From: Stutzerimonas xanthomarina DSM 18231
GTDB lineage: Bacteria; Pseudomonadota; Gammaproteobacteria; Pseudomonadales; Pseudomonadaceae
DNA length: 64,000 nucleotides
Direction of reading: 5' to 3'
NCBI RefSeq assembly: GCF_900129835.1
Contig: NZ_FQXA01000003.1
Coordinates: 558,001 to 622,000, forward strand
Positions 1 through 64,000 of this stretch are shown piece after piece. How positions within the stretch are numbered: the first letter of the stretch is position 1; every line of letters starts with the position of its first letter. The notes under the pieces were generated by a model. It was not told the DNA's origin, did no database searches, and saw nothing but the letters and a program-made list of their open reading frames with translations. The position numbers and the translations under genes are program-made.

Positions 1-1
1 G

Positions 2-1597
2 GTGGGGCTGGCACTGCTGATCGCGGGTCGTCAGGGCGCAGCGGGACTGCCGGTGATTCTGGCCGGCATGGCGCTCAACCTGCTGCTCGGCGCCATCGCC
101 ACGGCGATTCTGCTGCTGCACAACCAGCAGAGCCGCGGGCTGTTCATCTGGGGCGCCGGCGACCTCGGGCAGATCGACTGGCACTGGGTTCAGTGGCTAT
201 GGCCTAAACTGCTGATCGGGTTGCTGGTGATTGCGCTGGCCCCGCGCCCGTTGACGCTGCTGCAGTTGGGCGCCACGGGTGCCAGCGCGCGTGGCCTGTC
301 GCTCTGGCCCGTGATGCTGGCCTTGTTTCTGGCCAGCCTGTGGCTTACCTCGGCAGCCATCACCGCCGTCGGTCTGATCGGCTTCATCGGCTTGATCACA
401 CCGAATCTGGCGCGCTTGTTCGGCGCTCGCTCCGCACGAGACGAGCTGCTCTACAGTGCGCTACTCGGCGCCTTGCTGCTGCTCGGTACGGACACCCTGA
501 CGCTGGCATTGAATCGCTGGTTCTCCGAACTGATCCCCAGCGGCGCGACCGCTGCACTGATCGGCGCTCCGGCCCTGCTCTGGCTGTCGCGCAGACAATT
601 GGCGGCTGAGGATCGGCAAAGCCTGGCGGTACCGTCCGGTGCAGGCCTATTGAACGCGCGCAGGCTGGTCCGCCTGCTGCTGGCCGGGGGCGCGGCAGCA
701 CTCGTCACATTGCTAATCGCACGCGGGCCATCCGGCTGGACCTTTGGCTGGCCGACGGAGGCGCTCTGGTCGCTGCGCTGGCCTCGGCTTCTGGCGGCGA
801 TCGCGGCTGGCTGCGGATTGGCCGTGGCCGGGACGATGCTGCAACGTCTGCTGCGCAACCCCTTGGCCAGCCCCGACATTCTCGGGCTGACGGCGGGCGC
901 GACCCTTGCCGTGGTGCTTGCAGTGATGCTGTTCGGGGCCGGGTCGATGCAACTGATCGCCCCGATCGCCGCCTTTGCCGGCAGCCTTGTGGTGCTCGGC
1001 CTGTTATTGCTGTTTGGTCACCGGCATCACTACTCGCCCGGCATCATGGTGCTGGTCGGGGTTTCACTCGCCGCGCTGCTCAACACCGCCCTGCAGGTCG
1101 GCCTGACGCGCGGCCCGGCCGACGCGCTGGCGTTGCTCGGCTGGCTGGCCGGTTCCACCTATCGAGTCGAAGCGCGCGAGGCGATTGCACTGAGCGGCGG
1201 CGTCGCCGTGCTGGTAGCGATCAGCCTGACCTTGCACCGTGCGCTGACGCTTATTTCGATTGGCAGCGGCGTGGCGCTCAGCCGAGGGCTCGATGTGCCG
1301 CGCGCGCGGCTGGCGCTACTTTTGCTGGTATCGCTGCTGTGCGCGGTTGTGACCAGCCTGCTCGGGCCGGTCGCCTTTCTCGGGCTGTTGGCGCCGCACA
1401 TGGCCGCGCTGCTCGGCGCGCGTCGGGCATTGCCGCAACTGCTGCTCGCCGCGCTGCTGGGCGGTTGGCTGATGCTGGTGTCCGACTGGATCGGTCGCTC
1501 GCTGCTGTTCCCCCTGGAAGTGCCGGTCGGGCTGGTGGCGTCCATTCTCTGCGGGCTGTATTTCCTCTACCTGCTGATCCGGCAGCGCGGCAAATGA
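2..1597 (+). CDS. fhuB: Fused FecCD-type permease for ferric hydroxamates, 5' end cut by window edge
   Basis: Inner-membrane permease of an ABC importer for ferric hydroxamate siderophores. The visible 531 residues hold two homologous FecCD halves in one chain: the end of the first half (about residues 1-200, with GFIGLITPNLAR) and a complete second half (about 225-531, with LLRNPLASPDILGLTAGA and FLGLLAPHMAALL). Both halves carry the conserved G-x-x-x-PH/PN loop that contacts the ATPase. A tandem fusion is typical of FhuB (about 660 residues), so roughly 130 N-terminal residues lie outside the window and the GTG at position 2 is probably internal. Its stop overlaps the fhuD start (ATGA), so the two are translationally coupled. 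The ATPase gene (fhuC) is not visible. Confidence 0.88.
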   Translation: MGLALLIAGRQGAAGLPVILAGMALNLLLGAIATAILLLHNQQSRGLFIWGAGDLGQIDWHWVQWLWPKLLIGLLVIALAPRPLTLLQLGATGASARGLSLWPVMLALFLASLWLTSAAITAVGLIGFIGLITPNLARLFGARSARDELLYSALLGALLLLGTDTLTLALNRWFSELIPSGATAALIGAPALLWLSRRQLAAEDRQSLAVPSGAGLLNARRLVRLLLAGGAAALVTLLIARGPSGWTFGWPTEALWSLRWPRLLAAIAAGCGLAVAGTMLQRLLRNPLASPDILGLTAGATLAVVLAVMLFGAGSMQLIAPIAAFAGSLVVLGLLLLFGHRHHYSPGIMVLVGVSLAALLNTALQVGLTRGPADALALLGWLAGSTYRVEAREAIALSGGVAVLVAISLTLHRALTLISIGSGVALSRGLDVPRARLALLLLVSLLCAVVTSLLGPVAFLGLLAPHMAALLGARRALPQLLLAALLGGWLMLVSDWIGRSLLFPLEVPVGLVASILCGLYFLYLLIRQRGK

Positions 1598-2508
1598 AGC
1601 GCTTGCCGCGCCTCGTCGCGCTGTTCGGCCTGTTGCTGCTGATCGGCAGCCGGTCGCATGCCAGTGAAGCGCCGCGCGTTGCCGCGCTGAGTTGGGAGCC
1701 GGTGGAGCACTTGTTGATGCTGGGCATCGAGCCGGTGGCGGTGGCCGACGCCGATGACTACCGCGCCTGGGTCGTACGGCCTACGCTACCTGAATCAGTG
1801 ACCCCGGTCGGTACGCGCACCGAACCCAACCTGGAACTGTTAGCCCAGCTCGACCTCGACCTGATTGTGATCACCCCGCTGATCGAAGACTTGCGCGACA
1901 AGCTCGAGCGCATCGCACCGGTGGTCGCCTACGGTGACTTCACCCAGGCGCGCGACAATTACCTGATGCAACGCGAGAACTACCTGGCGCTGGCCAAGCG
2001 CATCGGCCGGCTCGATCGAGCCAGAGAGACGCTGGCTGCCATGGATGCACGGTTGAATGCATTGCGCCAACAGCTGCACGCCCATTTCGGCGAGACCCTA
2101 CCGGCTGTCTCCGTGGTGCGCTTTTCCACACCCACCGCCGTGCTGGTGTACGGACCGAATTCGATGCCCGCGCATGCCCTAAGCCTGCTCGGATTGGACA
2201 GCGCCTACGCCACGCCAGTCAGCCGTTGGGGCAACCTGCAACTGCCGGTAACGGTGCTCAGCGAAATAGATGAAGGTGTCGTGCTGCACATCGAGCCTTT
2301 CGCGGCCGGCGAGCGGCTGTTCCGCAGTCGTCTGTGGCAGGGCATGCCTTTCGTCAGGGCCGGGCGCTTCGCCGGCATGCGCCCCGCCTGGACCCACGGC
2401 GGCGTGTTCTGCGTGCAATTTCTAGCCGAAGCCATTACCGAAGCGTTGCTGACGATTCCGCCGACCGCCATTCAGGCGGCCGGCGGCCAGGCCGGTCAAA
2501 CCCCATAG
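1594..2508 (+). CDS. fhuD: Periplasmic ferric-hydroxamate binding protein (FhuD family)
   Basis: Substrate-binding protein delivering ferric hydroxamate to the FhuB permease. The ATG at 1594 overlaps the fhuB stop and gives 304 residues; a longer reading upstream is only the shadow of fhuB. Residues 1-23 form a Sec signal (KRLPRL, then a leucine-rich core, then SRSHA). The mature part opens with RVAALSWEPVEHLLMLGI, the usual first strand and helix of class III siderophore-binding proteins, followed by the EPNLELLAQLDLDLIV element. No lipobox cysteine is seen, so it is probably soluble in the periplasm. It converges on the siderophore receptor, and the adjacent hydroxamate biosynthesis cluster suggests its substrate. 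The exact ligand is inferred. Confidence 0.88.
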   Translation: MKRLPRLVALFGLLLLIGSRSHASEAPRVAALSWEPVEHLLMLGIEPVAVADADDYRAWVVRPTLPESVTPVGTRTEPNLELLAQLDLDLIVITPLIEDLRDKLERIAPVVAYGDFTQARDNYLMQRENYLALAKRIGRLDRARETLAAMDARLNALRQQLHAHFGETLPAVSVVRFSTPTAVLVYGPNSMPAHALSLLGLDSAYATPVSRWGNLQLPVTVLSEIDEGVVLHIEPFAAGERLFRSRLWQGMPFVRAGRFAGMRPAWTHGGVFCVQFLAEAITEALLTIPPTAIQAAGGQAGQTP

Positions 2509-2511
2509 CGA

Positions 2512-2535
2512 CGCGCCGGAGCAAACCCCGGCGCG
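2512..2535. terminator. Hairpin between convergent fhuD and receptor genes
   Basis: Perfect 8-bp GC stem (2512-2519 with 2528-2535) around an 8-nt loop, in the 48-bp gap between two convergent genes. No long T tract follows on either strand, so it may act as a two-way but weak terminator. Confidence 0.5.
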
Positions 2536-2556
2536 CTTGCTTTGTGCTTCCGGGTC

Positions 2557-4746
2557 CTAGTACGCCCAACTCAGCGTGACGGTCGCGTTGCGCGGCGCCG
2601 CGTAGTAGGTCTGCTCCCAGTAGAGGCTGGTCAGGTATTTCTCGTCGAACAGGTTGTTGACGTTGAGCGCGACGTTGAAATGCTCGTCAATGTCGTAGCT
2701 GGCCATCGCATTGACCACCGCGTAGTCATCCTGACGCGTGACGATGGTCTCGCCGCTGGCCGTGGCGCCTTGCTCGCGGGAGATATCGTCCTGCCAGACC
2801 ATACTGCCGCCGACCTTGAGCCCCTGCACCTGAGGCACCTTGTAGGTGGTACCGAGATACAGATAGTTGCGCGGCACATAAGTCCGCACCGTGCGGCCTT
2901 CCTTGTCTTCCAGGGGAAACAGATGGGTCAATCCGGCGCTGGCCTCCCAGTTATCGGTGATCTGGCCGGCGACGGTCAGCTCGTAGCCCTTGGAGATGGC
3001 GTCGACGGCGTTGTAGTAGGACACCCCGGCGCCGGCGTCGAAGCCGCCATATTCCGGCGTGTTCTCCTGCTCGGTACGAAACATCCCGGCGCTGGCATTC
3101 AGCCGGCCGCCGAACCATTCACCCTTGAGCCCACCTTCGACGCTGTCGCCCTCGATGGGATCGACCAGCGTCAGGTCGGCACCCAGCAGGTGCTGTGGGC
3201 TGAAGATCTTGGTGTAGCTGGCATAGGCCGAGTAGTGCTCGCCGAAATCGTAGGTGGCCCCGACATAAGGCGTGGTCTTGGATTCGGCGTAGCTGTGCTC
3301 GTCGCCGATCTGATAGCCGCTGCTGTCCAGCCAGGTGTGATTGGCGCCGAGGATCAGCTTGAGGCGGTCGGTCACGCTGAAGTGCCCCGCGCTGTAAACG
3401 CTACGCCGATAGGTGGTGTAGTCCGCGCCGCTGGTCAAGCCGTTGTCGAAACCCGGCCGCGGGTAGTCGCCGTCGAAACCGGCCGGCAGGGGAACGCCGA
3501 TGGCATCGTCATAGGATGACCAGCGCGATGTCGAGCGTGACCAGTTCGCACCGATCACCGCTTCGTGGGTGCGACCGAACAGCTCGAACGGGCCCTTGAG
3601 GTAGGCATCGCCCACCAGCTGCCGCTCGATGCGGTCGTATTTCGATGCGTAGGTGGACAGCCCCAGCCCGGTGCTGGCATCCGGTATGCCGTAAGCGAGG
3701 AACTGTTCGGCGTCCGAGCTGATTTCGCGATAGTTCAGCGATACGCGCGACTGCCAGCCGCCGCCCCACGCCGTCGTGAGTTCGGTAAAGACCTGCTTGT
3801 CCTGACTGTCCCAGTAGGTCCAGTCCGGCGAATAGCTCTTCGAGCGGCTGTAGTCGATCGGATTGCCCTCGCTGTCGTACACCGACAAGGCGCCCCACAT
3901 GATGCCGTTGGGCCGGTTGCGCTGTTCCGAGTAGCCGAACAACACCGTGTTGCGGTCGCCCAGATCCGCTTCCAGCATCGCCGAGAACACCGTCTTTTCC
4001 AGCGAATAGCGGTCCAGGTAGGAGTCGCCGTCCTGCTGCACGGCGAGCACGCGACCGCGGATGTGGCCTGCATCGTCCAGCGGGCCGGAGACGTCCAGCT
4101 CACCACGCGCGGTGTCCCAGGAGCCATAGCTCAGCGAGGCCTCGGCCTGGAAGTCGCGCGTCGGGCGTTTGCGCACGAAGTTGGCGGTCGCCGCCGGGTT
4201 GCCCGGATTAGCAGTCAGGCCGTTGGCCCCTTTGAGCACTTCAATGTGGTCATACAGGAAAGTGTCGATGTCGCCCATCTGCTCTTCGGAGCTGAACGGC
4301 AAACCGAGGCCGTCGACCTGGAAGTTCGACACGTCGAAGCCACGAACAGAGTAGTAGGTGCGGTCGGTCTCGACCCGCTGCACGTTCACGCCGGCCGCCT
4401 GCAGCGCGTCATTAGCGCTGTCTAGACCGAAGTCATCAAGCTGCTCGCGGGTCAGGGTTACGGCCGTTTGCGGGGTTTCTCGCGGAGAGAGACCAAGCCG
4501 CGTCGCGGTGCTGGTCGAGCCAATGGTGTAGGAGTCGCTTCGTTCGGTGACGCTCGGCGCGGCTTCGCGCTCGGCGGTCACGTCCATCGGGTCCAGTTTC
4601 AGCGGGTCGACTGCCTGTTGGCCGAAGGTTATCGGCGAGGCCAACAGCAGCGCGAAGGGTGCCAGTCGGCAGGCCAGCGCAAGGGTAGACGGACGCGAGA
4701 CGGGAATACCGGCACGCGGCAGCGGGTTGGAGATCACTTCGATCAT
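2557..4746 (-). CDS. TonB-dependent siderophore receptor (FauA/FhuE-like)
   Basis: Outer-membrane receptor for a ferric siderophore, 729 residues. An N-terminal signal region of about 43 residues ends near FGQQA. The segment DPLKLDPMDVTAERE is the likely TonB-box region. The plug follows (about 70-190, with SVRGFDVSNFQVDG and IEVLKGANGL...NPAATANFVRKRPT). A beta-barrel rich in alternating aromatic residues runs to the C-terminal TVTLSWAY, close to the usual terminal aromatic. It is the last gene on the minus strand of the alcaligin-type cluster, 95 bp after alcE, so its substrate is most likely the siderophore made next door, as FauA is for alcaligin in Bordetella. An alternative is a general hydroxamate receptor such as FhuE or FoxA. 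Confidence 0.9.
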   Translation of the reverse strand: MIEVISNPLPRAGIPVSRPSTLALACRLAPFALLLASPITFGQQAVDPLKLDPMDVTAEREAAPSVTERSDSYTIGSTSTATRLGLSPRETPQTAVTLTREQLDDFGLDSANDALQAAGVNVQRVETDRTYYSVRGFDVSNFQVDGLGLPFSSEEQMGDIDTFLYDHIEVLKGANGLTANPGNPAATANFVRKRPTRDFQAEASLSYGSWDTARGELDVSGPLDDAGHIRGRVLAVQQDGDSYLDRYSLEKTVFSAMLEADLGDRNTVLFGYSEQRNRPNGIMWGALSVYDSEGNPIDYSRSKSYSPDWTYWDSQDKQVFTELTTAWGGGWQSRVSLNYREISSDAEQFLAYGIPDASTGLGLSTYASKYDRIERQLVGDAYLKGPFELFGRTHEAVIGANWSRSTSRWSSYDDAIGVPLPAGFDGDYPRPGFDNGLTSGADYTTYRRSVYSAGHFSVTDRLKLILGANHTWLDSSGYQIGDEHSYAESKTTPYVGATYDFGEHYSAYASYTKIFSPQHLLGADLTLVDPIEGDSVEGGLKGEWFGGRLNASAGMFRTEQENTPEYGGFDAGAGVSYYNAVDAISKGYELTVAGQITDNWEASAGLTHLFPLEDKEGRTVRTYVPRNYLYLGTTYKVPQVQGLKVGGSMVWQDDISREQGATASGETIVTRQDDYAVVNAMASYDIDEHFNVALNVNNLFDEKYLTSLYWEQTYYAAPRNATVTLSWAY

Positions 4747-4841
4747 GATGTCTGCTTTCTTATCGGTTGAGGTTGCGGTGCTTGCTGGAAAAAGGTCGAG
4801 TCAGCTCATGGAGTCCGTTCCTGTGCAGGTGAAGGGTGATT

Positions 4842-6005
4842 TCATTCCGGGTACTGCTGCATGACCCCGTGATACCACTGGTGAAAGTGCTGCATGCCCT
4901 CCTCCAGCGGCACCTGATACGGCCCGCTGTCCTCCTCGCCCCGGCGGTACAGCGCGCGACGCCCGGCATCGGTGCGCTCGGCGATTTCGTCGTCCTCGAG
5001 AGCGGTTTCCAGGTAGGCGGCGCGGTGCGCCTGGCACAGTTCCCGGTGGTTCTGGCGTAGCTCGGCCGGGTAATAGAACTCGACGACATTGAGCGTCTCG
5101 TGCACCCCTTGCGGGTATACCGTCGAGAGCACTAGTGCGTACGGAAATACCTCGATCATGTGAGTCGGGTAGTAGCTGGCCCAGATGGCGCCGAACTCGG
5201 GCGACCGACCGCCTCCATGGGCTATGAGCCCCTCGTGCCAGGCGCGATAGGCCTCGGTGCCGGCACGGGCGAGGTTCTGGCTGACTGCGATGCGCTGCAG
5301 GCTGTACCAGTCGCCGTATTCCCAGCTCAGCCCGGTGCTCTGCACGTAGCGGCGCAAACCGGGGTGGAAAGACGCGATGTGATAGTCGTCGTTGTAGATC
5401 TCGATGAAGGTTTTCCAGTTGCACCGACACGGATGCACCTCGACGTGGTCAAGCTCGTATTCGGAGAAGTCCATCTCCGGTCGGTCGAACAAGGCGCCGA
5501 TGTCCTGCGCCGGATCGCGCTCGCCTTCGAACAGAAAACCGCTGACGTTGTACAGCGGATAGCGCGGCAGATTGCGGCAGGGGCGCTCGGGAAACTTCGG
5601 CGCACCGACGATCAGGCCCTGGTTGTCGTAGCTCCATGCATGCAGCGGGCAGAGAATGCGGCCGCCGCTAGCGCCGAGGTTGCCGCGGCGAATGGCGCAG
5701 GGGTCGCTGTCCGGGCCGTGGTCGCCAAGCATCACCGCCTGACGGTGCCGGCAGACGTTGGACAGCAGCTCGATGCCGTGCTCGTTGCGTACCAGAATGC
5801 GGCTGTGCTCGTCCTGCGGTAGCGCGTACCAATCGCCGGGCTGCGGCACCATCTTTTCATGGCCCACATAACGGGCGCTGCGGCGAAAAATCAGCGCCTG
5901 TTCGCGCTCGTAAACAGCCGGATCGCAGTAATCGCGTATCGCCAGCTGCGGCTCGTGCCTGGCGGGTCTGCTGATCACACCGGCCAGCCGGTTGGGGTTG
6001 AACAT
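4842..6005 (-). CDS. alcE: AlcE-like Rieske oxygenase of hydroxamate siderophore synthesis
   Basis: Rieske non-haem iron oxygenase, 387 residues. The ATG at 6005 is chosen because AAGGAG lies 6 nt upstream; a longer reading adds 28 unlikely residues. Rieske ligands are C85-x-H87 and C119-x2-H122. The mononuclear iron site is N-D-D-Y-H209-x4-H214 after NWKTFIEIY. In Bordetella, AlcE of the alcaligin operon is a Rieske protein reported to C-hydroxylate putrescine; the same neighbours here (N-hydroxylase, acyltransferase, NIS synthetase) suggest the same step, giving 2-hydroxyputrescine. A 128-bp gap with a small hairpin separates it from alcC, unlike the overlapping genes upstream. The reaction is inferred from context and family. 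Confidence 0.82.
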   Translation of the reverse strand: MFNPNRLAGVISRPARHEPQLAIRDYCDPAVYEREQALIFRRSARYVGHEKMVPQPGDWYALPQDEHSRILVRNEHGIELLSNVCRHRQAVMLGDHGPDSDPCAIRRGNLGASGGRILCPLHAWSYDNQGLIVGAPKFPERPCRNLPRYPLYNVSGFLFEGERDPAQDIGALFDRPEMDFSEYELDHVEVHPCRCNWKTFIEIYNDDYHIASFHPGLRRYVQSTGLSWEYGDWYSLQRIAVSQNLARAGTEAYRAWHEGLIAHGGGRSPEFGAIWASYYPTHMIEVFPYALVLSTVYPQGVHETLNVVEFYYPAELRQNHRELCQAHRAAYLETALEDDEIAERTDAGRRALYRRGEEDSGPYQVPLEEGMQHFHQWYHGVMQQYPE

Positions 6006-6106
6006 GCAAGGCTCCTTTGGCGCGGATCGACCACGCCGCTCCGCTTCGCTGCCTTTTTTTCCAGGCATGCGAAACCCTGATCTCGGCATTGCTGCCGTGG
6101 GCGAAG

Positions 6107-6122
6107 GGCCCCGTCAGGGGCC
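6107..6122 (-). other. Intercistronic hairpin between alcC and alcE
   Basis: A 6-bp all-GC stem with a 4-nt loop lies in the only sizeable gap of the biosynthetic operon. It has no T tract on the minus strand. It could stabilise an mRNA end or lower expression of the distal genes; the function is inferred only. Confidence 0.35.
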
Positions 6123-6134
6123 AGTTGCGTGGGG

Positions 6135-7997
6135 CTAAACCGGCAGCGCTGCCTCGCTTTTCGCACCTTGCCGCTGTCGCTCGGGGCCGTATGGCGCCAC
6201 GGGGTTGTCCAGCGGCTCGGCCATGATCAGGCTGCCGGCCGGATTGGCCAGGTCGACCATCTGCAGGTTGTTCTTTAGCTGCAGTCGGTTAAGGCACGAA
6301 TGCAGGAAGGTCGGCGCGAAAAAGTCGTAGCGCGCGAACCGCTCCGCCAGCTCCGGGTGCGCGTGCTGGTAGTTCAGCACCGACTCGGCGACGGTGCGCC
6401 AGAACTGCGTTTCCTCAAGCGTGCCGCTCTCCTCCAGCAGCGGTGCCATGTGACGGAACACACCGTCGAAGATGTCGATGAAGATGCCGAGAATCTTGAA
6501 ATCCTCCGGCACGTCGACCGCCAAACGCTCGAGCCCTTCCGGCATCTGCGCGTCCTTGTCGAGGATGGCCGACTCTTCGGCGATGTCCTTCATGAACACC
6601 CGCGTCGGCACGTGGCCTTCGAGCACTAGAATCAGATTCTCGCCGTGCGGCATGAACACCAGGTGATGCGCGTAGAAGCAGTGCACTACCGGGATCAGGA
6701 AGGCGTCGAGATAGCGCCTCAGCCAAGCCTTTGCCGTAAGGCCGGAGCGACCGATCAGCTCGGGCAGCAAGGGCACGCCCTGCGGATCGACGTGCAGCAG
6801 CGCGGCCATGGTCATCAGCCGCTCGCCGGGTTGTAGCCGCGGGATCGGGCTTTCCCGCCAGAGCGCCGAGAGCATCTTCTTGTAGGGGCTGTCGGTTTCC
6901 AGCGCCGCCTCGTAGTAGCGGTTGCGGTAACCGACCGACGCCACCTCGCGCAGGATGCCGAAGCCGTGGTCGCGCAGCACCGGATCGGCGCTGATCAGTT
7001 CGTCGAGGTAGGCGTTGATCGCCGGCGTGCCAGCCATGTAATACGGCGACAGGCCGCGCATGAACCCCATATTGAGCACCGACAGCGAGGTTTTCACGTA
7101 GCAGCGCTCGGGCTCGGAAACATTGAAATAGGTCCGCACCGACTGCTGTGCGCAGTAGTGATCGCCGCTGAGCCCGAGCGGCACGATGCGGCGCTCGGCG
7201 ATGTCGGCGGCGAACATCATCGACAGCTTGTTAAACCACTGCCAGGGATGCGCCGGCATGAACAGGTAGTCGGCCGGGTCCAGGCCCTCGCCGGCCAAAT
7301 GCCGACGCAAGGTGATGAGGCGTTCACTACCCAGCTCCTGGCGCAGCAGGTTTTCGTGATCGAGCCCGGGCACGGCAGCAAAATGCGCTTTGTCGCGGTG
7401 CACGGCCAGCCAGACGATGGCGAAACGCCCGCCGGTCTCGGGTGCATAGCTGTGGTAGTCGAGCGAATCGAAGCCCAGCCGGCCATTGTTGGCGACGAAG
7501 CCCGGGTGACCTTCAATCATCGCGGATTCGAGCGTTTGATAGTCGGCATCGGCCAGCTCGGCGCTGCTCAAAGCCTGGCGCCCATGTTTGTAGGCCGCAC
7601 CGTACAGGGTGCTGCTGATCTCGTCGAGGTACACCGGCAGCTTGTCCGCCGGGATGCCCAGCGTGCGCTTGAAGTCGATGACGAAGGTCAACGCATCGAG
7701 CGGCTGCGCCTGTTCATCGACGAGTCGCTCTATGCTCGCGACGTTCACATGCCAGTGCCGCAGCGCCATGCGCCGGGCCTCGAACCGATAACGACAGCCC
7801 GGCGTGTCGGACACCAACTCATAGCGACGCCAACCGGCACGCCCCGTCTCGCCCAGCGCCGTTGGGGCGAACACCTGCTCGTGAGTGAACTCCGCGATGG
7901 CTTTGCGCACCAGCAGCCGGTTCACCTTGCGCCACACCTCGGGTTGCAGATGCGTGACTGCCGATGCGGGGCGATCGAGACTCGGGGACGTCGTCAT
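6135..7997 (-). CDS. alcC: IucA/IucC-family NIS siderophore synthetase (AlcC-like)
   Basis: NRPS-independent siderophore synthetase, 620 residues, expected to adenylate and couple (and possibly cyclise) N-hydroxy-N-succinyl-diamine units. The ATG at 7997 overlaps the alcB stop (ATGA) and follows GGAGG; a longer 729-residue reading runs through alcB in the wrong frame. Family marks: FMPAHPWQW near residue 245, VKTSLSVLNMGFMRG near 300, and the C-terminal FhuF-type region with HLVFMPHGENLILVLEG (about residue 470). There is a single synthetase and no citrate-type partner, which fits a macrocyclic dihydroxamate (alcaligin, putrebactin, bisucaberin type) rather than aerobactin, which needs IucA and IucC. 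Confidence 0.9.
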   Translation of the reverse strand: MTTSPSLDRPASAVTHLQPEVWRKVNRLLVRKAIAEFTHEQVFAPTALGETGRAGWRRYELVSDTPGCRYRFEARRMALRHWHVNVASIERLVDEQAQPLDALTFVIDFKRTLGIPADKLPVYLDEISSTLYGAAYKHGRQALSSAELADADYQTLESAMIEGHPGFVANNGRLGFDSLDYHSYAPETGGRFAIVWLAVHRDKAHFAAVPGLDHENLLRQELGSERLITLRRHLAGEGLDPADYLFMPAHPWQWFNKLSMMFAADIAERRIVPLGLSGDHYCAQQSVRTYFNVSEPERCYVKTSLSVLNMGFMRGLSPYYMAGTPAINAYLDELISADPVLRDHGFGILREVASVGYRNRYYEAALETDSPYKKMLSALWRESPIPRLQPGERLMTMAALLHVDPQGVPLLPELIGRSGLTAKAWLRRYLDAFLIPVVHCFYAHHLVFMPHGENLILVLEGHVPTRVFMKDIAEESAILDKDAQMPEGLERLAVDVPEDFKILGIFIDIFDGVFRHMAPLLEESGTLEETQFWRTVAESVLNYQHAHPELAERFARYDFFAPTFLHSCLNRLQLKNNLQMVDLANPAGSLIMAEPLDNPVAPYGPERQRQGAKSEAALPV

Positions 7998-8569
7998 GGG
8001 GCCTGTTCCTCCAGTGATTGAGCGAAATCGTGGGGCGAGCAGAACGCCAGCCGGGCGGTCTTGCCCGGCAGCGCCATGGTGCCGGCGTCGACAAAGCCGA
8101 CCAGCCGGTTGAGGCGATGCACCCGTTCGTTGCGCAGGTCCGGCTCGACCACCACCCGCTGAGCAGCGAGCGCATCGAAGAGAAAGGCCATGACGGTGCG
8201 CAGCACGTCGCGGGTGTAATGACGGATCGGCCGCTGCGATGGGCCGACAAAAAAGTGCATGCCGATGTCGCCGGGCTGCACCGGATAGCAGTCGCCGAGT
8301 AGGTCGCGGCGCGGGTCGTAGCATTCGAGGACGAACGCAGGGCTGTCGTCGTAATAGCCGAGGTAGGCCTGCAGGCCGTGCGTCGCGGCATCTCGATAGA
8401 AATCGATGGTTGCCTCGATGCTCATGTTCTGCATGTTCCAGAAATGCGCGTAGTCCATCTGGTACCAGGGCTGGATGGTCGCCACGTCTTCATCCAGGCA
8501 CAGCGGGCGCAGGCCGAAAGCTGGGTTCAGCGCGGCGCGGTTGTCTGCCGGCTTGATCAATTCAGGCAT
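7994..8569 (-). CDS. alcB: N-acyltransferase of hydroxamate synthesis (AlcB/IucB family, GNAT fold)
   Basis: Acyl-CoA-dependent N-hydroxydiamine acyltransferase, 191 residues; in alcaligin-type pathways it adds succinyl to the N-hydroxyl amine. The ATG at 8569 has GGAGG 6 nt upstream. Conserved AlcB/IucB features: DEDVATIQPWYQMDYAHFWNMQ near the start, YYDDSPAFVLECYDPRRD, the GDIGMHFFVGP strand, and the CoA-loop-like RVVVEPDLRNERVHRLNRLVGF at about 150-170. It overlaps the exporter gene by 8 bp upstream and alcC by 4 bp downstream, so the three are translationally coupled. Succinyl as donor is an inference from the alcaligin parallel; acetyl is the alternative. Confidence 0.87.
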   Translation of the reverse strand: MPELIKPADNRAALNPAFGLRPLCLDEDVATIQPWYQMDYAHFWNMQNMSIEATIDFYRDAATHGLQAYLGYYDDSPAFVLECYDPRRDLLGDCYPVQPGDIGMHFFVGPSQRPIRHYTRDVLRTVMAFLFDALAAQRVVVEPDLRNERVHRLNRLVGFVDAGTMALPGKTARLAFCSPHDFAQSLEEQAP

Positions 8570-9758
8570 GGCAAACCTCCGCAGATGTACGGTGGCGACT
8601 GTCGACACCGAACCAGCCGCGGTCGATGACGGCGGTCAGCAGCATGCCAGCCGCGGCGATAACAAAGCTGGTGGGTACGCCGACCCAGTCGACCAGATAG
8701 CCTGCACTGAATGAGGAGAGCAACACGCCGAGATTCTGGAAGAAGTTGGTCACGCCGAAATCCCGCGCATAGAACGCTGGCGTGCTGACCTTGAACAGCG
8801 TGACTTCAAGCTTGACGATTACCTGATACAGCGCCCAGCCGTACAGGCAGCGGCCCAGTACGATCAGCCACAGCGATTCGCTTGCCTGCAATGCCAGCCC
8901 CCCTGCGCCGATGACGAGGTTGAGCAAGGTGTGATCGGCCCAGCGCGGCTGGCTGGCCATGCGGTGGCGCAGCGCGAGAGCGAACAGCGCGACGATGCCG
9001 GGAATGGCGAAGATGACGCCAGTGAGCAGCTGATCGGAAATGCCGGTTCGTGCTTCCCAGTAGACCGTGAAGAACGGCCGAACCAGATAGGCGCTGAAGT
9101 CGAACAGGAACATCAGCAGGCTCAGTTTGAGGAGCGCCGAAAGCGCCTCGGGCGTACGCCGCGGGGCCGGCGCGGCGCGCTCGCCTTCATCGGCCGAGAG
9201 CACTCGCACCACACGCCCGCTGCGGATCAGGTAGGTGCAGAGGCCGAACTGGGCGAGGTCGCCCGCCGCCATCAGCGCCACGCAGAAACGTGGGCCGAAT
9301 TCCTGCAGCGCCAGCCCGCCGACCGCCGCACCGAAGATGGCGCCGATGTGGATCACCACCGACAACAGGCCGATGGTCACGCTGTGCCGGTTGGCCGGCT
9401 CCAGACGCATCAGGTAGGGAAACATCAGCAGGTAACTGGCCTTGGTCATGAACATCAGCATGGTCAGCAGCCAGTACGCCTCGACCGTTGGCGCCCAGAT
9501 CGCCAGCAGGCAGAAGGCGGTCGCGGCCAGCTGCGTGTAGGCCAGCAAATGCATGGTCTCAACACGCCGCGCCACACGCGCCCAGACCGGCAGCATGCAC
9601 ATCACCGCAATCGAGATAGCAGCGATGTAGGCGCCGACGTGCACCGAGCTGGCCAGGCCGTAGCGCAGCTCGAAGAACTGCGGGTAGAAGGCGATCAGGA
9701 TCGAGTCGCTGATCACGCCAAAAGCGGACATGATCAGAATGGTGGTACGCAAGGTCAC
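8562..9758 (-). CDS. MFS transporter in siderophore cluster, probable exporter (AlcS-like)
   Basis: Major facilitator protein of 398 residues with about 11-12 hydrophobic segments and a central charged loop around residues 195-220 (SADEGERAAPAPRR). It opens with MTLRTTILIMSAFGVISDSILIAFYPQFF, without a cleavable signal. It lies between the N-hydroxylase and acyltransferase genes, overlapping both (ATGA with alcA, 8 bp with alcB). Bordetella has an MFS exporter, AlcS, for alcaligin, so secretion of the finished siderophore is the likely job. Import across the inner membrane is less likely because FhuB/FhuD are present nearby. Confidence 0.82.
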   Translation of the reverse strand: MTLRTTILIMSAFGVISDSILIAFYPQFFELRYGLASSVHVGAYIAAISIAVMCMLPVWARVARRVETMHLLAYTQLAATAFCLLAIWAPTVEAYWLLTMLMFMTKASYLLMFPYLMRLEPANRHSVTIGLLSVVIHIGAIFGAAVGGLALQEFGPRFCVALMAAGDLAQFGLCTYLIRSGRVVRVLSADEGERAAPAPRRTPEALSALLKLSLLMFLFDFSAYLVRPFFTVYWEARTGISDQLLTGVIFAIPGIVALFALALRHRMASQPRWADHTLLNLVIGAGGLALQASESLWLIVLGRCLYGWALYQVIVKLEVTLFKVSTPAFYARDFGVTNFFQNLGVLLSSFSAGYLVDWVGVPTSFVIAAAGMLLTAVIDRGWFGVDSRHRTSAEVCHA

Positions 9759-11089
9759 GAGCCGACGACCTCCCGCCCCAGCGCGACAAAGCCGCTGTCT
9801 TCGGTTGGTACGAAGTCCTGGAAAGCCGTCCTCGTCTCGCTCGGGTAGTAATCGTGGCCGGTCAGTTCAGCTAGCAGCCGACTGTTGCGGTGACACGCCA
9901 GGCCCAGGTCAGGGTTGGTCAGGCCATGGCTCTGCAGGCCAACGTTCTGAACGAAGATCTCACAGTTCTGGTGATCGACGGCCCAGCGACGCGACGGGGC
10001 ATACCGGCCATGCTGGTCCCAGCGGATGCGGTCGCGGATGCCGTTGACGAACAGGGGCACCTGATAGCGATAGCCGGTGGCGAATACCACGGCGTCGGTC
10101 CGGTGCCGATATCGGCGAGCCAGCGGCGCATGCCGAAAGTCCAGTTCCCAGCCGCGCCCGTCCTGCGCGCGCCGGCAGCTCTCCAGAGCCATGCAGCTCA
10201 ATAGTCGGGTTGCCGGCGCGTTGCGGTGGCGACGCTCGTCGAGCAGAGCATAGAGCCGTTGGATCAACGACTGGTTGATACCGTTGTAGATACTGCGCTG
10301 GTCATCCAACGCCTCGGCTTTAACCGTCGGATGAAGGTCGTAGAAGTAGTCGCCATACTCGGGTGTGATCAGCTCGAGCGTGAGCTTGGCGTCCTCCATC
10401 TGAAAGAAGCGCGGCGCGCGGGTCACCCAGTTGAGCGAATAGCCGTGCTGCTTGGAAGCCTGCAACAGGTCGTGATAAACCTCCGCCCCGCTCTGTCCAC
10501 TGCCGATCACGGTAATGCTGCGGCCGGCTTGCAGACGTGCGCGCTCGGCGAGGTACTGACTGCTGTGCACCAATTGTGAAAGATCCTGGCCGGCGCAGCC
10601 ATCAGGAAAGCGCGGCACACCGCCAATTCCAATCACCAGCTTGCGGGCCAGGTAGGCAAAACTCTCGCCTTCCGCGGTCCGACCAACGACCTGATAGAGA
10701 CCGGACGCCGCGTCGTGACCAATGTTGCTCACTTCATGGCCACAGCGAAGGTTTTCCAGCCGTGCTGCAGCCCAGCGGCAATAACGGTCGAACTCCTGAC
10801 GATCGAGATACCAGTTTTCGCGGATGTAATAGTTGTATAGCCGACCCTGCAATTTGCAGTAGTTGAGGTAGCTGAACGGGCTGGTGGGATCGGCCATCGA
10901 GACCAGATCGGCAAGAAAGGGGTTCTGCAGCGTGGTGCCGTCGAGCAGCATGCCCGGGTGCCAGCTGAATGCCGCCTTGCGTTCGAGAAACAGGCTGCGC
11001 ACATCACGCAACGGCGCAGTGAGGCAGGCCAGTCCGAGATTGCAGGGCCCAGCGCCAATGGCGATGAAGTCATAGGGCATTTCGTGCAC
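9755..11089 (-). CDS. alcA: Diamine N-hydroxylase (AlcA/IucD family, FAD- and NADPH-dependent)
   Basis: Class B flavin monooxygenase that N-hydroxylates an amine, the first committed step of hydroxamate siderophore synthesis; 444 residues. FAD site IGAGPCNLGLA at about residues 11-21; NADPH site VIGSGQSGAEVYHDL near 193-207; the C-terminal VVFATGYRYQVPLF (ATGY motif) is typical of the family. Either the GTG at 11089 (GGAG 9 nt upstream) or the ATG at 11080 could be the start; spacing favours GTG. In Bordetella the AlcA substrate is putrescine; lysine or ornithine would be the alternatives. No diamine decarboxylase gene is nearby, so the diamine must come from general metabolism. It is the first gene of the operon, downstream of Fur-box-like sequence. 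Confidence 0.9.
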   Translation of the reverse strand: MHEMPYDFIAIGAGPCNLGLACLTAPLRDVRSLFLERKAAFSWHPGMLLDGTTLQNPFLADLVSMADPTSPFSYLNYCKLQGRLYNYYIRENWYLDRQEFDRYCRWAAARLENLRCGHEVSNIGHDAASGLYQVVGRTAEGESFAYLARKLVIGIGGVPRFPDGCAGQDLSQLVHSSQYLAERARLQAGRSITVIGSGQSGAEVYHDLLQASKQHGYSLNWVTRAPRFFQMEDAKLTLELITPEYGDYFYDLHPTVKAEALDDQRSIYNGINQSLIQRLYALLDERRHRNAPATRLLSCMALESCRRAQDGRGWELDFRHAPLARRYRHRTDAVVFATGYRYQVPLFVNGIRDRIRWDQHGRYAPSRRWAVDHQNCEIFVQNVGLQSHGLTNPDLGLACHRNSRLLAELTGHDYYPSETRTAFQDFVPTEDSGFVALGREVVGS

Positions 11090-11123
11090 GGCTCGTCACT
11101 CCGATCAACGATCTTGGTCCGAG

Positions 11124-11170
11124 AGGCTAGTATTGATGATAATAAGTGTCAAACGCGAATTATTATTATC
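11124..11170 (-). promoter_or_regulatory. Promoter with two Fur-box-like sequences for the siderophore operon
   Basis: Read on the minus strand, a perfect -35 (TTGACA at 11152-11147) is followed after 17 bp by a weak -10 (TAGCCT at 11129-11124). By my count 13 of 19 positions at 11132-11150 match the Fur consensus, and 11 of 19 at 11152-11170. Together they overlap the -35 and spacer, the usual place for iron repression. No separate AraC-type regulator gene (AlcR) is seen in the cluster. Confidence 0.6.
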
Positions 11171-11417
11171 TGCGCCTGTAAGCCACATTCACCACACAAC
11201 GATGTAACTGAACCCGTTGCGTGCAGCCAACCGGGAGCAACCAAAACCCCGAAATACGCGTTCTCCGCGCTACCCAAGGTCAGCCTGGCCCAGCACTTTC
11301 GGCACCGAACCTGAACGCGATCACCGACTAGCGTCGCGCAGCGCGCCCGCCGTCCATTCGCGAACGAGCGCCGACCAATAATTTCACGCAGATGATTGTT
11401 CGAAGAGAGAAAACTAA

Positions 11418-11675
11418 CATTCCAGCTACCTCAGCGAGCAGGTGGTGCCCGGCGATCCGCGGGTGGCGCAGCGTCTGCAGATCCAGAGCCAGGCGTTGGC
11501 GTCACGCCAGAGCGACCCCCAGCTGTGACAGGCTCAGAGCGCGGCGCAGCTGAGCCAGGTGGTTACCCGCGAGGCCAATGTACTGGCCTTCAATGATGTC
11601 TTCCGGCTGATCGGCATGCTTTCCATCGGTGTGTTCGGCGGGACACTTTTCCACACCCTGCGCATCGCGCGGTAG
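11418..11675 (+). pseudogene. C-terminal remnant of an EmrB/DHA2-type efflux permease with in-frame stop
   Basis: Translation from 11418 gives HSSYLSEQVVPGDPRVAQRL and, past an in-frame TGA at 11526-11528, continues QAQSAAQLSQVV...NVLAFNDVFRLIGMLSIGVFGG to a stop at 11675. This is the periplasmic loop and last membrane helix typical of DHA2 family drug exporters, whose full length is about 510 residues. Only about 85 codons survive; upstream of 11418 the reading hits a TAA and no further homology is seen. It sits just before a broken HlyD/EmrA gene, the usual operon partner, so this is the tail of a decayed MFS-MFP efflux operon. Confidence 0.7.
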
Positions 11676-11695
11676 AACAGGAACGCCTCATCTCC

Positions 11696-12657
11696 ATGAG
11701 TGAAACCAGGCAACCCGAAGACAAACAAACCCTGCAGACGGCCCAGCCACCGCAAGCCGCCGCAGGCGCCACGGACGCCGGCCCGACGCCGGACGACCCG
11801 CCGAAGACCATCAAACCGAGCCGTCGCTCGGTCATCCTCATGGCACTGGCGGCGCTTATCGTCGTGCTGGCAATTCTTTACGCCTGGCAGCTGTGGCCGT
11901 TTGGCGGGAATGTCGCCGTGACCGAGAACGCCTACGTGCGTGGGCAAATCACCGCGCTTGTGCCGCAGGTGAATGGCTACGTCACCGAGGTGCTGGTGCA
12001 GGACTTCGAGGAAGTACGCCAGGGCCAGCCGCTGGTGCAGATCGATGATCGCCAGTATCGCCAGGTGGTCGAGCAGCGCCGTGCCGAACTGGCCGCGCGC
12101 CGCTTCGATCTGGAAAACCTCGAACAGACCCTGTGTCCCGAGGCGGCCTCCAGGCCCAGGTGGACATTGCCGAGGCGAACCTCAACCGGGCGCAGATCGA
12201 CCTGGACAACACGCGCATCACCGCGCCGCGTGACGGGCGCGTGAGTGAAGTCACGGTGCGTCAGGGTCAGTACGTCGCGGCCGGTTCGCAACTGCTCTAT
12301 CTGGTGCCGGATCAGCTGTGGGTCATCGCCAACTACAAGGAAACCCAGACCTTCGCCATGCGCCCCGGCCAGCCAGCCGAGATCGAAGTCGATGCACTGG
12401 AGAGCGCGCGCCTGACCGGTCGCATGCAGCGCCTGGCACCCGCCACCGGTTCGGAATTCAGCGTGCTGCGCTCGGACAACGCCACCGGCAATTTCACCAA
12501 GGTGGTCCAGCGGGTGCCGGTGCGCATCATCCTGGACCCGGATCAGCCATTGATCGACCGGCCGCGCCCCGGACTGTCGGTAGTAGCGCACGTGGATACC
12601 GGCGTCGACATGGCCGACGATGCGCTCGTGAGTCAGCCGGAAACTGAAATGCAATGA
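11696..12657 (+). pseudogene. Broken HlyD/EmrA-type membrane fusion protein (internal deletion plus frameshift)
   Basis: Periplasmic adaptor of an MFS efflux pump, now in two frames. The 5' part (11696 on) has one membrane helix at about residues 48-68 and the first lipoyl half (VAVTENAYVRGQITALVPQVNGYV...DDRQYRQVVEQRRAELAARR). After ENLEQTL near 12130 the frame changes, and the rest reads on in another frame from about 12145 (LQAQVDIAEANLNRAQIDLD, then the second lipoyl half TRITAPRDGRV and the beta-barrel) to a stop at 12657. The helical hairpin between the lipoyl halves is much shorter than in EmrA, so roughly 80-100 residues appear deleted. The 3' half could still be translated from an internal start, but the protein would lack its membrane anchor. 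Confidence 0.8.
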
Positions 12658-12749
12658 GCCACCCGGGCATCGCCAAGCCTCTGCTGGCCGATGATCCATT
12701 CGGTGCTCTGCCGAGCGCCCTTCTCGGCTATGCGCCGCCGCAGGGCTAG
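12654..12749 (+). pseudogene. 31-codon fragment overlapping the broken EmrA-like gene
   Basis: The ATG at 12654 overlaps the stop of the broken adaptor gene (ATGA), the usual signature of a downstream operon gene. It reads MSHPGIAKPLLADDPFGALP and stops after 31 codons. In many pseudomonads such pump operons continue with an outer-membrane channel gene, but this piece is too short to identify. It may be the 5' end of a lost third gene. Confidence 0.35.
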
Positions 12750-12856
12750 CGCCGCCACGCCCCGAAGCGAGCTGGCTGCCGTGCAGCCATCGGGAACCAG
12801 CTATGTGCTGGTCGCCCCTATCAGGTGCTTGGCGGCTGGCAGCCCGCCGCTCCGGC

Positions 12857-14245
12857 TCACCCGGGCTGACGTAATCGCTCTGGCCGCGACCGTGCCAGAC
12901 CATCGAGCAGCGCTTCGATAGCCAGAAAAAGCAACAGGCTGACGCCCAGCACGGGCAGGCAGATGCCGAACACCAACGTCACCAGCACCGTGGTGCCCAG
13001 GGCGCGCGGCGGCAATGCACGCAGCGCCTGCAGCACCCCGACCCGACGCACGGGCGCGCGACGGCGCCACCACATCAGGTAACCGAAGGCCACCAGCGTC
13101 GCCAGGCCAAGTGCGGTGACCGCGAGCAGTAGTTGGTTCGCCAAGCCGAACAGCGAGCCCATGTGCGCGTCGATACCCCAACGCGTCAGCTTGGCGGCGA
13201 TGGGAAAGCTGGCGAAATCAATGCGGTCGGTAACCATCAGCGAACGCGGATCAATGGCGACGGCGTCGACCTGCGTCGGCCAGCTACGGTCGATCTCCGT
13301 CACTGACCAGGCGCGATTCGGTTCAGTGGCCGGCACGATTTCGAGCTTGCCCGCATCGATTCCGGCATTTCGCGCGGCGTTCAGCACCGCATCGAAGCTC
13401 TGTGGATCACGGGTTTGCGCAGCCGGCATCGCCATGCCCGTGTGATGGTCGTGTTCGCCTGGCGGGGCAGCCTTTTCGCCGTTCAGCGCGGTGGAGACGC
13501 TCGGCGTCGACATGCCCAGCGCCGCGCGCGCTACACCGATGTTGCCGCCGGCCCAGCGTGACCAAGTCAGACCGGTAGCGGAGAAGAACAGCAGCCCGAT
13601 CAACAGGCACAACCCCAGTGTGGCGTGCCAGTGCCTCAACCCTTTTGAGCGGACCGTAGCCGAGGCGCGCCGCCGCCTGATGATCCACAACGCAAAGCCG
13701 CCCAGCGCTGCCACCCACAGCCAGGACGCCGCCAGCTCGCTGTATAGCCTCCCCGGTTCGCCGAGCAGCAGGCTGCGATGGAACTGGTCGAGCCAGGTAC
13801 GCAACGGCAGCACGCCACTGGTGCCGTAGACAAGCAAGTCACCGCGGATTTCAGCAGTCACGGGGTCGATGAACACCGCGCGACTCTCAGACTCGCCCAG
13901 CTCTGGAGACGTGAACATCACCCGTGTGGTGGTGCCCGATTCCGGTGCCGGGCGCACCGCCGACAGCGTCGCCGCTTCGCCGACATGGGCCTGAGCCACC
14001 TCGATCTGTCGGGCCAGAGGCTGTGGTGTGCCGGTGCTATTGGCGAACAGCTGCTCGGCGTACAGCCTTTCTTCCAGTTGCGGTGTCAGCGCATAGACCA
14101 GGCCGCTCAACGCAGCGATGAAGATGAAAGGGCCGACCAGTAGCCCGACGTAGAGATGCAGACGAATCAACAGCGCCAGCAACGGTTGCTGCGTGCGCGA
14201 AGCCAGGGGTGACGCCTCGGGATGGGCGGCGGTACTTGAAGTCAT
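12857..14245 (-). CDS. PepSY-associated TM protein (possible iron/siderophore reductase family)
   Basis: Inner-membrane protein of 462 residues with the PepSY-TM layout: a first helix at about 25-47 after a short cytoplasmic arm, a large periplasmic part with PepSY-like repeats, helices near 185-205 and 225-245, another periplasmic segment containing a histidine-rich GEHDHHTGMAMP (about residues 290-302), and two C-terminal helices (about 375-400 and 415-450). Members are often iron-regulated and lie beside siderophore or copper genes; some are proposed to reduce ferric siderophores. The His/Met-rich loop and the DUF2946 gene downstream hint at metal handling, perhaps copper. Function remains inferred. 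Confidence 0.75.
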   Translation of the reverse strand: MTSSTAAHPEASPLASRTQQPLLALLIRLHLYVGLLVGPFIFIAALSGLVYALTPQLEERLYAEQLFANSTGTPQPLARQIEVAQAHVGEAATLSAVRPAPESGTTTRVMFTSPELGESESRAVFIDPVTAEIRGDLLVYGTSGVLPLRTWLDQFHRSLLLGEPGRLYSELAASWLWVAALGGFALWIIRRRRASATVRSKGLRHWHATLGLCLLIGLLFFSATGLTWSRWAGGNIGVARAALGMSTPSVSTALNGEKAAPPGEHDHHTGMAMPAAQTRDPQSFDAVLNAARNAGIDAGKLEIVPATEPNRAWSVTEIDRSWPTQVDAVAIDPRSLMVTDRIDFASFPIAAKLTRWGIDAHMGSLFGLANQLLLAVTALGLATLVAFGYLMWWRRRAPVRRVGVLQALRALPPRALGTTVLVTLVFGICLPVLGVSLLLFLAIEALLDGLARSRPERLRQPG

Positions 14246-14280
14246 GACTACTTACTCGATCGAAATGGCTGCAGCTTCTC

Positions 14281-14351
14281 TGTAGGAGCCAGCTTGCTGG
14301 CGATCAATGGCGCTGCAATGGATCAGGATCGCGAGCAAGCTCGCTCCTACA
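14281..14351. repeat. Paired REP elements (GTAGGAGC family)
   Basis: Two inverted copies of a Pseudomonas-type REP (GTAGGAGCcAGCTTGCTgGCGATC and its reverse complement) separated by about 22 bp, forming a REP doublet between the PepSY gene and the DUF2946 gene. The copies differ at symmetric positions, so each keeps its own palindrome. Confidence 0.75.
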
Positions 14352-14472
14352 AAGGCGGGACCGTATTTTTCGCGCTGCCGGCCGGGACGTAGGCCTGCAG
14401 CAAGGGCCAGCAAACAGCGGCGGCACGCATACGCGACCGCCGATGACTACCGGTCAGATCAGGGGTTATCGA

Positions 14473-14868
14473 TCAGGCGAGCGGGGATGCGCGGGGATTC
14501 AGTGCAGGCCAACGGTAACGCGGCGACAGCTGCGGCGCAGTTGCTGCGCGCAGGCTGCCGACCCGTACCAGATGAGGTTGATGGAGCACCGGCGAGCCGG
14601 TCGTAATCGCAGCGAGAGATGCCGAACCCGCCGCGCAGCAGCAGGGCATCCCCTGGTGATGACTGGGCTTGGGCGTAGATTCATCGACGTGGGCGTGCTG
14701 GACGTGTCCGGTGTGAGGCTGGCTGGCCTCGGCCATTGGGCAATGCCCGCCCGTACCGTCCATGCCTTGCGTATGCGCGGCCATCAGCGGCATCGCGAAC
14801 AGATGCAGCAGAACGGCAAAGGCCGCTATCCAGATAGGCGCACGACTAGGGCGACGCATGACGGGCAA
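14473..14868 (-). CDS. DUF2946 family small exported protein
   Basis: 131 residues. An N-terminal hydrophobic stretch (PIWIAAFAVLLHLFAMPLMAAHT) acts as signal or anchor. A metal-ligand-rich middle follows: GGHCPMAEASQPHTGHVQHAH, then SHHQGMPCCCAAGS. Cys/His/Met clusters of this kind mark DUF2946 proteins, often found near copper receptors and PepSY proteins in pseudomonads. No biochemical role is established. It runs in the same direction as the PepSY gene upstream of it, about 230 bp apart with a REP doublet between, so co-transcription is uncertain. Confidence 0.65.
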   Translation of the reverse strand: MPVMRRPSRAPIWIAAFAVLLHLFAMPLMAAHTQGMDGTGGHCPMAEASQPHTGHVQHAHVDESTPKPSHHQGMPCCCAAGSASLAAITTGSPVLHQPHLVRVGSLRAATAPQLSPRYRWPALNPRASPLA

Positions 14869-14920
14869 GCTCCAGCAGAAGCGGAAAGCGCCAGGCGCGT
14901 TGAGCGCTGGCGCAGTGAGT

Positions 14921-15766
14921 TTACTGGGTTGTCTTGGCTTTGCTGCGTTTGGCTGGCTTTTCCTGCACCGCCTTGCCGCTCGCCTCGCCTTTTAACGTGA
15001 TCCAGGTCGGCGCGTGGTCGCTGGCATGCTCCTGATCACGCACCCAGCGATCGACCCCGGCATCGATCAGCCGTGGCGCCAGATCGGCGCTGAGTAGCAG
15101 GTGATCGATGCGCAGGCCGGAGTTCTTCTGCCAATGCTGGCGAAAGTAGTCCCAGAACGTATAGATGCGCGCGTCCGGATACTTGGCGCGCAACGCGTCA
15201 GTCCAGCCCTGCGCCAACAGCCGCTCGTAGCATTCACGGCTCTCGGGCTGCAGCAGCGCGTCCTTGGTCCAGGAGCGCGGGTTGTAGATGTCTTCGTCGG
15301 TGGGGACGACGTTGTAATCGCCGGCTAGGACCACGGGATGGCCATTGTCGAACAACCCGGCGGCGTGTTTGATGAAGCGTTCGAACCAGGCAAGTTTGTA
15401 CTCGAACTTCGGCCCCGGCTGCGGGTTGCCGTTGGGCAGATAGAGGCAGGCGACGATCACGCCATGGGCAGCAGCTTCGAGGTAGCGGCTGTGGGTATCG
15501 TCTGGATCTCCCGGCAGGCCGCGGCGGATTTCCAGCGGGTCGTCGCCCTTGGACAAAATCGCCACGCCGTTCCAGGATTTCTGCCCGTGCCAGATGGCGC
15601 CGTAGCCGGCCGCGCGGATGTCATCGATGGGGAAATCGGCGTCCTGCGCCTTTAGTTCCTGCAGGCAGACGACGTCAGGCTGTTCGCGCTCCAGCCATTC
15701 GAGCAAGTTGGTCCGACGGGCACGAATGCCGTTGATGTTGAAGGTGGCAATTTTCAGGGAGTCCAC
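14921..15766 (-). CDS. xthA: Exodeoxyribonuclease III (AP endonuclease)
   Basis: Base-excision repair enzyme with AP endonuclease and 3'-5' exonuclease activities, cytoplasmic, 281 residues. Exo III/APE1 marks: KIATFNINGIRARR at the start (catalytic Asn), CLQELKAQD with the metal-binding Glu near residue 37, the LAGDYNVVPTDEDIYNP active-site segment near 150, and the C-terminal RIDHLLLS and SDHAPTWI with the catalytic Asp-His pair near 255. A lysine-rich tail (EKPAKRSKAKTTQ) extends past the usual end. The gene stands alone. Confidence 0.95.
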   Translation of the reverse strand: MDSLKIATFNINGIRARRTNLLEWLEREQPDVVCLQELKAQDADFPIDDIRAAGYGAIWHGQKSWNGVAILSKGDDPLEIRRGLPGDPDDTHSRYLEAAAHGVIVACLYLPNGNPQPGPKFEYKLAWFERFIKHAAGLFDNGHPVVLAGDYNVVPTDEDIYNPRSWTKDALLQPESRECYERLLAQGWTDALRAKYPDARIYTFWDYFRQHWQKNSGLRIDHLLLSADLAPRLIDAGVDRWVRDQEHASDHAPTWITLKGEASGKAVQEKPAKRSKAKTTQ

Positions 15767-15842
15767 GGGTAGCCTCGCGCCGATGCATGACCCTGTTGTG
15801 ACTCACCCCGGCGCGGCGTGGTTCGGCGTGTTCTTGTCACGC

Positions 15843-15933
15843 GGTGGGCTGAAGCCCACCCTACGGACCGCAGCAACGCAAAACCCGGCGCCAGCCATCG
15901 CAGCCACACCCGTAGGGTGGGCTTTAGCCCACC
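15843..15933. repeat. REP doublet (CCGTAGGGTGG family, copy 1)
   Basis: Two inverted elements: the hairpin GGTGGGCT/AGCCCACC at 15843-15860 followed by CTACGG, and its mirror at 15910-15933 starting CCGTAGG. The same CCGTAGGGTGG head recurs at 18796-18876 with a different inner stem, which defines a family distinct from the GTAGGAGC REP at 14281. Confidence 0.7.
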
Positions 15934-15955
15934 AGAAGGTGCGTGGGGGTTTGAC

Positions 15956-16864
15956 TCAACGCACCTCCCAGTAGCCAGGCGCGTTGTAGACCTGTTTCAA
16001 GTAGTCGATGAAGAAGCGGACCTTGGCCGGCAGATAGCGCTGCTGCGGATAGACCGCCTGGATGTCGTAAGCCGGCAAGGCGAACTCGTCGAGCACCGTC
16101 ACCAACTCGCCGCGCTTGAGCTCGGCCTGGATTTCCCAGGTCGAACGCCAACCGATACCCAGCCCCTGCTTGACCCAATCGAACAGCAGCTCGCCATCGT
16201 TGCAGTCGAGGTTGCCGGCCACCCGCACCGCTACCTGCTTGCCGTCACGCAGGAAGGTCCAGCCACGCTGCTGGCCGCCCTGCAGGTTGAAGGCGAGGCA
16301 ATTGTGCCGCGTCAAATCTTCCAGCACACGGGGCACGCCCTGACGCTCAAAGTAATCCGGTGCACCGCACACCACTCGGCGATTGGGGAACAGCTTGACC
16401 GCCACATAGTTGGGGTCGGTCACTTCACCAATGCGGATGCCCATGTCGTAACCATGGCGCACCAGGTCGACCACGCTGTCGGTGAAGTTGAAGGACAGCT
16501 GCAGATCGGGGAAGCGCGCCTGAAAAGCCGGCGCGTGCGGACCGATATGCCGGCGACCGAATGCCGCCGGCGCCGAAATCACCAGATGGCCGCGCACCGA
16601 GGTGCGGTCCTTGGCGATGCTGGCATCGGCCTCGTCGAAATCCTTGAGCAAGACGCGCGCGCGCTCCAAGTACTGCTCGCCCAGGTCGGTCAGCGCCAGC
16701 CCGCGTGTAGAGCGGTGCATCAGCTTGACGCCCAGGTGACGCTCCAGCGCATCGAGCCGGCGCCCCATCACTACCGGCGTCACACCTTCCTTCAATGCGG
16801 CGGCGGCAAAGCTGCCGGCTTCAGCGACTAAAACAAAGCTATGTACGGCTGTATAACGGTCCAT
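15956..16864 (-). CDS. LysR-type regulator divergent from gcl
   Basis: 302-residue LysR-type regulator. The ATG at 16864 has AGGAG 6 nt upstream; a longer reading has no such support. Helix-turn-helix at about residues 17-58 (SFAAAALKEGVTPVVMGRRLDALERHLGVKL), then the LysR substrate domain. It faces gcl across 116 bp, the usual arrangement for a regulator of the divergent operon, so control of glyoxylate metabolism is likely. The inducer is unknown. Confidence 0.85.
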   Translation of the reverse strand: MDRYTAVHSFVLVAEAGSFAAAALKEGVTPVVMGRRLDALERHLGVKLMHRSTRGLALTDLGEQYLERARVLLKDFDEADASIAKDRTSVRGHLVISAPAAFGRRHIGPHAPAFQARFPDLQLSFNFTDSVVDLVRHGYDMGIRIGEVTDPNYVAVKLFPNRRVVCGAPDYFERQGVPRVLEDLTRHNCLAFNLQGGQQRGWTFLRDGKQVAVRVAGNLDCNDGELLFDWVKQGLGIGWRSTWEIQAELKRGELVTVLDEFALPAYDIQAVYPQQRYLPAKVRFFIDYLKQVYNAPGYWEVR

Positions 16865-16980
16865 TCGATACTCCTGATATCGACAGAACTGAAGTTTCGA
16901 CCAATTCCCCCTTTCATTCCAGCCCTGCATGCTTAGGCCACGTATAAAAACTATCGAGTTAAACGTAGGAGGAATGATCC

Positions 16981-18762
<1,782 letters not shown>

Positions 18763-18795
18763 CCGCTAACACCGAGCGCGACCTGCCACCAATGC

Positions 18796-18876
18796 GTGGA
18801 AGAGGCTTCGCCGTCTTCCACCCTACGGCAGGAGCAGCTCGGGCCCGTAGGGTGGATATCGCGAAGCATATCCACC
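18796..18876. repeat. REP doublet (CCGTAGGGTGG family, copy 2)
   Basis: Two hairpins: GTGGAAGA/TCTTCCAC (18796-18821) followed by CCCTACGG, and CCGTAGGGTGGATAT with its partner ATATCCACC (18851-18876). Same head motif as 15843-15933. It lies between gcl and hyi, inside the operon, where it may protect the upstream message end. Confidence 0.7.
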
Positions 18877-18953
18877 GCATGCAGCACCGAGGGTGGTCAT
18901 CGCACCACCGCAACGCGACACATAGATGTCCCTACAGACAGAAGGAAGACGAT

Positions 18954-19736
<783 letters not shown>

Positions 19737-19749
19737 TAAATAGCCGAAA

Positions 19750-19904
19750 AACGTAAGCGAGGCAGGCAAGACGAGGCGAAGGAGGCCGAAGAAGCGGACC
19801 GGGCTCGCGTGCGAGTTTAGTTTTCTAAATGAGCATTCTGACCGGGCTGGCGACCCAGACCGAGTTCAACGAAGTATTGCCAACGCAGGTAGTTTTTCAG
19901 CAAC
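19750..19904. repeat. Possible non-coding repeat-like element between hyi and glxR
   Basis: About 155 bp without coding potential: purine-rich start (AAGCGAGGCAGGCAAGACGAGG), a centre with TTAGTTTTCTAAATGAGCAT, and an end of CAACGCAGGTAGTTTTTCAGC. The layout resembles intergenic elements I recognise from pseudomonad genomes that end in a TTTTTCAGC-type tail, but no second copy is in this window, so the repeat nature is recall rather than observation. Confidence 0.35.
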
Positions 19905-19929
19905 TAGAACGAATTTGAGGAGAATTATC

Positions 19930-20820
19930 ATGGCTAAGATTGGATTTATCGGCACCGGCATCATGGGCTTGCCCATGGCTCAGAACGTGCTGAAAGCGGG
20001 ACACAGCCTTTTCGTTTCGACTCACCACGACGCGGCGCCAGCAGCTCTGCTCGAAGCGGGCGCCGTTGCCCTGGCCAACCCGAAGGAAGTCGCCCAGGAA
20101 GCCGAGTTCATCATCGTCATGGTGCCGGACACCCCGCATGTCGAAGACGTGCTGTTCCGCGAGAACGGCATCGCCGAAGGCGTCGGTCCGAACAAGTTGG
20201 TGATCGACATGAGCTCGATCTCGCCCAGCGCCACCAAGGCGTTCGCCGAGAAGATCAACGCCACCGGCGCGCAGTACCTCGACGCGCCAGTATCGGGCGG
20301 TGAAGTCGGCGCCAAGGCTGCGACCCTGTCGATCATGGTCGGCGGCAGCGAAGAAAGCTTCGCCCGTGCCCTGCCGCTGTTCCAGGCCATGGGCAAGAAC
20401 ATCACCCTGGTCGGCGGCAATGGTGACGGCCAGACCGCCAAGGTGGCCAACCAGATCATCGTCGCGCTGAACATTCAGGCAGTGGGCGAAGCCCTGCTGT
20501 TCGCAGCGAAGAACGGCGCCGACCCGGCCCGTGTTCGCGAAGCGCTGATGGGCGGTTTTGCCGGCTCGAAGATCCTCGAAGTGCACGGTGAGCGCATGAT
20601 CAAGGGCACCTTCGATCCGGGCTTCCGCATCAGCCTGCACCAGAAGGACCTGAACCTGGCCTTGGCCGGCGCACGCGAGCTGGGCCTGAACCTGCCCAAC
20701 ACCGCCAACGCGCAGCAAGTGTTCAGCACCTGCACGGCCATCGGCGGCAGCGGCTGGGACCACTCGGCGCTGATCAAGGGCCTGGAGCACATGGCCAACT
20801 TCTCGATCCGCAAGGACTAA
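19930..20820 (+). CDS. glxR: Tartronate-semialdehyde reductase (2-hydroxy-3-oxopropionate reductase)
   Basis: NAD(P)H-dependent reduction of tartronate semialdehyde to D-glycerate; beta-hydroxyacid dehydrogenase family, 296 residues. The ATG at 19930 follows GAGGAG. Rossmann motif KIGFIGTGIMGLPMA at residues 3-17; substrate-binding DAPVSGGEVGAKAATLSIMVGG near 116-137; catalytic Lys in GQTAKVANQIIVALN near 170; C-terminal HQKDLNLALAGARELG. Third gene of the operon, between Hyi and the glycerate kinase, supplying the kinase substrate. Confidence 0.96.
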   Translation: MAKIGFIGTGIMGLPMAQNVLKAGHSLFVSTHHDAAPAALLEAGAVALANPKEVAQEAEFIIVMVPDTPHVEDVLFRENGIAEGVGPNKLVIDMSSISPSATKAFAEKINATGAQYLDAPVSGGEVGAKAATLSIMVGGSEESFARALPLFQAMGKNITLVGGNGDGQTAKVANQIIVALNIQAVGEALLFAAKNGADPARVREALMGGFAGSKILEVHGERMIKGTFDPGFRISLHQKDLNLALAGARELGLNLPNTANAQQVFSTCTAIGGSGWDHSALIKGLEHMANFSIRKD

Positions 20821-21075
20821 ACAGAAACCTCAGCCTTCGAGCACGCTGCGCCGAGCCAAGCGGCCCACCTTCAGGGACAGACAGACCAGGTGGTGGGAAC
20901 CGCAACGTTTGGTCCAGCGATGCTCAAAGGGTCGGATTGGAGGTGCATGGGGTCGGAATCACAGCGTCCCCCACAACCTCAGCCCTGCGCATCTGCGATC
21001 CGATCGCTGCCCTCGGGCGGCACCCCTTTCGACCTGCTCGGCACGAGGAGTCACGGCCTGACTGCCGGGCGGGTC

Positions 21076-21136
21076 GATTCCAAACCTTAGGGCTTGCCTT
21101 TTGTACTTGCATTGCCGAGCCCTAAGGTCTGGAATC
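21076..21136 (+). other. Long imperfect hairpin before ttuD
   Basis: A 19-bp stem with one mismatch (21076-21094 with 21118-21136) encloses a 23-nt loop. It ends 30 bp before the ttuD start. No T tract follows, so a simple terminator is unlikely; an mRNA processing or stabilising structure, or the remains of a small inverted-repeat element, fit better. The rest of the 346-bp glxR-ttuD gap shows no gene. Confidence 0.5.
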
Positions 21137-21166
21137 GGGCACCTGACCTAATTGATGGAGATGTAC

Positions 21167-22438
21167 ATGAGCCTCGACCCGCAAGCCTTTCTGCGCGACC
21201 TGTTCACCGCCGCCATCGATGCCGCCCATCCACGCCAGGTGCTGGCCGACTATTTGCCGGCTGACCGCAGCGGCCGGGCCATCGTGATTGGTGCAGGCAA
21301 AGCGGCAGCCGCAATGGCCGAAGCCATCGAAGCGGTTTGGGAAGGCGAGCTCTCCGGGCTGGTGGTTACACGCTACGGCCACGGTGCCGACTGCCGCAAG
21401 ATCGAGGTGGTGGAAGCCGCACATCCGGTGCCGGACGATGCCGGCGAGCGCGTCGCCCGCCGCGTGCTGGAAATGGTCAGCAACCTCAAGGAAAGCGACC
21501 GGGTGATCTTCCTGCTCTCTGGCGGCGGCTCATCCTTGCTGGCGCTGCCGGCCGAGGGCATCAGCCTTGCCGACAAGCAGGCGATCAACAAGGCACTGCT
21601 GCGCTCCGGCGCACACATCGGCGAGATGAATTGCGTGCGCAAACACCTCTCGGCGATCAAGGGCGGCCGTCTGGCCAAGGCCTGCTGGCCAGCGAGCGTC
21701 TACACCTACGCGATTTCCGACGTGCCAGGTGACGAGGCCACGGTGATTGCCTCTGGTCCGACCGTTGCGGACCCAACCACCTCGGCCCAGGCGCTGGCGA
21801 TTCTGGCGCGCTATCACATCGAGATTCCGTACAACGTTCGCGCGTGGCTGGAAGATCCACGTTCCGAGACGGTCAAGGCGGATGATCCTTGCCTGTCGCG
21901 TAGCCATTTCCAGCTGATCGCCAAGCCGCAGCAATCCCTCGACGCGGCGGCCGAGAAGGCGCGTGCAGCTGGCATCACGCCGCTGATCCTCGGCGACCTG
22001 GAAGGTGAAGCGCGCGAAGTGGCCAAGGTCCACGGCGGCATCGCCCGTCAGGTGGTGCTGCATGGTCAGCCGATTACGCCGCCCTGTGTGATTCTCTCCG
22101 GCGGCGAAACCACGGTGACCGTGCGCGGCCATGGCCGCGGCGGCCGCAATGCCGAGTTTCTTCTGAGTCTCACGGAAAATCTCCAGGGCCTGCCCAACGT
22201 CTATGCACTGGCCGGCGACACCGACGGCATCGACGGCTCGGAAGACAACGCCGGCGCCCTGATGACCCCAGACAGTTACGCCCGTGCCGAAGCCCTTGGC
22301 CTGAACGCCGCCGACGAGCTGGCGGACAACAATGGCTATGGTTACTTCCAGGCGCTCGATGCGCTGCTGATGACCGGGCCGACACGGACCAACGTCAACG
22401 ATTTCCGCGCCATCCTGATCCTGCCGTCGTCCCGCTAG
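21167..22438 (+). CDS. ttuD: Glycerate 2-kinase, MOFRL family (TtuD)
   Basis: Phosphorylates D-glycerate to 2-phosphoglycerate; often annotated as hydroxypyruvate reductase from the old ttuD name. The ATG at 21167 is chosen because GGAG lies 6 nt upstream (423 residues); three earlier in-frame starts exist. Family marks: GRAIVIGAGKAAAAMAEA near residue 40, FLLSGGGSSLLALP near 115, CVRKHLSAIKGGRLA near 155, YAISDVPGDEATVIASGPTV near 180, and the MOFRL C-terminal domain with VILSGGETTVTVRGHGRGGRNAEF and LAGDTDGIDGSEDNAGA. Fourth gene of the glyoxylate operon, followed 51 bp later by pyruvate kinase. Confidence 0.93.
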   Translation: MSLDPQAFLRDLFTAAIDAAHPRQVLADYLPADRSGRAIVIGAGKAAAAMAEAIEAVWEGELSGLVVTRYGHGADCRKIEVVEAAHPVPDDAGERVARRVLEMVSNLKESDRVIFLLSGGGSSLLALPAEGISLADKQAINKALLRSGAHIGEMNCVRKHLSAIKGGRLAKACWPASVYTYAISDVPGDEATVIASGPTVADPTTSAQALAILARYHIEIPYNVRAWLEDPRSETVKADDPCLSRSHFQLIAKPQQSLDAAAEKARAAGITPLILGDLEGEAREVAKVHGGIARQVVLHGQPITPPCVILSGGETTVTVRGHGRGGRNAEFLLSLTENLQGLPNVYALAGDTDGIDGSEDNAGALMTPDSYARAEALGLNAADELADNNGYGYFQALDALLMTGPTRTNVNDFRAILILPSSR

Positions 22439-22489
22439 CGGGGCACCGGCATGCACGGTCCATAACCACAACAGCCGATAGAGCCTGCC

Positions 22490-23905
22490 ATGACACCCGA
22501 CAAGAAGGTCAAGATTCTCGCCACCCTGGGCCCTGCAACGCGCAGCATCGACGATGTGCGCGAACTGGTGGAGAACGGGGTCAACCTGTTCCGCCTCAAT
22601 TTCAGCCACGGCGAGCACGCCGATCATGCCGAGCGCTTCGGCTGGATTCGCGAAGTGGAACGTCAGCTGAACCAGCCAATCGGCATTCTCATGGACCTGC
22701 AGGGGCCCAAGCTGCGCGTCGGTCGTTTTGCCGAAGGCAAGGTGCAGCTCAAGCGCGGTCAGACCTTGCGCCTCGACCTCGACTCCACGCCGGGCGACAG
22801 CACGCGGGTCAACCTGCCGCATCCGGAAATCATCGATGCGCTGCAGCCCGGCATGAGCCTGCTGGTGGATGATGGCCGGCTGCGCCTGACGGTAACTGCC
22901 AAGCACGCCGACGCGATCGACACGCGCGTGGTGGCGGGTGGCGAGCTGTCCGATCGCAAGGGTGTAAACGTGCCCGAAGCGGTGCTGGAACTGAGCCCCT
23001 TGACCGAGAAGGATCGTCGTGACCTGGCGTTTGGCCTGGAGTTGGGCGTCGACTGGGTGGCGCTGTCCTTCGTTCAGCGCCCGCAGGATATTCACGAAGC
23101 CCGCGAGCTGATCGGCGACCGCGCCTTCCTCATGGCCAAGATCGAGAAGCCTTCAGCGGTGCAGCATCTGCGAGAAATCGCGCGGCTCTGCGACGCGATC
23201 ATGGTGGCGCGTGGCGACCTTGGCGTCGAAGTGCCGGCCGAGAATGTCCCGCGTATCCAGCGCAACATCGTCCGCACCTGTCGCCAGCTGGGCCGGCCGG
23301 TGGTGGTGGCGACGCAGATGCTCGAATCGATGCGCTTCTCCCCGGCACCGACCCGTGCCGAGGTGACTGATGTGGCCAACGCCGTGGCCGAAGGCGCCGA
23401 CGCGGTGATGCTCTCGGCGGAAACCGCCTCCGGCGACTACCCGTTGGAAGCGGTGAGCATGATGAGCAAGATCATCCGTCAGGTGGAAAGCGGTCCGGAT
23501 TACCAGGCTCAGCTGGACGTCAATCGGCCAAGCGCCGAGGCCACGCTGCCCGATGCGATCAGCTGCGCCATTCGGCGCATCAGCGGCATCCTGCCGGTTG
23601 CGGTGCTAGTCAATTACACCGAATCAGGCCGCTCCAGCTTGCGCGCTTCACGGGAGCGCCCTGCCGCGCCGATTCTGAGCCTGACGCCGAACCTGGCCAC
23701 CGCGCGCAAGCTGAGCGTGGCCTGGGGCGTATATTCGGTGATTGACGCTCGCATGTACGACATGGAACATGTCTGCCTCAATGCGCTCGAGCTGGCCCGA
23801 GCGCAGGGCATGGCGGGAACGGGGGATACCGTCGTGATCACGGCGGGCGTGCCGCTGGGGCAGTCTGGCACCACCAACTCGCTGCGCATCGAAATGCTCA
23901 ACTGA
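22490..23905 (+). CDS. pyk: Pyruvate kinase
   Basis: Converts phosphoenolpyruvate and ADP to pyruvate and ATP, cytoplasmic, 471 residues. Marks: KILATLGPATRS near the start, FRLNFSHG (active-site Arg/Asn) near residue 35, MDLQGPKLRVG, the B-domain lid from about 70 to 165, the pyruvate kinase signature in FLMAKIEKPSAVQHL (catalytic Lys near 218), MVARGDLGVEVPAE, and VATQMLESM...PTRAEVTDVANAV. The final domain has TESGRSSLRASRERPAAPI. Last gene of the glyoxylate operon, as in P. aeruginosa, where it draws off the 2-phosphoglycerate made upstream after enolase. Confidence 0.96.
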   Translation: MTPDKKVKILATLGPATRSIDDVRELVENGVNLFRLNFSHGEHADHAERFGWIREVERQLNQPIGILMDLQGPKLRVGRFAEGKVQLKRGQTLRLDLDSTPGDSTRVNLPHPEIIDALQPGMSLLVDDGRLRLTVTAKHADAIDTRVVAGGELSDRKGVNVPEAVLELSPLTEKDRRDLAFGLELGVDWVALSFVQRPQDIHEARELIGDRAFLMAKIEKPSAVQHLREIARLCDAIMVARGDLGVEVPAENVPRIQRNIVRTCRQLGRPVVVATQMLESMRFSPAPTRAEVTDVANAVAEGADAVMLSAETASGDYPLEAVSMMSKIIRQVESGPDYQAQLDVNRPSAEATLPDAISCAIRRISGILPVAVLVNYTESGRSSLRASRERPAAPILSLTPNLATARKLSVAWGVYSVIDARMYDMEHVCLNALELARAQGMAGTGDTVVITAGVPLGQSGTTNSLRIEMLN

Positions 23906-23921
23906 CCCTCCCGGACAACCT

Positions 23922-23948
23922 CACCGGCGGAGCCCAGCTCCGCCGGTG
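23922..23948 (+). terminator. Hairpin after pyk
   Basis: An 11-bp perfect stem (23922-23932 with 23938-23948) and 5-nt loop, 17 bp after the pyk stop. The T-rich tail is weak (CTGGTCTGAT), so termination may be partial. Confidence 0.55.
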
Positions 23949-23975
23949 CTGGTCTGATCGCCCTTTTCTCATGCC

Positions 23976-24866
23976 ATGCTCATGCGCCCACATATTTCCT
24001 ACCTGTTGCGGTCGATGCTCAACGGCATCAGCCAGGTCTTCTTGCAGCGCCATCTCGGCTGCGGTCTGCTGGTACTGGTTGCGATCGGCCTGCATGACCT
24101 CGCGCTGCTGGCCGGCACCGTCCTCGGCCTATTGAGCGGCACCTTCACCGCATGGCGCCTCGGTTATCCACGTGACGATATCGAAACCGGCCTCTATGGT
24201 TACAACGCCTCGCTACTGGGGATTCTGATCACGTTGATGCTCGGTCTGGCGCCGCTGGCCTGCCTGCTGACCATCCTGTCCGGCGCAATCTCGACCCCCG
24301 TGCAACACCACCTCCTCAGACGGATGCGCGAGCGGCGTAGCCTGCCGGGCTTCACCCTGCCCTTCGTATTGTTGGGATGGTTGGCGATGGGGGTCTGTGG
24401 TGTTCTGGAAGCTGTGGTTGAGGCGCGCGTACCCGAACACCAGCTGGATGGATGGGGTGCGCTGGGCGGGATATTGAAAGGGCTGGGTCAGGTACTGTTT
24501 CTGCCAGATCCGCTCGCGGGGCTATTCCTGCTGGCGGCGTTGCTCTTGGCAGATCGAAACGCTGCTGTGTGGACACTGTGCGGTTCGGCGGTAGGCATCT
24601 TTGTGGCACTGCTGGCCGGAGCTTCCGAGCCGTCAGCGCTGGCCGGGTTGGCTGGCTACAACCCGGCGCTAGCCGCTCTGGCGTTGAGCCAGGTGCACCG
24701 CTCGGCACTGGCGCCAGCACTGGGAATCGGCTTGGCGATCATCTTCCGGCTGTGCTTCGATCAGCTCGGCCTGCCGCCGCTGACCATGCCCTTCATTCTC
24801 GCCTGCTGGGCGGTCACGCTGGGCACACGCCAGTATCAGCGCCAGGGCGAATGGCAGCCGAGCTGA
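23976..24866 (+). CDS. Urea transporter (UT family channel)
   Basis: Inner-membrane urea channel, 296 residues and about 10 hydrophobic segments. It shows the twofold UT signature: GLYGYNASLLGILITLMLG near residue 75 and GLAGYNPALAALALSQVH near 225, the two pore-lining repeats. LPFVLLGW and LTMPFILACWAV are the paired FTxPF-like elements. Starts at 23976 or 23982 are both possible; neither has a clear ribosome site. No urease or urea-amidolyase gene is in the window. Confidence 0.85.
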   Translation: MLMRPHISYLLRSMLNGISQVFLQRHLGCGLLVLVAIGLHDLALLAGTVLGLLSGTFTAWRLGYPRDDIETGLYGYNASLLGILITLMLGLAPLACLLTILSGAISTPVQHHLLRRMRERRSLPGFTLPFVLLGWLAMGVCGVLEAVVEARVPEHQLDGWGALGGILKGLGQVLFLPDPLAGLFLLAALLLADRNAAVWTLCGSAVGIFVALLAGASEPSALAGLAGYNPALAALALSQVHRSALAPALGIGLAIIFRLCFDQLGLPPLTMPFILACWAVTLGTRQYQRQGEWQPS

Positions 24867-24869
24867 GCC

Positions 24870-25094
24870 CTAACCCTTTGTGGCACGAGGGTCCTGGTCC
24901 CGTGGGTAGGTCCGCTCCTCTTCGATTTTCCCGTCAAGGGTGTGGATTTTTACCGAGGCGGTGCGCAACTTCATGTAGTCGCGGGTCTCGTTGATGATGT
25001 CTTCCTTGGTTGCGGCTTCGAGTAGCGCGCGTTTGTCGCCTTCCTCACGCAACACCCAGCGATCGTCATCGTGTGTAATGTGATAGTTCTCCAT
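24870..25094 (-). CDS. DUF2188 family small protein
   Basis: 74 residues; the ATG at 25094 follows GGAGGG, while the 5-residue longer form starts inside that site. It reads MENYHITHDDDRWVLREEG...EDIINETRDYMK and a basic/acidic tail, matching the DUF2188 pattern in which an N-terminal beta-rich strand pair is followed by a helix. Soluble, no cysteines. It converges with the urea transporter, with only 3 bp between the two stops. Function unknown. Confidence 0.7.
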   Translation of the reverse strand: MENYHITHDDDRWVLREEGDKRALLEAATKEDIINETRDYMKLRTASVKIHTLDGKIEEERTYPRDQDPRATKG

Positions 25095-25257
25095 GTTGCC
25101 CTCCGTCATTCACCGATAGTTGAAGCTATAGAACGCTGCGGTTAGGGACGGTTCGCTCGACCGATGATCGGCTGCGCCACATGGGTGAAAATAACCCAGA
25201 ACGGTTTAATAAACCCATGAAATCGAGGTTAAAAAGACCTTAGTTACGTCGCAACCC

Positions 25258-25271
25258 TTGATTATGGTCAA
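25258..25271 (+). promoter_or_regulatory. Anr/Dnr (FNR-type) box upstream of hmp
   Basis: TTGATTATGGTCAA matches the FNR/Anr/Dnr consensus TTGAT-N4-ATCAA at 9 of 10 defined positions. It lies 105 bp before the hmp start. This suggests control by oxygen limitation or by NO through Dnr, rather than by an adjacent NorR/FhpR-type regulator, which is absent here. Confidence 0.65.
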
Positions 25272-25375
25272 TTCCAGGCTGGAACGATTATTGAAACAAC
25301 TCCAGTACCTGTCCGGGACGCGTGGTCGCCACGCTGCCGAATCAGAGACAGTGTTACTAATAACTGGAGTTATTC

Positions 25376-26554
25376 ATGCTTTGCGCCGAACACCGTGCCC
25401 TTATCACCGCCACCGTCCCTTTGCTGGAGAGCGGCGGCGAAGCCCTCACCGATCATTTCTACAAGTTGATGCTGGCCGAGCACCCGGAAGTTCGTCCGTT
25501 GTTCAACCAGGCGCATCAGGCCAGCGGTGACCAGCCGCGAGCGCTGGCCAATGGTGTGCTGATGTATGCCAAACACATCGATCGCCTCGATCAGCTCGGC
25601 GGGCTGGTCTCGCAAGTGGTCAACAAGCATGTCGCGCTGCAGGTTCTGCCGGAGCACTACCCGATTGTTGGCAACTGCCTGCTGCGAGCGATCCGTGAAG
25701 TGCTCGGCGCCGAAATCGCTACTGATGCGGTTATTGATGCGTGGGCTGCCGCTTACGGCCAGCTCGCCGACATCCTGATCGGCAGCGAGGAGCAGCTCTA
25801 CCGCCAGACAGCCGAGACGCTCGGCGGCTGGCGCGGGGCGCGGCGTTTCCGGATCGCTCGCAAGGTGGCCGAGAGCGCGGAAATCACTTCGTTCTATCTC
25901 GAGCCGGAAGACGGCAAGCCCGTGGTCGCGCATGAGCCGGGCCAGTACATCGGTCTGCGCCTGCTGGTCGAGGGTCAGGAGATCCGCCGCAACTATTCAC
26001 TCTCAGCCGCCAGCAATGGTCGCGACTACCGCATCAGCGTCAAGCGCGAACCGGGCGGTGTGGCCTCTAACGCGCTGCACCAGATGCAACCCGGCGAGAC
26101 GCTGGAACTGTTCGCGCCGGCTGGCAATTTCGTTTTGCAGCCCAGCGATAAGCCGCTGGTACTGATCAGCGGCGGCGTTGGCATCACCCCGACGCTGGCA
26201 ATGCTCGAAGCGGCTATCGGCACCAGCCGGCCGATCCACTTCATCCACTGCGCGCGCAATGCCGAAGTCCACGCCTTCCGCACGACTATCGACCGGCTCG
26301 CCGAAGAGCACACCCAGCTCAAGCGCTTTTATTGCTACGACGAGCACCGCGGCGATGAGCATCAACCAGACGCCATCGGTCTGCTGACCGAAGCACGGCT
26401 GGACGCCTGGTTACCCGCCGAGCGCGACCTCGATGCGTATTTCCTCGGACCGAAGCCGTTCATGGGAGCGATTCGCAGGCAACTGCACGCACTCGGCGTG
26501 CCGGCCCAACAGATGCGCCACGAGTTCTTCGGACCGGCAAGCGCGCTGGAGTAA
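25376..26554 (+). CDS. hmp: Flavohaemoglobin (nitric oxide dioxygenase)
   Basis: Detoxifies NO to nitrate using O2, haem, FAD and NAD(P)H; cytoplasmic, 392 residues. Globin domain 1-140 with proximal His85 (VVNKHVAL), distal Tyr29 in DHFYKLML and Gln53. FAD domain follows, with RNYSLSA near 205, then the NAD domain with ISGGVGITPTLAMLEA near 265 and the C-terminal FLGPKPFMGAIRRQL. CTGGAG precedes the ATG. In P. aeruginosa fhp is flanked by ppyR and the sigma54 activator fhpR; here ppyR is kept, but no activator gene lies upstream. Confidence 0.96.
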   Translation: MLCAEHRALITATVPLLESGGEALTDHFYKLMLAEHPEVRPLFNQAHQASGDQPRALANGVLMYAKHIDRLDQLGGLVSQVVNKHVALQVLPEHYPIVGNCLLRAIREVLGAEIATDAVIDAWAAAYGQLADILIGSEEQLYRQTAETLGGWRGARRFRIARKVAESAEITSFYLEPEDGKPVVAHEPGQYIGLRLLVEGQEIRRNYSLSAASNGRDYRISVKREPGGVASNALHQMQPGETLELFAPAGNFVLQPSDKPLVLISGGVGITPTLAMLEAAIGTSRPIHFIHCARNAEVHAFRTTIDRLAEEHTQLKRFYCYDEHRGDEHQPDAIGLLTEARLDAWLPAERDLDAYFLGPKPFMGAIRRQLHALGVPAQQMRHEFFGPASALE

Positions 26555-26562
26555 ACCCGAAC

Positions 26563-26582
26563 GGGCCGACCCAGGTCGGCCC
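26563..26582 (+). terminator. Hairpin after hmp
   Basis: Perfect 8-bp GC stem (GGGCCGAC/GTCGGCCC) with a 4-nt loop, starting 9 bp after the hmp stop. It is followed by a pyrimidine-rich but not T-only tail, so it is partial or only a processing signal before ppyR. Confidence 0.5.
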
Positions 26583-26611
26583 TCTCGCATCACCGACACG
26601 AGGTGTTTCCT

Positions 26612-26845
26612 ATGTTTATGCAACCACTCGACTCGCACCGTCTTCTGTTTATTGCCAACCTGTCGATGGTAATGGGCGTACTGCTGCTTCTGTTGGGAAT
26701 CGCCGGCGCTTACGTGTTCGATGACCATCTGCAGCTCGGTGCAGTGGTGGCCAGCCATGCCCTGGTGATCCTCGGACCGACTGCGCTGAAAATTGGTTAT
26801 GTGATGCGGCTGCTGGCACAACGCCAACTTGCATTGGTGGCCTGA
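26612..26845 (+). CDS. ppyR: PpyR-like small membrane protein
   Basis: 77 residues with two membrane helices (about 12-40, LLFIANLSMVMGVLLLLLGIAGAYVF, and 47-70). The ATG at 26612 has AGGTG 6 nt upstream; an earlier GTG at 26603 overlaps that site. In P. aeruginosa the gene beside fhp is ppyR (PA2663), a small membrane protein linked to psl and pyoverdine expression. Position, size and topology agree, so I assign the name from synteny. No pyoverdine genes are in the window, so the role may differ. Confidence 0.65.
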   Translation: MFMQPLDSHRLLFIANLSMVMGVLLLLLGIAGAYVFDDHLQLGAVVASHALVILGPTALKIGYVMRLLAQRQLALVA

Positions 26846-27067
26846 CTTTACGCAGCCAGCGGCAATTTTCTAATCATTAAACAACCTCAGCTTCCGTTAC
26901 CGTTCCGTTGTTCGTGCACTTGGCTATTTATCAGCGCCAAATATAACCACTCGTCCGCCGCTTGTTAAATAGCGGAAACTACTGGCGCACTCCTCCGCTC
27001 TGAAATCATGAAGGCTGATGAAGTTGTTCAGCCCCGCAGAAGTCTTGTCCATTGAGGAGAGAGAGAG

Positions 27068-27244
27068 ATGGCAAACAAGAATCCTGGCAACTTTGCCAAC
27101 GACCGCGAAAAGGCGTCTGAAGCGGGCAAAAAAGGCGGCCATAACAGCGGTGGCAACTTCGCCAACGACCGCGAAAAGGCTTCCGAAGCCGGCCGCAAGG
27201 GCGGACAGAATAGTCATGGCGGCGGTCGTAACAGCAACAGCTGA
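27068..27244 (+). CDS. KGG-motif small stress protein with a perfectly duplicated unit
   Basis: 58-residue hydrophilic protein read from the ATG at 27068 after GAGGAGAG. It consists of two near-identical units, GNFANDREKASEAGKKGGHN (from residue 7) and GNFANDREKASEAGRKGGQN (from residue 29), then a Gly/Ser/Asn tail. The EAGKKGG core is the KGG (stress-induced, YciG/con-10) motif. Proteins of this kind are usually stationary-phase or desiccation induced; that is family knowledge. A strong terminator follows at once, so the gene is a single-gene unit. Confidence 0.8.
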   Translation: MANKNPGNFANDREKASEAGKKGGHNSGGNFANDREKASEAGRKGGQNSHGGGRNSNS

Positions 27245-27253
27245 TGTTTAGAT

Positions 27254-27291
27254 ACAAAAAAGGGCAAAGGTTAAAACCTTTGCCCTTTTTG
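27254..27291 (+). terminator. Strong intrinsic terminator after the KGG gene
   Basis: A stem of about 13 bp (AAGGGCAAAGGTT with AACCTTTGCCCTT) with T and A tracts on both flanks, so it can work in both directions. It begins 10 bp after the KGG stop. Confidence 0.9.
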
Positions 27292-27432
27292 TTGCCCGCG
27301 GCTTTATCAGTAGTTGCCTAACCCTAGCTGGAGTCGGTACTGCCGACAATAAACCGGCACTAATAACTTGGCTATTAGCTTAAGTTTCTTGGCCTCGACA
27401 AATAGAAGACTCACAACAGAGGAAGTATCGAA

Positions 27433-27612
27433 ATGAACAATTCGAACCATACCCCCTCTTCAACCAACCCCGGCGACGAAGCAGCGCCCGGCACACCCGG
27501 CACCGGTGAGAACATCTGTCCCATATGCAATGGCAGCGGTCGCACCGATGCGCAGGAATGTAAAAATTGCGGTGGCACCGGTAAGGTGATCGAAGGCATC
27601 GGCGGAGCCTGA
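27433..27612 (+). CDS. Small zinc-finger protein with two CxxCxGxG motifs
   Basis: 59 residues from the ATG at 27433 (GAGGAAG upstream). The first 27 residues are polar and Pro/Thr/Gly-rich and look disordered. The rest is a single zinc knuckle of DnaJ cysteine-rich type: CPICNGSGR and CKNCGGTGK. No J domain is present, so it is not DnaJ. It ends 28 bp before pncB on the same strand and is probably co-transcribed with it. Function unknown; a redox or protein-binding zinc module is a guess. Confidence 0.75.
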
Positions 27613-27640
27613 TCCCGCCCCCGCAGCCAGGAAACAGCCC

Positions 27641-28840
27641 ATGCGTGTCAGCGCCTACTCCGAACGAATCATCCAGAACCTGCTAGACACCGACTATTAC
27701 AAGCTCACCATGATGCAGGCAGTGCTGCATCACTACCCTAATGCAGAGGTGGAATGGGCCTTCCGCAGTCGATCCGACGAAGACCTGGCGCCATATCTAG
27801 GCGCAATCCGCGAACAATTGGAGGCATTGGCGGAGCTGCGATTCGAACCGAATGAGCTGGCGTTCCTTGAACGCATTCCCTACATGCAGCCGGATTTCAT
27901 CCGGTTTCTCGGGCTGTTCCGCTTTGACCCCCGCTACGTACGGGTGGAGCTTGAAGACGGCGAGCTGGTGGTCTACCTGCACGGCCCCTGGTTGCATGTG
28001 ATCCTTTTCGAGGTGCCGCTGCTGGCCATCATCAGCGAGGTGCGCAACCGTGCCCGCTATCCGCAGGTAACGCTGGGGCAGGCCACCGACCGTCTGGAAG
28101 AAAAGCTGCAGTGGCTGCGCGACGAAGCCACGCCCGCAGAACTGGCCGGTTTCAAACTGGCCGACTTCGGCACCCGCCGCCGCTTCTCGTTCGGTGTCCA
28201 GGCTGCGGTGGTCAAACGGTTGAGCGAGGCGTTTCCCGGACACTTCGTCGGCACCAGCAACGTGCATCTGGCGCGCGCACTGAATCTCAAACCCATGGGC
28301 ACCATGGCACATGAGTGGATCATGGCCCACCAGCAACTCGGCCCCAGGCTGATCGACAGCCAGAGCGCGGCATTGGACTGCTGGGCACGTGAATACCGCG
28401 GTGCGCTGGGCATCGCCATTACCGACTGCATCACCATGGACGCCTTCACTGCGGATTTCGATTTGTATCTGGCGAAGCTGTTCGACGGGCTGCGACATGA
28501 CTCGGGCGATCCGGTCGAATGGGCTGAAAAGGCGATTGCTCACTATGAACGGCTGGGTATCGACCCGATGACCCGGCAACTGGTGTTTTCCGACGGTCTG
28601 AATTTGCCGAAGGCGCTTGGCATCTATCGCACGCTGGCCGGGCGCAGCAACACCAGTTATGGCATTGGCACTCAACTGACCTGCGACATACCCGGCGTCG
28701 AACCCACCAACATGGTGATCAAGATGACCAGCTGCAACGGTCAACCAGTGGCTAAAATCTCCGACTCACCAGGCAAGACCATGTGTCGTGACGAAGCCTT
28801 CATTAGCTACCTCAAGCACGTGTTTGGCGTGAATCGCTGA
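27641..28840 (+). CDS. pncB: Nicotinate phosphoribosyltransferase
   Basis: NAD salvage enzyme making nicotinate mononucleotide from nicotinate and PRPP with ATP; cytoplasmic, 399 residues. Family segments: [15 protein letters not shown] near residue 15, the EWAFRSRS element, [16 protein letters not shown] near 176, the phosphorylated His in [13 protein letters not shown] near 208, [17 protein letters not shown] near 222, and the PRPP site [16 protein letters not shown] near 283 with FSDGLNLP. The full usual length is present. Confidence 0.95.
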
Positions 28841-28847
28841 CCGCCAC

Positions 28848-30041
28848 TCAGACGGCTGACAGAGGCGTTTCGGATACCGCCTCAGCAACCGTTTCGAAAC
28901 ACAGGCGGTTGCGCCCGGACGTTTTAGCCACGTACATCCGCTTGTCCGCCAGGTCTAGCAGTTCCTCCGCGCTTTCGGCGAAGTCAGCGCAACGCTCAGC
29001 CAAACCCATGCTGGCGGTGAGAATGCTGCCATCAGGTCGCGCTCCAAGGCCACCCCTGACCATGCGAGTAAGCGCCAAGCGAGCCTGTTCGCGATCAGTG
29101 TCAGGCATGATCACAACAAACTCCTCACCACCCCAGCGCAGCAAGGTATCGGTGCTGCGCAGGCTAGCCAGCATCTGCTGGGTGCACTCGCGCAACACCA
29201 GGTCGCCGGCTTCGTGACCAAAGGTGTCGTTGATCTGCTTGAAGTGGTCGAGATCGATGAAGGCGACGGCGAGACCGGTGTCGTGACGTCGGGCGGTGTC
29301 CCATTGCAGCTTCAGGATCTCCTGCCCGCTACCGCGCGAAAAAACACCGGTAAGCGGGTCGCGGATCGCCTGGCGTACCAACGCGATCATGAACGCCAAT
29401 TGACTGAGGCTCGCCAGCGAGCTGACCCCGGCGATCAATATCAGCAACCAGAACCCACCCGCGTAGGAAGGCCAGTTGAGCGTCGTCCACGACAGATAAC
29501 CCGCCACCGCGTGCGCAACAAGCAGAACGGATGCCATGACCAGATTCTCTAACAAGGTCAGCGGGAATATGGCCAGTCCGGCTATCAGTACGAAGGGCAG
29601 GAACGCATACCCGGTGGCGACCATTGCGGAAATCTGGGTGAGCTGATAACCCCCAAGCAACGTATGCGAAGCGATATAGAACACGGTGGGGATGGCGAAC
29701 AGCAGCGCAACTGCCCGATACGCATCAAACAGGTTACCGCTGGGTCGATAGAACAGCAGCAGGCAGGCGAAGGCGGCGCAGGCAAGCAACCGAAAAGTTG
29801 CCAGGCCAAGCCAGAGCGGGTAAGTGAAGACCATCATGTCGATGATTCCCCACAACGGCGTCAGCACCGCGAAAAGAAACGCGAACAGCCTGACCCGATT
29901 GACGATTAGCGTCGCGCGACGCTGGCTCATCAGCATGGAATGGCGGTGCGGAATGGCCAGCTTCATGAATTCATTGGACTTGAGTTCACTGGGCAGCAGT
30001 GTAGCCAGGCGGCTCGACAGCAGATCAATCAAGGACGGCAT
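28848..30041 (-). CDS. Membrane diguanylate cyclase (GGEEF)
   Basis: Makes c-di-GMP. The N-terminal half (about residues 50-225 of this reading) has five or six membrane helices of the MASE type. The GGDEF domain runs from about 240 to 385, with RDPLTGVFSRG, FIDLDHFKQINDTFGHEAGD and active site RWGGEEFVVIMPD. An inhibitory I-site RSTD sits five residues before GGEEF, so product inhibition is expected. No EAL domain. The start is uncertain: ATG at 30041 (used), ATG at 30068 or GTG at 30080. It converges with pncB, with stops 7 bp apart. Confidence 0.88.
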   Translation of the reverse strand: MPSLIDLLSSRLATLLPSELKSNEFMKLAIPHRHSMLMSQRRATLIVNRVRLFAFLFAVLTPLWGIIDMMVFTYPLWLGLATFRLLACAAFACLLLFYRPSGNLFDAYRAVALLFAIPTVFYIASHTLLGGYQLTQISAMVATGYAFLPFVLIAGLAIFPLTLLENLVMASVLLVAHAVAGYLSWTTLNWPSYAGGFWLLILIAGVSSLASLSQLAFMIALVRQAIRDPLTGVFSRGSGQEILKLQWDTARRHDTGLAVAFIDLDHFKQINDTFGHEAGDLVLRECTQQMLASLRSTDTLLRWGGEEFVVIMPDTDREQARLALTRMVRGGLGARPDGSILTASMGLAERCADFAESAEELLDLADKRMYVAKTSGRNRLCFETVAEAVSETPLSAV

Positions 30042-30081
30042 TTTCTTATAGTCACCCGAATGGAGCATTGGAACGGCCACT

Positions 30082-30436
30082 CACGTCCACGTGCCAGCCG
30101 CGCCGAATAGTAGCACTTAGCCATAAGCGGCATCGCACCACCGACGGACTCTGCCAAACCCTACTGCACACCGGAAGCCGTGAGCAACGAAACAGCCTGG
30201 GGAAAATCCTCATGTTTCATGCGGCTTTGGTGCCTTTCTCGTTAACGGCCTGTGCCGATCAGACTGCAGCGTTATCGCCAAAAAAAATTGTAACAATCCT
30301 TATTGAGGCCCTCCTCCGCGCCAGTAATCCGTTTGAGCGACAGTCTCTACTCTGCCAAATGACGCTTTAGAGCGCTTATGCCTCCCTCAATGGGCGACTA
30401 GCTTGGCTGGTGCCGGAGCGACGGCTTCGGCTGCCA
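30082..30436. other. Intergenic region between diguanylate cyclase and estA, no gene seen
   Basis: About 355 bp between divergent genes. I see no coding sequence, RNA gene or inverted repeat of note. It must hold both promoters; an A-rich stretch near 30282-30300 is the most promoter-like part on the estA side. Confidence 0.4.
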
Positions 30437-30450
30437 AACAAGAACAATAA
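30437..30450 (+). promoter_or_regulatory. Two overlapping CA motifs (Hfq/Crc type) at the estA ribosome site
   Basis: AACAAGAA (30437-30444) and AACAATAA (30443-30450) both fit AANAANAA, the motif bound by Hfq with Crc in pseudomonads. They abut the AAGGAG of estA, where binding would block translation. This is a motif match only. Confidence 0.45.
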
Positions 30451-30462
30451 GGAGATTATCCA

Positions 30463-32379
30463 GTGCAGAGCGCTTTAAAGCCCCTCGCCCTCGCCATACT
30501 GCTGGCGGGCGTATCCGTCCCAGCTAACGCGGACACCAGCCCGTACAACCAATTCGTCAGCTTCGGCGACTCGCTGAGCGATGCTGGCAATTTTCCAGAC
30601 GCCGGCAGCCCTCTCTTATCGGGCAACCCAACAGGCGGTCTGCGCTTTACCAACCGCACTGGACCGACCTACCTGGCCAACAACACCGAATATGCCGGAC
30701 AGGTTGTTACCCAAGTACTCGCTAACCGCCTGGGCCTGCAGGCTCTGCCGTCGACACCGATCCTGCCGCGCCTCCTGACGGGCAATCCTGACGGCACGAA
30801 CTATGCGGTGGGGGGTTACCGTACGGATCAAATTCTTGATTCGCTCGTCGGCACCTCGACCGTCGACGCTGGAGGCGGACTTACACGCAGCCGGCCAGGG
30901 TATCTGGTGCAAAACCCGCGGGTCGACCCGAATGGCCTGTACTACCTCAACGGTGGCGCCAACGATATTTTCCAGCTTCAAACCAACCCTGTGACCATGG
31001 CGCAAGCTGCTGGAAATATGGTCGCAGCAGTCGGCGCACTGCAAGCAGCCGGCGCGCGCTATATCGTTATCTCCGACCTGCCTGATGTGGGTAACACGCC
31101 ATTGGGTAACAGCCGGCCGGGCTTCGGTAGCGTTTTGAACAACCTGAGCGACACGTTCAACGCTGAGCTCGCTGCTGGACTCCAGGCGCAGGGCGGCAAC
31201 TACGTCCTGTTGAACAATCGGCTGTTGCTCTCGGAAGTTCGCGCCGACCCCGCTCGCTACGGATTCGATCCGAGCATCAACCAAACCGCTGTCTGCTTTG
31301 ATGGCGGTAATTGCCCGCTCGACCCCACTTACGGTCTGGGTACCGCTAATGCTGACCCAAGCCGCCTGCTCTTCAACGATCAGGTGCACCCGACTACCGC
31401 AGTCCACCAGATCAGCGCCGATTATGTCTATTCGATTCTTTCGGCACCGGCAGAGGTATCGCTGCTGCCCGAGATGGGTCGCTCGGCACTGCGCAATCAC
31501 CTGCAGTTACTCGACAATGAGCTCGCTGCGCAGCGTGGCAATTGGCAGTCGGTAGGTGTCTGGCGCAGCTTCGTTCAAGGCGGGTACAACCGTCCCGAAT
31601 ATGATGGCTTCGGTGGTGGCGACGGCGACAGCCCGACCCTTGCAGTCGGTATGAGCAATCGTATCAGCGAGCAGTGGTTGGCAGGGCTCAGTCTGGGTCT
31701 GGCGCAGAATTCGCTCAGCCTCGGGGCCGGAGATTCGGACTACGACATGCGCAGCTATCTGGCGACTGCGTTTGCCAGCTATCAACAGGACCGGTTGTTT
31801 GCGGACTTCAATGCCAGCGTTGGCTACCTTGATTACGACTCGCTGGACCGCACTTTTGCGCTCGGCGTAGCGGAGCGTTCTGAAAAAGGCAGCACCGAGG
31901 GCATGGCTTGGGGCGTGTCGGCCAAGACCGGTTTCAACCTGATGCAGATGGGAGATCCGGTACAGTTCGGCCCGTTCATCGGCGCCAGCTATCAGAAAAT
32001 CGATGTAGACGGTTATAGCGAACAAGGCGTCAGGTCGACCGCTTTGACCTACGAAGACCAGGAGCTCGATTCACTTCGTTTGTCGGTTGGCCTGTTTGGC
32101 AGTTATGCATTGTCGGACCGCACTCGACTCCTTGGCGAGGTCGCGCGCGAGGTCGAGCGAGAGGATGAGCAGCGCGAAGATCTGCGCATGTCATTGAACA
32201 GCGTGCCGACCAACAGCTTTGAGCTGCCGGGTGCGACCCCGACGGGCGACCAGACCCGCTTCGGTGTCGGTATCGCGCACCAGCTGACGACAGGTCTCAG
32301 CGTCCGAGCCAATTACAACTACCAGGGCAACGACAACCGCAACCACGGAGTCGGGTTATCCCTGGCGCTGGATCTGTAA
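30463..32379 (+). CDS. estA: Autotransporter GDSL esterase
   Basis: Outer-membrane esterase displayed on the cell surface, 638 residues. GTG start with AAGGAG 8 nt upstream. Signal peptide 1-23 (ending NADT). GDSL catalytic domain to about residue 330: block I FGDSLSDAGN with nucleophile Ser37, block III GGANDI near 165, and block V DQVHPT with the Asp/His pair near residue 310. The C-terminal autotransporter beta-barrel covers about 360-638 and ends LSLALDL with alternating hydrophobic strands. Length and layout match P. aeruginosa EstA (646 residues), which is needed for rhamnolipid production and motility; that role is not shown here. Confidence 0.94.
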   Translation: MQSALKPLALAILLAGVSVPANADTSPYNQFVSFGDSLSDAGNFPDAGSPLLSGNPTGGLRFTNRTGPTYLANNTEYAGQVVTQVLANRLGLQALPSTPILPRLLTGNPDGTNYAVGGYRTDQILDSLVGTSTVDAGGGLTRSRPGYLVQNPRVDPNGLYYLNGGANDIFQLQTNPVTMAQAAGNMVAAVGALQAAGARYIVISDLPDVGNTPLGNSRPGFGSVLNNLSDTFNAELAAGLQAQGGNYVLLNNRLLLSEVRADPARYGFDPSINQTAVCFDGGNCPLDPTYGLGTANADPSRLLFNDQVHPTTAVHQISADYVYSILSAPAEVSLLPEMGRSALRNHLQLLDNELAAQRGNWQSVGVWRSFVQGGYNRPEYDGFGGGDGDSPTLAVGMSNRISEQWLAGLSLGLAQNSLSLGAGDSDYDMRSYLATAFASYQQDRLFADFNASVGYLDYDSLDRTFALGVAERSEKGSTEGMAWGVSAKTGFNLMQMGDPVQFGPFIGASYQKIDVDGYSEQGVRSTALTYEDQELDSLRLSVGLFGSYALSDRTRLLGEVAREVEREDEQREDLRMSLNSVPTNSFELPGATPTGDQTRFGVGIAHQLTTGLSVRANYNYQGNDNRNHGVGLSLALDL

Positions 32380-32409
32380 ACCGCTACTCCTCCTTTGGCT
32401 GATTTGCCT

Positions 32410-32442
32410 GGCCGCTGCGCAGCATACGCAGCGGCCTTTTTT
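32410..32442. terminator. Intrinsic terminator after estA
   Basis: 10-bp perfect stem (GGCCGCTGCG/CGCAGCGGCC), 7-nt loop, then T6. It lies between the convergent estA and the coiled-coil protein gene. Confidence 0.9.
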
Positions 32443-32454
32443 ATCAAGGCTTGG

Positions 32455-33357
32455 CTAGCGCTGGTCTATCTGTTGCTGGAGGTTGGCAATCTGCCCTTGC
32501 AGTGTGTTGATGTTGCGGGTCATCTGGGCTCTGAACGCATCGAACTCTGACGTCACTACGCCGGGCGTAGCGGCAGGCCGGTTATCCAGCTCGCTGCGCA
32601 AGATCAGCACGTCCTGCTCCAAGCGACTGATCGCCTGACTGGCATCGCCTCTCTGTTTCAACGCTGCGACGTCTTTGCTCAGCCCGTCAATTCGACCAGA
32701 CAGCTCGCCCAGCTCGTCCACCGAACCCTTCAGACCCGACATCGATGACGTGAGCGCGGCTTGTTCGCTTGCCACTTTTTTAACGGTATTGGCGAGCGCG
32801 GCAGTCGCGGACTGATGCCCTTGTACCTCAGTGGTGATGCGCTCGATCTGGCCGCCCTGGTCTTCCAGGCGCTTGTCCTGATTACCCTGTTTACCGGTCA
32901 GGCTCTGCTGCTGGGTAGTGATGGCCCGCTGTTGCTCAGCCAGGTCCAGCGCCTGCTTTTCAAGCTGCTTGATGCGCAGTTTCAAGGCCTCGCCTTCGGT
33001 GGTCACGCTGGATTCGGTCGCCACGATCTTGCCGGAAATATCCTGTAGCCGGCCGGTCGCGTCTTCGCTGATGCGCGCAAAGCTTTCCTGCGTGGCAACC
33101 AGTTGAGCCTCGAGCCTGGACACCTGCTGCAGACCCCACCAACCCAACGCGATCAGCAAGCCGAACAGCACCAAAATCAAGAACCACAGCGGCGTGGTGC
33201 TGGCGGCACGCCGCTTCTGGCGCGGCCGCGAATCATCGGCAGCCTGACTCTTCGACTTGCCGATCGGCTCTAGCTCCGGCGCTGGGTACGGATCGCGATC
33301 GCGGCCGGCGGTCAGGCTGGGTATGTTGTCCAGTTCGTCGTGAGCATCGTTGCGCAT
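32455..33357 (-). CDS. Membrane-anchored coiled-coil protein of unknown function
   Basis: 300 residues. A polar, Lys/Arg-rich cytoplasmic arm of about 55 residues is followed by one membrane helix at about 57-76 (LWFLILVLFGLLIALGWWGL). The rest is almost entirely coiled coil, with frequent Leu/Gln/Glu heptads (LRIKQLEKQALDLAEQQRAI and repeats up to NTLQGQIANLQQQI). Topology would put the coil in the periplasm. I do not recognise a named family; similar ATPase-free coil proteins are widespread in pseudomonads. It could serve envelope organisation, but nothing in the sequence shows it. Confidence 0.75.
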   Translation of the reverse strand: MRNDAHDELDNIPSLTAGRDRDPYPAPELEPIGKSKSQAADDSRPRQKRRAASTTPLWFLILVLFGLLIALGWWGLQQVSRLEAQLVATQESFARISEDATGRLQDISGKIVATESSVTTEGEALKLRIKQLEKQALDLAEQQRAITTQQQSLTGKQGNQDKRLEDQGGQIERITTEVQGHQSATAALANTVKKVASEQAALTSSMSGLKGSVDELGELSGRIDGLSKDVAALKQRGDASQAISRLEQDVLILRSELDNRPAATPGVVTSEFDAFRAQMTRNINTLQGQIANLQQQIDQR

Positions 33358-33726
33358 GGGATACCTTTAATGGCGCGAAGCGAGAGACAGCGCGCAGTAT
33401 AACGATTCAGCCCAGGCACTTCAGCGCGAACACCACCCATAAACTGCACCCGGAACAGGCGTCCCGCGCCGCCGTGTATCAAGACCGTGCAAACCGACAT
33501 AACGGGCAAGCGATCAGCTCGTCACGCGCCATGTTGGGAAGACTGCATCCAAGCGGCAAGGTCAACCACGGTGGGCTTCATCCTGCATTGCACATCGAAA
33601 GAGGTCAGCCCGAACAGGAACTGGTACGCCTGTTGCTTTGGCTTTGATGCCAGCGGATAGCGCTTTCCGACACGGATGTCGGGCCAAAACGCCAAGAACG
33701 GCCGATAGATTGGAGGATGAATCGTC
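33358..33726. other. Intergenic region, no gene seen
   Basis: 369 bp between the divergent coiled-coil gene and the small protein at 33727. Short overlapping readings on the minus strand have no ribosome site and no recognisable content. A GGAGG at 33713-33717 serves the downstream gene. Confidence 0.4.
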
Positions 33727-33999
33727 ATGGAGTTCAACAAGTCCGTACTGGATTGCATGCAGCAGCTGCGCCGTCGGCTGCGTGACGAGCAGCAGCTGAA
33801 TATTCGTCTGAGCCAACCGGATGCAATCCAGGCCATGCTGACCGCCTATCTCTGCTCCGGTGATGAGATGACCCGGGACCTGGGCAAACAACTGGCCACG
33901 TACAGCGACATGCCCGCCCTCTTCACCCCGCCGTCCAAGCCAGCAGGCCGCAGCGGCCCCTCGGTACGCATCTACCGCGGCCAGCGAGTCCTTGGCTGA
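33727..33999 (+). CDS. Small conserved hypothetical protein
   Basis: 90 residues from the ATG at 33727, 10 nt after GGAGG. The first 60 residues look like two amphipathic helices (SVLDCMQQLRRRLRDEQQLN and QPDAIQAMLTAYLCSGDEMT), the tail is Pro/Ser/Arg-rich. No signal, membrane helix or catalytic motif. I do not recognise a function. It converges with argP. Confidence 0.6.
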   Translation: MEFNKSVLDCMQQLRRRLRDEQQLNIRLSQPDAIQAMLTAYLCSGDEMTRDLGKQLATYSDMPALFTPPSKPAGRSGPSVRIYRGQRVLG

Positions 34000-34005
34000 T
34001 CCGCC

Positions 34006-34893
34006 TTAACAGATCAACCATTGCCTGGCAGAACGTGACAGCTGCTGCGTAAGCTCGGCGAGCAATTCACCGCCGTTGCGCCAGTGATGCCAATACAAGG
34101 GCACATCAATGGGTTCGCCTGAATAGATATCAACCAGCGCCCCGCTCGCCAACTCCGCGCCGACCTGCAGTTCAGGCACCAACCCCCATCCCAGGTCGCT
34201 TTGCAGCAGGCGGACAAAACCTTCTGACGAGGGGCACAGGTGATGGCTGAACGCCCCTTTCAGGCCCAGCGCTGCGAGATAGCGATGCTGCAGCTGGTCA
34301 TCAGGACCGAAGACGATTGCCGGAGCCTTCAATAAGTCCTCGACTGGCGCGCCCGGTTTGATGTGCCGGGCGACATAAGCGGGACTGGCGAGTGCGCGGT
34401 AGCGCATGGCGCCGAGAAACTCGCTGCGCGCGCCGGCCAAAGGCCGTTCGACCGCGCACACGCACGCAGCAACCTCCCCCGCACGCATCCGTTTGAGCCC
34501 GACATCCTGATCTTCCAACACATGATCGAGTACCACGCCATGTCGAGTACAAAAAGGGGCGACTGCAGCCGGCCACCAGGTAGCCAAGCTGTCGGAGTTC
34601 AGCGCGATGCGCAGTCGCTCCGGCAGTCGGCTCTCGCCCAATTCCGGCACCTGCCCCTGCAAATCGCGTTCGAGCAGGCGCACCTGCTGCACATGGTTAA
34701 GCAAACGCCGACCAACCTCCGTTGGCTGGGGTGGCGAAACACGTAGCAGCACCGGTTGTCCCAACCGAGCCTCAAGCAGCTTGATGCGCTGCGACACCGC
34801 CGACTGCGACAGCCCCAACGACTGCGCAGCGCGATCAAATCCGGCTTGTTCAACCACCGCTGCCAAAGCGACCAGCAATTTGTAATCGAACAT
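34006..34893 (-). CDS. argP: LysR-type regulator ArgP (IciA)
   Basis: 295-residue LysR-type regulator. Start at 34893 gives the canonical MFDYKLLVALAAVVEQAGFDRAAQSLGLSQSAVSQRIKLLEARLG helix-turn-helix; a longer reading adds 30 residues with no family match. ArgP controls the divergent arginine/lysine exporter gene and responds to basic amino acids. That exporter gene begins 96 bp away on the other strand, which confirms the assignment. Confidence 0.9.
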   Translation of the reverse strand: MFDYKLLVALAAVVEQAGFDRAAQSLGLSQSAVSQRIKLLEARLGQPVLLRVSPPQPTEVGRRLLNHVQQVRLLERDLQGQVPELGESRLPERLRIALNSDSLATWWPAAVAPFCTRHGVVLDHVLEDQDVGLKRMRAGEVAACVCAVERPLAGARSEFLGAMRYRALASPAYVARHIKPGAPVEDLLKAPAIVFGPDDQLQHRYLAALGLKGAFSHHLCPSSEGFVRLLQSDLGWGLVPELQVGAELASGALVDIYSGEPIDVPLYWHHWRNGGELLAELTQQLSRSARQWLIC

Positions 34894-34989
34894 TCGATTT
34901 CCTAATGAGGCATTACCTAATTTCGTTTTTCTTATAAGACAACAGCACCGAAACTGCGAGCCTTCTCTTGACGACACAGGCAAAGCATC

Positions 34990-35592
34990 ATGTGGCAGAG
35001 CTACTTCAACGGGCTTCTAATCACCGCCGGGCTGATCATTGCCATCGGTGCGCAGAATGCGTTTGTCCTGGCGCAGAGCCTGCGCCGCGAGCACCATCTA
35101 CCGGTAGCTGCGCTCTGCATCCTCTGCGACATTCTGCTGGTTAGCATCGGCGTCTTCGGTCTCGCTGCGGTACTGGCCGAAAATCCGCTGCTGCTACAGA
35201 TCACGCGATGGGGAGGCGTGCTGTTCTTACTGTTCTACGGTGCCATTGCGTTGCGCCGTGCTGCGCGCCCACAAGCCTTGCTGGAAAACGCCCAACGCGG
35301 CCCGCGCTCGCTTCAGAGCGTGTTGCTCGCCGCATTGGCCGTGACGTTGCTAAACCCGCACGTTTACCTCGACACGGTATTGCTGATTGGCTCACTCGGG
35401 GCGCAGCAACCCGAGCCCGCGGCTTATACGCTTGGGGCCGCGAGCGCCTCGACTCTGTGGTTTCTGATTCTGGCACTGGGGGGCGCCTGGCTTGCGCCTT
35501 GGCTAGCGCGGCCGCTGACCTGGCGACTGATCGACCTGGGCGTGGCGACGATGATGTTCACGGTAGCCGCGCAGCTTGTTGTCCTGGCCTAA
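34990..35592 (+). CDS. argO: LysE/ArgO-type basic amino acid exporter
   Basis: Inner-membrane exporter of arginine and/or lysine, 200 residues and six helices. Family marks: FNGLLITAGLIIAIGAQNAFVLAQSL at the start (with the GAQNAFVL core), HHLPVAALCILCDILLVSIGVFG, and LAALAVTLLNPHVYLDTVLLIGSLG near 115-135. It stands divergent from argP, the arrangement known in E. coli and Corynebacterium, and is expected to be induced by ArgP when arginine or lysine accumulates. Confidence 0.92.
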   Translation: MWQSYFNGLLITAGLIIAIGAQNAFVLAQSLRREHHLPVAALCILCDILLVSIGVFGLAAVLAENPLLLQITRWGGVLFLLFYGAIALRRAARPQALLENAQRGPRSLQSVLLAALAVTLLNPHVYLDTVLLIGSLGAQQPEPAAYTLGAASASTLWFLILALGGAWLAPWLARPLTWRLIDLGVATMMFTVAAQLVVLA

Positions 35593-35955
35593 GGAACGCC
35601 CAGTGTAATCGGAGGTCCACGCAGAGGGCCTCAGGCATCATCGCACCCTGCGCCAGAACCTTGCGACAAGGCTCTGGCCCTGGCTTTTCCACACAGTTGA
35701 CGCGTGGTTTTGCCACAGGCTGGGTGCTATGATCCTTGGTCCGCGGGCATGGAGTGGAACGCTTCAGCCCGCCATCGCGGCCGCCCGTGATCGGCCAAAG
35801 AATGCGCACGCATGTAGCAAGCGAAGGGAAAGACAGGCGTAAACGGACGAACATCAGTGCAGTAGTTTTCTCCGTTCCGCGAGGCGTTGGTCACCAGCGC
35901 AGACTGCCTCCTTCCGAGCCGCATCTATTCTCGACACCTGAGCAGGAGATACACC
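35593..35955. other. Intergenic region upstream of sodB, no gene seen
   Basis: 363 bp. Readings on both strands lack ribosome sites and family content. It should contain the sodB promoter and leader; no clear Fur box or terminator was found by eye. Confidence 0.35.
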
Positions 35956-36537
35956 ATGGCTTTCGAATTGCCGCCGCTTCCGTTTGAAAAGAACGCCCTC
36001 GAGCCGCACATTTCCGCTGAAACTTTTGAATATCACCACGGCAAGCATCATCAGGCCTACGTGACCAACCTGAACAACCTGGTCCCAGGTACCGAGTTCG
36101 AAGGCAAGGACCTGGAAACCATCATCAAGACCTCTTCTGGTGGCATCTTCAACAATGCCGCTCAGGTCTGGAACCACACCTTCTTCTGGAACTGCATGGC
36201 CCCGAATGCCGGCGGCGAGCCGACTGGCGCCCTGGCTGATGCCATCAATGCTTCTTTCGGTTCCTTCGACAAGTTCAAGGAAGAGTTCACCAAGACCGCA
36301 ATCGGCACCTTCGGCTCCGGCTGGGCGTGGCTGGTGAAGAAGTCCGACGGCAGCGTTGGCCTGGCGAGCACCATCGGTGCCGGCAACCCGATGACCGCTG
36401 GCGACAAGCCGCTGCTGACCTGCGACGTCTGGGAACACGCGTACTACATCGACTACCGCAATGCCCGTCCGAAGTTCGTCGAGGCATTCTGGAACGTCGT
36501 TAACTGGGACTTCGTCGCGAAGAATTTCGCTGGCTAA
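35956..36537 (+). CDS. sodB: Iron superoxide dismutase
   Basis: Converts superoxide to H2O2 and O2; cytoplasmic, 193 residues. The ATG at 35956 follows AGGAG. Metal ligands: His27 in [15 protein letters not shown], His74 in [14 protein letters not shown], and Asp157/His161 in [17 protein letters not shown]. The Gln in NAAQVWNH with the Fe-type FGSGWAWLV pattern argues for the iron form rather than the manganese form. A terminator follows directly. Confidence 0.96.
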
Positions 36538-36582
36538 GCCGAGGCCTGCTTGAGGGCAGGACTGCCGGCCCTTCGCGCAAGC

Positions 36583-36613
36583 AAAAATGCCCGCATTCAT
36601 GCGGGCATTTTTT
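36583..36613 (+). terminator. Intrinsic terminator after sodB
   Basis: 10-bp stem (ATGCCCGCAT/ATGCGGGCAT) flanked by A5 and T6, 45 bp after the sodB stop. The 225 bp from here to dcd show no feature I can support. Confidence 0.9.
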
Positions 36614-36840
36614 TGCGTACGCAAAATGAAACGGCAGCTGCGTCGAGCGAATCAGACTCTGGCCATCTTGTTCGAGGCATCGCACGACGGCAAGCAGGTC
36701 AACACTGGCGGCAAGCGCAGGGAGAACAGTCGGGGCGCTGCCAGATGGCGCCTGCCCTAAGCCGGAACTCCGGATCGCAAAGCTGATGCGAGCGGCAGTC
36801 AATACCGCCCGCCAGGGTTCTTGAAATTCGCGAAGCGCAA

Positions 36841-37407
36841 TCATGCCTTTGGCAAGGTCACTCCACGCTGGCCCTGATACTTGCCACCACGATCCCGGTA
36901 AGAGGTCTCGCACTCTTCATCCGATTCCAGGAACAGCATTTGCGCCACGCCTTCATTGGCGTAGATCTTCGCTGGCAACGTAGTGGTATTGGAGAACTCC
37001 AGGGTCACGTGGCCTTCCCACTCGGGTTCGAGTGGCGTGACATTGACGATGATCCCGCAGCGAGCATAGGTGCTCTTGCCCAGACAGATGGTCAGCACGT
37101 TACGCGGAATCCGGAAGTACTCGACCGTGCGCGCCAGTGCGAAAGAGTTCGGAGGGATGATGCAGACGTCGCTTTTGACGTCGACGAAGCTCTTCTCGTC
37201 GAAGTTCTTCGGATCGACGATCGCCGAATTGATGTTGGTGAATATCTTAAACTCGTCGGCGCAGCGCACATCATAGCCATAGCTGGACACGCCGTAGGAA
37301 ATCAGGCGCTCGCTGCCCTCGGTCCGCACCTGGCGTTCCACGTAGGGTTCGATCATGCCGTGCTCCTGGGCCATCCGGCGAATCCACTTGTCCGATTTGA
37401 TGCTCAT
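36841..37407 (-). CDS. dcd: dCTP deaminase
   Basis: Deaminates dCTP to dUTP for thymidylate synthesis; homotrimeric, cytoplasmic, 188 residues. Family segments: [37 protein letters not shown] near residue 35, [54 protein letters not shown] covering the catalytic Glu near residue 138 with the GKSTYARCG loop, and QMLFLES near the end. Standard length. Transcribed away from the cold-shock gene. Confidence 0.96.
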
Positions 37408-37727
37408 GGCGGGCGTCCTGATTTGGCTAATATGTGGTAGATAAAGGCGTGCATCTTACCGAGCACATGGAGCCGGTTCAAAGGCCCCGAACCGCCTCCG
37501 TGCGTTGCATCTCTGACACGCCGGCCGGAAATTGAAAATAATGCTCGCATTGCGACAGAAATGGAGTATCTTTCATTGGCTGCTGCTGCATGTGTCACCG
37601 TGAATCGCTACATGTTTAGATTTCGATCCGATCATTGCTACGACTCCTAACTCCTTGCACACAGTCACCGTTCGGGGTATTTGCCCGTTCAAATTATCTC
37701 TACACCTTGTTCAAGGAGACATTTCAA
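37408..37727. other. Divergent promoter region and long cold-shock leader
   Basis: 320 bp between dcd and the cold-shock gene with no coding content. Cold-shock genes usually have a long structured 5' leader, and the pyrimidine-rich 37640-37720 ending in TTCAAGGAGAC fits that, but I cannot place the transcript start. Confidence 0.4.
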
Positions 37728-37937
37728 ATGTCCAATCGCCAAACCGGTACCGTTAAGTGGTTCAACGATGAGAAAGGCTTCGGCTTCATCACTCCGCAAT
37801 CCGGTGACGACCTTTTCGTACACTTCCGCGCCATCCAAGGCGACGGTTTCAAGAGCCTGAAAGAAGGCCAGCAAGTTTCCTTCGTCGCTACTCGCGGCCA
37901 GAAGGGCATGCAAGCTGAGGAAGTTCAGGTTATCTAA
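37728..37937 (+). CDS. Cold-shock domain protein (CspA family)
   Basis: Single-stranded nucleic-acid-binding protein of 69 residues, one OB fold. The ATG at 37728 has AAGGAG 10 nt upstream. RNP1 is KGFGFITP and RNP2 is DLFVHFRAI; the opening [16 protein letters not shown] is the standard family start. RNA chaperone role at low temperature is family knowledge. Several paralogues are usual in pseudomonads, so I give no letter. A strong terminator follows 18 bp later. Confidence 0.95.
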
Positions 37938-37955
37938 CCTGAAGCTTCTCTGCTG

Positions 37956-37985
37956 AAAAAGCCCCGCTTCGGCGGGGCTTTTTTA
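37956..37985 (+). terminator. Intrinsic terminator after the cold-shock gene
   Basis: 7-bp GC stem (GCCCCGC/GCGGGGC) closed by a TTCG tetraloop, A5 before and T7 after. A textbook bidirectional terminator. Confidence 0.93.
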
Positions 37986-38142
37986 TGCCTGCGATTTGCT
38001 ACAGCTTCAGCAAGACCGGGCGAGAGACTGGCCTCTGGCTGACATTACGCTAAAAGATGCCCCCGCCGACTTTGTCCGTGGGAGCGGTCTTGACCGCGAA
38101 GCGACCCAAACCGTCGAACCACGTCACTGCCCCAACACGCTC

Positions 38143-38272
38143 AAAGTGGTGGCGCTCTCTGGCGGCTGCCTTTCAATTAATGACCGAGGAGATGGCAATA
38201 GGTGCGCTGCTCGAGCTGCGCCACACCCATATCCTAAAGAACAACGCCTACCTCGGCCTGATCCGCCACCGT
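38143..38272 (+). pseudogene. Decayed fragment of gcl
   Basis: Reads KVVALSGG (38143-38166), then after a frameshift FQLMTEEMAIGALLELRHTH and [13 protein letters not shown] (38171-38271). This lines up with the intact Gcl segment [43 protein letters not shown] encoded near 18296-18423. NNAYLGLIR is characteristic of glyoxylate carboligase, so a piece of a second gcl is preserved here, between the cold-shock gene and mrp, with substitutions and a frameshift. No ThDP domain before or after it can be seen. Confidence 0.78.
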
Positions 38273-38275
38273 CGA

Positions 38276-39370
38276 TCAATCGTCGGACACACTGATGTTC
38301 GGCATCGACTGCGCGATGATCTGCCCGCTCATCGCGATCCGTGCACCGACGCTTCGAGCCATTTGCTGGTAGATCATCGCGATCTGGCTTTCCGGATCGG
38401 CAATCGTGGTGGGCTTGCCGGCATCGGCCTGGCTACGGATGGCGATCGACAGCGGCAACGAGGCCAGCAGCTCAACGTTGTACTGCGCTGCCAGCTTCTC
38501 GCCACCGCCTTCGCCGAACAGATGCTCCGCGTGCCCGCAGTTCGAGCAGATATGGATGGCCATGTTTTCCACGACACCCAGCACTGGAATGTTGACCTTA
38601 CGGAACATCTCCACACCCTTCTTCGCATCCAGCAGCGCCAGATCCTGAGGCGTGGTGACGATGACCGCACCAACCACCGGCACCTTCTGCGCCAGAGTGA
38701 GTTGGATGTCACCGGTGCCCGGCGGCATGTCCACCACAAGGTAATCGAGATCATTCCACGCAGTCTGGGTGATGAGCTGCAGCAAGGCGCCGGATACCAT
38801 CGGGCCACGCCACACCATCGGCGTCTTGTCATCGGCCAGAAACGCCATCGACATGATCTGCACACCGTGAGCCTCCAGCGGGATAAACGCCTTGTTGTCG
38901 CGAATTTTCGGGCGAGTGCCTTCTGGAATACCGAACATGATGCCCTGGCTCGGCCCGTAGATATCAGCATCCAGCACACCTACGCGCGCGCCCTCGCGCG
39001 CTAACGCCAGCGCCAAATTGGCGGCGGTGGTGGATTTCCCCACACCACCCTTGCCGGAGGCAACAGCAATGATGTTCTTCACGTTGGAGAGAGACGGCAG
39101 CTGATCCTGCGCCTTGTGCGAACGGATTACACAATCGACCTGAACGTCAGCGCGCGTCACGCCGTCAAGCTGCTCGACGGCCATCGCCAGCATTTGCGCC
39201 CAGCCGCTACGAAATAGACCGGCAGCGTAGCCCAGCTCGATCTGCACGCTGACGCGGTCGCCCTGAATCTCGATGGAACGCACGCAACCGGCGCTCACCG
39301 GGTCCTGGTTCAGGTTAGGGTCGGTGTACTGACGCAGTACGGCTTCCACAGCTTCGCGTGTGACGGTCAT
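38276..39370 (-). CDS. mrp: Mrp/ApbC-type iron-sulfur carrier P-loop ATPase
   Basis: ParA-like ATPase that carries and delivers Fe-S clusters, 364 residues. Start at 39370 has GGGAG 5 nt upstream; a form four residues longer does not. N-terminal MIP18/DUF59 domain about 1-90, then the ATPase with deviant Walker A VASGKGGVGKST at about 105, Walker B LVVDMPPGTGD near 210, and the cluster-binding pair CSNCGH near 265. Divergent from metG, the usual pseudomonad arrangement. Its 3' end is next to the gcl fragment. Confidence 0.93.
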   Translation of the reverse strand: MTVTREAVEAVLRQYTDPNLNQDPVSAGCVRSIEIQGDRVSVQIELGYAAGLFRSGWAQMLAMAVEQLDGVTRADVQVDCVIRSHKAQDQLPSLSNVKNIIAVASGKGGVGKSTTAANLALALAREGARVGVLDADIYGPSQGIMFGIPEGTRPKIRDNKAFIPLEAHGVQIMSMAFLADDKTPMVWRGPMVSGALLQLITQTAWNDLDYLVVDMPPGTGDIQLTLAQKVPVVGAVIVTTPQDLALLDAKKGVEMFRKVNIPVLGVVENMAIHICSNCGHAEHLFGEGGGEKLAAQYNVELLASLPLSIAIRSQADAGKPTTIADPESQIAMIYQQMARSVGARIAMSGQIIAQSMPNISVSDD

Positions 39371-39563
39371 GACTACTCCCAAGAAAACCTAGTAAAACAG
39401 ACGGGCATCTTACCCCGTGGTGCCGTATGGGCTCATCAACCGCGTCAACATGGCGCGGCACTCGATATTCGACATGCGCCACCCGCTCCAGTGCGGATGA
39501 AAAAAAACTGCGTGACCTTTATAGTGGCCGACTCACTTCGCAACCTCGACTGCAGATTTCCCA

Positions 39564-41606
39564 ATGTCCGAAGCCCGTCAGATCCTCGTTACCAGTGCCT
39601 TGCCCTACGCCAACGGTTCGATTCACCTTGGCCATATGCTCGAGTACATCCAGACGGACATGTGGGTGCGGTTTCAGAAGCTGCGCGGCAACCAGTGCAT
39701 TTATGTATGTGCCGATGACGCTCATGGCTCAGCCATCATGCTGCGTGCCGAAAAGGAAGGCATCACGCCCGAGCAACTGATCGCCAATGTGCAGGCCGAA
39801 CACAGCGCCGACTTCGCGGACTTCCTGGTCAGTTTCGACAACTTCCATTCGACCCATTCGGAAGAGAACCGCGAGCTGTCCGAGATGATCTACACCCGCC
39901 TGCGCGATGCCGGCCACATCGCCACCCGCTCGGTGACCCAGTATTTCGATCCCGAGAAAGGCATGTTCCTCGCCGACCGCTTCATCAAGGGCACCTGCCC
40001 GAAGTGCGCCGCCGAAGACCAGTACGGCGACAACTGCGAAAAGTGCGGCGCCACCTACGAGCCCACCGAACTGAAGAACCCACGCTCGGCCATCTCCGGC
40101 GCCACGCCAGTGCTGCGCGACTCCAAGCACTTCTTCTTCAAGCTGCCCGACTTCGAGGCGATGCTGAAGGAATGGACCCGCAGCGGCAGCCTGCAGGAGT
40201 CGGTCGCCAACAAGATCGCCGAATGGCTCGACAGCGGCCTGCACGAGTGGGACATCTCCCGCGATGCGCCCTATTTCGGCTTCGAGATCCCCGATGAGCC
40301 CGGCAAGTACTTCTACGTCTGGCTGGACGCGCCGATCGGTTACATGGCCAGCTTCAAGAACCTCTGCGCGCGCCGCCCGGAGCTGGATTTCGATGCGTTC
40401 TGGAAGAAGGATTCCACCACTGAGCTTTACCACTTCATCGGTAAGGACATCATCAACTTCCACACCCTGTTCTGGCCCGCCATGCTCGAAGGTGCCGGCC
40501 TGCGCAAGCCTACCGCCGTTGCGGTGCACGGCTACCTGACGGTGAATGGGCAGAAGATGTCCAAGTCACGCGGCACCTTTATCAAGGCGCGCACCTACCT
40601 TGAACACCTGAACCCGGAATACCTGCGCTACTACTACGCCGCCAAGCTCGGCCGCGGCGTGGACGACCTGGACCTGAACCTTGAAGACTTCGTGCAGAAG
40701 GTCAATTCGGATCTGGTCGGCAAGGTCGTCAACATCGCCAGCCGTTGTGCAGGCTTCATTCACAAGGGTAACGGCGGCCTGATGGTCGAGCGCAACGCCG
40801 CACCGGAACTCACCGACGCCTTCCAGTCCGCCGCTCCGTCCATTGCCGACGCCTACGAAAACCGCGATTTCGCCCGCGCCATGCGCGAGATCATGGCGCT
40901 GGCCGACCGCGCCAATGCCTGGATTGCCGACAAGGCGCCCTGGGCACTGAACAAGCAGGACGGCATGCAGGATGAAGTCCAGGCCATCTGCGCCACCGGC
41001 ATCAACCTGTTCCGCCAGCTGGTGATCTTCCTCAAGCCAGTGCTGCCCAATCTGGCCGCCGACGCCGAGCGCTTCCTGAACGTCGAGCCGCTGGGCTGGA
41101 CCGACCTGCAAACGCTGCTGACCAACCATCAGCTGAACGCCTTCACCCCGCTATTGACCCGTATCGAGCCTGCCAAAATCGAAGCCATGATCGAATCCTC
41201 CAAGGAAGACCTCGCCTCTACCGAAACCGCCGCCCAACCGAGCGGCAATGGCGAGCTGACCAAAGAGCCCATCGCTGCCGAAATCGCCTTTGACGCCTTC
41301 GCCGCCGTGGACCTGCGCATCGCGCTGATCGAGAAGTGCGAATTCGTGAAAGGTGCGGATAAGCTGCTGCGCCTGACACTCGACATCGGCGATGCCAAGC
41401 GCAACGTTTTCTCCGGCATCAAGAGCGCCTACCCCGACCCAAGCAAACTGGAAGGTCGCCTGACCCTATACGTCGCCAACCTCGCCGCGCGCAAGATGAA
41501 GTTCGGCATCTCCGAAGGCATGGTGCTGGCTGCCGGCCCTGGCGGCGAAGAGATTTACCTGCTCAGCCCTGACAGCGGCGCCAAGCCCGGTCAGCGCGTG
41601 AAGTAA
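39564..41606 (+). CDS. metG: Methionyl-tRNA synthetase
   Basis: Charges tRNA-Met; 680 residues, with the C-terminal dimerisation domain. Class I marks: HIGH-like SIHLGHML near residue 20, the zinc knuckle [18 protein letters not shown] (about 145-162), and KMSKS in [11 protein letters not shown] near 334. The C-terminal tRNA-binding OB domain (about 575-680, with [31 protein letters not shown]) makes the dimeric long form. A terminator follows at 41621. Confidence 0.97.
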
Positions 41607-41620
41607 CGATGTGATGCGAG

Positions 41621-41648
41621 AAGCCCGGCGCAATGCCGGGCTTTTCTT
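41621..41648 (+). terminator. Intrinsic terminator after metG
   Basis: 8-bp stem (AGCCCGGC/GCCGGGCT), 5-nt loop, then TTTTC-T4, 15 bp after the metG stop. Confidence 0.85.
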
Positions 41649-41702
41649 TTCGAAGCCGCTACGCTCCACCGCATTGAGCGCTGCCACTGCCCGGAGGCGG
41701 TT

Positions 41703-41912
41703 ATGACTGATTCGCCTGACACCAATACATGTCCGATCTGCGGCGAGTTCAACCAGTGCGGCTTAGCCAACCCAGCCACTGCCACACGGCCTTGCTGGTG
41801 CTTCACCGCCGAAATAGCACCTGTAGCCCGCGATCAGATCCCGGACGACGCGCTGAACAAAGCCTGCATCTGCCCCCGTTGCGCGCGCGGCGAGTTGCCT
41901 TCAAAACCCTGA
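41703..41912 (+). CDS. Cysteine-rich CWC-family protein
   Basis: 69 residues with eight-cysteine pattern CPICGEFNQCGLAN...PCWCFTAEI...ACICPRCARG, which defines the cysteine-rich CWC family (the PCWC/CWC motif in the centre). It probably binds zinc; function is unknown. Its stop overlaps the start of the pseudouridine synthase gene (TGATG), so translation is coupled, the same pairing seen in many pseudomonads. Confidence 0.85.
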   Translation: MTDSPDTNTCPICGEFNQCGLANPATATRPCWCFTAEIAPVARDQIPDDALNKACICPRCARGELPSKP

Positions 41913-42604
41913 TGCGCCTCGACCGCTTCCTCGCCAACCTGCCGCATTGCAGCCACCGCCAGGCGCGCCTGCTGCTAGCCTCGGGCCGTACTTCGGTAAA
42001 TGGCGCGACGGTGTACGACGGCACCCAGGACGTTCGCGTGTTCGACCGAATCGAGCTGGATGGCCAGTTGCTGCAGGCCGGCAAACCAGCACGCTTCTTT
42101 ATGCTGAACAAACCAGCCGGTTGCGTCAGCGCCACTGCGGATCCGAGAAATTCTACGGTGCTCGACCTGCTCCATGAACCGGACAAAGAAGAGCTGCACA
42201 TCGCCGGCCGACTGGACTTCAACACCACCGGCCTGATGATCATCACCAACGACGGTCTTTGGTCACGTCGCCTGACGCAACCACAAAGCCTGTTGGGCAA
42301 AACCTACCTCGTGGAAACGGAAGCCCCCATCGACCCCAACTGCGTCGACCGCTTCGCCCAAGGTCTCTACTTTCGCTTCGAGAACCTCACCACCCTACCC
42401 GCCGAGCTCGAACTGCTCGGCTCGCACCAGGCTCGTTTGACCTTGCATGAAGGCCGCTACCATCAAGTCAAGCGCATGTTCGGCCACTTCAATAACAAGG
42501 TCACCGCGCTACACCGCGAACGCATGGGCCCATTGCTGCTTGACGACACTCTCGCTCATGGCCACTACCGCAGCCTGACCACGGAAGAAATCAAGCAAAT
42601 CTGA
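41912..42604 (+). CDS. RsuA-family pseudouridine synthase
   Basis: rRNA pseudouridine synthase, 230 residues, probably 16S position 516 or a close relative. Start ATG at 41912 shares one base with the upstream stop; a longer reading overlaps the CWC gene out of frame. S4-like RNA-binding domain 1-55 (MRLDRFLANLPHCSHRQARLLL), then the catalytic domain with GRLDFNTTGLMIITNDG holding the catalytic Asp near residue 100, and RYHQVKRMFGHF near 180. Exact target not decidable by eye, so no symbol is given. Confidence 0.85.
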   Translation: MRLDRFLANLPHCSHRQARLLLASGRTSVNGATVYDGTQDVRVFDRIELDGQLLQAGKPARFFMLNKPAGCVSATADPRNSTVLDLLHEPDKEELHIAGRLDFNTTGLMIITNDGLWSRRLTQPQSLLGKTYLVETEAPIDPNCVDRFAQGLYFRFENLTTLPAELELLGSHQARLTLHEGRYHQVKRMFGHFNNKVTALHRERMGPLLLDDTLAHGHYRSLTTEEIKQI

Positions 42605-42670
42605 CCTCAGAGGTGAATAAACGTCGCACCCGCTTCTACTCACACCATCCTTCTGGTAAAAAGGCGCCAC

Positions 42671-42744
42671 GCGGGCGTCGTATAATGGCATTACCTGAGC
42701 TTCCCAAGCTCATGACGAGGGTTCGATTCCCTTCGCCCGCTCCA
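42671..42744 (+). tRNA. tRNA-Gly, anticodon CCC
   Basis: 74 nt with a complete cloverleaf: acceptor GCGGGCG (42671-42677) pairs with CGCCCGC before TCCA; anticodon stem GAGC/GCTC encloses the loop TTCCCAA, giving anticodon CCC; the T loop has GTTCGATTC. The CCA end is encoded. It reads the GGG glycine codon. Confidence 0.95.
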
Positions 42745-42756
42745 GATACAACACGA

Positions 42757-42784
42757 TAAGGCCCTGTGTTTACAGGGCTTTTTC
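42757..42784 (+). terminator. Intrinsic terminator after tRNA-Gly
   Basis: 7-bp stem (GCCCTGT/ACAGGGC), 4-nt loop and T5, 12 bp past the tRNA. Confidence 0.88.
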
Positions 42785-42844
42785 GTTCCTGGCTTTTGGT
42801 GGTATCGAATAAGGGTTGAACGGGGCGAGCCGTACAGGCTGAGA

Positions 42845-43093
42845 TCAGACGGACGTCAGCGCCTGGATGACGTGCTTAGGATCGTTATGGATGGCGCGCA
42901 GCAGAGCCTTTGCCGGCCCGGTCGGTTCACGTTGGCCTTGTTCCCAGTTACGCAGCGTACCCAGTTGAATATCGATCATGGCTGCCAACTTGGCTTGGGT
43001 CAGCCCGGTCGCCTTGCGGATCTCTTTCACCCGCAGCGAGTCAACGACGAACTCCCGCGAGGGTTCACGTTTGCCACGGTGAATCTGGTCCAT
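42845..43093 (-). CDS. Helix-turn-helix antitoxin-like protein (NadS/HigA type), with in-frame amber just upstream
   Basis: 82-residue XRE-type protein in the form of NadS/HigA antitoxins: REPSREFVVDSLRVKEIRKA, helix-turn-helix GLTQAKLAAMIDIQLGTLRNWEQGQREPTGPAKALLR. The frame continues upstream of this ATG as MIHRLEDLMEGV, then TAG (43099-43097), then Q and this start. The upstream ATG (43135) has AGGTG 6 nt before it, and its residues fit the usual N-terminus of the family, so the original gene probably began there and now carries a stop at codon 13. The form from 43093 (GGAAGG 10 nt upstream) may still be made. No toxin gene adjoins it. Confidence 0.72.
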   Translation of the reverse strand: MDQIHRGKREPSREFVVDSLRVKEIRKATGLTQAKLAAMIDIQLGTLRNWEQGQREPTGPAKALLRAIHNDPKHVIQALTSV

Positions 43094-43139
43094 CTGCTAG
43101 ACGCCTTCCATAAGGTCTTCAAGTCGATGGATCATGACT

Positions 43140-43154
43140 TGCACCTGAAGTGCA
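43140..43154. promoter_or_regulatory. TGCAC-N5-GTGCA palindrome upstream of the antitoxin-like gene
   Basis: An inverted repeat with 5-bp arms covers the putative ribosome site of the upstream start (43135). Antitoxin repressors commonly bind such sites over their own promoter; here that is an inference. Confidence 0.4.
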
Positions 43155-43294
43155 GGCTTTCCTGTTCATGTTTGGGTGGTCGATTGTAAGGGCTGCTGCA
43201 GCCAAGAACGCGCCACTGACGCGTGCGGCTTTCGCCTAGATCGTCGCGCGATGCTTTAATTATTCGGGCACTGGAATCGTCATTGGAGCGTATT

Positions 43295-43762
43295 TTGAAA
43301 ACAGTAGACCCAGTCGTCTTCATGCAGATCAACGATCTACTCTGCCGGTTCTTCTTGACCTTCGATAGCCGGGATTGGCCAGCCATGGTTGAATGCCTGG
43401 CGCCTCAGGTCGCGATTGATTACTCGTCCTCGGGGCGCGAGCAGCCGATGTCGATGTCCGGTCCGGACTTTGTCAGCCGCAGGCAGAACGCTGTAGACAC
43501 GCTGGCCAAGCACCATAGCTTTTCCAACCTCTTGATTACGCCTAGCGCAGACGAGCATGTCGTCGGGGCGCGGTGCAATTACCTGATTCTTCGCTTTGAC
43601 CCGGCCGGCTCGGACGCGGACTTTTTCCACTCGTGTGGCAGCTATGAGTTCGGCTTCGAGAACATCGACAGCGACTGGAAGATTTCGAGCATCAAGCAGA
43701 ACACGCTGCGCAGCTGGGGCAACGCAAGTCTGCATGGCGGAACGTCAAAAGGGAAAGCCTGA
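43295..43762 (+). CDS. SnoaL/NTF2-like protein
   Basis: 155 residues if started at the TTG at 43295 (GGAG 7 nt upstream); an ATG at 43322 gives a form 9 residues shorter. Fold marks of the SnoaL-like cone: INDLLCRFFLTFDSRDWPAMVECLAP, VAIDYSSSG, SNLLITPSADEHVVGARCNYLI, and a closing strand pair FGFENIDSDWKISSIKQNTLRSWG. Such proteins are isomerases, dehydratases or ligand binders; nothing here fixes the activity. It stands alone before a terminator. Confidence 0.65.
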   Translation: MKTVDPVVFMQINDLLCRFFLTFDSRDWPAMVECLAPQVAIDYSSSGREQPMSMSGPDFVSRRQNAVDTLAKHHSFSNLLITPSADEHVVGARCNYLILRFDPAGSDADFFHSCGSYEFGFENIDSDWKISSIKQNTLRSWGNASLHGGTSKGKA

Positions 43763-43780
43763 CCAGCTATTCGAGTAGTA

Positions 43781-43818
43781 AAAAAGCCCTGCCGGTCAGA
43801 TGCGCAGGGCTTTTTTTT
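43781..43818. terminator. Intrinsic terminator between SnoaL-like and hydrolase genes
   Basis: 7-bp stem (GCCCTGC/GCAGGGC) with an 11-nt loop, A-rich before and T8 after, in the gap between two convergent genes. Confidence 0.88.
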
Positions 43819-43832
43819 CCGTCGCTAGTGAA

Positions 43833-45239
43833 TCAATTGCTCGGGCAAGCCGGCAGCGCGGACCGATTCTGCGTGCCGTCGTTGCGCGTGAACTCGCAGC
43901 CATAGGCGGGATTGGCTACGACGCGCGGGTTAAGGACGTTATCGCCGGCCGGCTTGATGCCCTGCTGCTCCCACTGCAGCATCGCCGCCATCGCTTCGAC
44001 CTGTTCCTGGTAGGTGAAATCGCAGTGGCTAGGCGCACGAATGGCGCGTTGCACCAGCAATTCCCCATTGCCATTGGCTTCGGCGTTGCGACGATAGATC
44101 TGCTGATGCTTGAACGGCACGTACAGGTCGCCGAGGGTGTGAATGCTGACCACCGGGACGTTGAACTGGCCGTTCACGACCGGAATCCAGCGCAGGCCGT
44201 CCGGGCGGATGCTGTTGGCCGGCGGATGTCCGATTACGCGGATGATCGCGTCATTGAATTCACGCTCCTCACGAGACATCGCCTTGTTCGTATCGAACTG
44301 GTAGCGCGTGGCGAGGTTGCCCGAGAGCGAATCGGCGAGGATGCCGTCGACCGAGCCATCACGGCCCCCCGTCCCCAACACGACACTTTGCAGGCTGGTA
44401 CGGAAGCCTTCGGCAAAGATCGGGCGCTCGCCACCGCTGAGCTCACGCACGATGCCTTCCAGTTTCTCGCCCTGTGGTGATGGATCGGTCGGATAGGTTT
44501 CCCACAGCGCACCGATGATCTGCGGCAGCTTGGCCTGGAAGTCGGTCGCCGGGAAGCTGGTCGGGCCCTGACCTGCCAGGTGCTGCGCGGCCAGGGTGAA
44601 GTTCATCAGATACTCGAACTCGTACACATCGCCGGTCACGCCGCACATTGGCACCGAGCCGCTGTAGCGCACCGGATTGTTCGCGGTGGCGTAGGTCTCG
44701 GCCTCGACCGCAGCGGCCGCGACGTGGCCACCCATGGAGTGCCCGGTAATATAGGTTTTGCTCGGCTCTGCCTTGCCGGTCAGGCTGCTGAAGGCCAGCG
44801 CCAGGGCGTTGGTGTCTTCAATGCCGACGCGCACATCGTAGTAATTCTTGCTGTAGCTGGAGGCGGCCCAGGCATAGCCCTGTTGCAGCAGCCATGGTCG
44901 GATTGGCGGTGGCCCCACGGTAAGCTCCGGGCCTGTGCCCCGAAAGCCGTGCGCGTACATCACCAACATGCCGTTCCAGTTTGGCGGCACTTCGATCTGG
45001 TACGACGAACCCTCGTAAATACCGGTCCAGCGCTCGCTGGGCAGGCCGGGGAAAGCAGCTAGCGGCGAGACGATTGGAACGAAGACGCGCAAATCCTGTA
45101 CGCGGGACTCGCTATGGGACACCGGTGGTTTGATCGGTTTCGACCGTGCCTGAACATCGGCAGCGATTCCGATGGTGCCAACCAGCATGACGCCAGCGGC
45201 GGTACGCGCACAGGCTGAAGCCAACTTGCTTGGGAGCAT
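43833..45239 (-). CDS. Exported alpha/beta hydrolase
   Basis: 468 residues. Signal peptide of about 31 residues (two basic residues, hydrophobic GVMLVGTIGIAADV, then QA). Hydrolase fold: oxyanion-type NGMLVMYAHGFRG near residue 95, nucleophile elbow GHSMGGHVAAA (Ser167) and a catalytic His likely in APSHCDFTYQEQ near residue 415. Length and the long insert between nucleophile and His are larger than in simple esterases. Probably a secreted or periplasmic lipase/esterase, perhaps polyester- or steroid-directed, but the substrate cannot be told. Confidence 0.78.
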   Translation of the reverse strand: MLPSKLASACARTAAGVMLVGTIGIAADVQARSKPIKPPVSHSESRVQDLRVFVPIVSPLAAFPGLPSERWTGIYEGSSYQIEVPPNWNGMLVMYAHGFRGTGPELTVGPPPIRPWLLQQGYAWAASSYSKNYYDVRVGIEDTNALALAFSSLTGKAEPSKTYITGHSMGGHVAAAAVEAETYATANNPVRYSGSVPMCGVTGDVYEFEYLMNFTLAAQHLAGQGPTSFPATDFQAKLPQIIGALWETYPTDPSPQGEKLEGIVRELSGGERPIFAEGFRTSLQSVVLGTGGRDGSVDGILADSLSGNLATRYQFDTNKAMSREEREFNDAIIRVIGHPPANSIRPDGLRWIPVVNGQFNVPVVSIHTLGDLYVPFKHQQIYRRNAEANGNGELLVQRAIRAPSHCDFTYQEQVEAMAAMLQWEQQGIKPAGDNVLNPRVVANPAYGCEFTRNDGTQNRSALPACPSN

Positions 45240-45547
45240 GAGAGGTTCCTCGGTGGTTTATTGTTTTTGTTCTAGCGATGCGAGCTTTGCCGGGCATGCC
45301 AAGCGCAAGCGGTACGCGCACTCCAGACTAACCGTGGCAGAAAGCTTGGACCTGTCAAACGATCCGGCTGCTCGGAGGATGGGCGGCTATGTCGTCTCGG
45401 AAATATCACAACTGACGTCGTGCTTATGAAAGGCACGTTCGGCAAACGAAGTGAGCGCAGGGTGACGAGCAGAGACCATGTCTCTGACGTCACGTGACGG
45501 GAACTGGATGGCGGACGCCATGCAATCGGAGGGAGGGTGTAGCGGCG
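45240..45547. other. Intergenic region, no gene seen
   Basis: 308 bp between the hydrolase start and the small lipoprotein gene. I found no coding sequence or RNA structure that I can defend. A palindromic GACGTCACGTGAC near 45487-45499 is too short to interpret. Confidence 0.35.
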
Positions 45548-45715
45548 TTAGCAGTTACCCTTCTTGGCCTGGCCCGGCGGGCAATGGTTGCCGCCATGGC
45601 CACCGCCATCACCGATGTCGATACCGACTCCTGGCAAGCGCAGGCTGCAGCCAGTCATCAACAGAGCCGCCAGCACGACGGCCGCGGCGCGAGTCATTAC
45701 GGATTGCGCTTTCAT
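45548..45715 (-). CDS. Small lipoprotein, Gly/His-rich
   Basis: 55 residues. The ATG at 45715 has AGGAG 7 nt upstream; a longer reading is discarded. Lipobox LMTGC at residues 20-24 (AALLMTGC), so the mature lipoprotein is only about 32 residues: CSLRLPGVGIDIGDGGGHGGNHCPPGQAKKGNC. The three mature cysteines and two histidines could bind metal. This pattern (GHGGNHCPPGQAKKGNC) occurs in many small pseudomonad lipoproteins; function unknown. Confidence 0.7.
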   Translation of the reverse strand: MKAQSVMTRAAAVVLAALLMTGCSLRLPGVGIDIGDGGGHGGNHCPPGQAKKGNC

Positions 45716-45836
45716 TGGAATACTCCTGAATTTCCTGATGGGCGCCGAAGCCCGGCGCCTGGAAGGCAGTATCCACTGCTGCGCCACTGGGCGACAGCGG
45801 CATCTACCATTTGAATCCGGTGGCAGGCGAAGGTGA

Positions 45837-45876
45837 CTCGACAGGATCATCGCCAGCGGGCGACGATCCTGTCGAG
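45837..45876 (-). terminator. Long hairpin after putP copy 1
   Basis: An 18-bp stem with one mismatch (45837-45854 with 45859-45876) closed by a 4-nt loop, starting 6 bp after the stop of the minus-strand putP gene. It lacks a T tract, but its stability and place suggest transcript-end function. Confidence 0.7.
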
Positions 45877-45882
45877 GCCTGC

Positions 45883-47367
45883 TCAGCCCGCGTGGTACTC
45901 GGCGTCAGCCACTTCGAAGCGCTGCTGAATGGAAGCCGCCGGCTCCTTGCCCATGATGCTCACCACATAGATGGCGATGCTGGCAAGGATGAAGCCGGGA
46001 ATGATTTCGTACAGCCCGAGACCGATGAATTCCTTCCACACCACCACGGTGATCGCGCCGACCAGCATGCCGGCGAGCGCGCCGTTGCGAGTCATGCGTT
46101 TCCACACCAGGGAGATCAGCACCACCGGGCCAAAGGCAGCGCCGAAGCCGGCCCAGGCGTAGGACACGAGACCCAACACTTTACTGTCCGGATTCGAGGC
46201 GATGCCGATGGCAATCAAGGCAATCAGCAGCACCATGCCGCGGCCAACCCAGACCAGTTCAGTCTGCGATGCGCCCTTGCGCAGGAAGGCTTTGTAGAAG
46301 TCCTGGGTCAGTGCGCTGGAACTAACCAACAGCTGCGCGCTGAGCGTACTCATGACGGCAGCCAGTACGCCGGAAAGGATGATGCCGGCGACCCAGGGGT
46401 TGAACATCAGCTTGACCAGTTCCATGAACACGCGCTCGCCATTCTCGGTGACCGGGCCGGCCAGTGCAGGGTTATCCGCGAAGTAGGCGATACCGAGGAA
46501 GCCCACAACCACGGCGCCGGCGAGCGTCAGGATCATCCAGGCCATGCCGATGCGACGGGCGTTGGGGATGGTTTTCACCGAATCGGCGGCCATGAAGCGC
46601 ACCAGGATGTGCGGTTGCCCGAAATAGCCAAGACCCCAGCCGAGCAGCGAGATGATCGCGATGAAGGACAAGCCTTTGAACATGTCGAAATTCGAAGGGT
46701 CCTGCGCGGCGATGGTGTCCATGGCGGTGCCAAGGTCGCCCAGGGCGAGGATAACGAACACCGGCGTGATCAACAGCGCGAAGATCATCAGCGTGGCCTG
46801 AACGGTATCGGTCCAGCTCACCGCAAGGAAACCGCCGATAAACACGTAGAGGATGGTCGCCGCCGCGCCTATCCACAGCGCCGTACCGTAATCCATGCCG
46901 AAGGTCGACTCGAACAATCGCGCGCCCGCCACTACGCCGGAGGCGCAGTAAATAGTGAAGAACACCAGAATCACCAACGCCGAGAAGATCCGCAGCAGGC
47001 GGCTGGTGTCCTCGAAACGATGGGAGAAATAGTCCGGAAGGGTCAGCGCATTGTGGTTGTGCTCGGTGTGCACACGCAGCCGCCCGGCGACGAAAATCCA
47101 GTTAAGCCAGGCGCCGGCGATGAGGCCGATGGCGATCCAGCTTTCAGACAGGCCGGCAACGAAAATTGCGCCGGGCAGGCCCATCAGCAGCCAGCCGCTC
47201 ATGCCCGATGCGCCTGCCGAAAGGGCCGTGACGAAACTGCCTAGGCTGCGTCCGCCGAGGATGTAGTCATCGAAGTTCTTGGTGGCGCGGTAGGCGGTGA
47301 AGCCGATAAGAATCATCGCCGCGATGTAGATCACGAAGGTGATCAGAGTGGGGGTGCTCACATTCAT
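45883..47367 (-). CDS. putP: PutP-type sodium/proline symporter, copy 1, lacking Asp55
   Basis: 494 residues, 13 membrane helices of the SSS family. It is nearly identical along its whole length to the copy at 48490. In E. coli PutP, Asp55 and Ser57 in SAGASDMSGWLLMGLP form part of the Na+ site, and Asp55 is essential. Here the segment reads SAGASGMSGWLLMGLP: Gly55, from a GGC codon. The rest of the transport core (YCASGVVAGARLFES, SWTDTVQATLMIFALL, YFGQPHILVRFMAA, SAQLLVSSSALTQDFY) is intact. So the protein may be inactive, uncoupled or of altered ion use. It follows the haemoglobin pseudogene. Confidence 0.9.
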   Translation of the reverse strand: MNVSTPTLITFVIYIAAMILIGFTAYRATKNFDDYILGGRSLGSFVTALSAGASGMSGWLLMGLPGAIFVAGLSESWIAIGLIAGAWLNWIFVAGRLRVHTEHNHNALTLPDYFSHRFEDTSRLLRIFSALVILVFFTIYCASGVVAGARLFESTFGMDYGTALWIGAAATILYVFIGGFLAVSWTDTVQATLMIFALLITPVFVILALGDLGTAMDTIAAQDPSNFDMFKGLSFIAIISLLGWGLGYFGQPHILVRFMAADSVKTIPNARRIGMAWMILTLAGAVVVGFLGIAYFADNPALAGPVTENGERVFMELVKLMFNPWVAGIILSGVLAAVMSTLSAQLLVSSSALTQDFYKAFLRKGASQTELVWVGRGMVLLIALIAIGIASNPDSKVLGLVSYAWAGFGAAFGPVVLISLVWKRMTRNGALAGMLVGAITVVVWKEFIGLGLYEIIPGFILASIAIYVVSIMGKEPAASIQQRFEVADAEYHAG

Positions 47368-47620
47368 TGGTGTTGTTTTCCTTGTGCTGCGGGGACGTAG
47401 CCCCCGCCTCCACTGACGAAACGCGAGCGCTTGTGGCGCTGCGTTGGCAACGGACGGTCGGGTTTAGAAGGAAAGCATAGCGTCTCGAAGCACTCTTCGC
47501 TCATGACCGGACAGTTTTGTCCGGGAAAGGTGCGAACGGGACGACCTATGGATGTTCCGCTGAGTGGCCAGGGATGAACCGGTCGTGCGGCGGTTCGCTT
47601 CGATCTCACTGCTGTCGCAG

Positions 47621-47933
47621 TCAGCGGTCGATGATTTGCCTACGTATGTGCGCCAGGCGTGCCAGCAAGCGGTTCTGCGCCGGGATCGAGATGCCCTCAG
47701 CGGTCATCGCCACCTGCAGATCTTCAGCCAGCGCGTTGAAATCGCTGCGCGTCAACTCCCAAACCCTTATGGCTCTCTCCATACTGTCGCCGCAGTAGAC
47801 GCAGGGGCCACCCGCCTCGATGCAGAACTGCTCGATCAGTTTGGCGTGCAGCCGCTGGATATCGATGTCCTGAAAATGCTCGGCGGTGCGACACCCAGCA
47901 ATAAGCAGAACAGCACTGGCTGACTCCCGCCAT
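47621..47933 (-). pseudogene. Group I truncated haemoglobin, decayed
   Basis: Minus-strand reading gives LLIAGCRTAEHFQDIDIQRL, then KLIEQFCIEAGGPCVYCGDSMERA, then IRVWELTRSDFNALAEDLQV and IPAQNRLLARLAHIRRQIID to a stop at 47621. This is the group I truncated haemoglobin pattern with a lipobox (LLIAGC). Three defects show: about 35-45 residues expected between lipobox and the HF helix region are missing; the frame changes briefly at MERA, so the expected HKGLGV with the proximal His (readable in another frame) is replaced by IRVWEL; and the signal has lost frame with its ATG at 47933. Confidence 0.72.
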
Positions 47934-48151
47934 CTCGACGATTACCGTCGAACCACCGCCTTCCTTGGTAAGCTGCTGGCCTGATCACGCCGGCCTATTG
48001 CCATCAGTTGATCAGCATAATTTTCGCTTCTGCCTACGCCGTTATCGGATTCAATTACCGCTACGCACAAACGGATTGTCCCGGCTACGGTCTCACTCTG
48101 AGTAGCTGCACCTTTCAGTGCGGCTCCATCGCACCCCCGAGGAGACCCGCC

Positions 48152-48376
48152 ATGACAGTCAACATCGATACTGCAAACGGCACCTGTTCAACCACACTCG
48201 AAAACGCCACCCATACCTGCGCCATCAAGGACGTGCGAGTTTCGACAGATCCAGCAGCTCGGATGTCCATGGCTCATATCAGCGGCCATAGCGTTCACGT
48301 GACCGAAGACATGGCCGAGCATTTGATCGCAGCAGGCGCGAAGGACGATCGCAAGAACCTCGTTGTCGACGACTAA
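48152..48376 (+). CDS. DUF3203-like small protein
   Basis: 74 residues from the ATG at 48152 (GAGGAG 9 nt upstream). It reads MTVNIDTANGTCSTTLENAT, then VRVSTDPAARMSMAHISGHSVHVTEDMAEHLIAAGAKDDRKN, resembling the small pseudomonad family DUF3203. Soluble, no obvious active site. It lies alone on the plus strand between two minus-strand genes, with a two-way terminator after it. Confidence 0.6.
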   Translation: MTVNIDTANGTCSTTLENATHTCAIKDVRVSTDPAARMSMAHISGHSVHVTEDMAEHLIAAGAKDDRKNLVVDD

Positions 48377-48433
48377 CCACGCCACATAAGCCATCGCCGA
48401 CCAACGGTTAACGGTTGGTCGCGGATACAAAAG

Positions 48434-48470
48434 AAAACCCCGCTGCCGGCATGCCGGCAGCGGGGTTTTT
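48434..48470. terminator. Two-way terminator between DUF3203 gene and putP copy 2
   Basis: A perfect stem of 17 bp (AAAACCCCGCTGCCGGC with its complement) closed by a minimal loop, with A tract before and T tract after. Serves both convergent genes. Confidence 0.95.
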
Positions 48471-48489
48471 GGTTACGTCAGCTACTCAA

Positions 48490-49974
48490 TCAGCGGCCTT
48501 GATATTCGCTCTCGGCGTCCTCGAAGCGCTTGATCATGCTCGGTGAGGCACCGGCTCCGACCTTGCTGAAGATCACGATGGCAAGGCTGGCGAGGATGAA
48601 GCCCGGAATGATCTCGTAAAGGCCCATACCGATGAATTCCTTCCATACCACCACAGTGACGGCACCCACGACCATGCCGGCCAGCGCGCCATTACGGGTC
48701 ATGTGCTTCCACAGCAGTGAGATCAATACCACCGGCCCAAAGGCAGCACCAAAGCCCGCCCAGGCGTAGGACACCAGGCCCAGCACCTTGCTGTCCGGGT
48801 TGGAAGCGATGCCCAAGGCGATGAAGGCGATCAGCAGAACCATCGCACGACCCACCCAGACCAGTTCGGTCTGCGAGGCGTTCTTGCGCAGCATGGCTTT
48901 GTAGAAGTCCTGCGTCAGGGCGCTGGAGCTCACCAGCAGCTGTGCGCTGAGCGTACTCATCACGGCAGCCAGAACACCGGACAGGATGATGCCGGCAACC
49001 CATGGGTTGAACAGGATCTTCACCAGCTCCATGAATACCCGCTCACCGTTCTCGGAAACCGGCCCCGCGAGCTCAGGATGGCCTGCGAAGTAGGCGATGC
49101 CGAAGAAGCCCACCGCGACGGCGCCGGCTAGCGTCAGAATCATCCAGGCCATGCCGATGCGGCGGGCGTTGGGGATGGTCTTCACCGAATCGGCGGCCAT
49201 GAAGCGCACCAGGATGTGCGGCTGACCGAAGTAGCCCAAGCCCCAGGCCAGCAAGGAGACGATGGCGACGAAGGACAGGCCGTTGAACATGTCGAAGGCA
49301 GCCGGGTTCTGCGTAGCAATGGTATCCATCGCAGCGCCCATGTCGCCCAGCGCAAGGATCACGAACACCGGGGTGATAAGCAGCGCGAAGATCATCAGCG
49401 TGGCTTGCACGGTGTCCGTCCAGCTGACCGCGAGGAAACCGCCGATGAACACGTAGAGGATGGTTGCAGCAGCACCGATCCATAGCGCCAGATCGTAGGG
49501 AATGCCGAAGCTGCTCTCGAACAGACGCGCACCAGCGACCACACCGGAGGCGCAGTAGATGGTGAAGAACACCAATACGACCAAAGCCGAGAAGATCCGC
49601 AACGTGCGGCTTTCGTCTTCGAAGCGGTGGGAGAAATAGTCAGGCAGGGTTAGTGCATTCTTGTTGCGCTCGGTGTGCACACGCAGACGCCCGGCGACGA
49701 ACAGCCAGTTCAGCCAGGCACCGGCAATCAGGCCGATGGCGATCCAGCTTTCTGACAGGCCCGCGACGAAGATGGCCCCTGGCAGGCCCATCAGCAACCA
49801 GCCGCTCATATCCGAAGCGCCTGCCGACAGTGCAGTGACGAAACTTCCCAGGCTACGTCCCCCGAGGATGTAGTCATCGAAGTTCTTGGTGGCACGGTAG
49901 GCGATAAAGCCGATCAACAGCATGGCGCCGATGTAGATCACGAACGTGATCAAAGTGGGAGTACTGATGCTCAT
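48490..49974 (-). CDS. putP: Sodium/proline symporter PutP, copy 2
   Basis: 494 residues; Na+-driven proline importer of the inner membrane, 13 helices. The Na+-site segment SAGASDMSGWLLMGLP is intact, with Asp55 and Ser57. Other core segments match E. coli PutP (YCASGVVAGARLFES, TDTVQATLMIFALL, GQPHILVRFMAA). It lies 206 bp after putA on the same strand, with an intercistronic hairpin between them, as in P. aeruginosa putA-putP. The leader carries an AACAACAA motif before the ribosome site. This copy is presumably the working proline transporter. Confidence 0.95.
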   Translation of the reverse strand: MSISTPTLITFVIYIGAMLLIGFIAYRATKNFDDYILGGRSLGSFVTALSAGASDMSGWLLMGLPGAIFVAGLSESWIAIGLIAGAWLNWLFVAGRLRVHTERNKNALTLPDYFSHRFEDESRTLRIFSALVVLVFFTIYCASGVVAGARLFESSFGIPYDLALWIGAAATILYVFIGGFLAVSWTDTVQATLMIFALLITPVFVILALGDMGAAMDTIATQNPAAFDMFNGLSFVAIVSLLAWGLGYFGQPHILVRFMAADSVKTIPNARRIGMAWMILTLAGAVAVGFFGIAYFAGHPELAGPVSENGERVFMELVKILFNPWVAGIILSGVLAAVMSTLSAQLLVSSSALTQDFYKAMLRKNASQTELVWVGRAMVLLIAFIALGIASNPDSKVLGLVSYAWAGFGAAFGPVVLISLLWKHMTRNGALAGMVVGAVTVVVWKEFIGMGLYEIIPGFILASLAIVIFSKVGAGASPSMIKRFEDAESEYQGR

Positions 49975-49990
49975 TTTGTTCCCTCGTTAG

Positions 49991-49998
49991 TTGTTGTT
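49991..49998 (-). promoter_or_regulatory. CA motif (Hfq/Crc type) in the putP copy 2 leader
   Basis: AACAACAA on the minus strand fits AANAANAA and lies about 20 nt before the putP start, near GAGGG. It suggests catabolite control of proline uptake at translation; not proven here. Confidence 0.4.
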
Positions 49999-50131
49999 GA
50001 TGGGCGCGAGGGTATTCCCGATCCCACCTGGCAGAGGGCGATGGCGGTTCGCGCCATCACCGGGACGGGCTCACCTGAGCCCATCAGAGGCGGAAGAGCG
50101 ATCCGCCAACTGTTCTGGTTGTTCTATTGAA

Positions 50132-50158
50132 CCGGCGGTCTCTGAACCGAGCCGCCGG
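50132..50158 (-). terminator. Hairpin between putA and putP copy 2
   Basis: 7-bp GC stem (CCGGCGG/CCGCCGG) with a 13-nt loop 22 bp after the putA stop. No T tract on the minus strand, so it probably slows or processes rather than ends transcription. Confidence 0.45.
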
Positions 50159-50180
50159 CCGTTTCCTGTCGAGTCGACGA

Positions 50181-53100
50181 TCAGTCGTCGCCCAGCGACA
50201 GTAAGGACGCGTTTCCGCCGACCGCGGTCGTGTTGGTGGAGGTGGTGCGTTCGTTGACGAAGCGCAGCAGGTAGCTCGGGCCACCGGCTTTCGGGCCAGT
50301 ACCCGACAGGCCACAGCCACCGAACGGCTGCACGCCAACCACCGCACCGACCTGGTTACGGTTGACGTAGAGGTTGCCGACCCGCGCCAGCGCTTCGATG
50401 CGGGCTGCCGTTTCCTCGTTGCGGCTGTGGATACCGAGGGTCAGGCCGTAGCCGGTGGCGTTGATGTCAGCGACGATCTTCTCCAGATCTGCCGCATCGA
50501 AGCGCACTACGTGCAATACAGGGCCGAATTGCTCTTTTTTCAGCTCGTGAATCCCGCCGATTTCGAACGCCACTGGCGCGACGAAGTGACCGTTGAGGCT
50601 GCCGGGCAGCTTGGCTTCGGCGATCAGCTTGCCTTCGGCCTTGAGCTGCTGAATATGCGCCAGCAGGCCGTCACGCGCTTCGGCATCGATCACCGGGCCC
50701 AGGTCGTTCTCGCGCAAATGAGTCGGGCCGACCTTCAGCTGGTCCATCGCGCCCTTGATCAGCTCGATTACGCGATCGGCGATGTCACGCTGTACGTAGA
50801 GCACACGCAGCGCCGAGCAGCGCTGACCGGCGCTGGTGAAGGCGGAACCAACCGCATCCTTGACCACCTGCTCAGGCAGCGCGGTGGAGTCGACGATCAT
50901 CGCGTTCTGGCCACCGGTTTCGGCGATCAGGGTGGCGATAGCGCCCTCCTTCTCGGCCAGCTGCCGGTTGATGATGCGCGCCGTGTCGGTGGAGCCGGTG
51001 AAGCACACGCCGACCACACGCGGATCGCGGCAGAACACGCCGCCGAGCGTGGCGCCGTCGCCCGGCAGGAAGGCAATCGCCTCCTTCGGTAGACCGGCTT
51101 CGAACATCAGTTCCAGCGCGCGCGCAGCGATCAGGCTGGTCTGCTCGGCCGGCTTGGCCAGCACGGTGTTACCGGCGACCAAGGCTGCAGTGATCTGACC
51201 GAGGTAGATCGCCAGCGGGAAGTTCCAGGGGCTGATGCAGACGAACACGCCGCGCCCTTCATGGAACAGCTCGTTACGCTCGCCGGTCGGACCTTTGAGT
51301 TCTTCGCGGCCAAGTTTCAGGCGAGCTTGCAGCGCGTAGTAACGGCAGAAATCGACCGCCTCGCGGACTTCGTCAATGCCGTCCTGCAGGGTTTTGCCGG
51401 CTTCCAGCGTGCACATGGCCATCAGCTCGGCGCGGTTGGCCTCCAGCAGATCACCAAGACGCTCTAGGATCTGTGCGCGCTGTTCGATGGGCGTGGCGTT
51501 CCAACGCGGCCAGAAGGCGGACAGGCCGTCGATGGCCTGCTTGGCCTGCTCGGCGGTAGCGAACTGCGCAGTGCCCACTTCCTGACTGAGCTGATAGGGG
51601 CAATGCACCTTGTGCGCTGTGCCGGTGAGCTTCTGCCCGCCGATCACTGGCGTGGCTTGCCACTGGCGATCGAGGAAGGTCTGGTAGGCGCTGGACAGGT
51701 CGTTCCACTGAGTCTGGATGTTCATGTTGATGCCTTGCGAGTTGGTCCGATTGCCGTACAGCGCCGGCGGAAGCGGGATGCGATGGTTGCCAAGGGTTTT
51801 GAACTGGCGCAGCTGGGTGACCGGGTGATCAATCAGGGTCTCGACCGGCACGCGCGGGTCGACCAGCTGGTGAACGAACGATGAGTTGGCGCCGTTTTCA
51901 AGCAGACGACGCACCAGATACGGCAGCAGGTCCTTGTGGGCACCGACCGGCGCGTAGATGCGCACATTCTTGCGGTATTTCTCGATCACGGTGTCGTACA
52001 GCGCATCGCCCATGCCGTGCAGACGCTGGAATTCGAACTCGCGCGGCGTCTTCAACTCGCCGACCATCGACAGGATGCAGCTGACGGTGTGCGCGTTGTG
52101 GCTGGCGAATTGCGGGTAGATCACACCGCGGGTGTGCTCGGACAGCAGGTAACGGGCGCAAGCCAGGTAGGAGGTATCGGTACCTTCCTTGCGGGTGTAG
52201 ACCGGGTAACCGTCCAGGCCCTGAACCTGGCACTGCTTGATCTCGCTGTCCCAGTAGGCGCCCTTCACCAGACGCAGCGGGATACGCGCGTTCAGCTCTT
52301 TACCCAACAGGGTCAGCCAGACCAGTACCGGCAGGCAGCGCTTGGAATACGCCTGGATCACCAGACCAAACTCGCCCCAGCCGGCGATGGCCGGGTCGCG
52401 CATCAATTTTTCGTAGAGTTCCAGCGAGAGCTCGAGGCGATCGGCCTCCTCCGCGTCGATGGTGATACCGACATCCAGGCGGCGCGCCAGTATCGCCAGC
52501 TCGCGAACGCTTTCGAACAGTTCGGTGAGCACGCGCTCACGTTGAGCCACTTCATAACGCGGGTGCAGTGCAGACAGCTTAATCGACACCGACGGGCGCG
52601 GGCCAAGGCCTACCTGAGGCTCCGCGCCGACGGTTTCTACAGCCTGCCGGTAGTCAGCCATGTACTTGCGCGCATCTTCGGTGGTCAGCGCCGCTTCGCC
52701 GAGCATGTCGAAAGAATAGGTGTAGCCCTTCTCGCGCTCGGGACGGCCGTTCTTCAAGGCTTCGGAGATGGTCCGGCCAAGCACGAACTGCTTGCCCATC
52801 AGCTTCATCGCCTGATTCATCGCGGCGCGGATGACCGGCTCGCCGGAGCGCTTGACCAGGCGGCCAATGACATTTTTCGGGCGACCGTCGGAATTGTCCG
52901 GGTCGACCACCTTGCCCGTCATCACCAGGCCCCAGGCCGCGAAGTTGACCAGCACGTTGTCGCTCTGGCCGAGGTGGCGTTCCCACTCGGCGGCATTGAG
53001 CTTGTCGCGGATCAGCGCGTCGGCCGTGGCCGAATCCGGCACCCGCAGCAGCGCTTCGGCCAGGCACATCAGCATCAGGCCTTCATGCGTATCCAGGCTG

Positions 53101-53342
53101 TACTGGCGCAGCAGCGCGTCGAGGGTGTCGACGGCGTTATCTCGGCCGCGCACGGCTTCGATCAGGCCGCGTGCTTCGCGGCGAATGGCTTCGATGCCCG
53201 CCTCGCCCGGATCAGCCAGTTGCAACAGCTCGTTCAGGTAGGCCGCCTCGTCAACGCTGTAATTGGCGCTGATGGCGGGGAAGAATTCGGCGGCTTTCAG
53301 GTTGGCGAAATCGCCCTGCAAGACTTGACCGGCTTTGAACAT
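50181..53342 (-). CDS. putA: Bifunctional proline dehydrogenase / P5C dehydrogenase
   Basis: Oxidises proline to glutamate in two steps with FAD then NAD+; membrane-associated, 1053 residues. Proline dehydrogenase barrel about 150-490 (VSIKLSALHPRYE, LRLVKGAYWDSEIK, YPQFASHNAHT, YAPVGAHKDLLPYLVRRLLENGANSSFV). Aldehyde dehydrogenase domain about 560-1030 with ISPWNFPLAIY, TLIAETGGQNAMIV (Glu) and SAGQRCSALRVLYVQ (catalytic Cys). The RHH DNA-binding domain that makes E. coli PutA trifunctional (1320 residues) is absent, so PruR is the likely regulator, as in P. aeruginosa. The gene follows pruR and precedes putP. Confidence 0.97.
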   Translation of the reverse strand: MFKAGQVLQGDFANLKAAEFFPAISANYSVDEAAYLNELLQLADPGEAGIEAIRREARGLIEAVRGRDNAVDTLDALLRQYSLDTHEGLMLMCLAEALLRVPDSATADALIRDKLNAAEWERHLGQSDNVLVNFAAWGLVMTGKVVDPDNSDGRPKNVIGRLVKRSGEPVIRAAMNQAMKLMGKQFVLGRTISEALKNGRPEREKGYTYSFDMLGEAALTTEDARKYMADYRQAVETVGAEPQVGLGPRPSVSIKLSALHPRYEVAQRERVLTELFESVRELAILARRLDVGITIDAEEADRLELSLELYEKLMRDPAIAGWGEFGLVIQAYSKRCLPVLVWLTLLGKELNARIPLRLVKGAYWDSEIKQCQVQGLDGYPVYTRKEGTDTSYLACARYLLSEHTRGVIYPQFASHNAHTVSCILSMVGELKTPREFEFQRLHGMGDALYDTVIEKYRKNVRIYAPVGAHKDLLPYLVRRLLENGANSSFVHQLVDPRVPVETLIDHPVTQLRQFKTLGNHRIPLPPALYGNRTNSQGINMNIQTQWNDLSSAYQTFLDRQWQATPVIGGQKLTGTAHKVHCPYQLSQEVGTAQFATAEQAKQAIDGLSAFWPRWNATPIEQRAQILERLGDLLEANRAELMAMCTLEAGKTLQDGIDEVREAVDFCRYYALQARLKLGREELKGPTGERNELFHEGRGVFVCISPWNFPLAIYLGQITAALVAGNTVLAKPAEQTSLIAARALELMFEAGLPKEAIAFLPGDGATLGGVFCRDPRVVGVCFTGSTDTARIINRQLAEKEGAIATLIAETGGQNAMIVDSTALPEQVVKDAVGSAFTSAGQRCSALRVLYVQRDIADRVIELIKGAMDQLKVGPTHLRENDLGPVIDAEARDGLLAHIQQLKAEGKLIAEAKLPGSLNGHFVAPVAFEIGGIHELKKEQFGPVLHVVRFDAADLEKIVADINATGYGLTLGIHSRNEETAARIEALARVGNLYVNRNQVGAVVGVQPFGGCGLSGTGPKAGGPSYLLRFVNERTTSTNTTAVGGNASLLSLGDD

Positions 53343-53476
53343 CGCGCCGCTCCTCTCGTGGAGTGTTGTTGTGTTAAATCAGGCCCGACGGGACGCTCAC
53401 ACCAATGATGGCGCTGCGCTGGCCGCCGAACGGGGTAGTCGAATCTAAGGCGAGAGGGTTCCGCGTTGTTGCAGAT

Positions 53477-53505
53477 AGCTACGGAAGTTTTACAAAAAGC
53501 TACGG
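53477..53505 (-). promoter_or_regulatory. Direct repeat AGCTACGG spaced 21 bp, candidate PruR operator
   Basis: AGCTACGG occurs at 53477-53484 and 53498-53505, a period of 21 bp (two helix turns), the usual layout for the two half-sites of an AraC-family activator. It lies 135 bp before the putA start, downstream of the pruR end. The match is seen directly; the regulator is inferred. Confidence 0.5.
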
Positions 53506-53609
53506 GCTTTCATGGCTGAAAAAATGCATTCATAAAAAGCTTGTTAGATAGGCGCAGAAAATGTCGACTGCAAACAGAAAAACGCACCAATGCGGTGCGC
53601 TCCGCTGTT

Positions 53610-54365
53610 CTAGCCTTCACTGCGTCGCAGCTTTTTAGGCGTCAGCCCCAGATATCGGCGTGTCGCCGTCGTCAATGCGCTCTGACTTGAAAAACCGCAC
53701 TCCTCGGCAATCCGAACCAAGGGCAACGGGCTCTCGCGTAGCAACCGTGCAGCACGGTTGAGGCGGCTTTTGAGCAGGTATTGATGCGGCGTCAGGCCGA
53801 CGCTGTCCTTGAATTGCGCGTGAAAATGGCTGGGGCTCAGGCAGACGACCTGCGCCAACTCGGCGACAGTAATCCGCCGCGCCAGATTGCTTTCGATGTG
53901 TGCATCCAGCCGGGCAACATCCAGTGGACCGGTCGGCTGGCGCGTGCCTTCGCCGAACACCCGCAGGTGCAACGCACGCAACAGCACGCCACCCAGCGCC
54001 CGCGCCAGCAACGGGTCACTGCCGTAGCGAGCCAGCTCGGCACCCGCATAGTTCAGCAGGTTGTGGAAGTCTGCATCGAGCGCGGGATAACGCGGTGTTT
54101 CGAACAACTGCGCCAGCAGGCGTGGGTCGTCGGCACTCATATCCTGCTCATCGAGATCGATGATGAGCATGCGGTTATCGCCCTTGCCAGCAAACTCGTG
54201 TCCAGCGTATCCCGGTACCAGACAGGCACGCATACGGCAGACCTCACCACCAGAGCCATCCACCTCAAACTCCGCACTGCCCGATAGCGACATGACCAAC
54301 TGGTGGTAGTCGTGAGCGTGTTCGTGAGCCTGATCATCGAGGCGAAGCAGACGTGCGTTGAGCAT
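53610..54365 (-). CDS. pruR: AraC-family regulator of proline use (PruR-like)
   Basis: 251 residues from the ATG at 54365; an upstream GTG at 54392 is possible but lacks a ribosome site. N-terminal cupin-like sensor (HEHAHDYHQLVMSLSGSAEFEVDG) and C-terminal double helix-turn-helix from about 155 (ARRITVAELAQVVCLSPSHFHAQFKDSVGLTPHQYLLKSRLNRAARLL ... IAEECGFSSQSALTTATRRYLGLTP). In P. aeruginosa pruR lies between asrA and putA and activates the put genes in response to proline. The same order holds here. Confidence 0.88.
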   Translation of the reverse strand: MLNARLLRLDDQAHEHAHDYHQLVMSLSGSAEFEVDGSGGEVCRMRACLVPGYAGHEFAGKGDNRMLIIDLDEQDMSADDPRLLAQLFETPRYPALDADFHNLLNYAGAELARYGSDPLLARALGGVLLRALHLRVFGEGTRQPTGPLDVARLDAHIESNLARRITVAELAQVVCLSPSHFHAQFKDSVGLTPHQYLLKSRLNRAARLLRESPLPLVRIAEECGFSSQSALTTATRRYLGLTPKKLRRSEG

Positions 54366-54505
54366 GGCGAGGTACCTGACGTGTTGCCGCACTCTACCGG
54401 AGGCAAACCCGTTTTTACAGCCAGCCCAAAGGTCGAAGGCTCGATAGGATTGAAATCATTTGTCGGATACCCATCTAAAGAGCACGTACTCGCCACAGGT
54501 GCCGC

Positions 54506-56893
54506 ATGAACGACGACATCCATCAGGACCTCGAACAGGATCATTCATCTACCGGACTGGTGCTGCCTGACCAGGACCTGCCCGACAAGCTGTACATCGT
54601 CCCGATTCACAACCGGCCCTTCTTCCCGGCTCAGGTGCTGCCGGTCATTGTCAACGAAGAGCCCTGGGCCGAAACCCTGGAATTGGTCTCCAAAACGCCG
54701 CATCAGCGCCTGGCCCTCTTTTATATGGATACGCCGGCGCAAGACGCCGCCAGCTTTGATCCGGACAGCCTGCCCGAGCACGGCACCATGGTTCGCGTGC
54801 ATCACGCGTCGAAGGAAGGCGGCAAGCTGCAGTTCGTAGCCCAGGGCCTTGCACGCGTGCGGATACGCGGCTGGTTGCGGCGCAAGCCGCCGTATCTGGT
54901 GGAAGTGGACTACCCGCAAAGCGACGAAGACCCACGTGACGAGGTGAAGGCCTACGGCATGGCACTGATCAACGCGATCAAGGAGCTGCTGCCGCTCAAC
55001 CCGCTGTATAGCGAAGAGCTGAAGAACTACCTCAACCGTTTCAGCCCGAACGCACCATCACCGCTGACCGATTTCGCCGCCGCACTGACCACTGCGCCAG
55101 GCCCGGAACTGCAGGGAGTGCTCGATACCGTGCCGGTGCTCAAGCGCATGGAAAAGGTCCTGCCGCTGCTGCGCAAGGAGGTCGAGGTCGCCAAGCTGCA
55201 GAAGGAACTGACCGGCGAAGTGAACCGCAAGATCGGCGAACGCCAGCGTGAGTTCTTCCTCAAGGAGCAGCTGAAGATCATCCAGCAGGAACTCGGCATC
55301 ACCAAGGATGACCGCAGCGCCGACGCCGACGAGTTTCGCTCGCGTCTGGAAGGCAAGGTCGTGCCACCCGCGGCACAGAAACGCATCGACGACGAATTGC
55401 AAAAGCTATCAGTGCTGGAAACCGGATCGCCGGAATATGCCGTCACTCGAAATTACCTCGACTGGGCCACCTCCATGCCTTGGGGCCTCTACAGCGAGGA
55501 CAAGCTCAACCTGAACCATGCGCGCAAAGTGCTCAATGCGCACCACGCGGGTCTTGACGACATCAAGGATCGCATCATCGAGTTTCTCGCCGTCGGCGCC
55601 TTCCGTGGCGAAATTTCCGGCTCCATCGTGCTGCTGGTGGGCCCGCCAGGTGTGGGCAAGACCAGCATCGGCAAGTCCATCGCCGAGTCCCTCGGGCGCC
55701 GTTTCTATCGCTTCAGCGTCGGCGGCATGCGTGACGAAGCAGAGATCAAAGGCCACCGGCGTACCTATATCGGCGCCCTGCCTGGCAAGCTGGTCCAGGC
55801 GCTGAAAGAAGTTGAGGTGATGAACCCGGTGATCATGCTCGACGAGGTCGACAAGCTCGGCAGCAGCCACCAGGGCGACCCGGCGTCGGCGCTGCTGGAG
55901 ACCCTCGACCCCGAACAGAACGTCGGCTTTCTCGACCATTACCTCGATCTACGCCTGGACCTGTCCAAGGTGCTGTTCGTCTGCACCGCCAACAGCCTTT
56001 ATTCGATTCCGGGTCCGCTGCTCGACCGCATGGAAATCATCCGCTTGTCCGGCTACATCACCGAGGAGAAGCTGGCCATCGCCAAGCGCCACCTCTGGCC
56101 GCGACAGTTGGAGCGCGCCGGCGTACCCAAGGCCCGTCTGGCGATCAGCGACAGCGCATTGCGCAGTCTGATCGAAGGCTATGCGCGGGAAGCGGGTGTA
56201 CGTCAGCTGGACAAGCAACTCGGCAAAGTGGTGCGCAAGGCGGTGGTCAAGTTGCTCGACGAGCCCGAGAGCAAGATCAAGATCAAGATTGGTCCGAAAG
56301 ATGTCGAAAGCTACCTGGGCATGCCGTTTTGGCACCCGGAGCAGCTGCTCACCGGCGTTGGCGTCGTCACCGGTCTGGCCTGGAACAGCATGGGTGGCGC
56401 CACGCTGCCCATCGAGGCGACGCGTATCCATACGCTCAACCGCGGCTTCAAGCTCACCGGCAAGCTCGGCGATGTGATGAAAGAGTCGGCCGAAATCGCC
56501 TTCAGCTACGTGAACTCCCACCTGAAGGAGTTCAAGGGCGACCCGAAATTCTTCGACCAGGCTTTCGTACACATGCACGTGCCTGAAGGCGCCACACCTA
56601 AGGACGGCCCCAGCGCCGGCATCAGCATGGCGAGCGCCCTGCTCTCGCTGGCACGCAACCAGGCACCTAAAAAAGGTGTGGCCATGACCGGTGAGCTGAC
56701 CCTGACCGGGCTGGTCCTGCCCATCGGCGGATTGCGGGAAAAGGTAATCGCCGCGCGGCGCTTGAAGCTCTACGAGCTGATCATTCCCGAGCTGAACCGG
56801 GGTGACTTCGAAGAACTGCCGGATTACCTCAAAGAAGGGCTGACGATGCATTTCGCCAAGCGCTTCAGCGACGTGGTCAAGGTCCTGTTCTGA
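54506..56893 (+). CDS. asrA: AsrA: second Lon-type ATP-dependent protease
   Basis: 795-residue cytoplasmic protease. Lon N-terminal domain about 25-230 (IVPIHNRPFFPAQVLPVIV), coiled middle, AAA+ ATPase with Walker A VGPPGVGKTSIGKS near 383 and Walker B VIMLDEVDKLGSSHQG near 450, then the serine protease domain with PKDGPSAGISMASALL (catalytic Ser near 700) and TGELTLTGLVLPIGGLREKV (catalytic Lys near 745). In P. aeruginosa the Lon-like gene next to pruR is asrA (PA0779), induced by aminoglycosides and acting in the heat-shock response. The position rather than sequence alone separates it from the main Lon. Confidence 0.92.
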   Translation: MNDDIHQDLEQDHSSTGLVLPDQDLPDKLYIVPIHNRPFFPAQVLPVIVNEEPWAETLELVSKTPHQRLALFYMDTPAQDAASFDPDSLPEHGTMVRVHHASKEGGKLQFVAQGLARVRIRGWLRRKPPYLVEVDYPQSDEDPRDEVKAYGMALINAIKELLPLNPLYSEELKNYLNRFSPNAPSPLTDFAAALTTAPGPELQGVLDTVPVLKRMEKVLPLLRKEVEVAKLQKELTGEVNRKIGERQREFFLKEQLKIIQQELGITKDDRSADADEFRSRLEGKVVPPAAQKRIDDELQKLSVLETGSPEYAVTRNYLDWATSMPWGLYSEDKLNLNHARKVLNAHHAGLDDIKDRIIEFLAVGAFRGEISGSIVLLVGPPGVGKTSIGKSIAESLGRRFYRFSVGGMRDEAEIKGHRRTYIGALPGKLVQALKEVEVMNPVIMLDEVDKLGSSHQGDPASALLETLDPEQNVGFLDHYLDLRLDLSKVLFVCTANSLYSIPGPLLDRMEIIRLSGYITEEKLAIAKRHLWPRQLERAGVPKARLAISDSALRSLIEGYAREAGVRQLDKQLGKVVRKAVVKLLDEPESKIKIKIGPKDVESYLGMPFWHPEQLLTGVGVVTGLAWNSMGGATLPIEATRIHTLNRGFKLTGKLGDVMKESAEIAFSYVNSHLKEFKGDPKFFDQAFVHMHVPEGATPKDGPSAGISMASALLSLARNQAPKKGVAMTGELTLTGLVLPIGGLREKVIAARRLKLYELIIPELNRGDFEELPDYLKEGLTMHFAKRFSDVVKVLF

Positions 56894-56898
56894 CAAAG

Positions 56899-56928
56899 CG
56901 GGGCCGTGGACCATGCGCCACGGCCCCG
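56899..56928 (+). terminator. Hairpin after asrA
   Basis: An 11-bp perfect stem (CGGGGCCGTGG/CCACGGCCCCG) with an 8-nt loop, starting 6 bp after the asrA stop. T tract lacking, but strong GC stem. Confidence 0.65.
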
Positions 56929-57036
56929 CGGCCTGGATCCTCTGCCAGCCGAGAATGGCTTTACGCGCGCGACTTCGGGTCTTATGGTTCAACCGACGCC
57001 CGAGCGTTTCCTTTCCCTTGTTTGAGTCGGTCGCCT

Positions 57037-57429
57037 ATGTCCGTAACCCGTCTGCTGTCGTCGTTTGCCCCTTTGTTCCTGCTCGCCGGCTGCGCCAGTG
57101 CCCCGCCCAGCAGTATCGCGCTGAGCGACGATACTGACTGTCCGCTGACCGTGCAGCCCGGCCAGATGCTGATCCTGAGCCTGCCAAGCAACCCCACCAC
57201 GGGTTATCGCTGGAACCTGCGCGAGGTTTCGAGCAACCAGCTGAAAAGCCTCGGCCCGGAAGTGTTCAGCTCGCCCAAGAGTGACGTCATTGGCGGCGAT
57301 GGCCTGTCTACCTGGCGCTTCGAGGCGGCCGAGGCCGGCAGCGGCCGCCTCTACCTCACCTATCAGCGCCCCTGGGAAGCTGACGCCGAACCGGCTGGGC
57401 TGTTCGACTGTCGAGTCGAAGTCGAATAG
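57037..57429 (+). CDS. icp: Inhibitor of cysteine peptidase (chagasin family), lipoprotein
   Basis: 130 residues from the ATG at 57037. Lipobox LLAGC at residues 18-22 (LFLLAGCAS), so it is anchored as a lipoprotein. The mature part has the three chagasin loops: NPTTGYRW (L2), [10 protein letters not shown] (L4) and YQRPWE (L6), in the right order for inhibition of papain-type peptidases. In P. aeruginosa, icp (PA0778) sits just after asrA, as here. Target peptidases are unknown; host or competing bacterial enzymes, or its own, are possible. Confidence 0.9.
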
Positions 57430-57526
57430 CCGGGAGCGGGCACCGGCCGTCCACTCGGGCACGGCCATCGGCGCGGCTTTCCGCTACAATGCCGCCCCCT
57501 GTTTTTCAGCCTGCCCAGACGCCACC

Positions 57527-58270
57527 GTGAGCCACGAACCCGATCGCCTGTTCGCCCAGCCCCTCGCCCAGCCCCAGGACTTCGTCTTCAACGAGGATGT
57601 GGTGCGGGTGTTTCCCGACATGATCAAGCGCTCGGTGCCGGGCTACCCCACCATCGTCGAGAACATCGGCGTGTTGGCGGCGCAGTTCGCCCAGCCAAAT
57701 ACCTGCCTGTATGACCTCGGCTGCTCGCTGGGTGCGGTGACACAAGCGCTGCGTCGACACGTCAAGACCGATAACTGTCAGGTGATTGCCGTCGATAACT
57801 CTGCGGCGATGGTCGAGCGCTGCCGTGAGTATCTGCACGGGCAGGATTCGATGTTCCAGGAGCTGCTCCCGGTTGAAGTGATCGAAGCCGACGTGCTCGC
57901 GCTCCAGTTCCAATCCGCCTCGCTGGTCGCTCTCAACTTCACCCTGCAGTTCATCCCGCCTGAACAGCGACCTGAGCTGCTCGGCGCCATTCGCCAGGCG
58001 CTGGTGCCGGGCGGCGCACTGATCCTCTCGGAAAAGCTGCGCTTCGAAGACGAGCAGGAACAAAATCTGCTGACGGATCTGCACATCGCCTTCAAGCGTG
58101 CCAATGGCTACAGCGAGCTGGAAATTGCGCAGAAACGCAGCGCTATCGAGAACGTGATGAAACCCGACAGCCTGGAAACCCATCGCCAGCGATTGCTGGA
58201 CGCCGGTTTTTCCAAAGTCGTGCCCTGGTTCCAATGCCTGAATTTTGCCTCCCTGATTGCCCTGCCATGA
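57527..58270 (+). CDS. cmoA: Carboxy-S-adenosylmethionine synthase CmoA
   Basis: Makes carboxy-SAM from SAM and prephenate for the cmo5U34 tRNA modification; 247 residues. GTG start at 57527 (a longer reading crosses the icp end). Rossmann methyltransferase marks: [17 protein letters not shown] near residue 63, [18 protein letters not shown] near 87, and [17 protein letters not shown] near 135. The family form DLGCSLGA is present. The next gene, cmoB, overlaps its stop (ATGA). Confidence 0.95.
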
Positions 58271-59229
58271 ATCTCGACCTGACTCCCCTCGCCTGGCGCC
58301 TGGCCGGCACCCCACTGGCGGCTTGGGCCAACGGCTTGCAAGCGCAACTCGATGCCAAACTCGCGATTGGCCACGGCGACCTGCCGCGCTGGCGGCGTGC
58401 CGTCGAAGCGCTGCCGGATATCCAGCCTAGCGGGGTGGAGCTGCGTGATGTCTTCCGATTGGAAGCCGACTGCGACGAAGCCGTACGCGCCGTCACGCAC
58501 GATGCCCTGTTCGGCCTGTCGCCCTGGCGCAAGGGGCCCTTCGATGTGTTCGGCGTGCATGTCGATACCGAATGGCGCTCGGACTGGAAGTGGGACCGCG
58601 TTGCGCCGCATTTGAACCTGGCCGGCAAGCGCATCCTCGATGTCGGCTGCGGCAACGGTTATTACATGTGGCGTATGCTCGGTGCCGGCGCCGACTCGGT
58701 TGTCGGTATCGACCCGAACTGGCTGTTCTTCTGCCAGTTCCACGCTATGAAGCGCTACCTTGCCGAACACCCTGTCTGGCATCTGCCGATGGCCTTGGAG
58801 GAACTGCCGGCGAAGCTCGAAGGCTTCGACACGGTGTTTTCCATGGGCGTGCTTTACCATCGGCGCTCTCCCATCGATCACCTGTTGGACCTGAAGGACT
58901 GCCTGCTCAAGGGTGGCGAGTTGGTCTTGGAAACGCTGGTAGTTGAAGGAAATGAGCACACCGCTCTGGTTCCCGAAGACCGCTACGCGCAGATGCGCAA
59001 CGTCTGGTTCCTGCCCTCGGTAGCCGCGCTGGAATGCTGGCTGCGCCGCGCCGGTTTCGTCGATGTGCGATGCGTGGATGTCAGCATCACCAGCGTCGAG
59101 GAGCAGCGCAGTACCGACTGGATGCGCTATCAGTCGCTCCCCGAATTCCTCGATCCCAAGGATCACAGCCGGACCATCGAAGGACTCCCGGCGCCCATGC
59201 GCGCCGTCCTTGTTGCGCGCAAACCCTAG
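58267..59229 (+). CDS. cmoB: tRNA U34 carboxymethyltransferase CmoB
   Basis: Transfers the carboxymethyl group from carboxy-SAM to 5-hydroxyuridine at tRNA position 34; 320 residues. The ATG at 58267 overlaps the cmoA stop. N-terminal helical region, then the methyltransferase domain from about 105 with [47 protein letters not shown] near 198, and [31 protein letters not shown] near 225. Standard length, coupled with cmoA. Confidence 0.95.
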
Positions 59230-59507
59230 CGTCCGCGCTCGCAACGCTGCTCCTCCACCGCCTGGCGCAGCGACATCTGCAGTTTTTCAATGAGCCGCGG
59301 GCGGCTCAGGTCACGCATGCGCAGCTGTCTATCACTGAGCCTTAGCAGGCGCTGGTACAGGCGCCGTTTGCGCCAAGCGACGAACCAGTCAATTACCGCC
59401 TGCTGAAGTTCAACGGGCCACATCGCTGGCATATAGAAGTCCGGCATCGGCGGACGGGGCCGATCATCGGTCCTATTGCACTGTTGCTGCTGTTCAGAAT
59501 GACGCAT
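59226..59507 (-). CDS. DUF1127 small protein
   Basis: 93 residues from the ATG at 59507 (AGGAGG 5 nt upstream). The C-terminal half is the DUF1127 motif: [36 protein letters not shown], an Arg-rich RNA-binding-like helix. The N-terminal part is polar, with QQQQ. Its stop overlaps the cmoB stop from the opposite strand by 4 bp. DUF1127 proteins are linked to small-RNA and phosphate or stress control in other bacteria, but this one is long for the family (usually about 45-80 residues). Divergent from the LysR gene. Confidence 0.8.
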
Positions 59508-59593
59508 CGCATCCTCCTGCTTTCGCGAGCGTGCATGGGCGCACCCGATGCCTGCCGACCGACTTGTGGCCGGCAGAAACAGATTGAGTGCGC

Positions 59594-59620
59594 TTGACGA
59601 TTCAGACAAACGACTACAAT
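59594..59620 (+). promoter_or_regulatory. Promoter-like sequence before LysR gene 59656
   Basis: TTGACG (59594-59599) and TACAAT (59615-59620), 15 bp apart, which is shorter than the ideal 17. It lies 36 bp before the LysR start in the 148-bp divergent gap with the DUF1127 gene. Confidence 0.4.
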
Positions 59621-59655
59621 AGAACCGTCGGTTCAGAAAAATTGAAGACCAATCT

Positions 59656-60558
59656 ATGCCCGGTATGCCCGAAGACCTCCCCCAGTCCGCCATGCCCCTG
59701 CTTGAGATCGATGTGTTGCGCACCTTCGTGTCCATCGCCGAAAGCGGTAGTTTCACGCGTGCGGCAGGGCAGATATTCCGCACCACCTCGGCCGTCAGCA
59801 TGCAAATCAAACGGCTCGAGACCATGCTCGGTTGCACGCTGTTCATCCGTGAAGCTCGACGCATCGCACTCACCGATGAAGGCGAAAAACTACTCGGTTA
59901 CGCGCGGCGCCTGCTCAAGCTCAATGAAGAAACGGTCAATGCATTCATCTTGCCGCGGCTGAACGGGCGGGTTCGTTTCGGTACCCCGGCGGACATCGGC
60001 ACGCACATCCTGCCTGGACTGCTGTCCCTGTTCGCCCGCACCCACCCGGGGATCGAGGTGAATGTCTCGGTGGGCCGCAGTGTCGACATGATCCAGCGTA
60101 TCGACGCCGGCGAGCTGGACGTCGCGCTCATCAGCGTCGGCAACCTCGGCCAGGACGACTCGCGCGGCGAGGCCATCCACAGCGAACCCCTGGTCTGGGC
60201 CGGCCGAGCCGGCGGCGTCGCGGTCGAGCGCAACCCGTTGCCGCTCGCCCTGTCGAGCCCCGAATGCGCGTGGCGGCGTCAGGCGATGGACGCACTGGAC
60301 CGTGCCGGCCGCCCCTATCGCATCGCCTATTCCAGCGAGCAATGCGCTGGGCAGGAAGCGGCGATGATCGCCGACCTAGCAGTGGCGCCGTATCCGTTAA
60401 GCCTGATCAGGCCACCGCTGAGGCGGTTGGAAGAAGGCGACAGCCTGCCGACCCTCGGTGAATATCAGATCAAATTGCTTTGCGCTGCTGGACGCAGCGA
60501 GGCGGTGGACGTGCTATCCCGGCATGTCATCGCAGCGTTTGCCGCCTACCACAAATAA
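59656..60558 (+). CDS. LysR-type regulator divergent from a DUF1127 gene
   Basis: 300 residues. Helix-turn-helix about residues 18-60 (LLEIDVLRTFVSIAESGSFTRAAGQIFRTTSAVSMQIKRLETMLG), then the substrate domain. The DUF1127 gene is 148 bp away on the other strand, so it is the likely target in addition to self-control. Such LysR/DUF1127 pairs are common in pseudomonads. Inducer not known. Confidence 0.85.
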   Translation: MPGMPEDLPQSAMPLLEIDVLRTFVSIAESGSFTRAAGQIFRTTSAVSMQIKRLETMLGCTLFIREARRIALTDEGEKLLGYARRLLKLNEETVNAFILPRLNGRVRFGTPADIGTHILPGLLSLFARTHPGIEVNVSVGRSVDMIQRIDAGELDVALISVGNLGQDDSRGEAIHSEPLVWAGRAGGVAVERNPLPLALSSPECAWRRQAMDALDRAGRPYRIAYSSEQCAGQEAAMIADLAVAPYPLSLIRPPLRRLEEGDSLPTLGEYQIKLLCAAGRSEAVDVLSRHVIAAFAAYHK

Positions 60559-60597
60559 CCGGCCCAACCGCCACGGCAATACAAAAGCGGAGACACC

Positions 60598-60804
60598 ATG
60601 GCGAAATGGCTAATTGCCGCAGGCTTGCTGCTGCTTCTGCTCGGTTTGATTCTGCATTACGCGCCGGGCCTGCTGAGCTGGTTCGGCAAGCTGCCCGGCG
60701 ACATCCGCATCGACTCGGAACGCAGCCGGACATTCATTCCCTTCACGTCGATGATCATCCTAAGCGTGCTGCTGACGATTCTGCTGAATCTATTCAGACG
60801 ATAA
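60598..60804 (+). CDS. DUF2905 small membrane protein
   Basis: 68 residues with two membrane helices (about 4-26 and 46-66) joined by FGKLPGDIRIDSERSRTFIPFTS. The conserved GKLPGDIR segment is typical of DUF2905. No function is known. It ends 35 bp from the convergent pdxJ stop. Confidence 0.8.
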   Translation: MAKWLIAAGLLLLLLGLILHYAPGLLSWFGKLPGDIRIDSERSRTFIPFTSMIILSVLLTILLNLFRR

Positions 60805-60838
60805 AGCAAGCCGCCGTACAGCGGATCGCCCTGAGGCC

Positions 60839-61585
60839 TCAGCCACGCGCCGAAGCGCTGAGGATGAGGTGCTTCATTTCTTTGACGGCCTGTTTGAAAC
60901 CGACGAACAGCGCATGGGCGACGATCGCATGACCGATGTTCAGCTCATTGACGCCTCGGATCGCGGCTATCGCTTCAGCATTGTGGTAGTGCAAACCGTG
61001 GCCCGCATTGACGATCAAACCATGGCTCAAGCCGGACTCCACACCGTCGCGAATGCGCGCAAGCTCACAGGCCCGCTCAGCCACGCCGTGCGCATCGGCA
61101 TAACGTCCGGTGTGCAGCTCAATCGCCGGCGCACCTACCCGAGCGGCGGCTTCGATCTGACGCGGATCGGCATCAATGAACAGCGACACCTCCGCACCGC
61201 AGGCGGCCAGGCGGTTGACCGCGTCGCGTATCCGAGCCTCCTGTCCCGCAACATCCAGACCGCCTTCGGTGGTGAGTTCCTGACGGGTTTCAGGCACCAG
61301 GCAAACGTGTTCAGGGCGCAGCTGCTCTGCAAACAGCAACATCGCCTCAGTCACGCCCATCTCAAAGTTCATTCGCGTCTGCAGCGCATCCTTCATCATC
61401 AGCACGTCACGCTCCTGGATGTGCCGACGATCCTCGCGCAGGTGTACCGTAATGCCGTCGGCCCCGGCCTCTTCGGCATCCAGGGCAGCCTTGACGGGGT
61501 CCGGGTAGCGAGTACCGCGCGCCTGGCGCAGAGTGGCGACATGATCAACGTTGACGCCGAGCAGGATTCGATTAGCTTCAGTCAC
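60839..61585 (-). CDS. pdxJ: Pyridoxine 5'-phosphate synthase
   Basis: Closes the pyridoxine ring from 1-deoxy-D-xylulose 5-phosphate and 3-amino-2-oxopropyl phosphate; TIM barrel, 248 residues. Marks: [34 protein letters not shown] near residue 45 (catalytic His), [11 protein letters not shown] near 75, [18 protein letters not shown] near 97, [10 protein letters not shown] near 160, [11 protein letters not shown] near 196, and [16 protein letters not shown] near 217. It overlaps recO by 8 bp: the end of the rnc-era-recO-pdxJ operon. Confidence 0.96.
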
Positions 61586-62270
61586 GCGGGACCTCCTTGA
61601 TATTCATGAACAGTTCGCGGCTTACTAACGGTCGGCCGCCCAGATGCGGCGCTAACGCCTGGCGCATGAGTCTTTTCGCGGCGGCCAGCGCCCCCGGCAC
61701 ATTCCAATCGGCTTCCGCCATCGCCAGGAGTTCCGCCCCGTTGAACAGACCAGGCTGGAATTGGCCGACAGGCTCCAGCCCGGTGTCTGGCAGCAGGCGG
61801 TAGAGCCCGGCTCCAGCAATCGGCTGCCCGGCAATGTCGGTGTCCAGCGCAAAGCCGTAGCCAAGCTCGGTCAGCAAGCGCCATTCGAACGAACGAAGAA
61901 TCGGTTCCAGGGGGCGTTTCGCTGCCAGCGCCGGCAAACTTGCCGCGTAGTGATCGAACATGACAGGGTGAGCGTCTTCAGCCGGCAGCAAGCGAATCAG
62001 CAGCTCATTCAGGTACATACCGCTGAACAGCGCATTGCCATCGAGCCAGTATGCCTGGCCAGCGCTGTCCAGCCGTCCGACATTTTTCAGCTCCCCGCGG
62101 CCACGAAATTCGACCTCGAGCGGCACGAAGGGACGCGCCAAGGTGCCTGCCTTGCCGCGTGCACCGCGCAACACTGCCCGCAGCCGCCCTTCGGGCGTGA
62201 AGAAATCCACAAGCGCGCTGCTTTCGCGATAGGGCCGACTGTGCAGCACGAAGGCGGTCTGAGCGGACAT
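61578..62270 (-). CDS. recO: DNA repair protein RecO
   Basis: Recombination mediator of the RecFOR pathway, loads RecA on SSB-coated DNA; 230 residues. N-terminal OB fold about 1-78 ([34 protein letters not shown]), then the helical C-terminal domain with [31 protein letters not shown] and [12 protein letters not shown]. No zinc-ribbon cysteines are seen, as in many gamma-proteobacterial RecO proteins. In the operon it follows era (90-bp gap) and overlaps pdxJ. Confidence 0.94.
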
Positions 62271-62360
62271 TGACTGAAGCTCGCGGACAGAGACGGGACA
62301 AGTGTCTGAAGTCCGACCGCTAAAAGCTGTAGCCGTCGGACAGGTGTCGCGGGACGAGCG

Positions 62361-63272
62361 TCAGCTGTAGCCGAGCGAGTGCAGTGCGCGTTCGTCGTCG
62401 GACCAGCCGCTCTTCACCTTTACCCAGAGATTGAGCATGACCTTGGAGTCGAACAGCACTTCCATGTCCTTGCGCGCCTCCTGGCCGATACGCTTGATGC
62501 GTTCGCCCTTGTCGCCAATGATGATTTTCTTCTGGCCGTCGCGTTCGACGAGGATCAGCGCATGAATATGCAGCACGTGGCCCTGCTGCTTGAAGTCTTC
62601 AATCTCGACGGTGATCTGGTAGGGCACTTCTGCGCCGAGCTGGCGCATAATCTTCTCGCGTACCAGCTCCGCGGCCAAGAAGCGGCTGCTACGGTCGGTG
62701 ATCTGGTCTTCGGGGAAGAAGTGCTCGCCCTCGGGCAGGTGGGAGGCCACCAGCTTCTCGAATACATCCAGATTCTGCCCGTGCTGGGCGGAGATCGGCA
62801 CGATCTCGGCTCTAGGCAGTTGCTGAGCCAGCCATTCGAAATGTGGCAGTAATTCGCCCTTATCTTCGACGCGATCAGTCTTGTTCACCGCAACGATGAC
62901 CGGACCTTCGACGTACTGGACACGTTCGAGCACCAGCTGATCCTCATCGGTCCAGCGGGTACGATCAACAACGAAGACGACGACATCAACATCCTTCAGC
63001 GCTGAAGAGGCAGTGCGGTTCATATAGCGGTTCAGTGCCGTCTCGCCATTCTTATGCAGGCCGGGCGTATCGACATACACCGCCTGAACGGCGCCTTCGG
63101 TCTTGATACCCAGCATGTTGTGACGAGTTGTCTGCGGCTTGCGCGAGGTGATCGCGAGCTTCTGTCCCAGGACGTGGTTGAGCAGGGTCGACTTGCCCAC
63201 GTTAGGCCTTCCGACGATGGCTACATAGCCGCAGCGGGTGACGTTTTCACCTTCAATTCGTTCATCAGTCAT
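62361..63272 (-). CDS. era: GTPase Era
   Basis: Essential GTPase that helps 16S rRNA maturation and 30S assembly; 303 residues. Start at 63272 has GGAG 7 nt upstream and overlaps the rnc stop by 8 bp. G1 [12 protein letters not shown]3 DTPGLH, G4 NKTD, G5 SAQ in order; C-terminal KH domain about 205-300 with [21 protein letters not shown]. Standard gene order rnc-era. Confidence 0.97.
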
Positions 63273-63954
63273 TACCGTTCTCCACGCCCAGCGCAATCAA
63301 TGCCGAGGCAGCGGCAACCTGTTCGGCAATACGCCGGCTAGCACCGTGCCCTTGAGTCTTCTCATTGAGCAACGATATCTGGCATTCGACGAAAAAGGTT
63401 CGGCAATGCGGTTCGCCCTGGATCGCTACTACTTCGTACTTGGGTAGTTCGCATGCGCGCGATTGCAGAAACTCCTGCAGCCGGGTCTTCGGATCCTTGT
63501 TGGTATCAACGAGCGTAAGCCCCTCCAACTCGTTGGCAAGCCAGGCAAGCACGCGATCACGCGCCGCATCTATCCCTGCATCCAGGTAGATCGCACCGAT
63601 CAGGGCTTCCAGCGTATCGGCGAGGATCGACTCGCGGCGAAAACCACCGCTTTTCAGCTCGCCGGAACCGAGCCGCAGGTATTCGCCGAGCTCAAAGCCT
63701 CGGGCAAGAACTGCCAGCGTTTCACCTTTAACCAGGCGTGCCCGAAGACGAGAGAGTTGCCCCTCCTTGGCCTGAGGAAAATGGTTGAACAGCGCCTCGC
63801 CGGCGATGAAGTTGAGAATGGCATCGCCGAGAAACTCCAGACGCTCATTGTTGCGTCCGGCATAGCTGCGATGCGTCAGAGCCAGGAGCATCAGCTCCTG
63901 GTCCTTGAATTGATATCCGAGCCTGCGCTCGAGACGGGCTAACGAAGTGCTCAC
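63265..63954 (-). CDS. rnc: Ribonuclease III
   Basis: Double-stranded RNA endonuclease, 229 residues. GTG start at 63954, sharing the GTGA overlap with the upstream stop. Catalytic signature [12 protein letters not shown] near residues 36-47, [14 protein letters not shown] near 110-123, and the C-terminal dsRNA-binding domain about 155-226 ([22 protein letters not shown]...[16 protein letters not shown]). First gene of the rnc-era-recO-pdxJ run within the window. Confidence 0.97.
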
Positions 63955-64000
63955 GGCATCCTTAGGCGATATTCTTTATCGAAGTTCGCCACCAGATCGA
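63951..64000 (-). CDS. C-terminal end of an upstream gene, probably DUF4845 protein (partial)
   Basis: The last 15 codons in frame read [14 protein letters not shown] before a TGA at 63951-63953 that overlaps the rnc start by 4 bp. Pseudomonads have a DUF4845 membrane protein gene between lepB and rnc whose end has this VANFDK-type form. Only the tail is in the window. Confidence 0.55.

Follow-up and report, generated by a model that had tools for sequence, protein, structure and literature searches.

A recent, probably inactivating Asp55-to-Gly change in one of two adjacent putP genes of Stutzerimonas xanthomarina DSM 18231

Two genes for sodium/proline symporters (PutP) stand side by side at this locus, and one of them has a glycine where the family has an aspartate, at position 55. 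The question is what this single residue means: whether the gene is being lost, whether its product has taken on another mode of transport, or whether the change is harmless or not real. The window analyzed here is a stretch of 64,000 nucleotides of the genome of Stutzerimonas xanthomarina DSM 18231 (contig NZ_FQXA01000003.1, positions 558,001 to 622,000), and all positions are counted from its first letter. On its minus strand the gene order is putA, putP copy 2, putP copy 1. The putA gene (50181 to 53342) encodes a bifunctional proline dehydrogenase/glutamate semialdehyde dehydrogenase of 1053 amino acids (NF008869, 1614.1 bits against a cutoff of 747), copy 2 (48490 to 49974) adjoins it, and copy 1 lies at 45883 to 47367; the plus-strand reading of that last interval is not putP. 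A sequence-only reading had reported Gly55 in copy 1 and Asp55 in copy 2, and both minus-strand frames bear this out, with GGC at 47203 to 47205 in the context SAGASGMSGW for copy 1 and GAT at 49810 to 49812 in the context SAGASDMSGW for copy 2. Its report that the copies are equal in length, and that the frame of copy 1 is clean over 494 codons, was likewise confirmed; both proteins have 494 residues and align without gaps. Its description of the copies as near-identical was too strong. They agree at 430 of 494 residue positions (87%) and at 1210 of 1485 bases (81.5%), and at the sequence level they are clearly diverged paralogues.

Both copies pass the cutoff of 515.5 bits of TIGR02121, the curated PutP equivalog model (733.9 bits for copy 1 and 725.3 bits for copy 2), and both fall below that of a second PutP model, NF011948 (855.8 and 832.1 bits, respectively, against 955). 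Matches to the sequences of solved structures numbered 13, of which the best was sodium/glucose cotransporter 1 (7wmv) and none was named PutP. Within the SSS family (TC 2.A.21, PF00474), copy 1 has kept the other listed transport residues, namely L64, Y140, D187, Y248, E311, F314, S340, T341, and W405, each named as important in PMC7918813 or PMC3866251. It departs from the family at position 55, where an acidic residue, in nearly all cases Asp, is expected. By descent and score copy 1 is thus a PutP, and its function as a PutP is in doubt.

The part played by this aspartate is described for the PutP proteins of E. coli and H. pylori. In E. coli PutP, according to PMC7918813, D55 of cTMD1 and Y248 are crucial, correspond in alignment to N64 and Y263 of vSGLT, and form a proposed inner gate; the ligands of the Na2 ion are main-chain oxygens and two Ser/Thr residues of cTMD8. 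The sequence-only reading had called Asp55 a Na+-site residue, which goes further than these descriptions. In H. pylori PutP, PMC3866251 describes the equivalent Asp58 as modeled in the proline site, near the bound proline, and an Asp58Cys variant as having uptake below detection and a membrane amount comparable to that of the wild type. Copy 1 resembles that variant in having lost the same side chain from the same helix. It differs in that the replacement there was an engineered Cys, not Gly, in another species. Because a PutP studied in the laboratory no longer takes up proline once this side chain is gone, copy 1 is most likely inactive. A limited search of the literature on PutP and proline found no natural D55G variant.

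Codon 55 is almost uniform across the genus. A search of 56 genomes yielded putP regions from 55, with G019 omitted (73% complete and fragmented), and a set of 98 whole or partial copies. Four copies unreadable at codon 55 were dropped from the count, and among the 94 readable copies, from 54 genomes, the residue is Asp in 93 and Gly in one, copy 1 itself. The Asp codon is GAC in 90 of the 93 and GAT in the remaining three, which makes the proposed origin of GGC from GAC by a single base change likely. An apparent putP gene lacking its middle in G044 was discarded, as the gap, which includes codon 55, is a run of N in the record. After 11 copies that were partial, over-long, or interrupted by a stop were set aside, the 87 that remained, all close to full length, were placed in a protein tree with one Xenorhabdus outgroup. 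Copy 1 falls in a clade of 21 rows whose support (93/56) is not strong, nested there as the sister of the G027 and G032 sequences (99/74). The sequence-only reading had raised the prospect that Gly55 is fixed among orthologues of this copy, and had itself counted Asp55 in close relatives against its proposal; Asp55 is what all 20 other members of the clade carry. D55G is private to the source genome among the sampled species, and it is known from one genome of its own species. Gene conversion from copy 2 was rejected as the source of the change, because the residue in copy 2 is Asp and Gly occurs in none of the relatives' copies that were read.

The genus alignment of the 87 copies also shows how such a change compares with others. 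Among columns filled in at least 83 rows, 327 are invariant and 26 have a single deviating sequence; D55G is one of these 26, and most of the other exchanges are mild. At columns conserved also in Xenorhabdus, Halomonas, and Chromohalobacter, replacements of comparable severity are rare (D34G, found in two Halomonas-genus rows, is one), with the proviso that the Gly55 rows of those three genera were chosen for carrying Gly55 and are no independent evidence on the frequency of radical change.

The remainder of copy 1 has evolved under strong constraint, as the dN/dS comparison put forward in the sequence-only reading makes plain: against its counterpart in G032, dS is 0.419, dN is 0.0068, and dN/dS is 0.016, with six residue differences. 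Measured against its four nearest relatives, copy 1 has 41 private synonymous codon changes and three private replacements (D55G, M212L, and T287V), position 212 being Ile in one of the four, and copy 2, set against its own four nearest relatives, has no private replacement. In the absence of constraint, 41 synonymous changes would be accompanied by about 122 replacements. The two replacements besides D55G have a 95% upper Poisson bound of 6.3, and no more than about 5% of the branch could therefore have passed under relaxed selection. This is a rough estimate, in which neither the sequence of the changes nor repeated hits at one site are taken into account. The tip length of copy 1 (0.013) is close to the median of all tips (0.012). 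There is no sign of a mutator lineage, in that MutS and MutL both have near full-length matches without stops. D55G is either very recent or not felt by selection, and a clean frame cannot separate the two. The clean frame had been offered as an argument against decay and for changed coupling; because the change is young, it is uninformative on that point. Copy 1 has neither a broken frame nor a raised replacement rate of the kind that marks a pseudogene, and a very young inactivation is invisible to both measures.

D55G could also be tolerated, and copy 1 could still be a normal Na+/proline symporter. Copy 1 is consistent with this in showing no other sign of relaxation. Against inactivation, too, none of its deeply conserved columns besides 55 has changed and its upstream region is conserved, so that decay is not visible beyond codon 55. 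The uniformity of the position argues the other way. To the 93 Asp residues among the 94 genus copies can be added 50 motif matches in 46 genomes of an order sample (145 genomes), with 48 Asp, one Glu, and the Gly of copy 1, and 41 matches in 39 genomes of a phylum sample (249 genomes), with 40 Asp and again the Gly of copy 1; the two samples overlap in genomes. In addition, a 1997 paper on E. coli PutP, cited in both PMC7918813 and PMC3866251, reportedly, to judge by its title, calls Asp55 essential for Na+-coupled uptake. We regard a tolerated change as very unlikely.

The occurrence of Gly55 beyond the genus was examined by an exact-pattern scan of a collection of 84,980 species, from which the source genome of the window is possibly excluded. 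The pattern was AGA[ST]-[Gly/Ala/Val]-M[ST]GW followed by a YTN codon; third-position wobble at the WSN codons admits a few other residues (such as Cys or Arg), and the remaining replacements at position 55 lie outside it. Twelve stretches were returned. Six of them (L098, L100, L103, L105, L106, and L108) are chance matches in unrelated frames, whose alignment with copy 1 extends no further than the motif itself or some tens of residues. The other six are PutP homologues, all with Gly and none with Ala or Val, from Xenorhabdus stockiae (69.5% identical to copy 1), a Metabacillus species (58% over the first 62 aligned residues), an alphaproteobacterial metagenome-assembled genome (MAG) (54%), Halomonas eurihalina (51.5%), Chromohalobacter beijerinckii (50%), and a MAG of the K189A clade (36%). 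In four of the six the frame is open over about 500 codons and identity to copy 1 is at least 50%. Deeply conserved columns were read in an alignment of 158 rows, from which three short pieces (the second pieces of L140 and L110, and L169) were dropped.

Wherever relatives of a carrier were compared, Gly55 proved to be private. Asp55 is found in 29 of 29 other loci of Xenorhabdus, with Gly55 in X. stockiae alone, in 29 of 29 other loci of Halomonas (30 loci from 61 genomes searched, a sample of the genus), and in 9 of 9 other loci of Chromohalobacter. Among the scan matches, privacy was read in these three genera; three congeners of the alphaproteobacterial MAG contained no orthologue of its Gly55 gene. 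The X. stockiae case is the closest in form to that of the window, with two adjacent putP genes (L110 and L116) on one strand, 198 bases apart, one with Asp55 and one with Gly55. Their proteins are 97% identical, and the genes differ at 66 synonymous and 14 replacement codons, including E75K and I76G; the Gly55 copy also carries L61F, in a column where no other row varies. That duplication is young and private to the species, the tandem pair being present in X. stockiae alone among 30 genomes, whereas the two copies of the window are old and common to many species of the genus. The Metabacillus Gly55 gene has a frameshift right after the motif, with an Asp55 copy elsewhere in the genome. Between the Chromohalobacter gene and that of its nearest relative there are 10 synonymous and four replacement codon differences, the latter including D55G and, at an otherwise invariant proline, P252L (copy 1 numbering). 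The H. eurihalina gene is without further change at deeply conserved columns, and that genome has a second homologue with Glu55. Glu55 was seen in two PutP-like sequences, this one (L114, genome G204) and G184:C25:224703-224731.

In three of the six homologues, then, Gly55 goes together with other damage or with a tandem duplication of recent date, and the pattern of Gly55, in single species and often with other damage, is, as far as these sequences suggest, that of recurrent loss. Against it, copy 1 and the H. eurihalina gene have no second hit. Taking the window and the six scan matches together, Gly55 has been met in seven unrelated lineages; three of these genomes also have an Asp55 copy, and in three no second PutP was found. 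The latter are C. beijerinckii, the alphaproteobacterial MAG, and the K189A MAG, judged from the SSF matches read; a backup copy is therefore not the rule, and loss in these genomes would cost them PutP.

The distribution of Gly55 bears also on whether the codon is genuine. Errors in sequencing or assembly, or a change that arose in culture in the sequenced isolate only, would fit a residue that is private to one draft assembly of 17 contigs and, more generally, one that is limited to a single species in each genus checked. An assembly mix-up of copies 1 and 2 is unlikely, as they differ at 18.5% of their bases, and Gly is absent from every relative's copy that was read. The assembly has an estimated completeness of 100 and contamination of 0.25, and the same change has been recorded in six PutP genes of unrelated species. 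An error or culture mutation seems to us unlikely, if somewhat less so than the other alternatives considered here.

A Gly55 protein with an altered function, whether uncoupled or facilitated movement of proline, coupling to another ion, or transport of another substrate, was the second branch of the sequence-only reading. Several observations would suit it: the clean frame and otherwise complete set of transport residues in copy 1, the finding of Gly to the exclusion of Ala and Val among the scan homologues, the four homologues with long open frames, and the three genomes that an inactive protein would leave without PutP. From the SSS family, PMC7918813 reports CbrA to be stimulated by a proton and not a sodium gradient, and S. 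aureus PutP not to be stimulated by NaCl. However, related species would be expected to have a useful new function in common, and in none of the four genera read (that of the window, Xenorhabdus, Halomonas, and Chromohalobacter) do orthologues of related species share Gly55. Three carriers are broken or have further changes at invariant columns, and the H. pylori Asp58Cys variant had no measurable uptake (PMC3866251). The restriction to Gly needs no selection, given that Asp to Gly takes one transition and Ala or Val a transversion, and the count is small. An altered function of copy 1 is accordingly judged most improbable, and nothing was found in support of a new ion or a facilitator mode. 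A more specific proposal would have PutP arrive at Gly55 repeatedly as a working form, through which proline moves downhill or independently of Na+; we give it hardly any credence. If Gly55 proteins did transport, they would offer a natural one-residue test of Na+-substrate coupling in the SSS family; as it stands, the recurrence in unrelated species is one mildly interesting extra.

The explanation that we consider probable, with some confidence, is that D55G of copy 1 is a young, probably inactivating missense change in a gene that has a paralogue as backup beside putA. Copy 1 would have been an ordinary Na+/proline symporter gene, held under strong purifying selection until very recently, in which one A-to-G transition replaced Asp55 with Gly. 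Na+-coupled proline uptake by copy 1 would most likely have been lost with that step, and copy 2, with its Asp55 and its position next to putA, would supply proline uptake in its place. Between the two fates envisaged in the sequence-only reading, drift to a pseudogene and changed coupling, it is the loss-of-function branch that fits. Such compensation would be in keeping with the gene content of the genus: 13 of the 56 genomes list a single full-length putP match above 80% identity, though drafts may miss a copy, and one working putP seems to be enough for some species. Read in this way, copy 1 would show, with a good date, how one gene of a duplicated pair loses a residue that matters, and would be a caution that a clean frame is no proof of a working transporter.

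A second case of damage to one of two putP genes in the genus is found in G042, whose copy 2 (L079) has one in-frame TAG stop, a further pointer to one working putP being enough.

The region upstream of copy 1 looks intact. Its leader (47368 to 47520, minus strand) was aligned in 11 upstream regions, its own included, and most of the 10 relatives retain blocks of it as far as the start codon; the promoter there is putative. Farther upstream, at 47890 to 47916, comparison with relatives reveals a junction that is without some 4 kb found between the putP genes of G023 and G032. The possibility that copy 1 lost its promoter with this segment is unsupported, since the leader conserved in most of the aligned relatives is still beside the gene. 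In G023 the segment of about 4 kb holds cupredoxin-like, GGDEF/EAL-like, barrel-like, and truncated-globin-like frames, as read from their translations, and a remnant of the last of these persists upstream of copy 1 at about 47620 to 47890. Adjoining copy 2 is a frame of 122 amino acids (48008 to 48376) that is conserved at the same place in G023 and had no NCBIfam match at an E value of 0.001.

Identity to G023 varies along the window. Over putA and putP copy 2 (48001 to 53000) it is 93 to 97%, and in the adjacent kilobases on both sides it is 83 to 89%, a pattern as after homologous recombination between species. The high-identity tract stops near the junction at 47.9 kb, and similar values occur elsewhere in the window. 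At 59001 to 61000, identity to both G023 and G032 drops to about 76% over 2 kb, with 84 to 91% on the flanks, which perhaps reflects a fast-evolving or exchanged gene.
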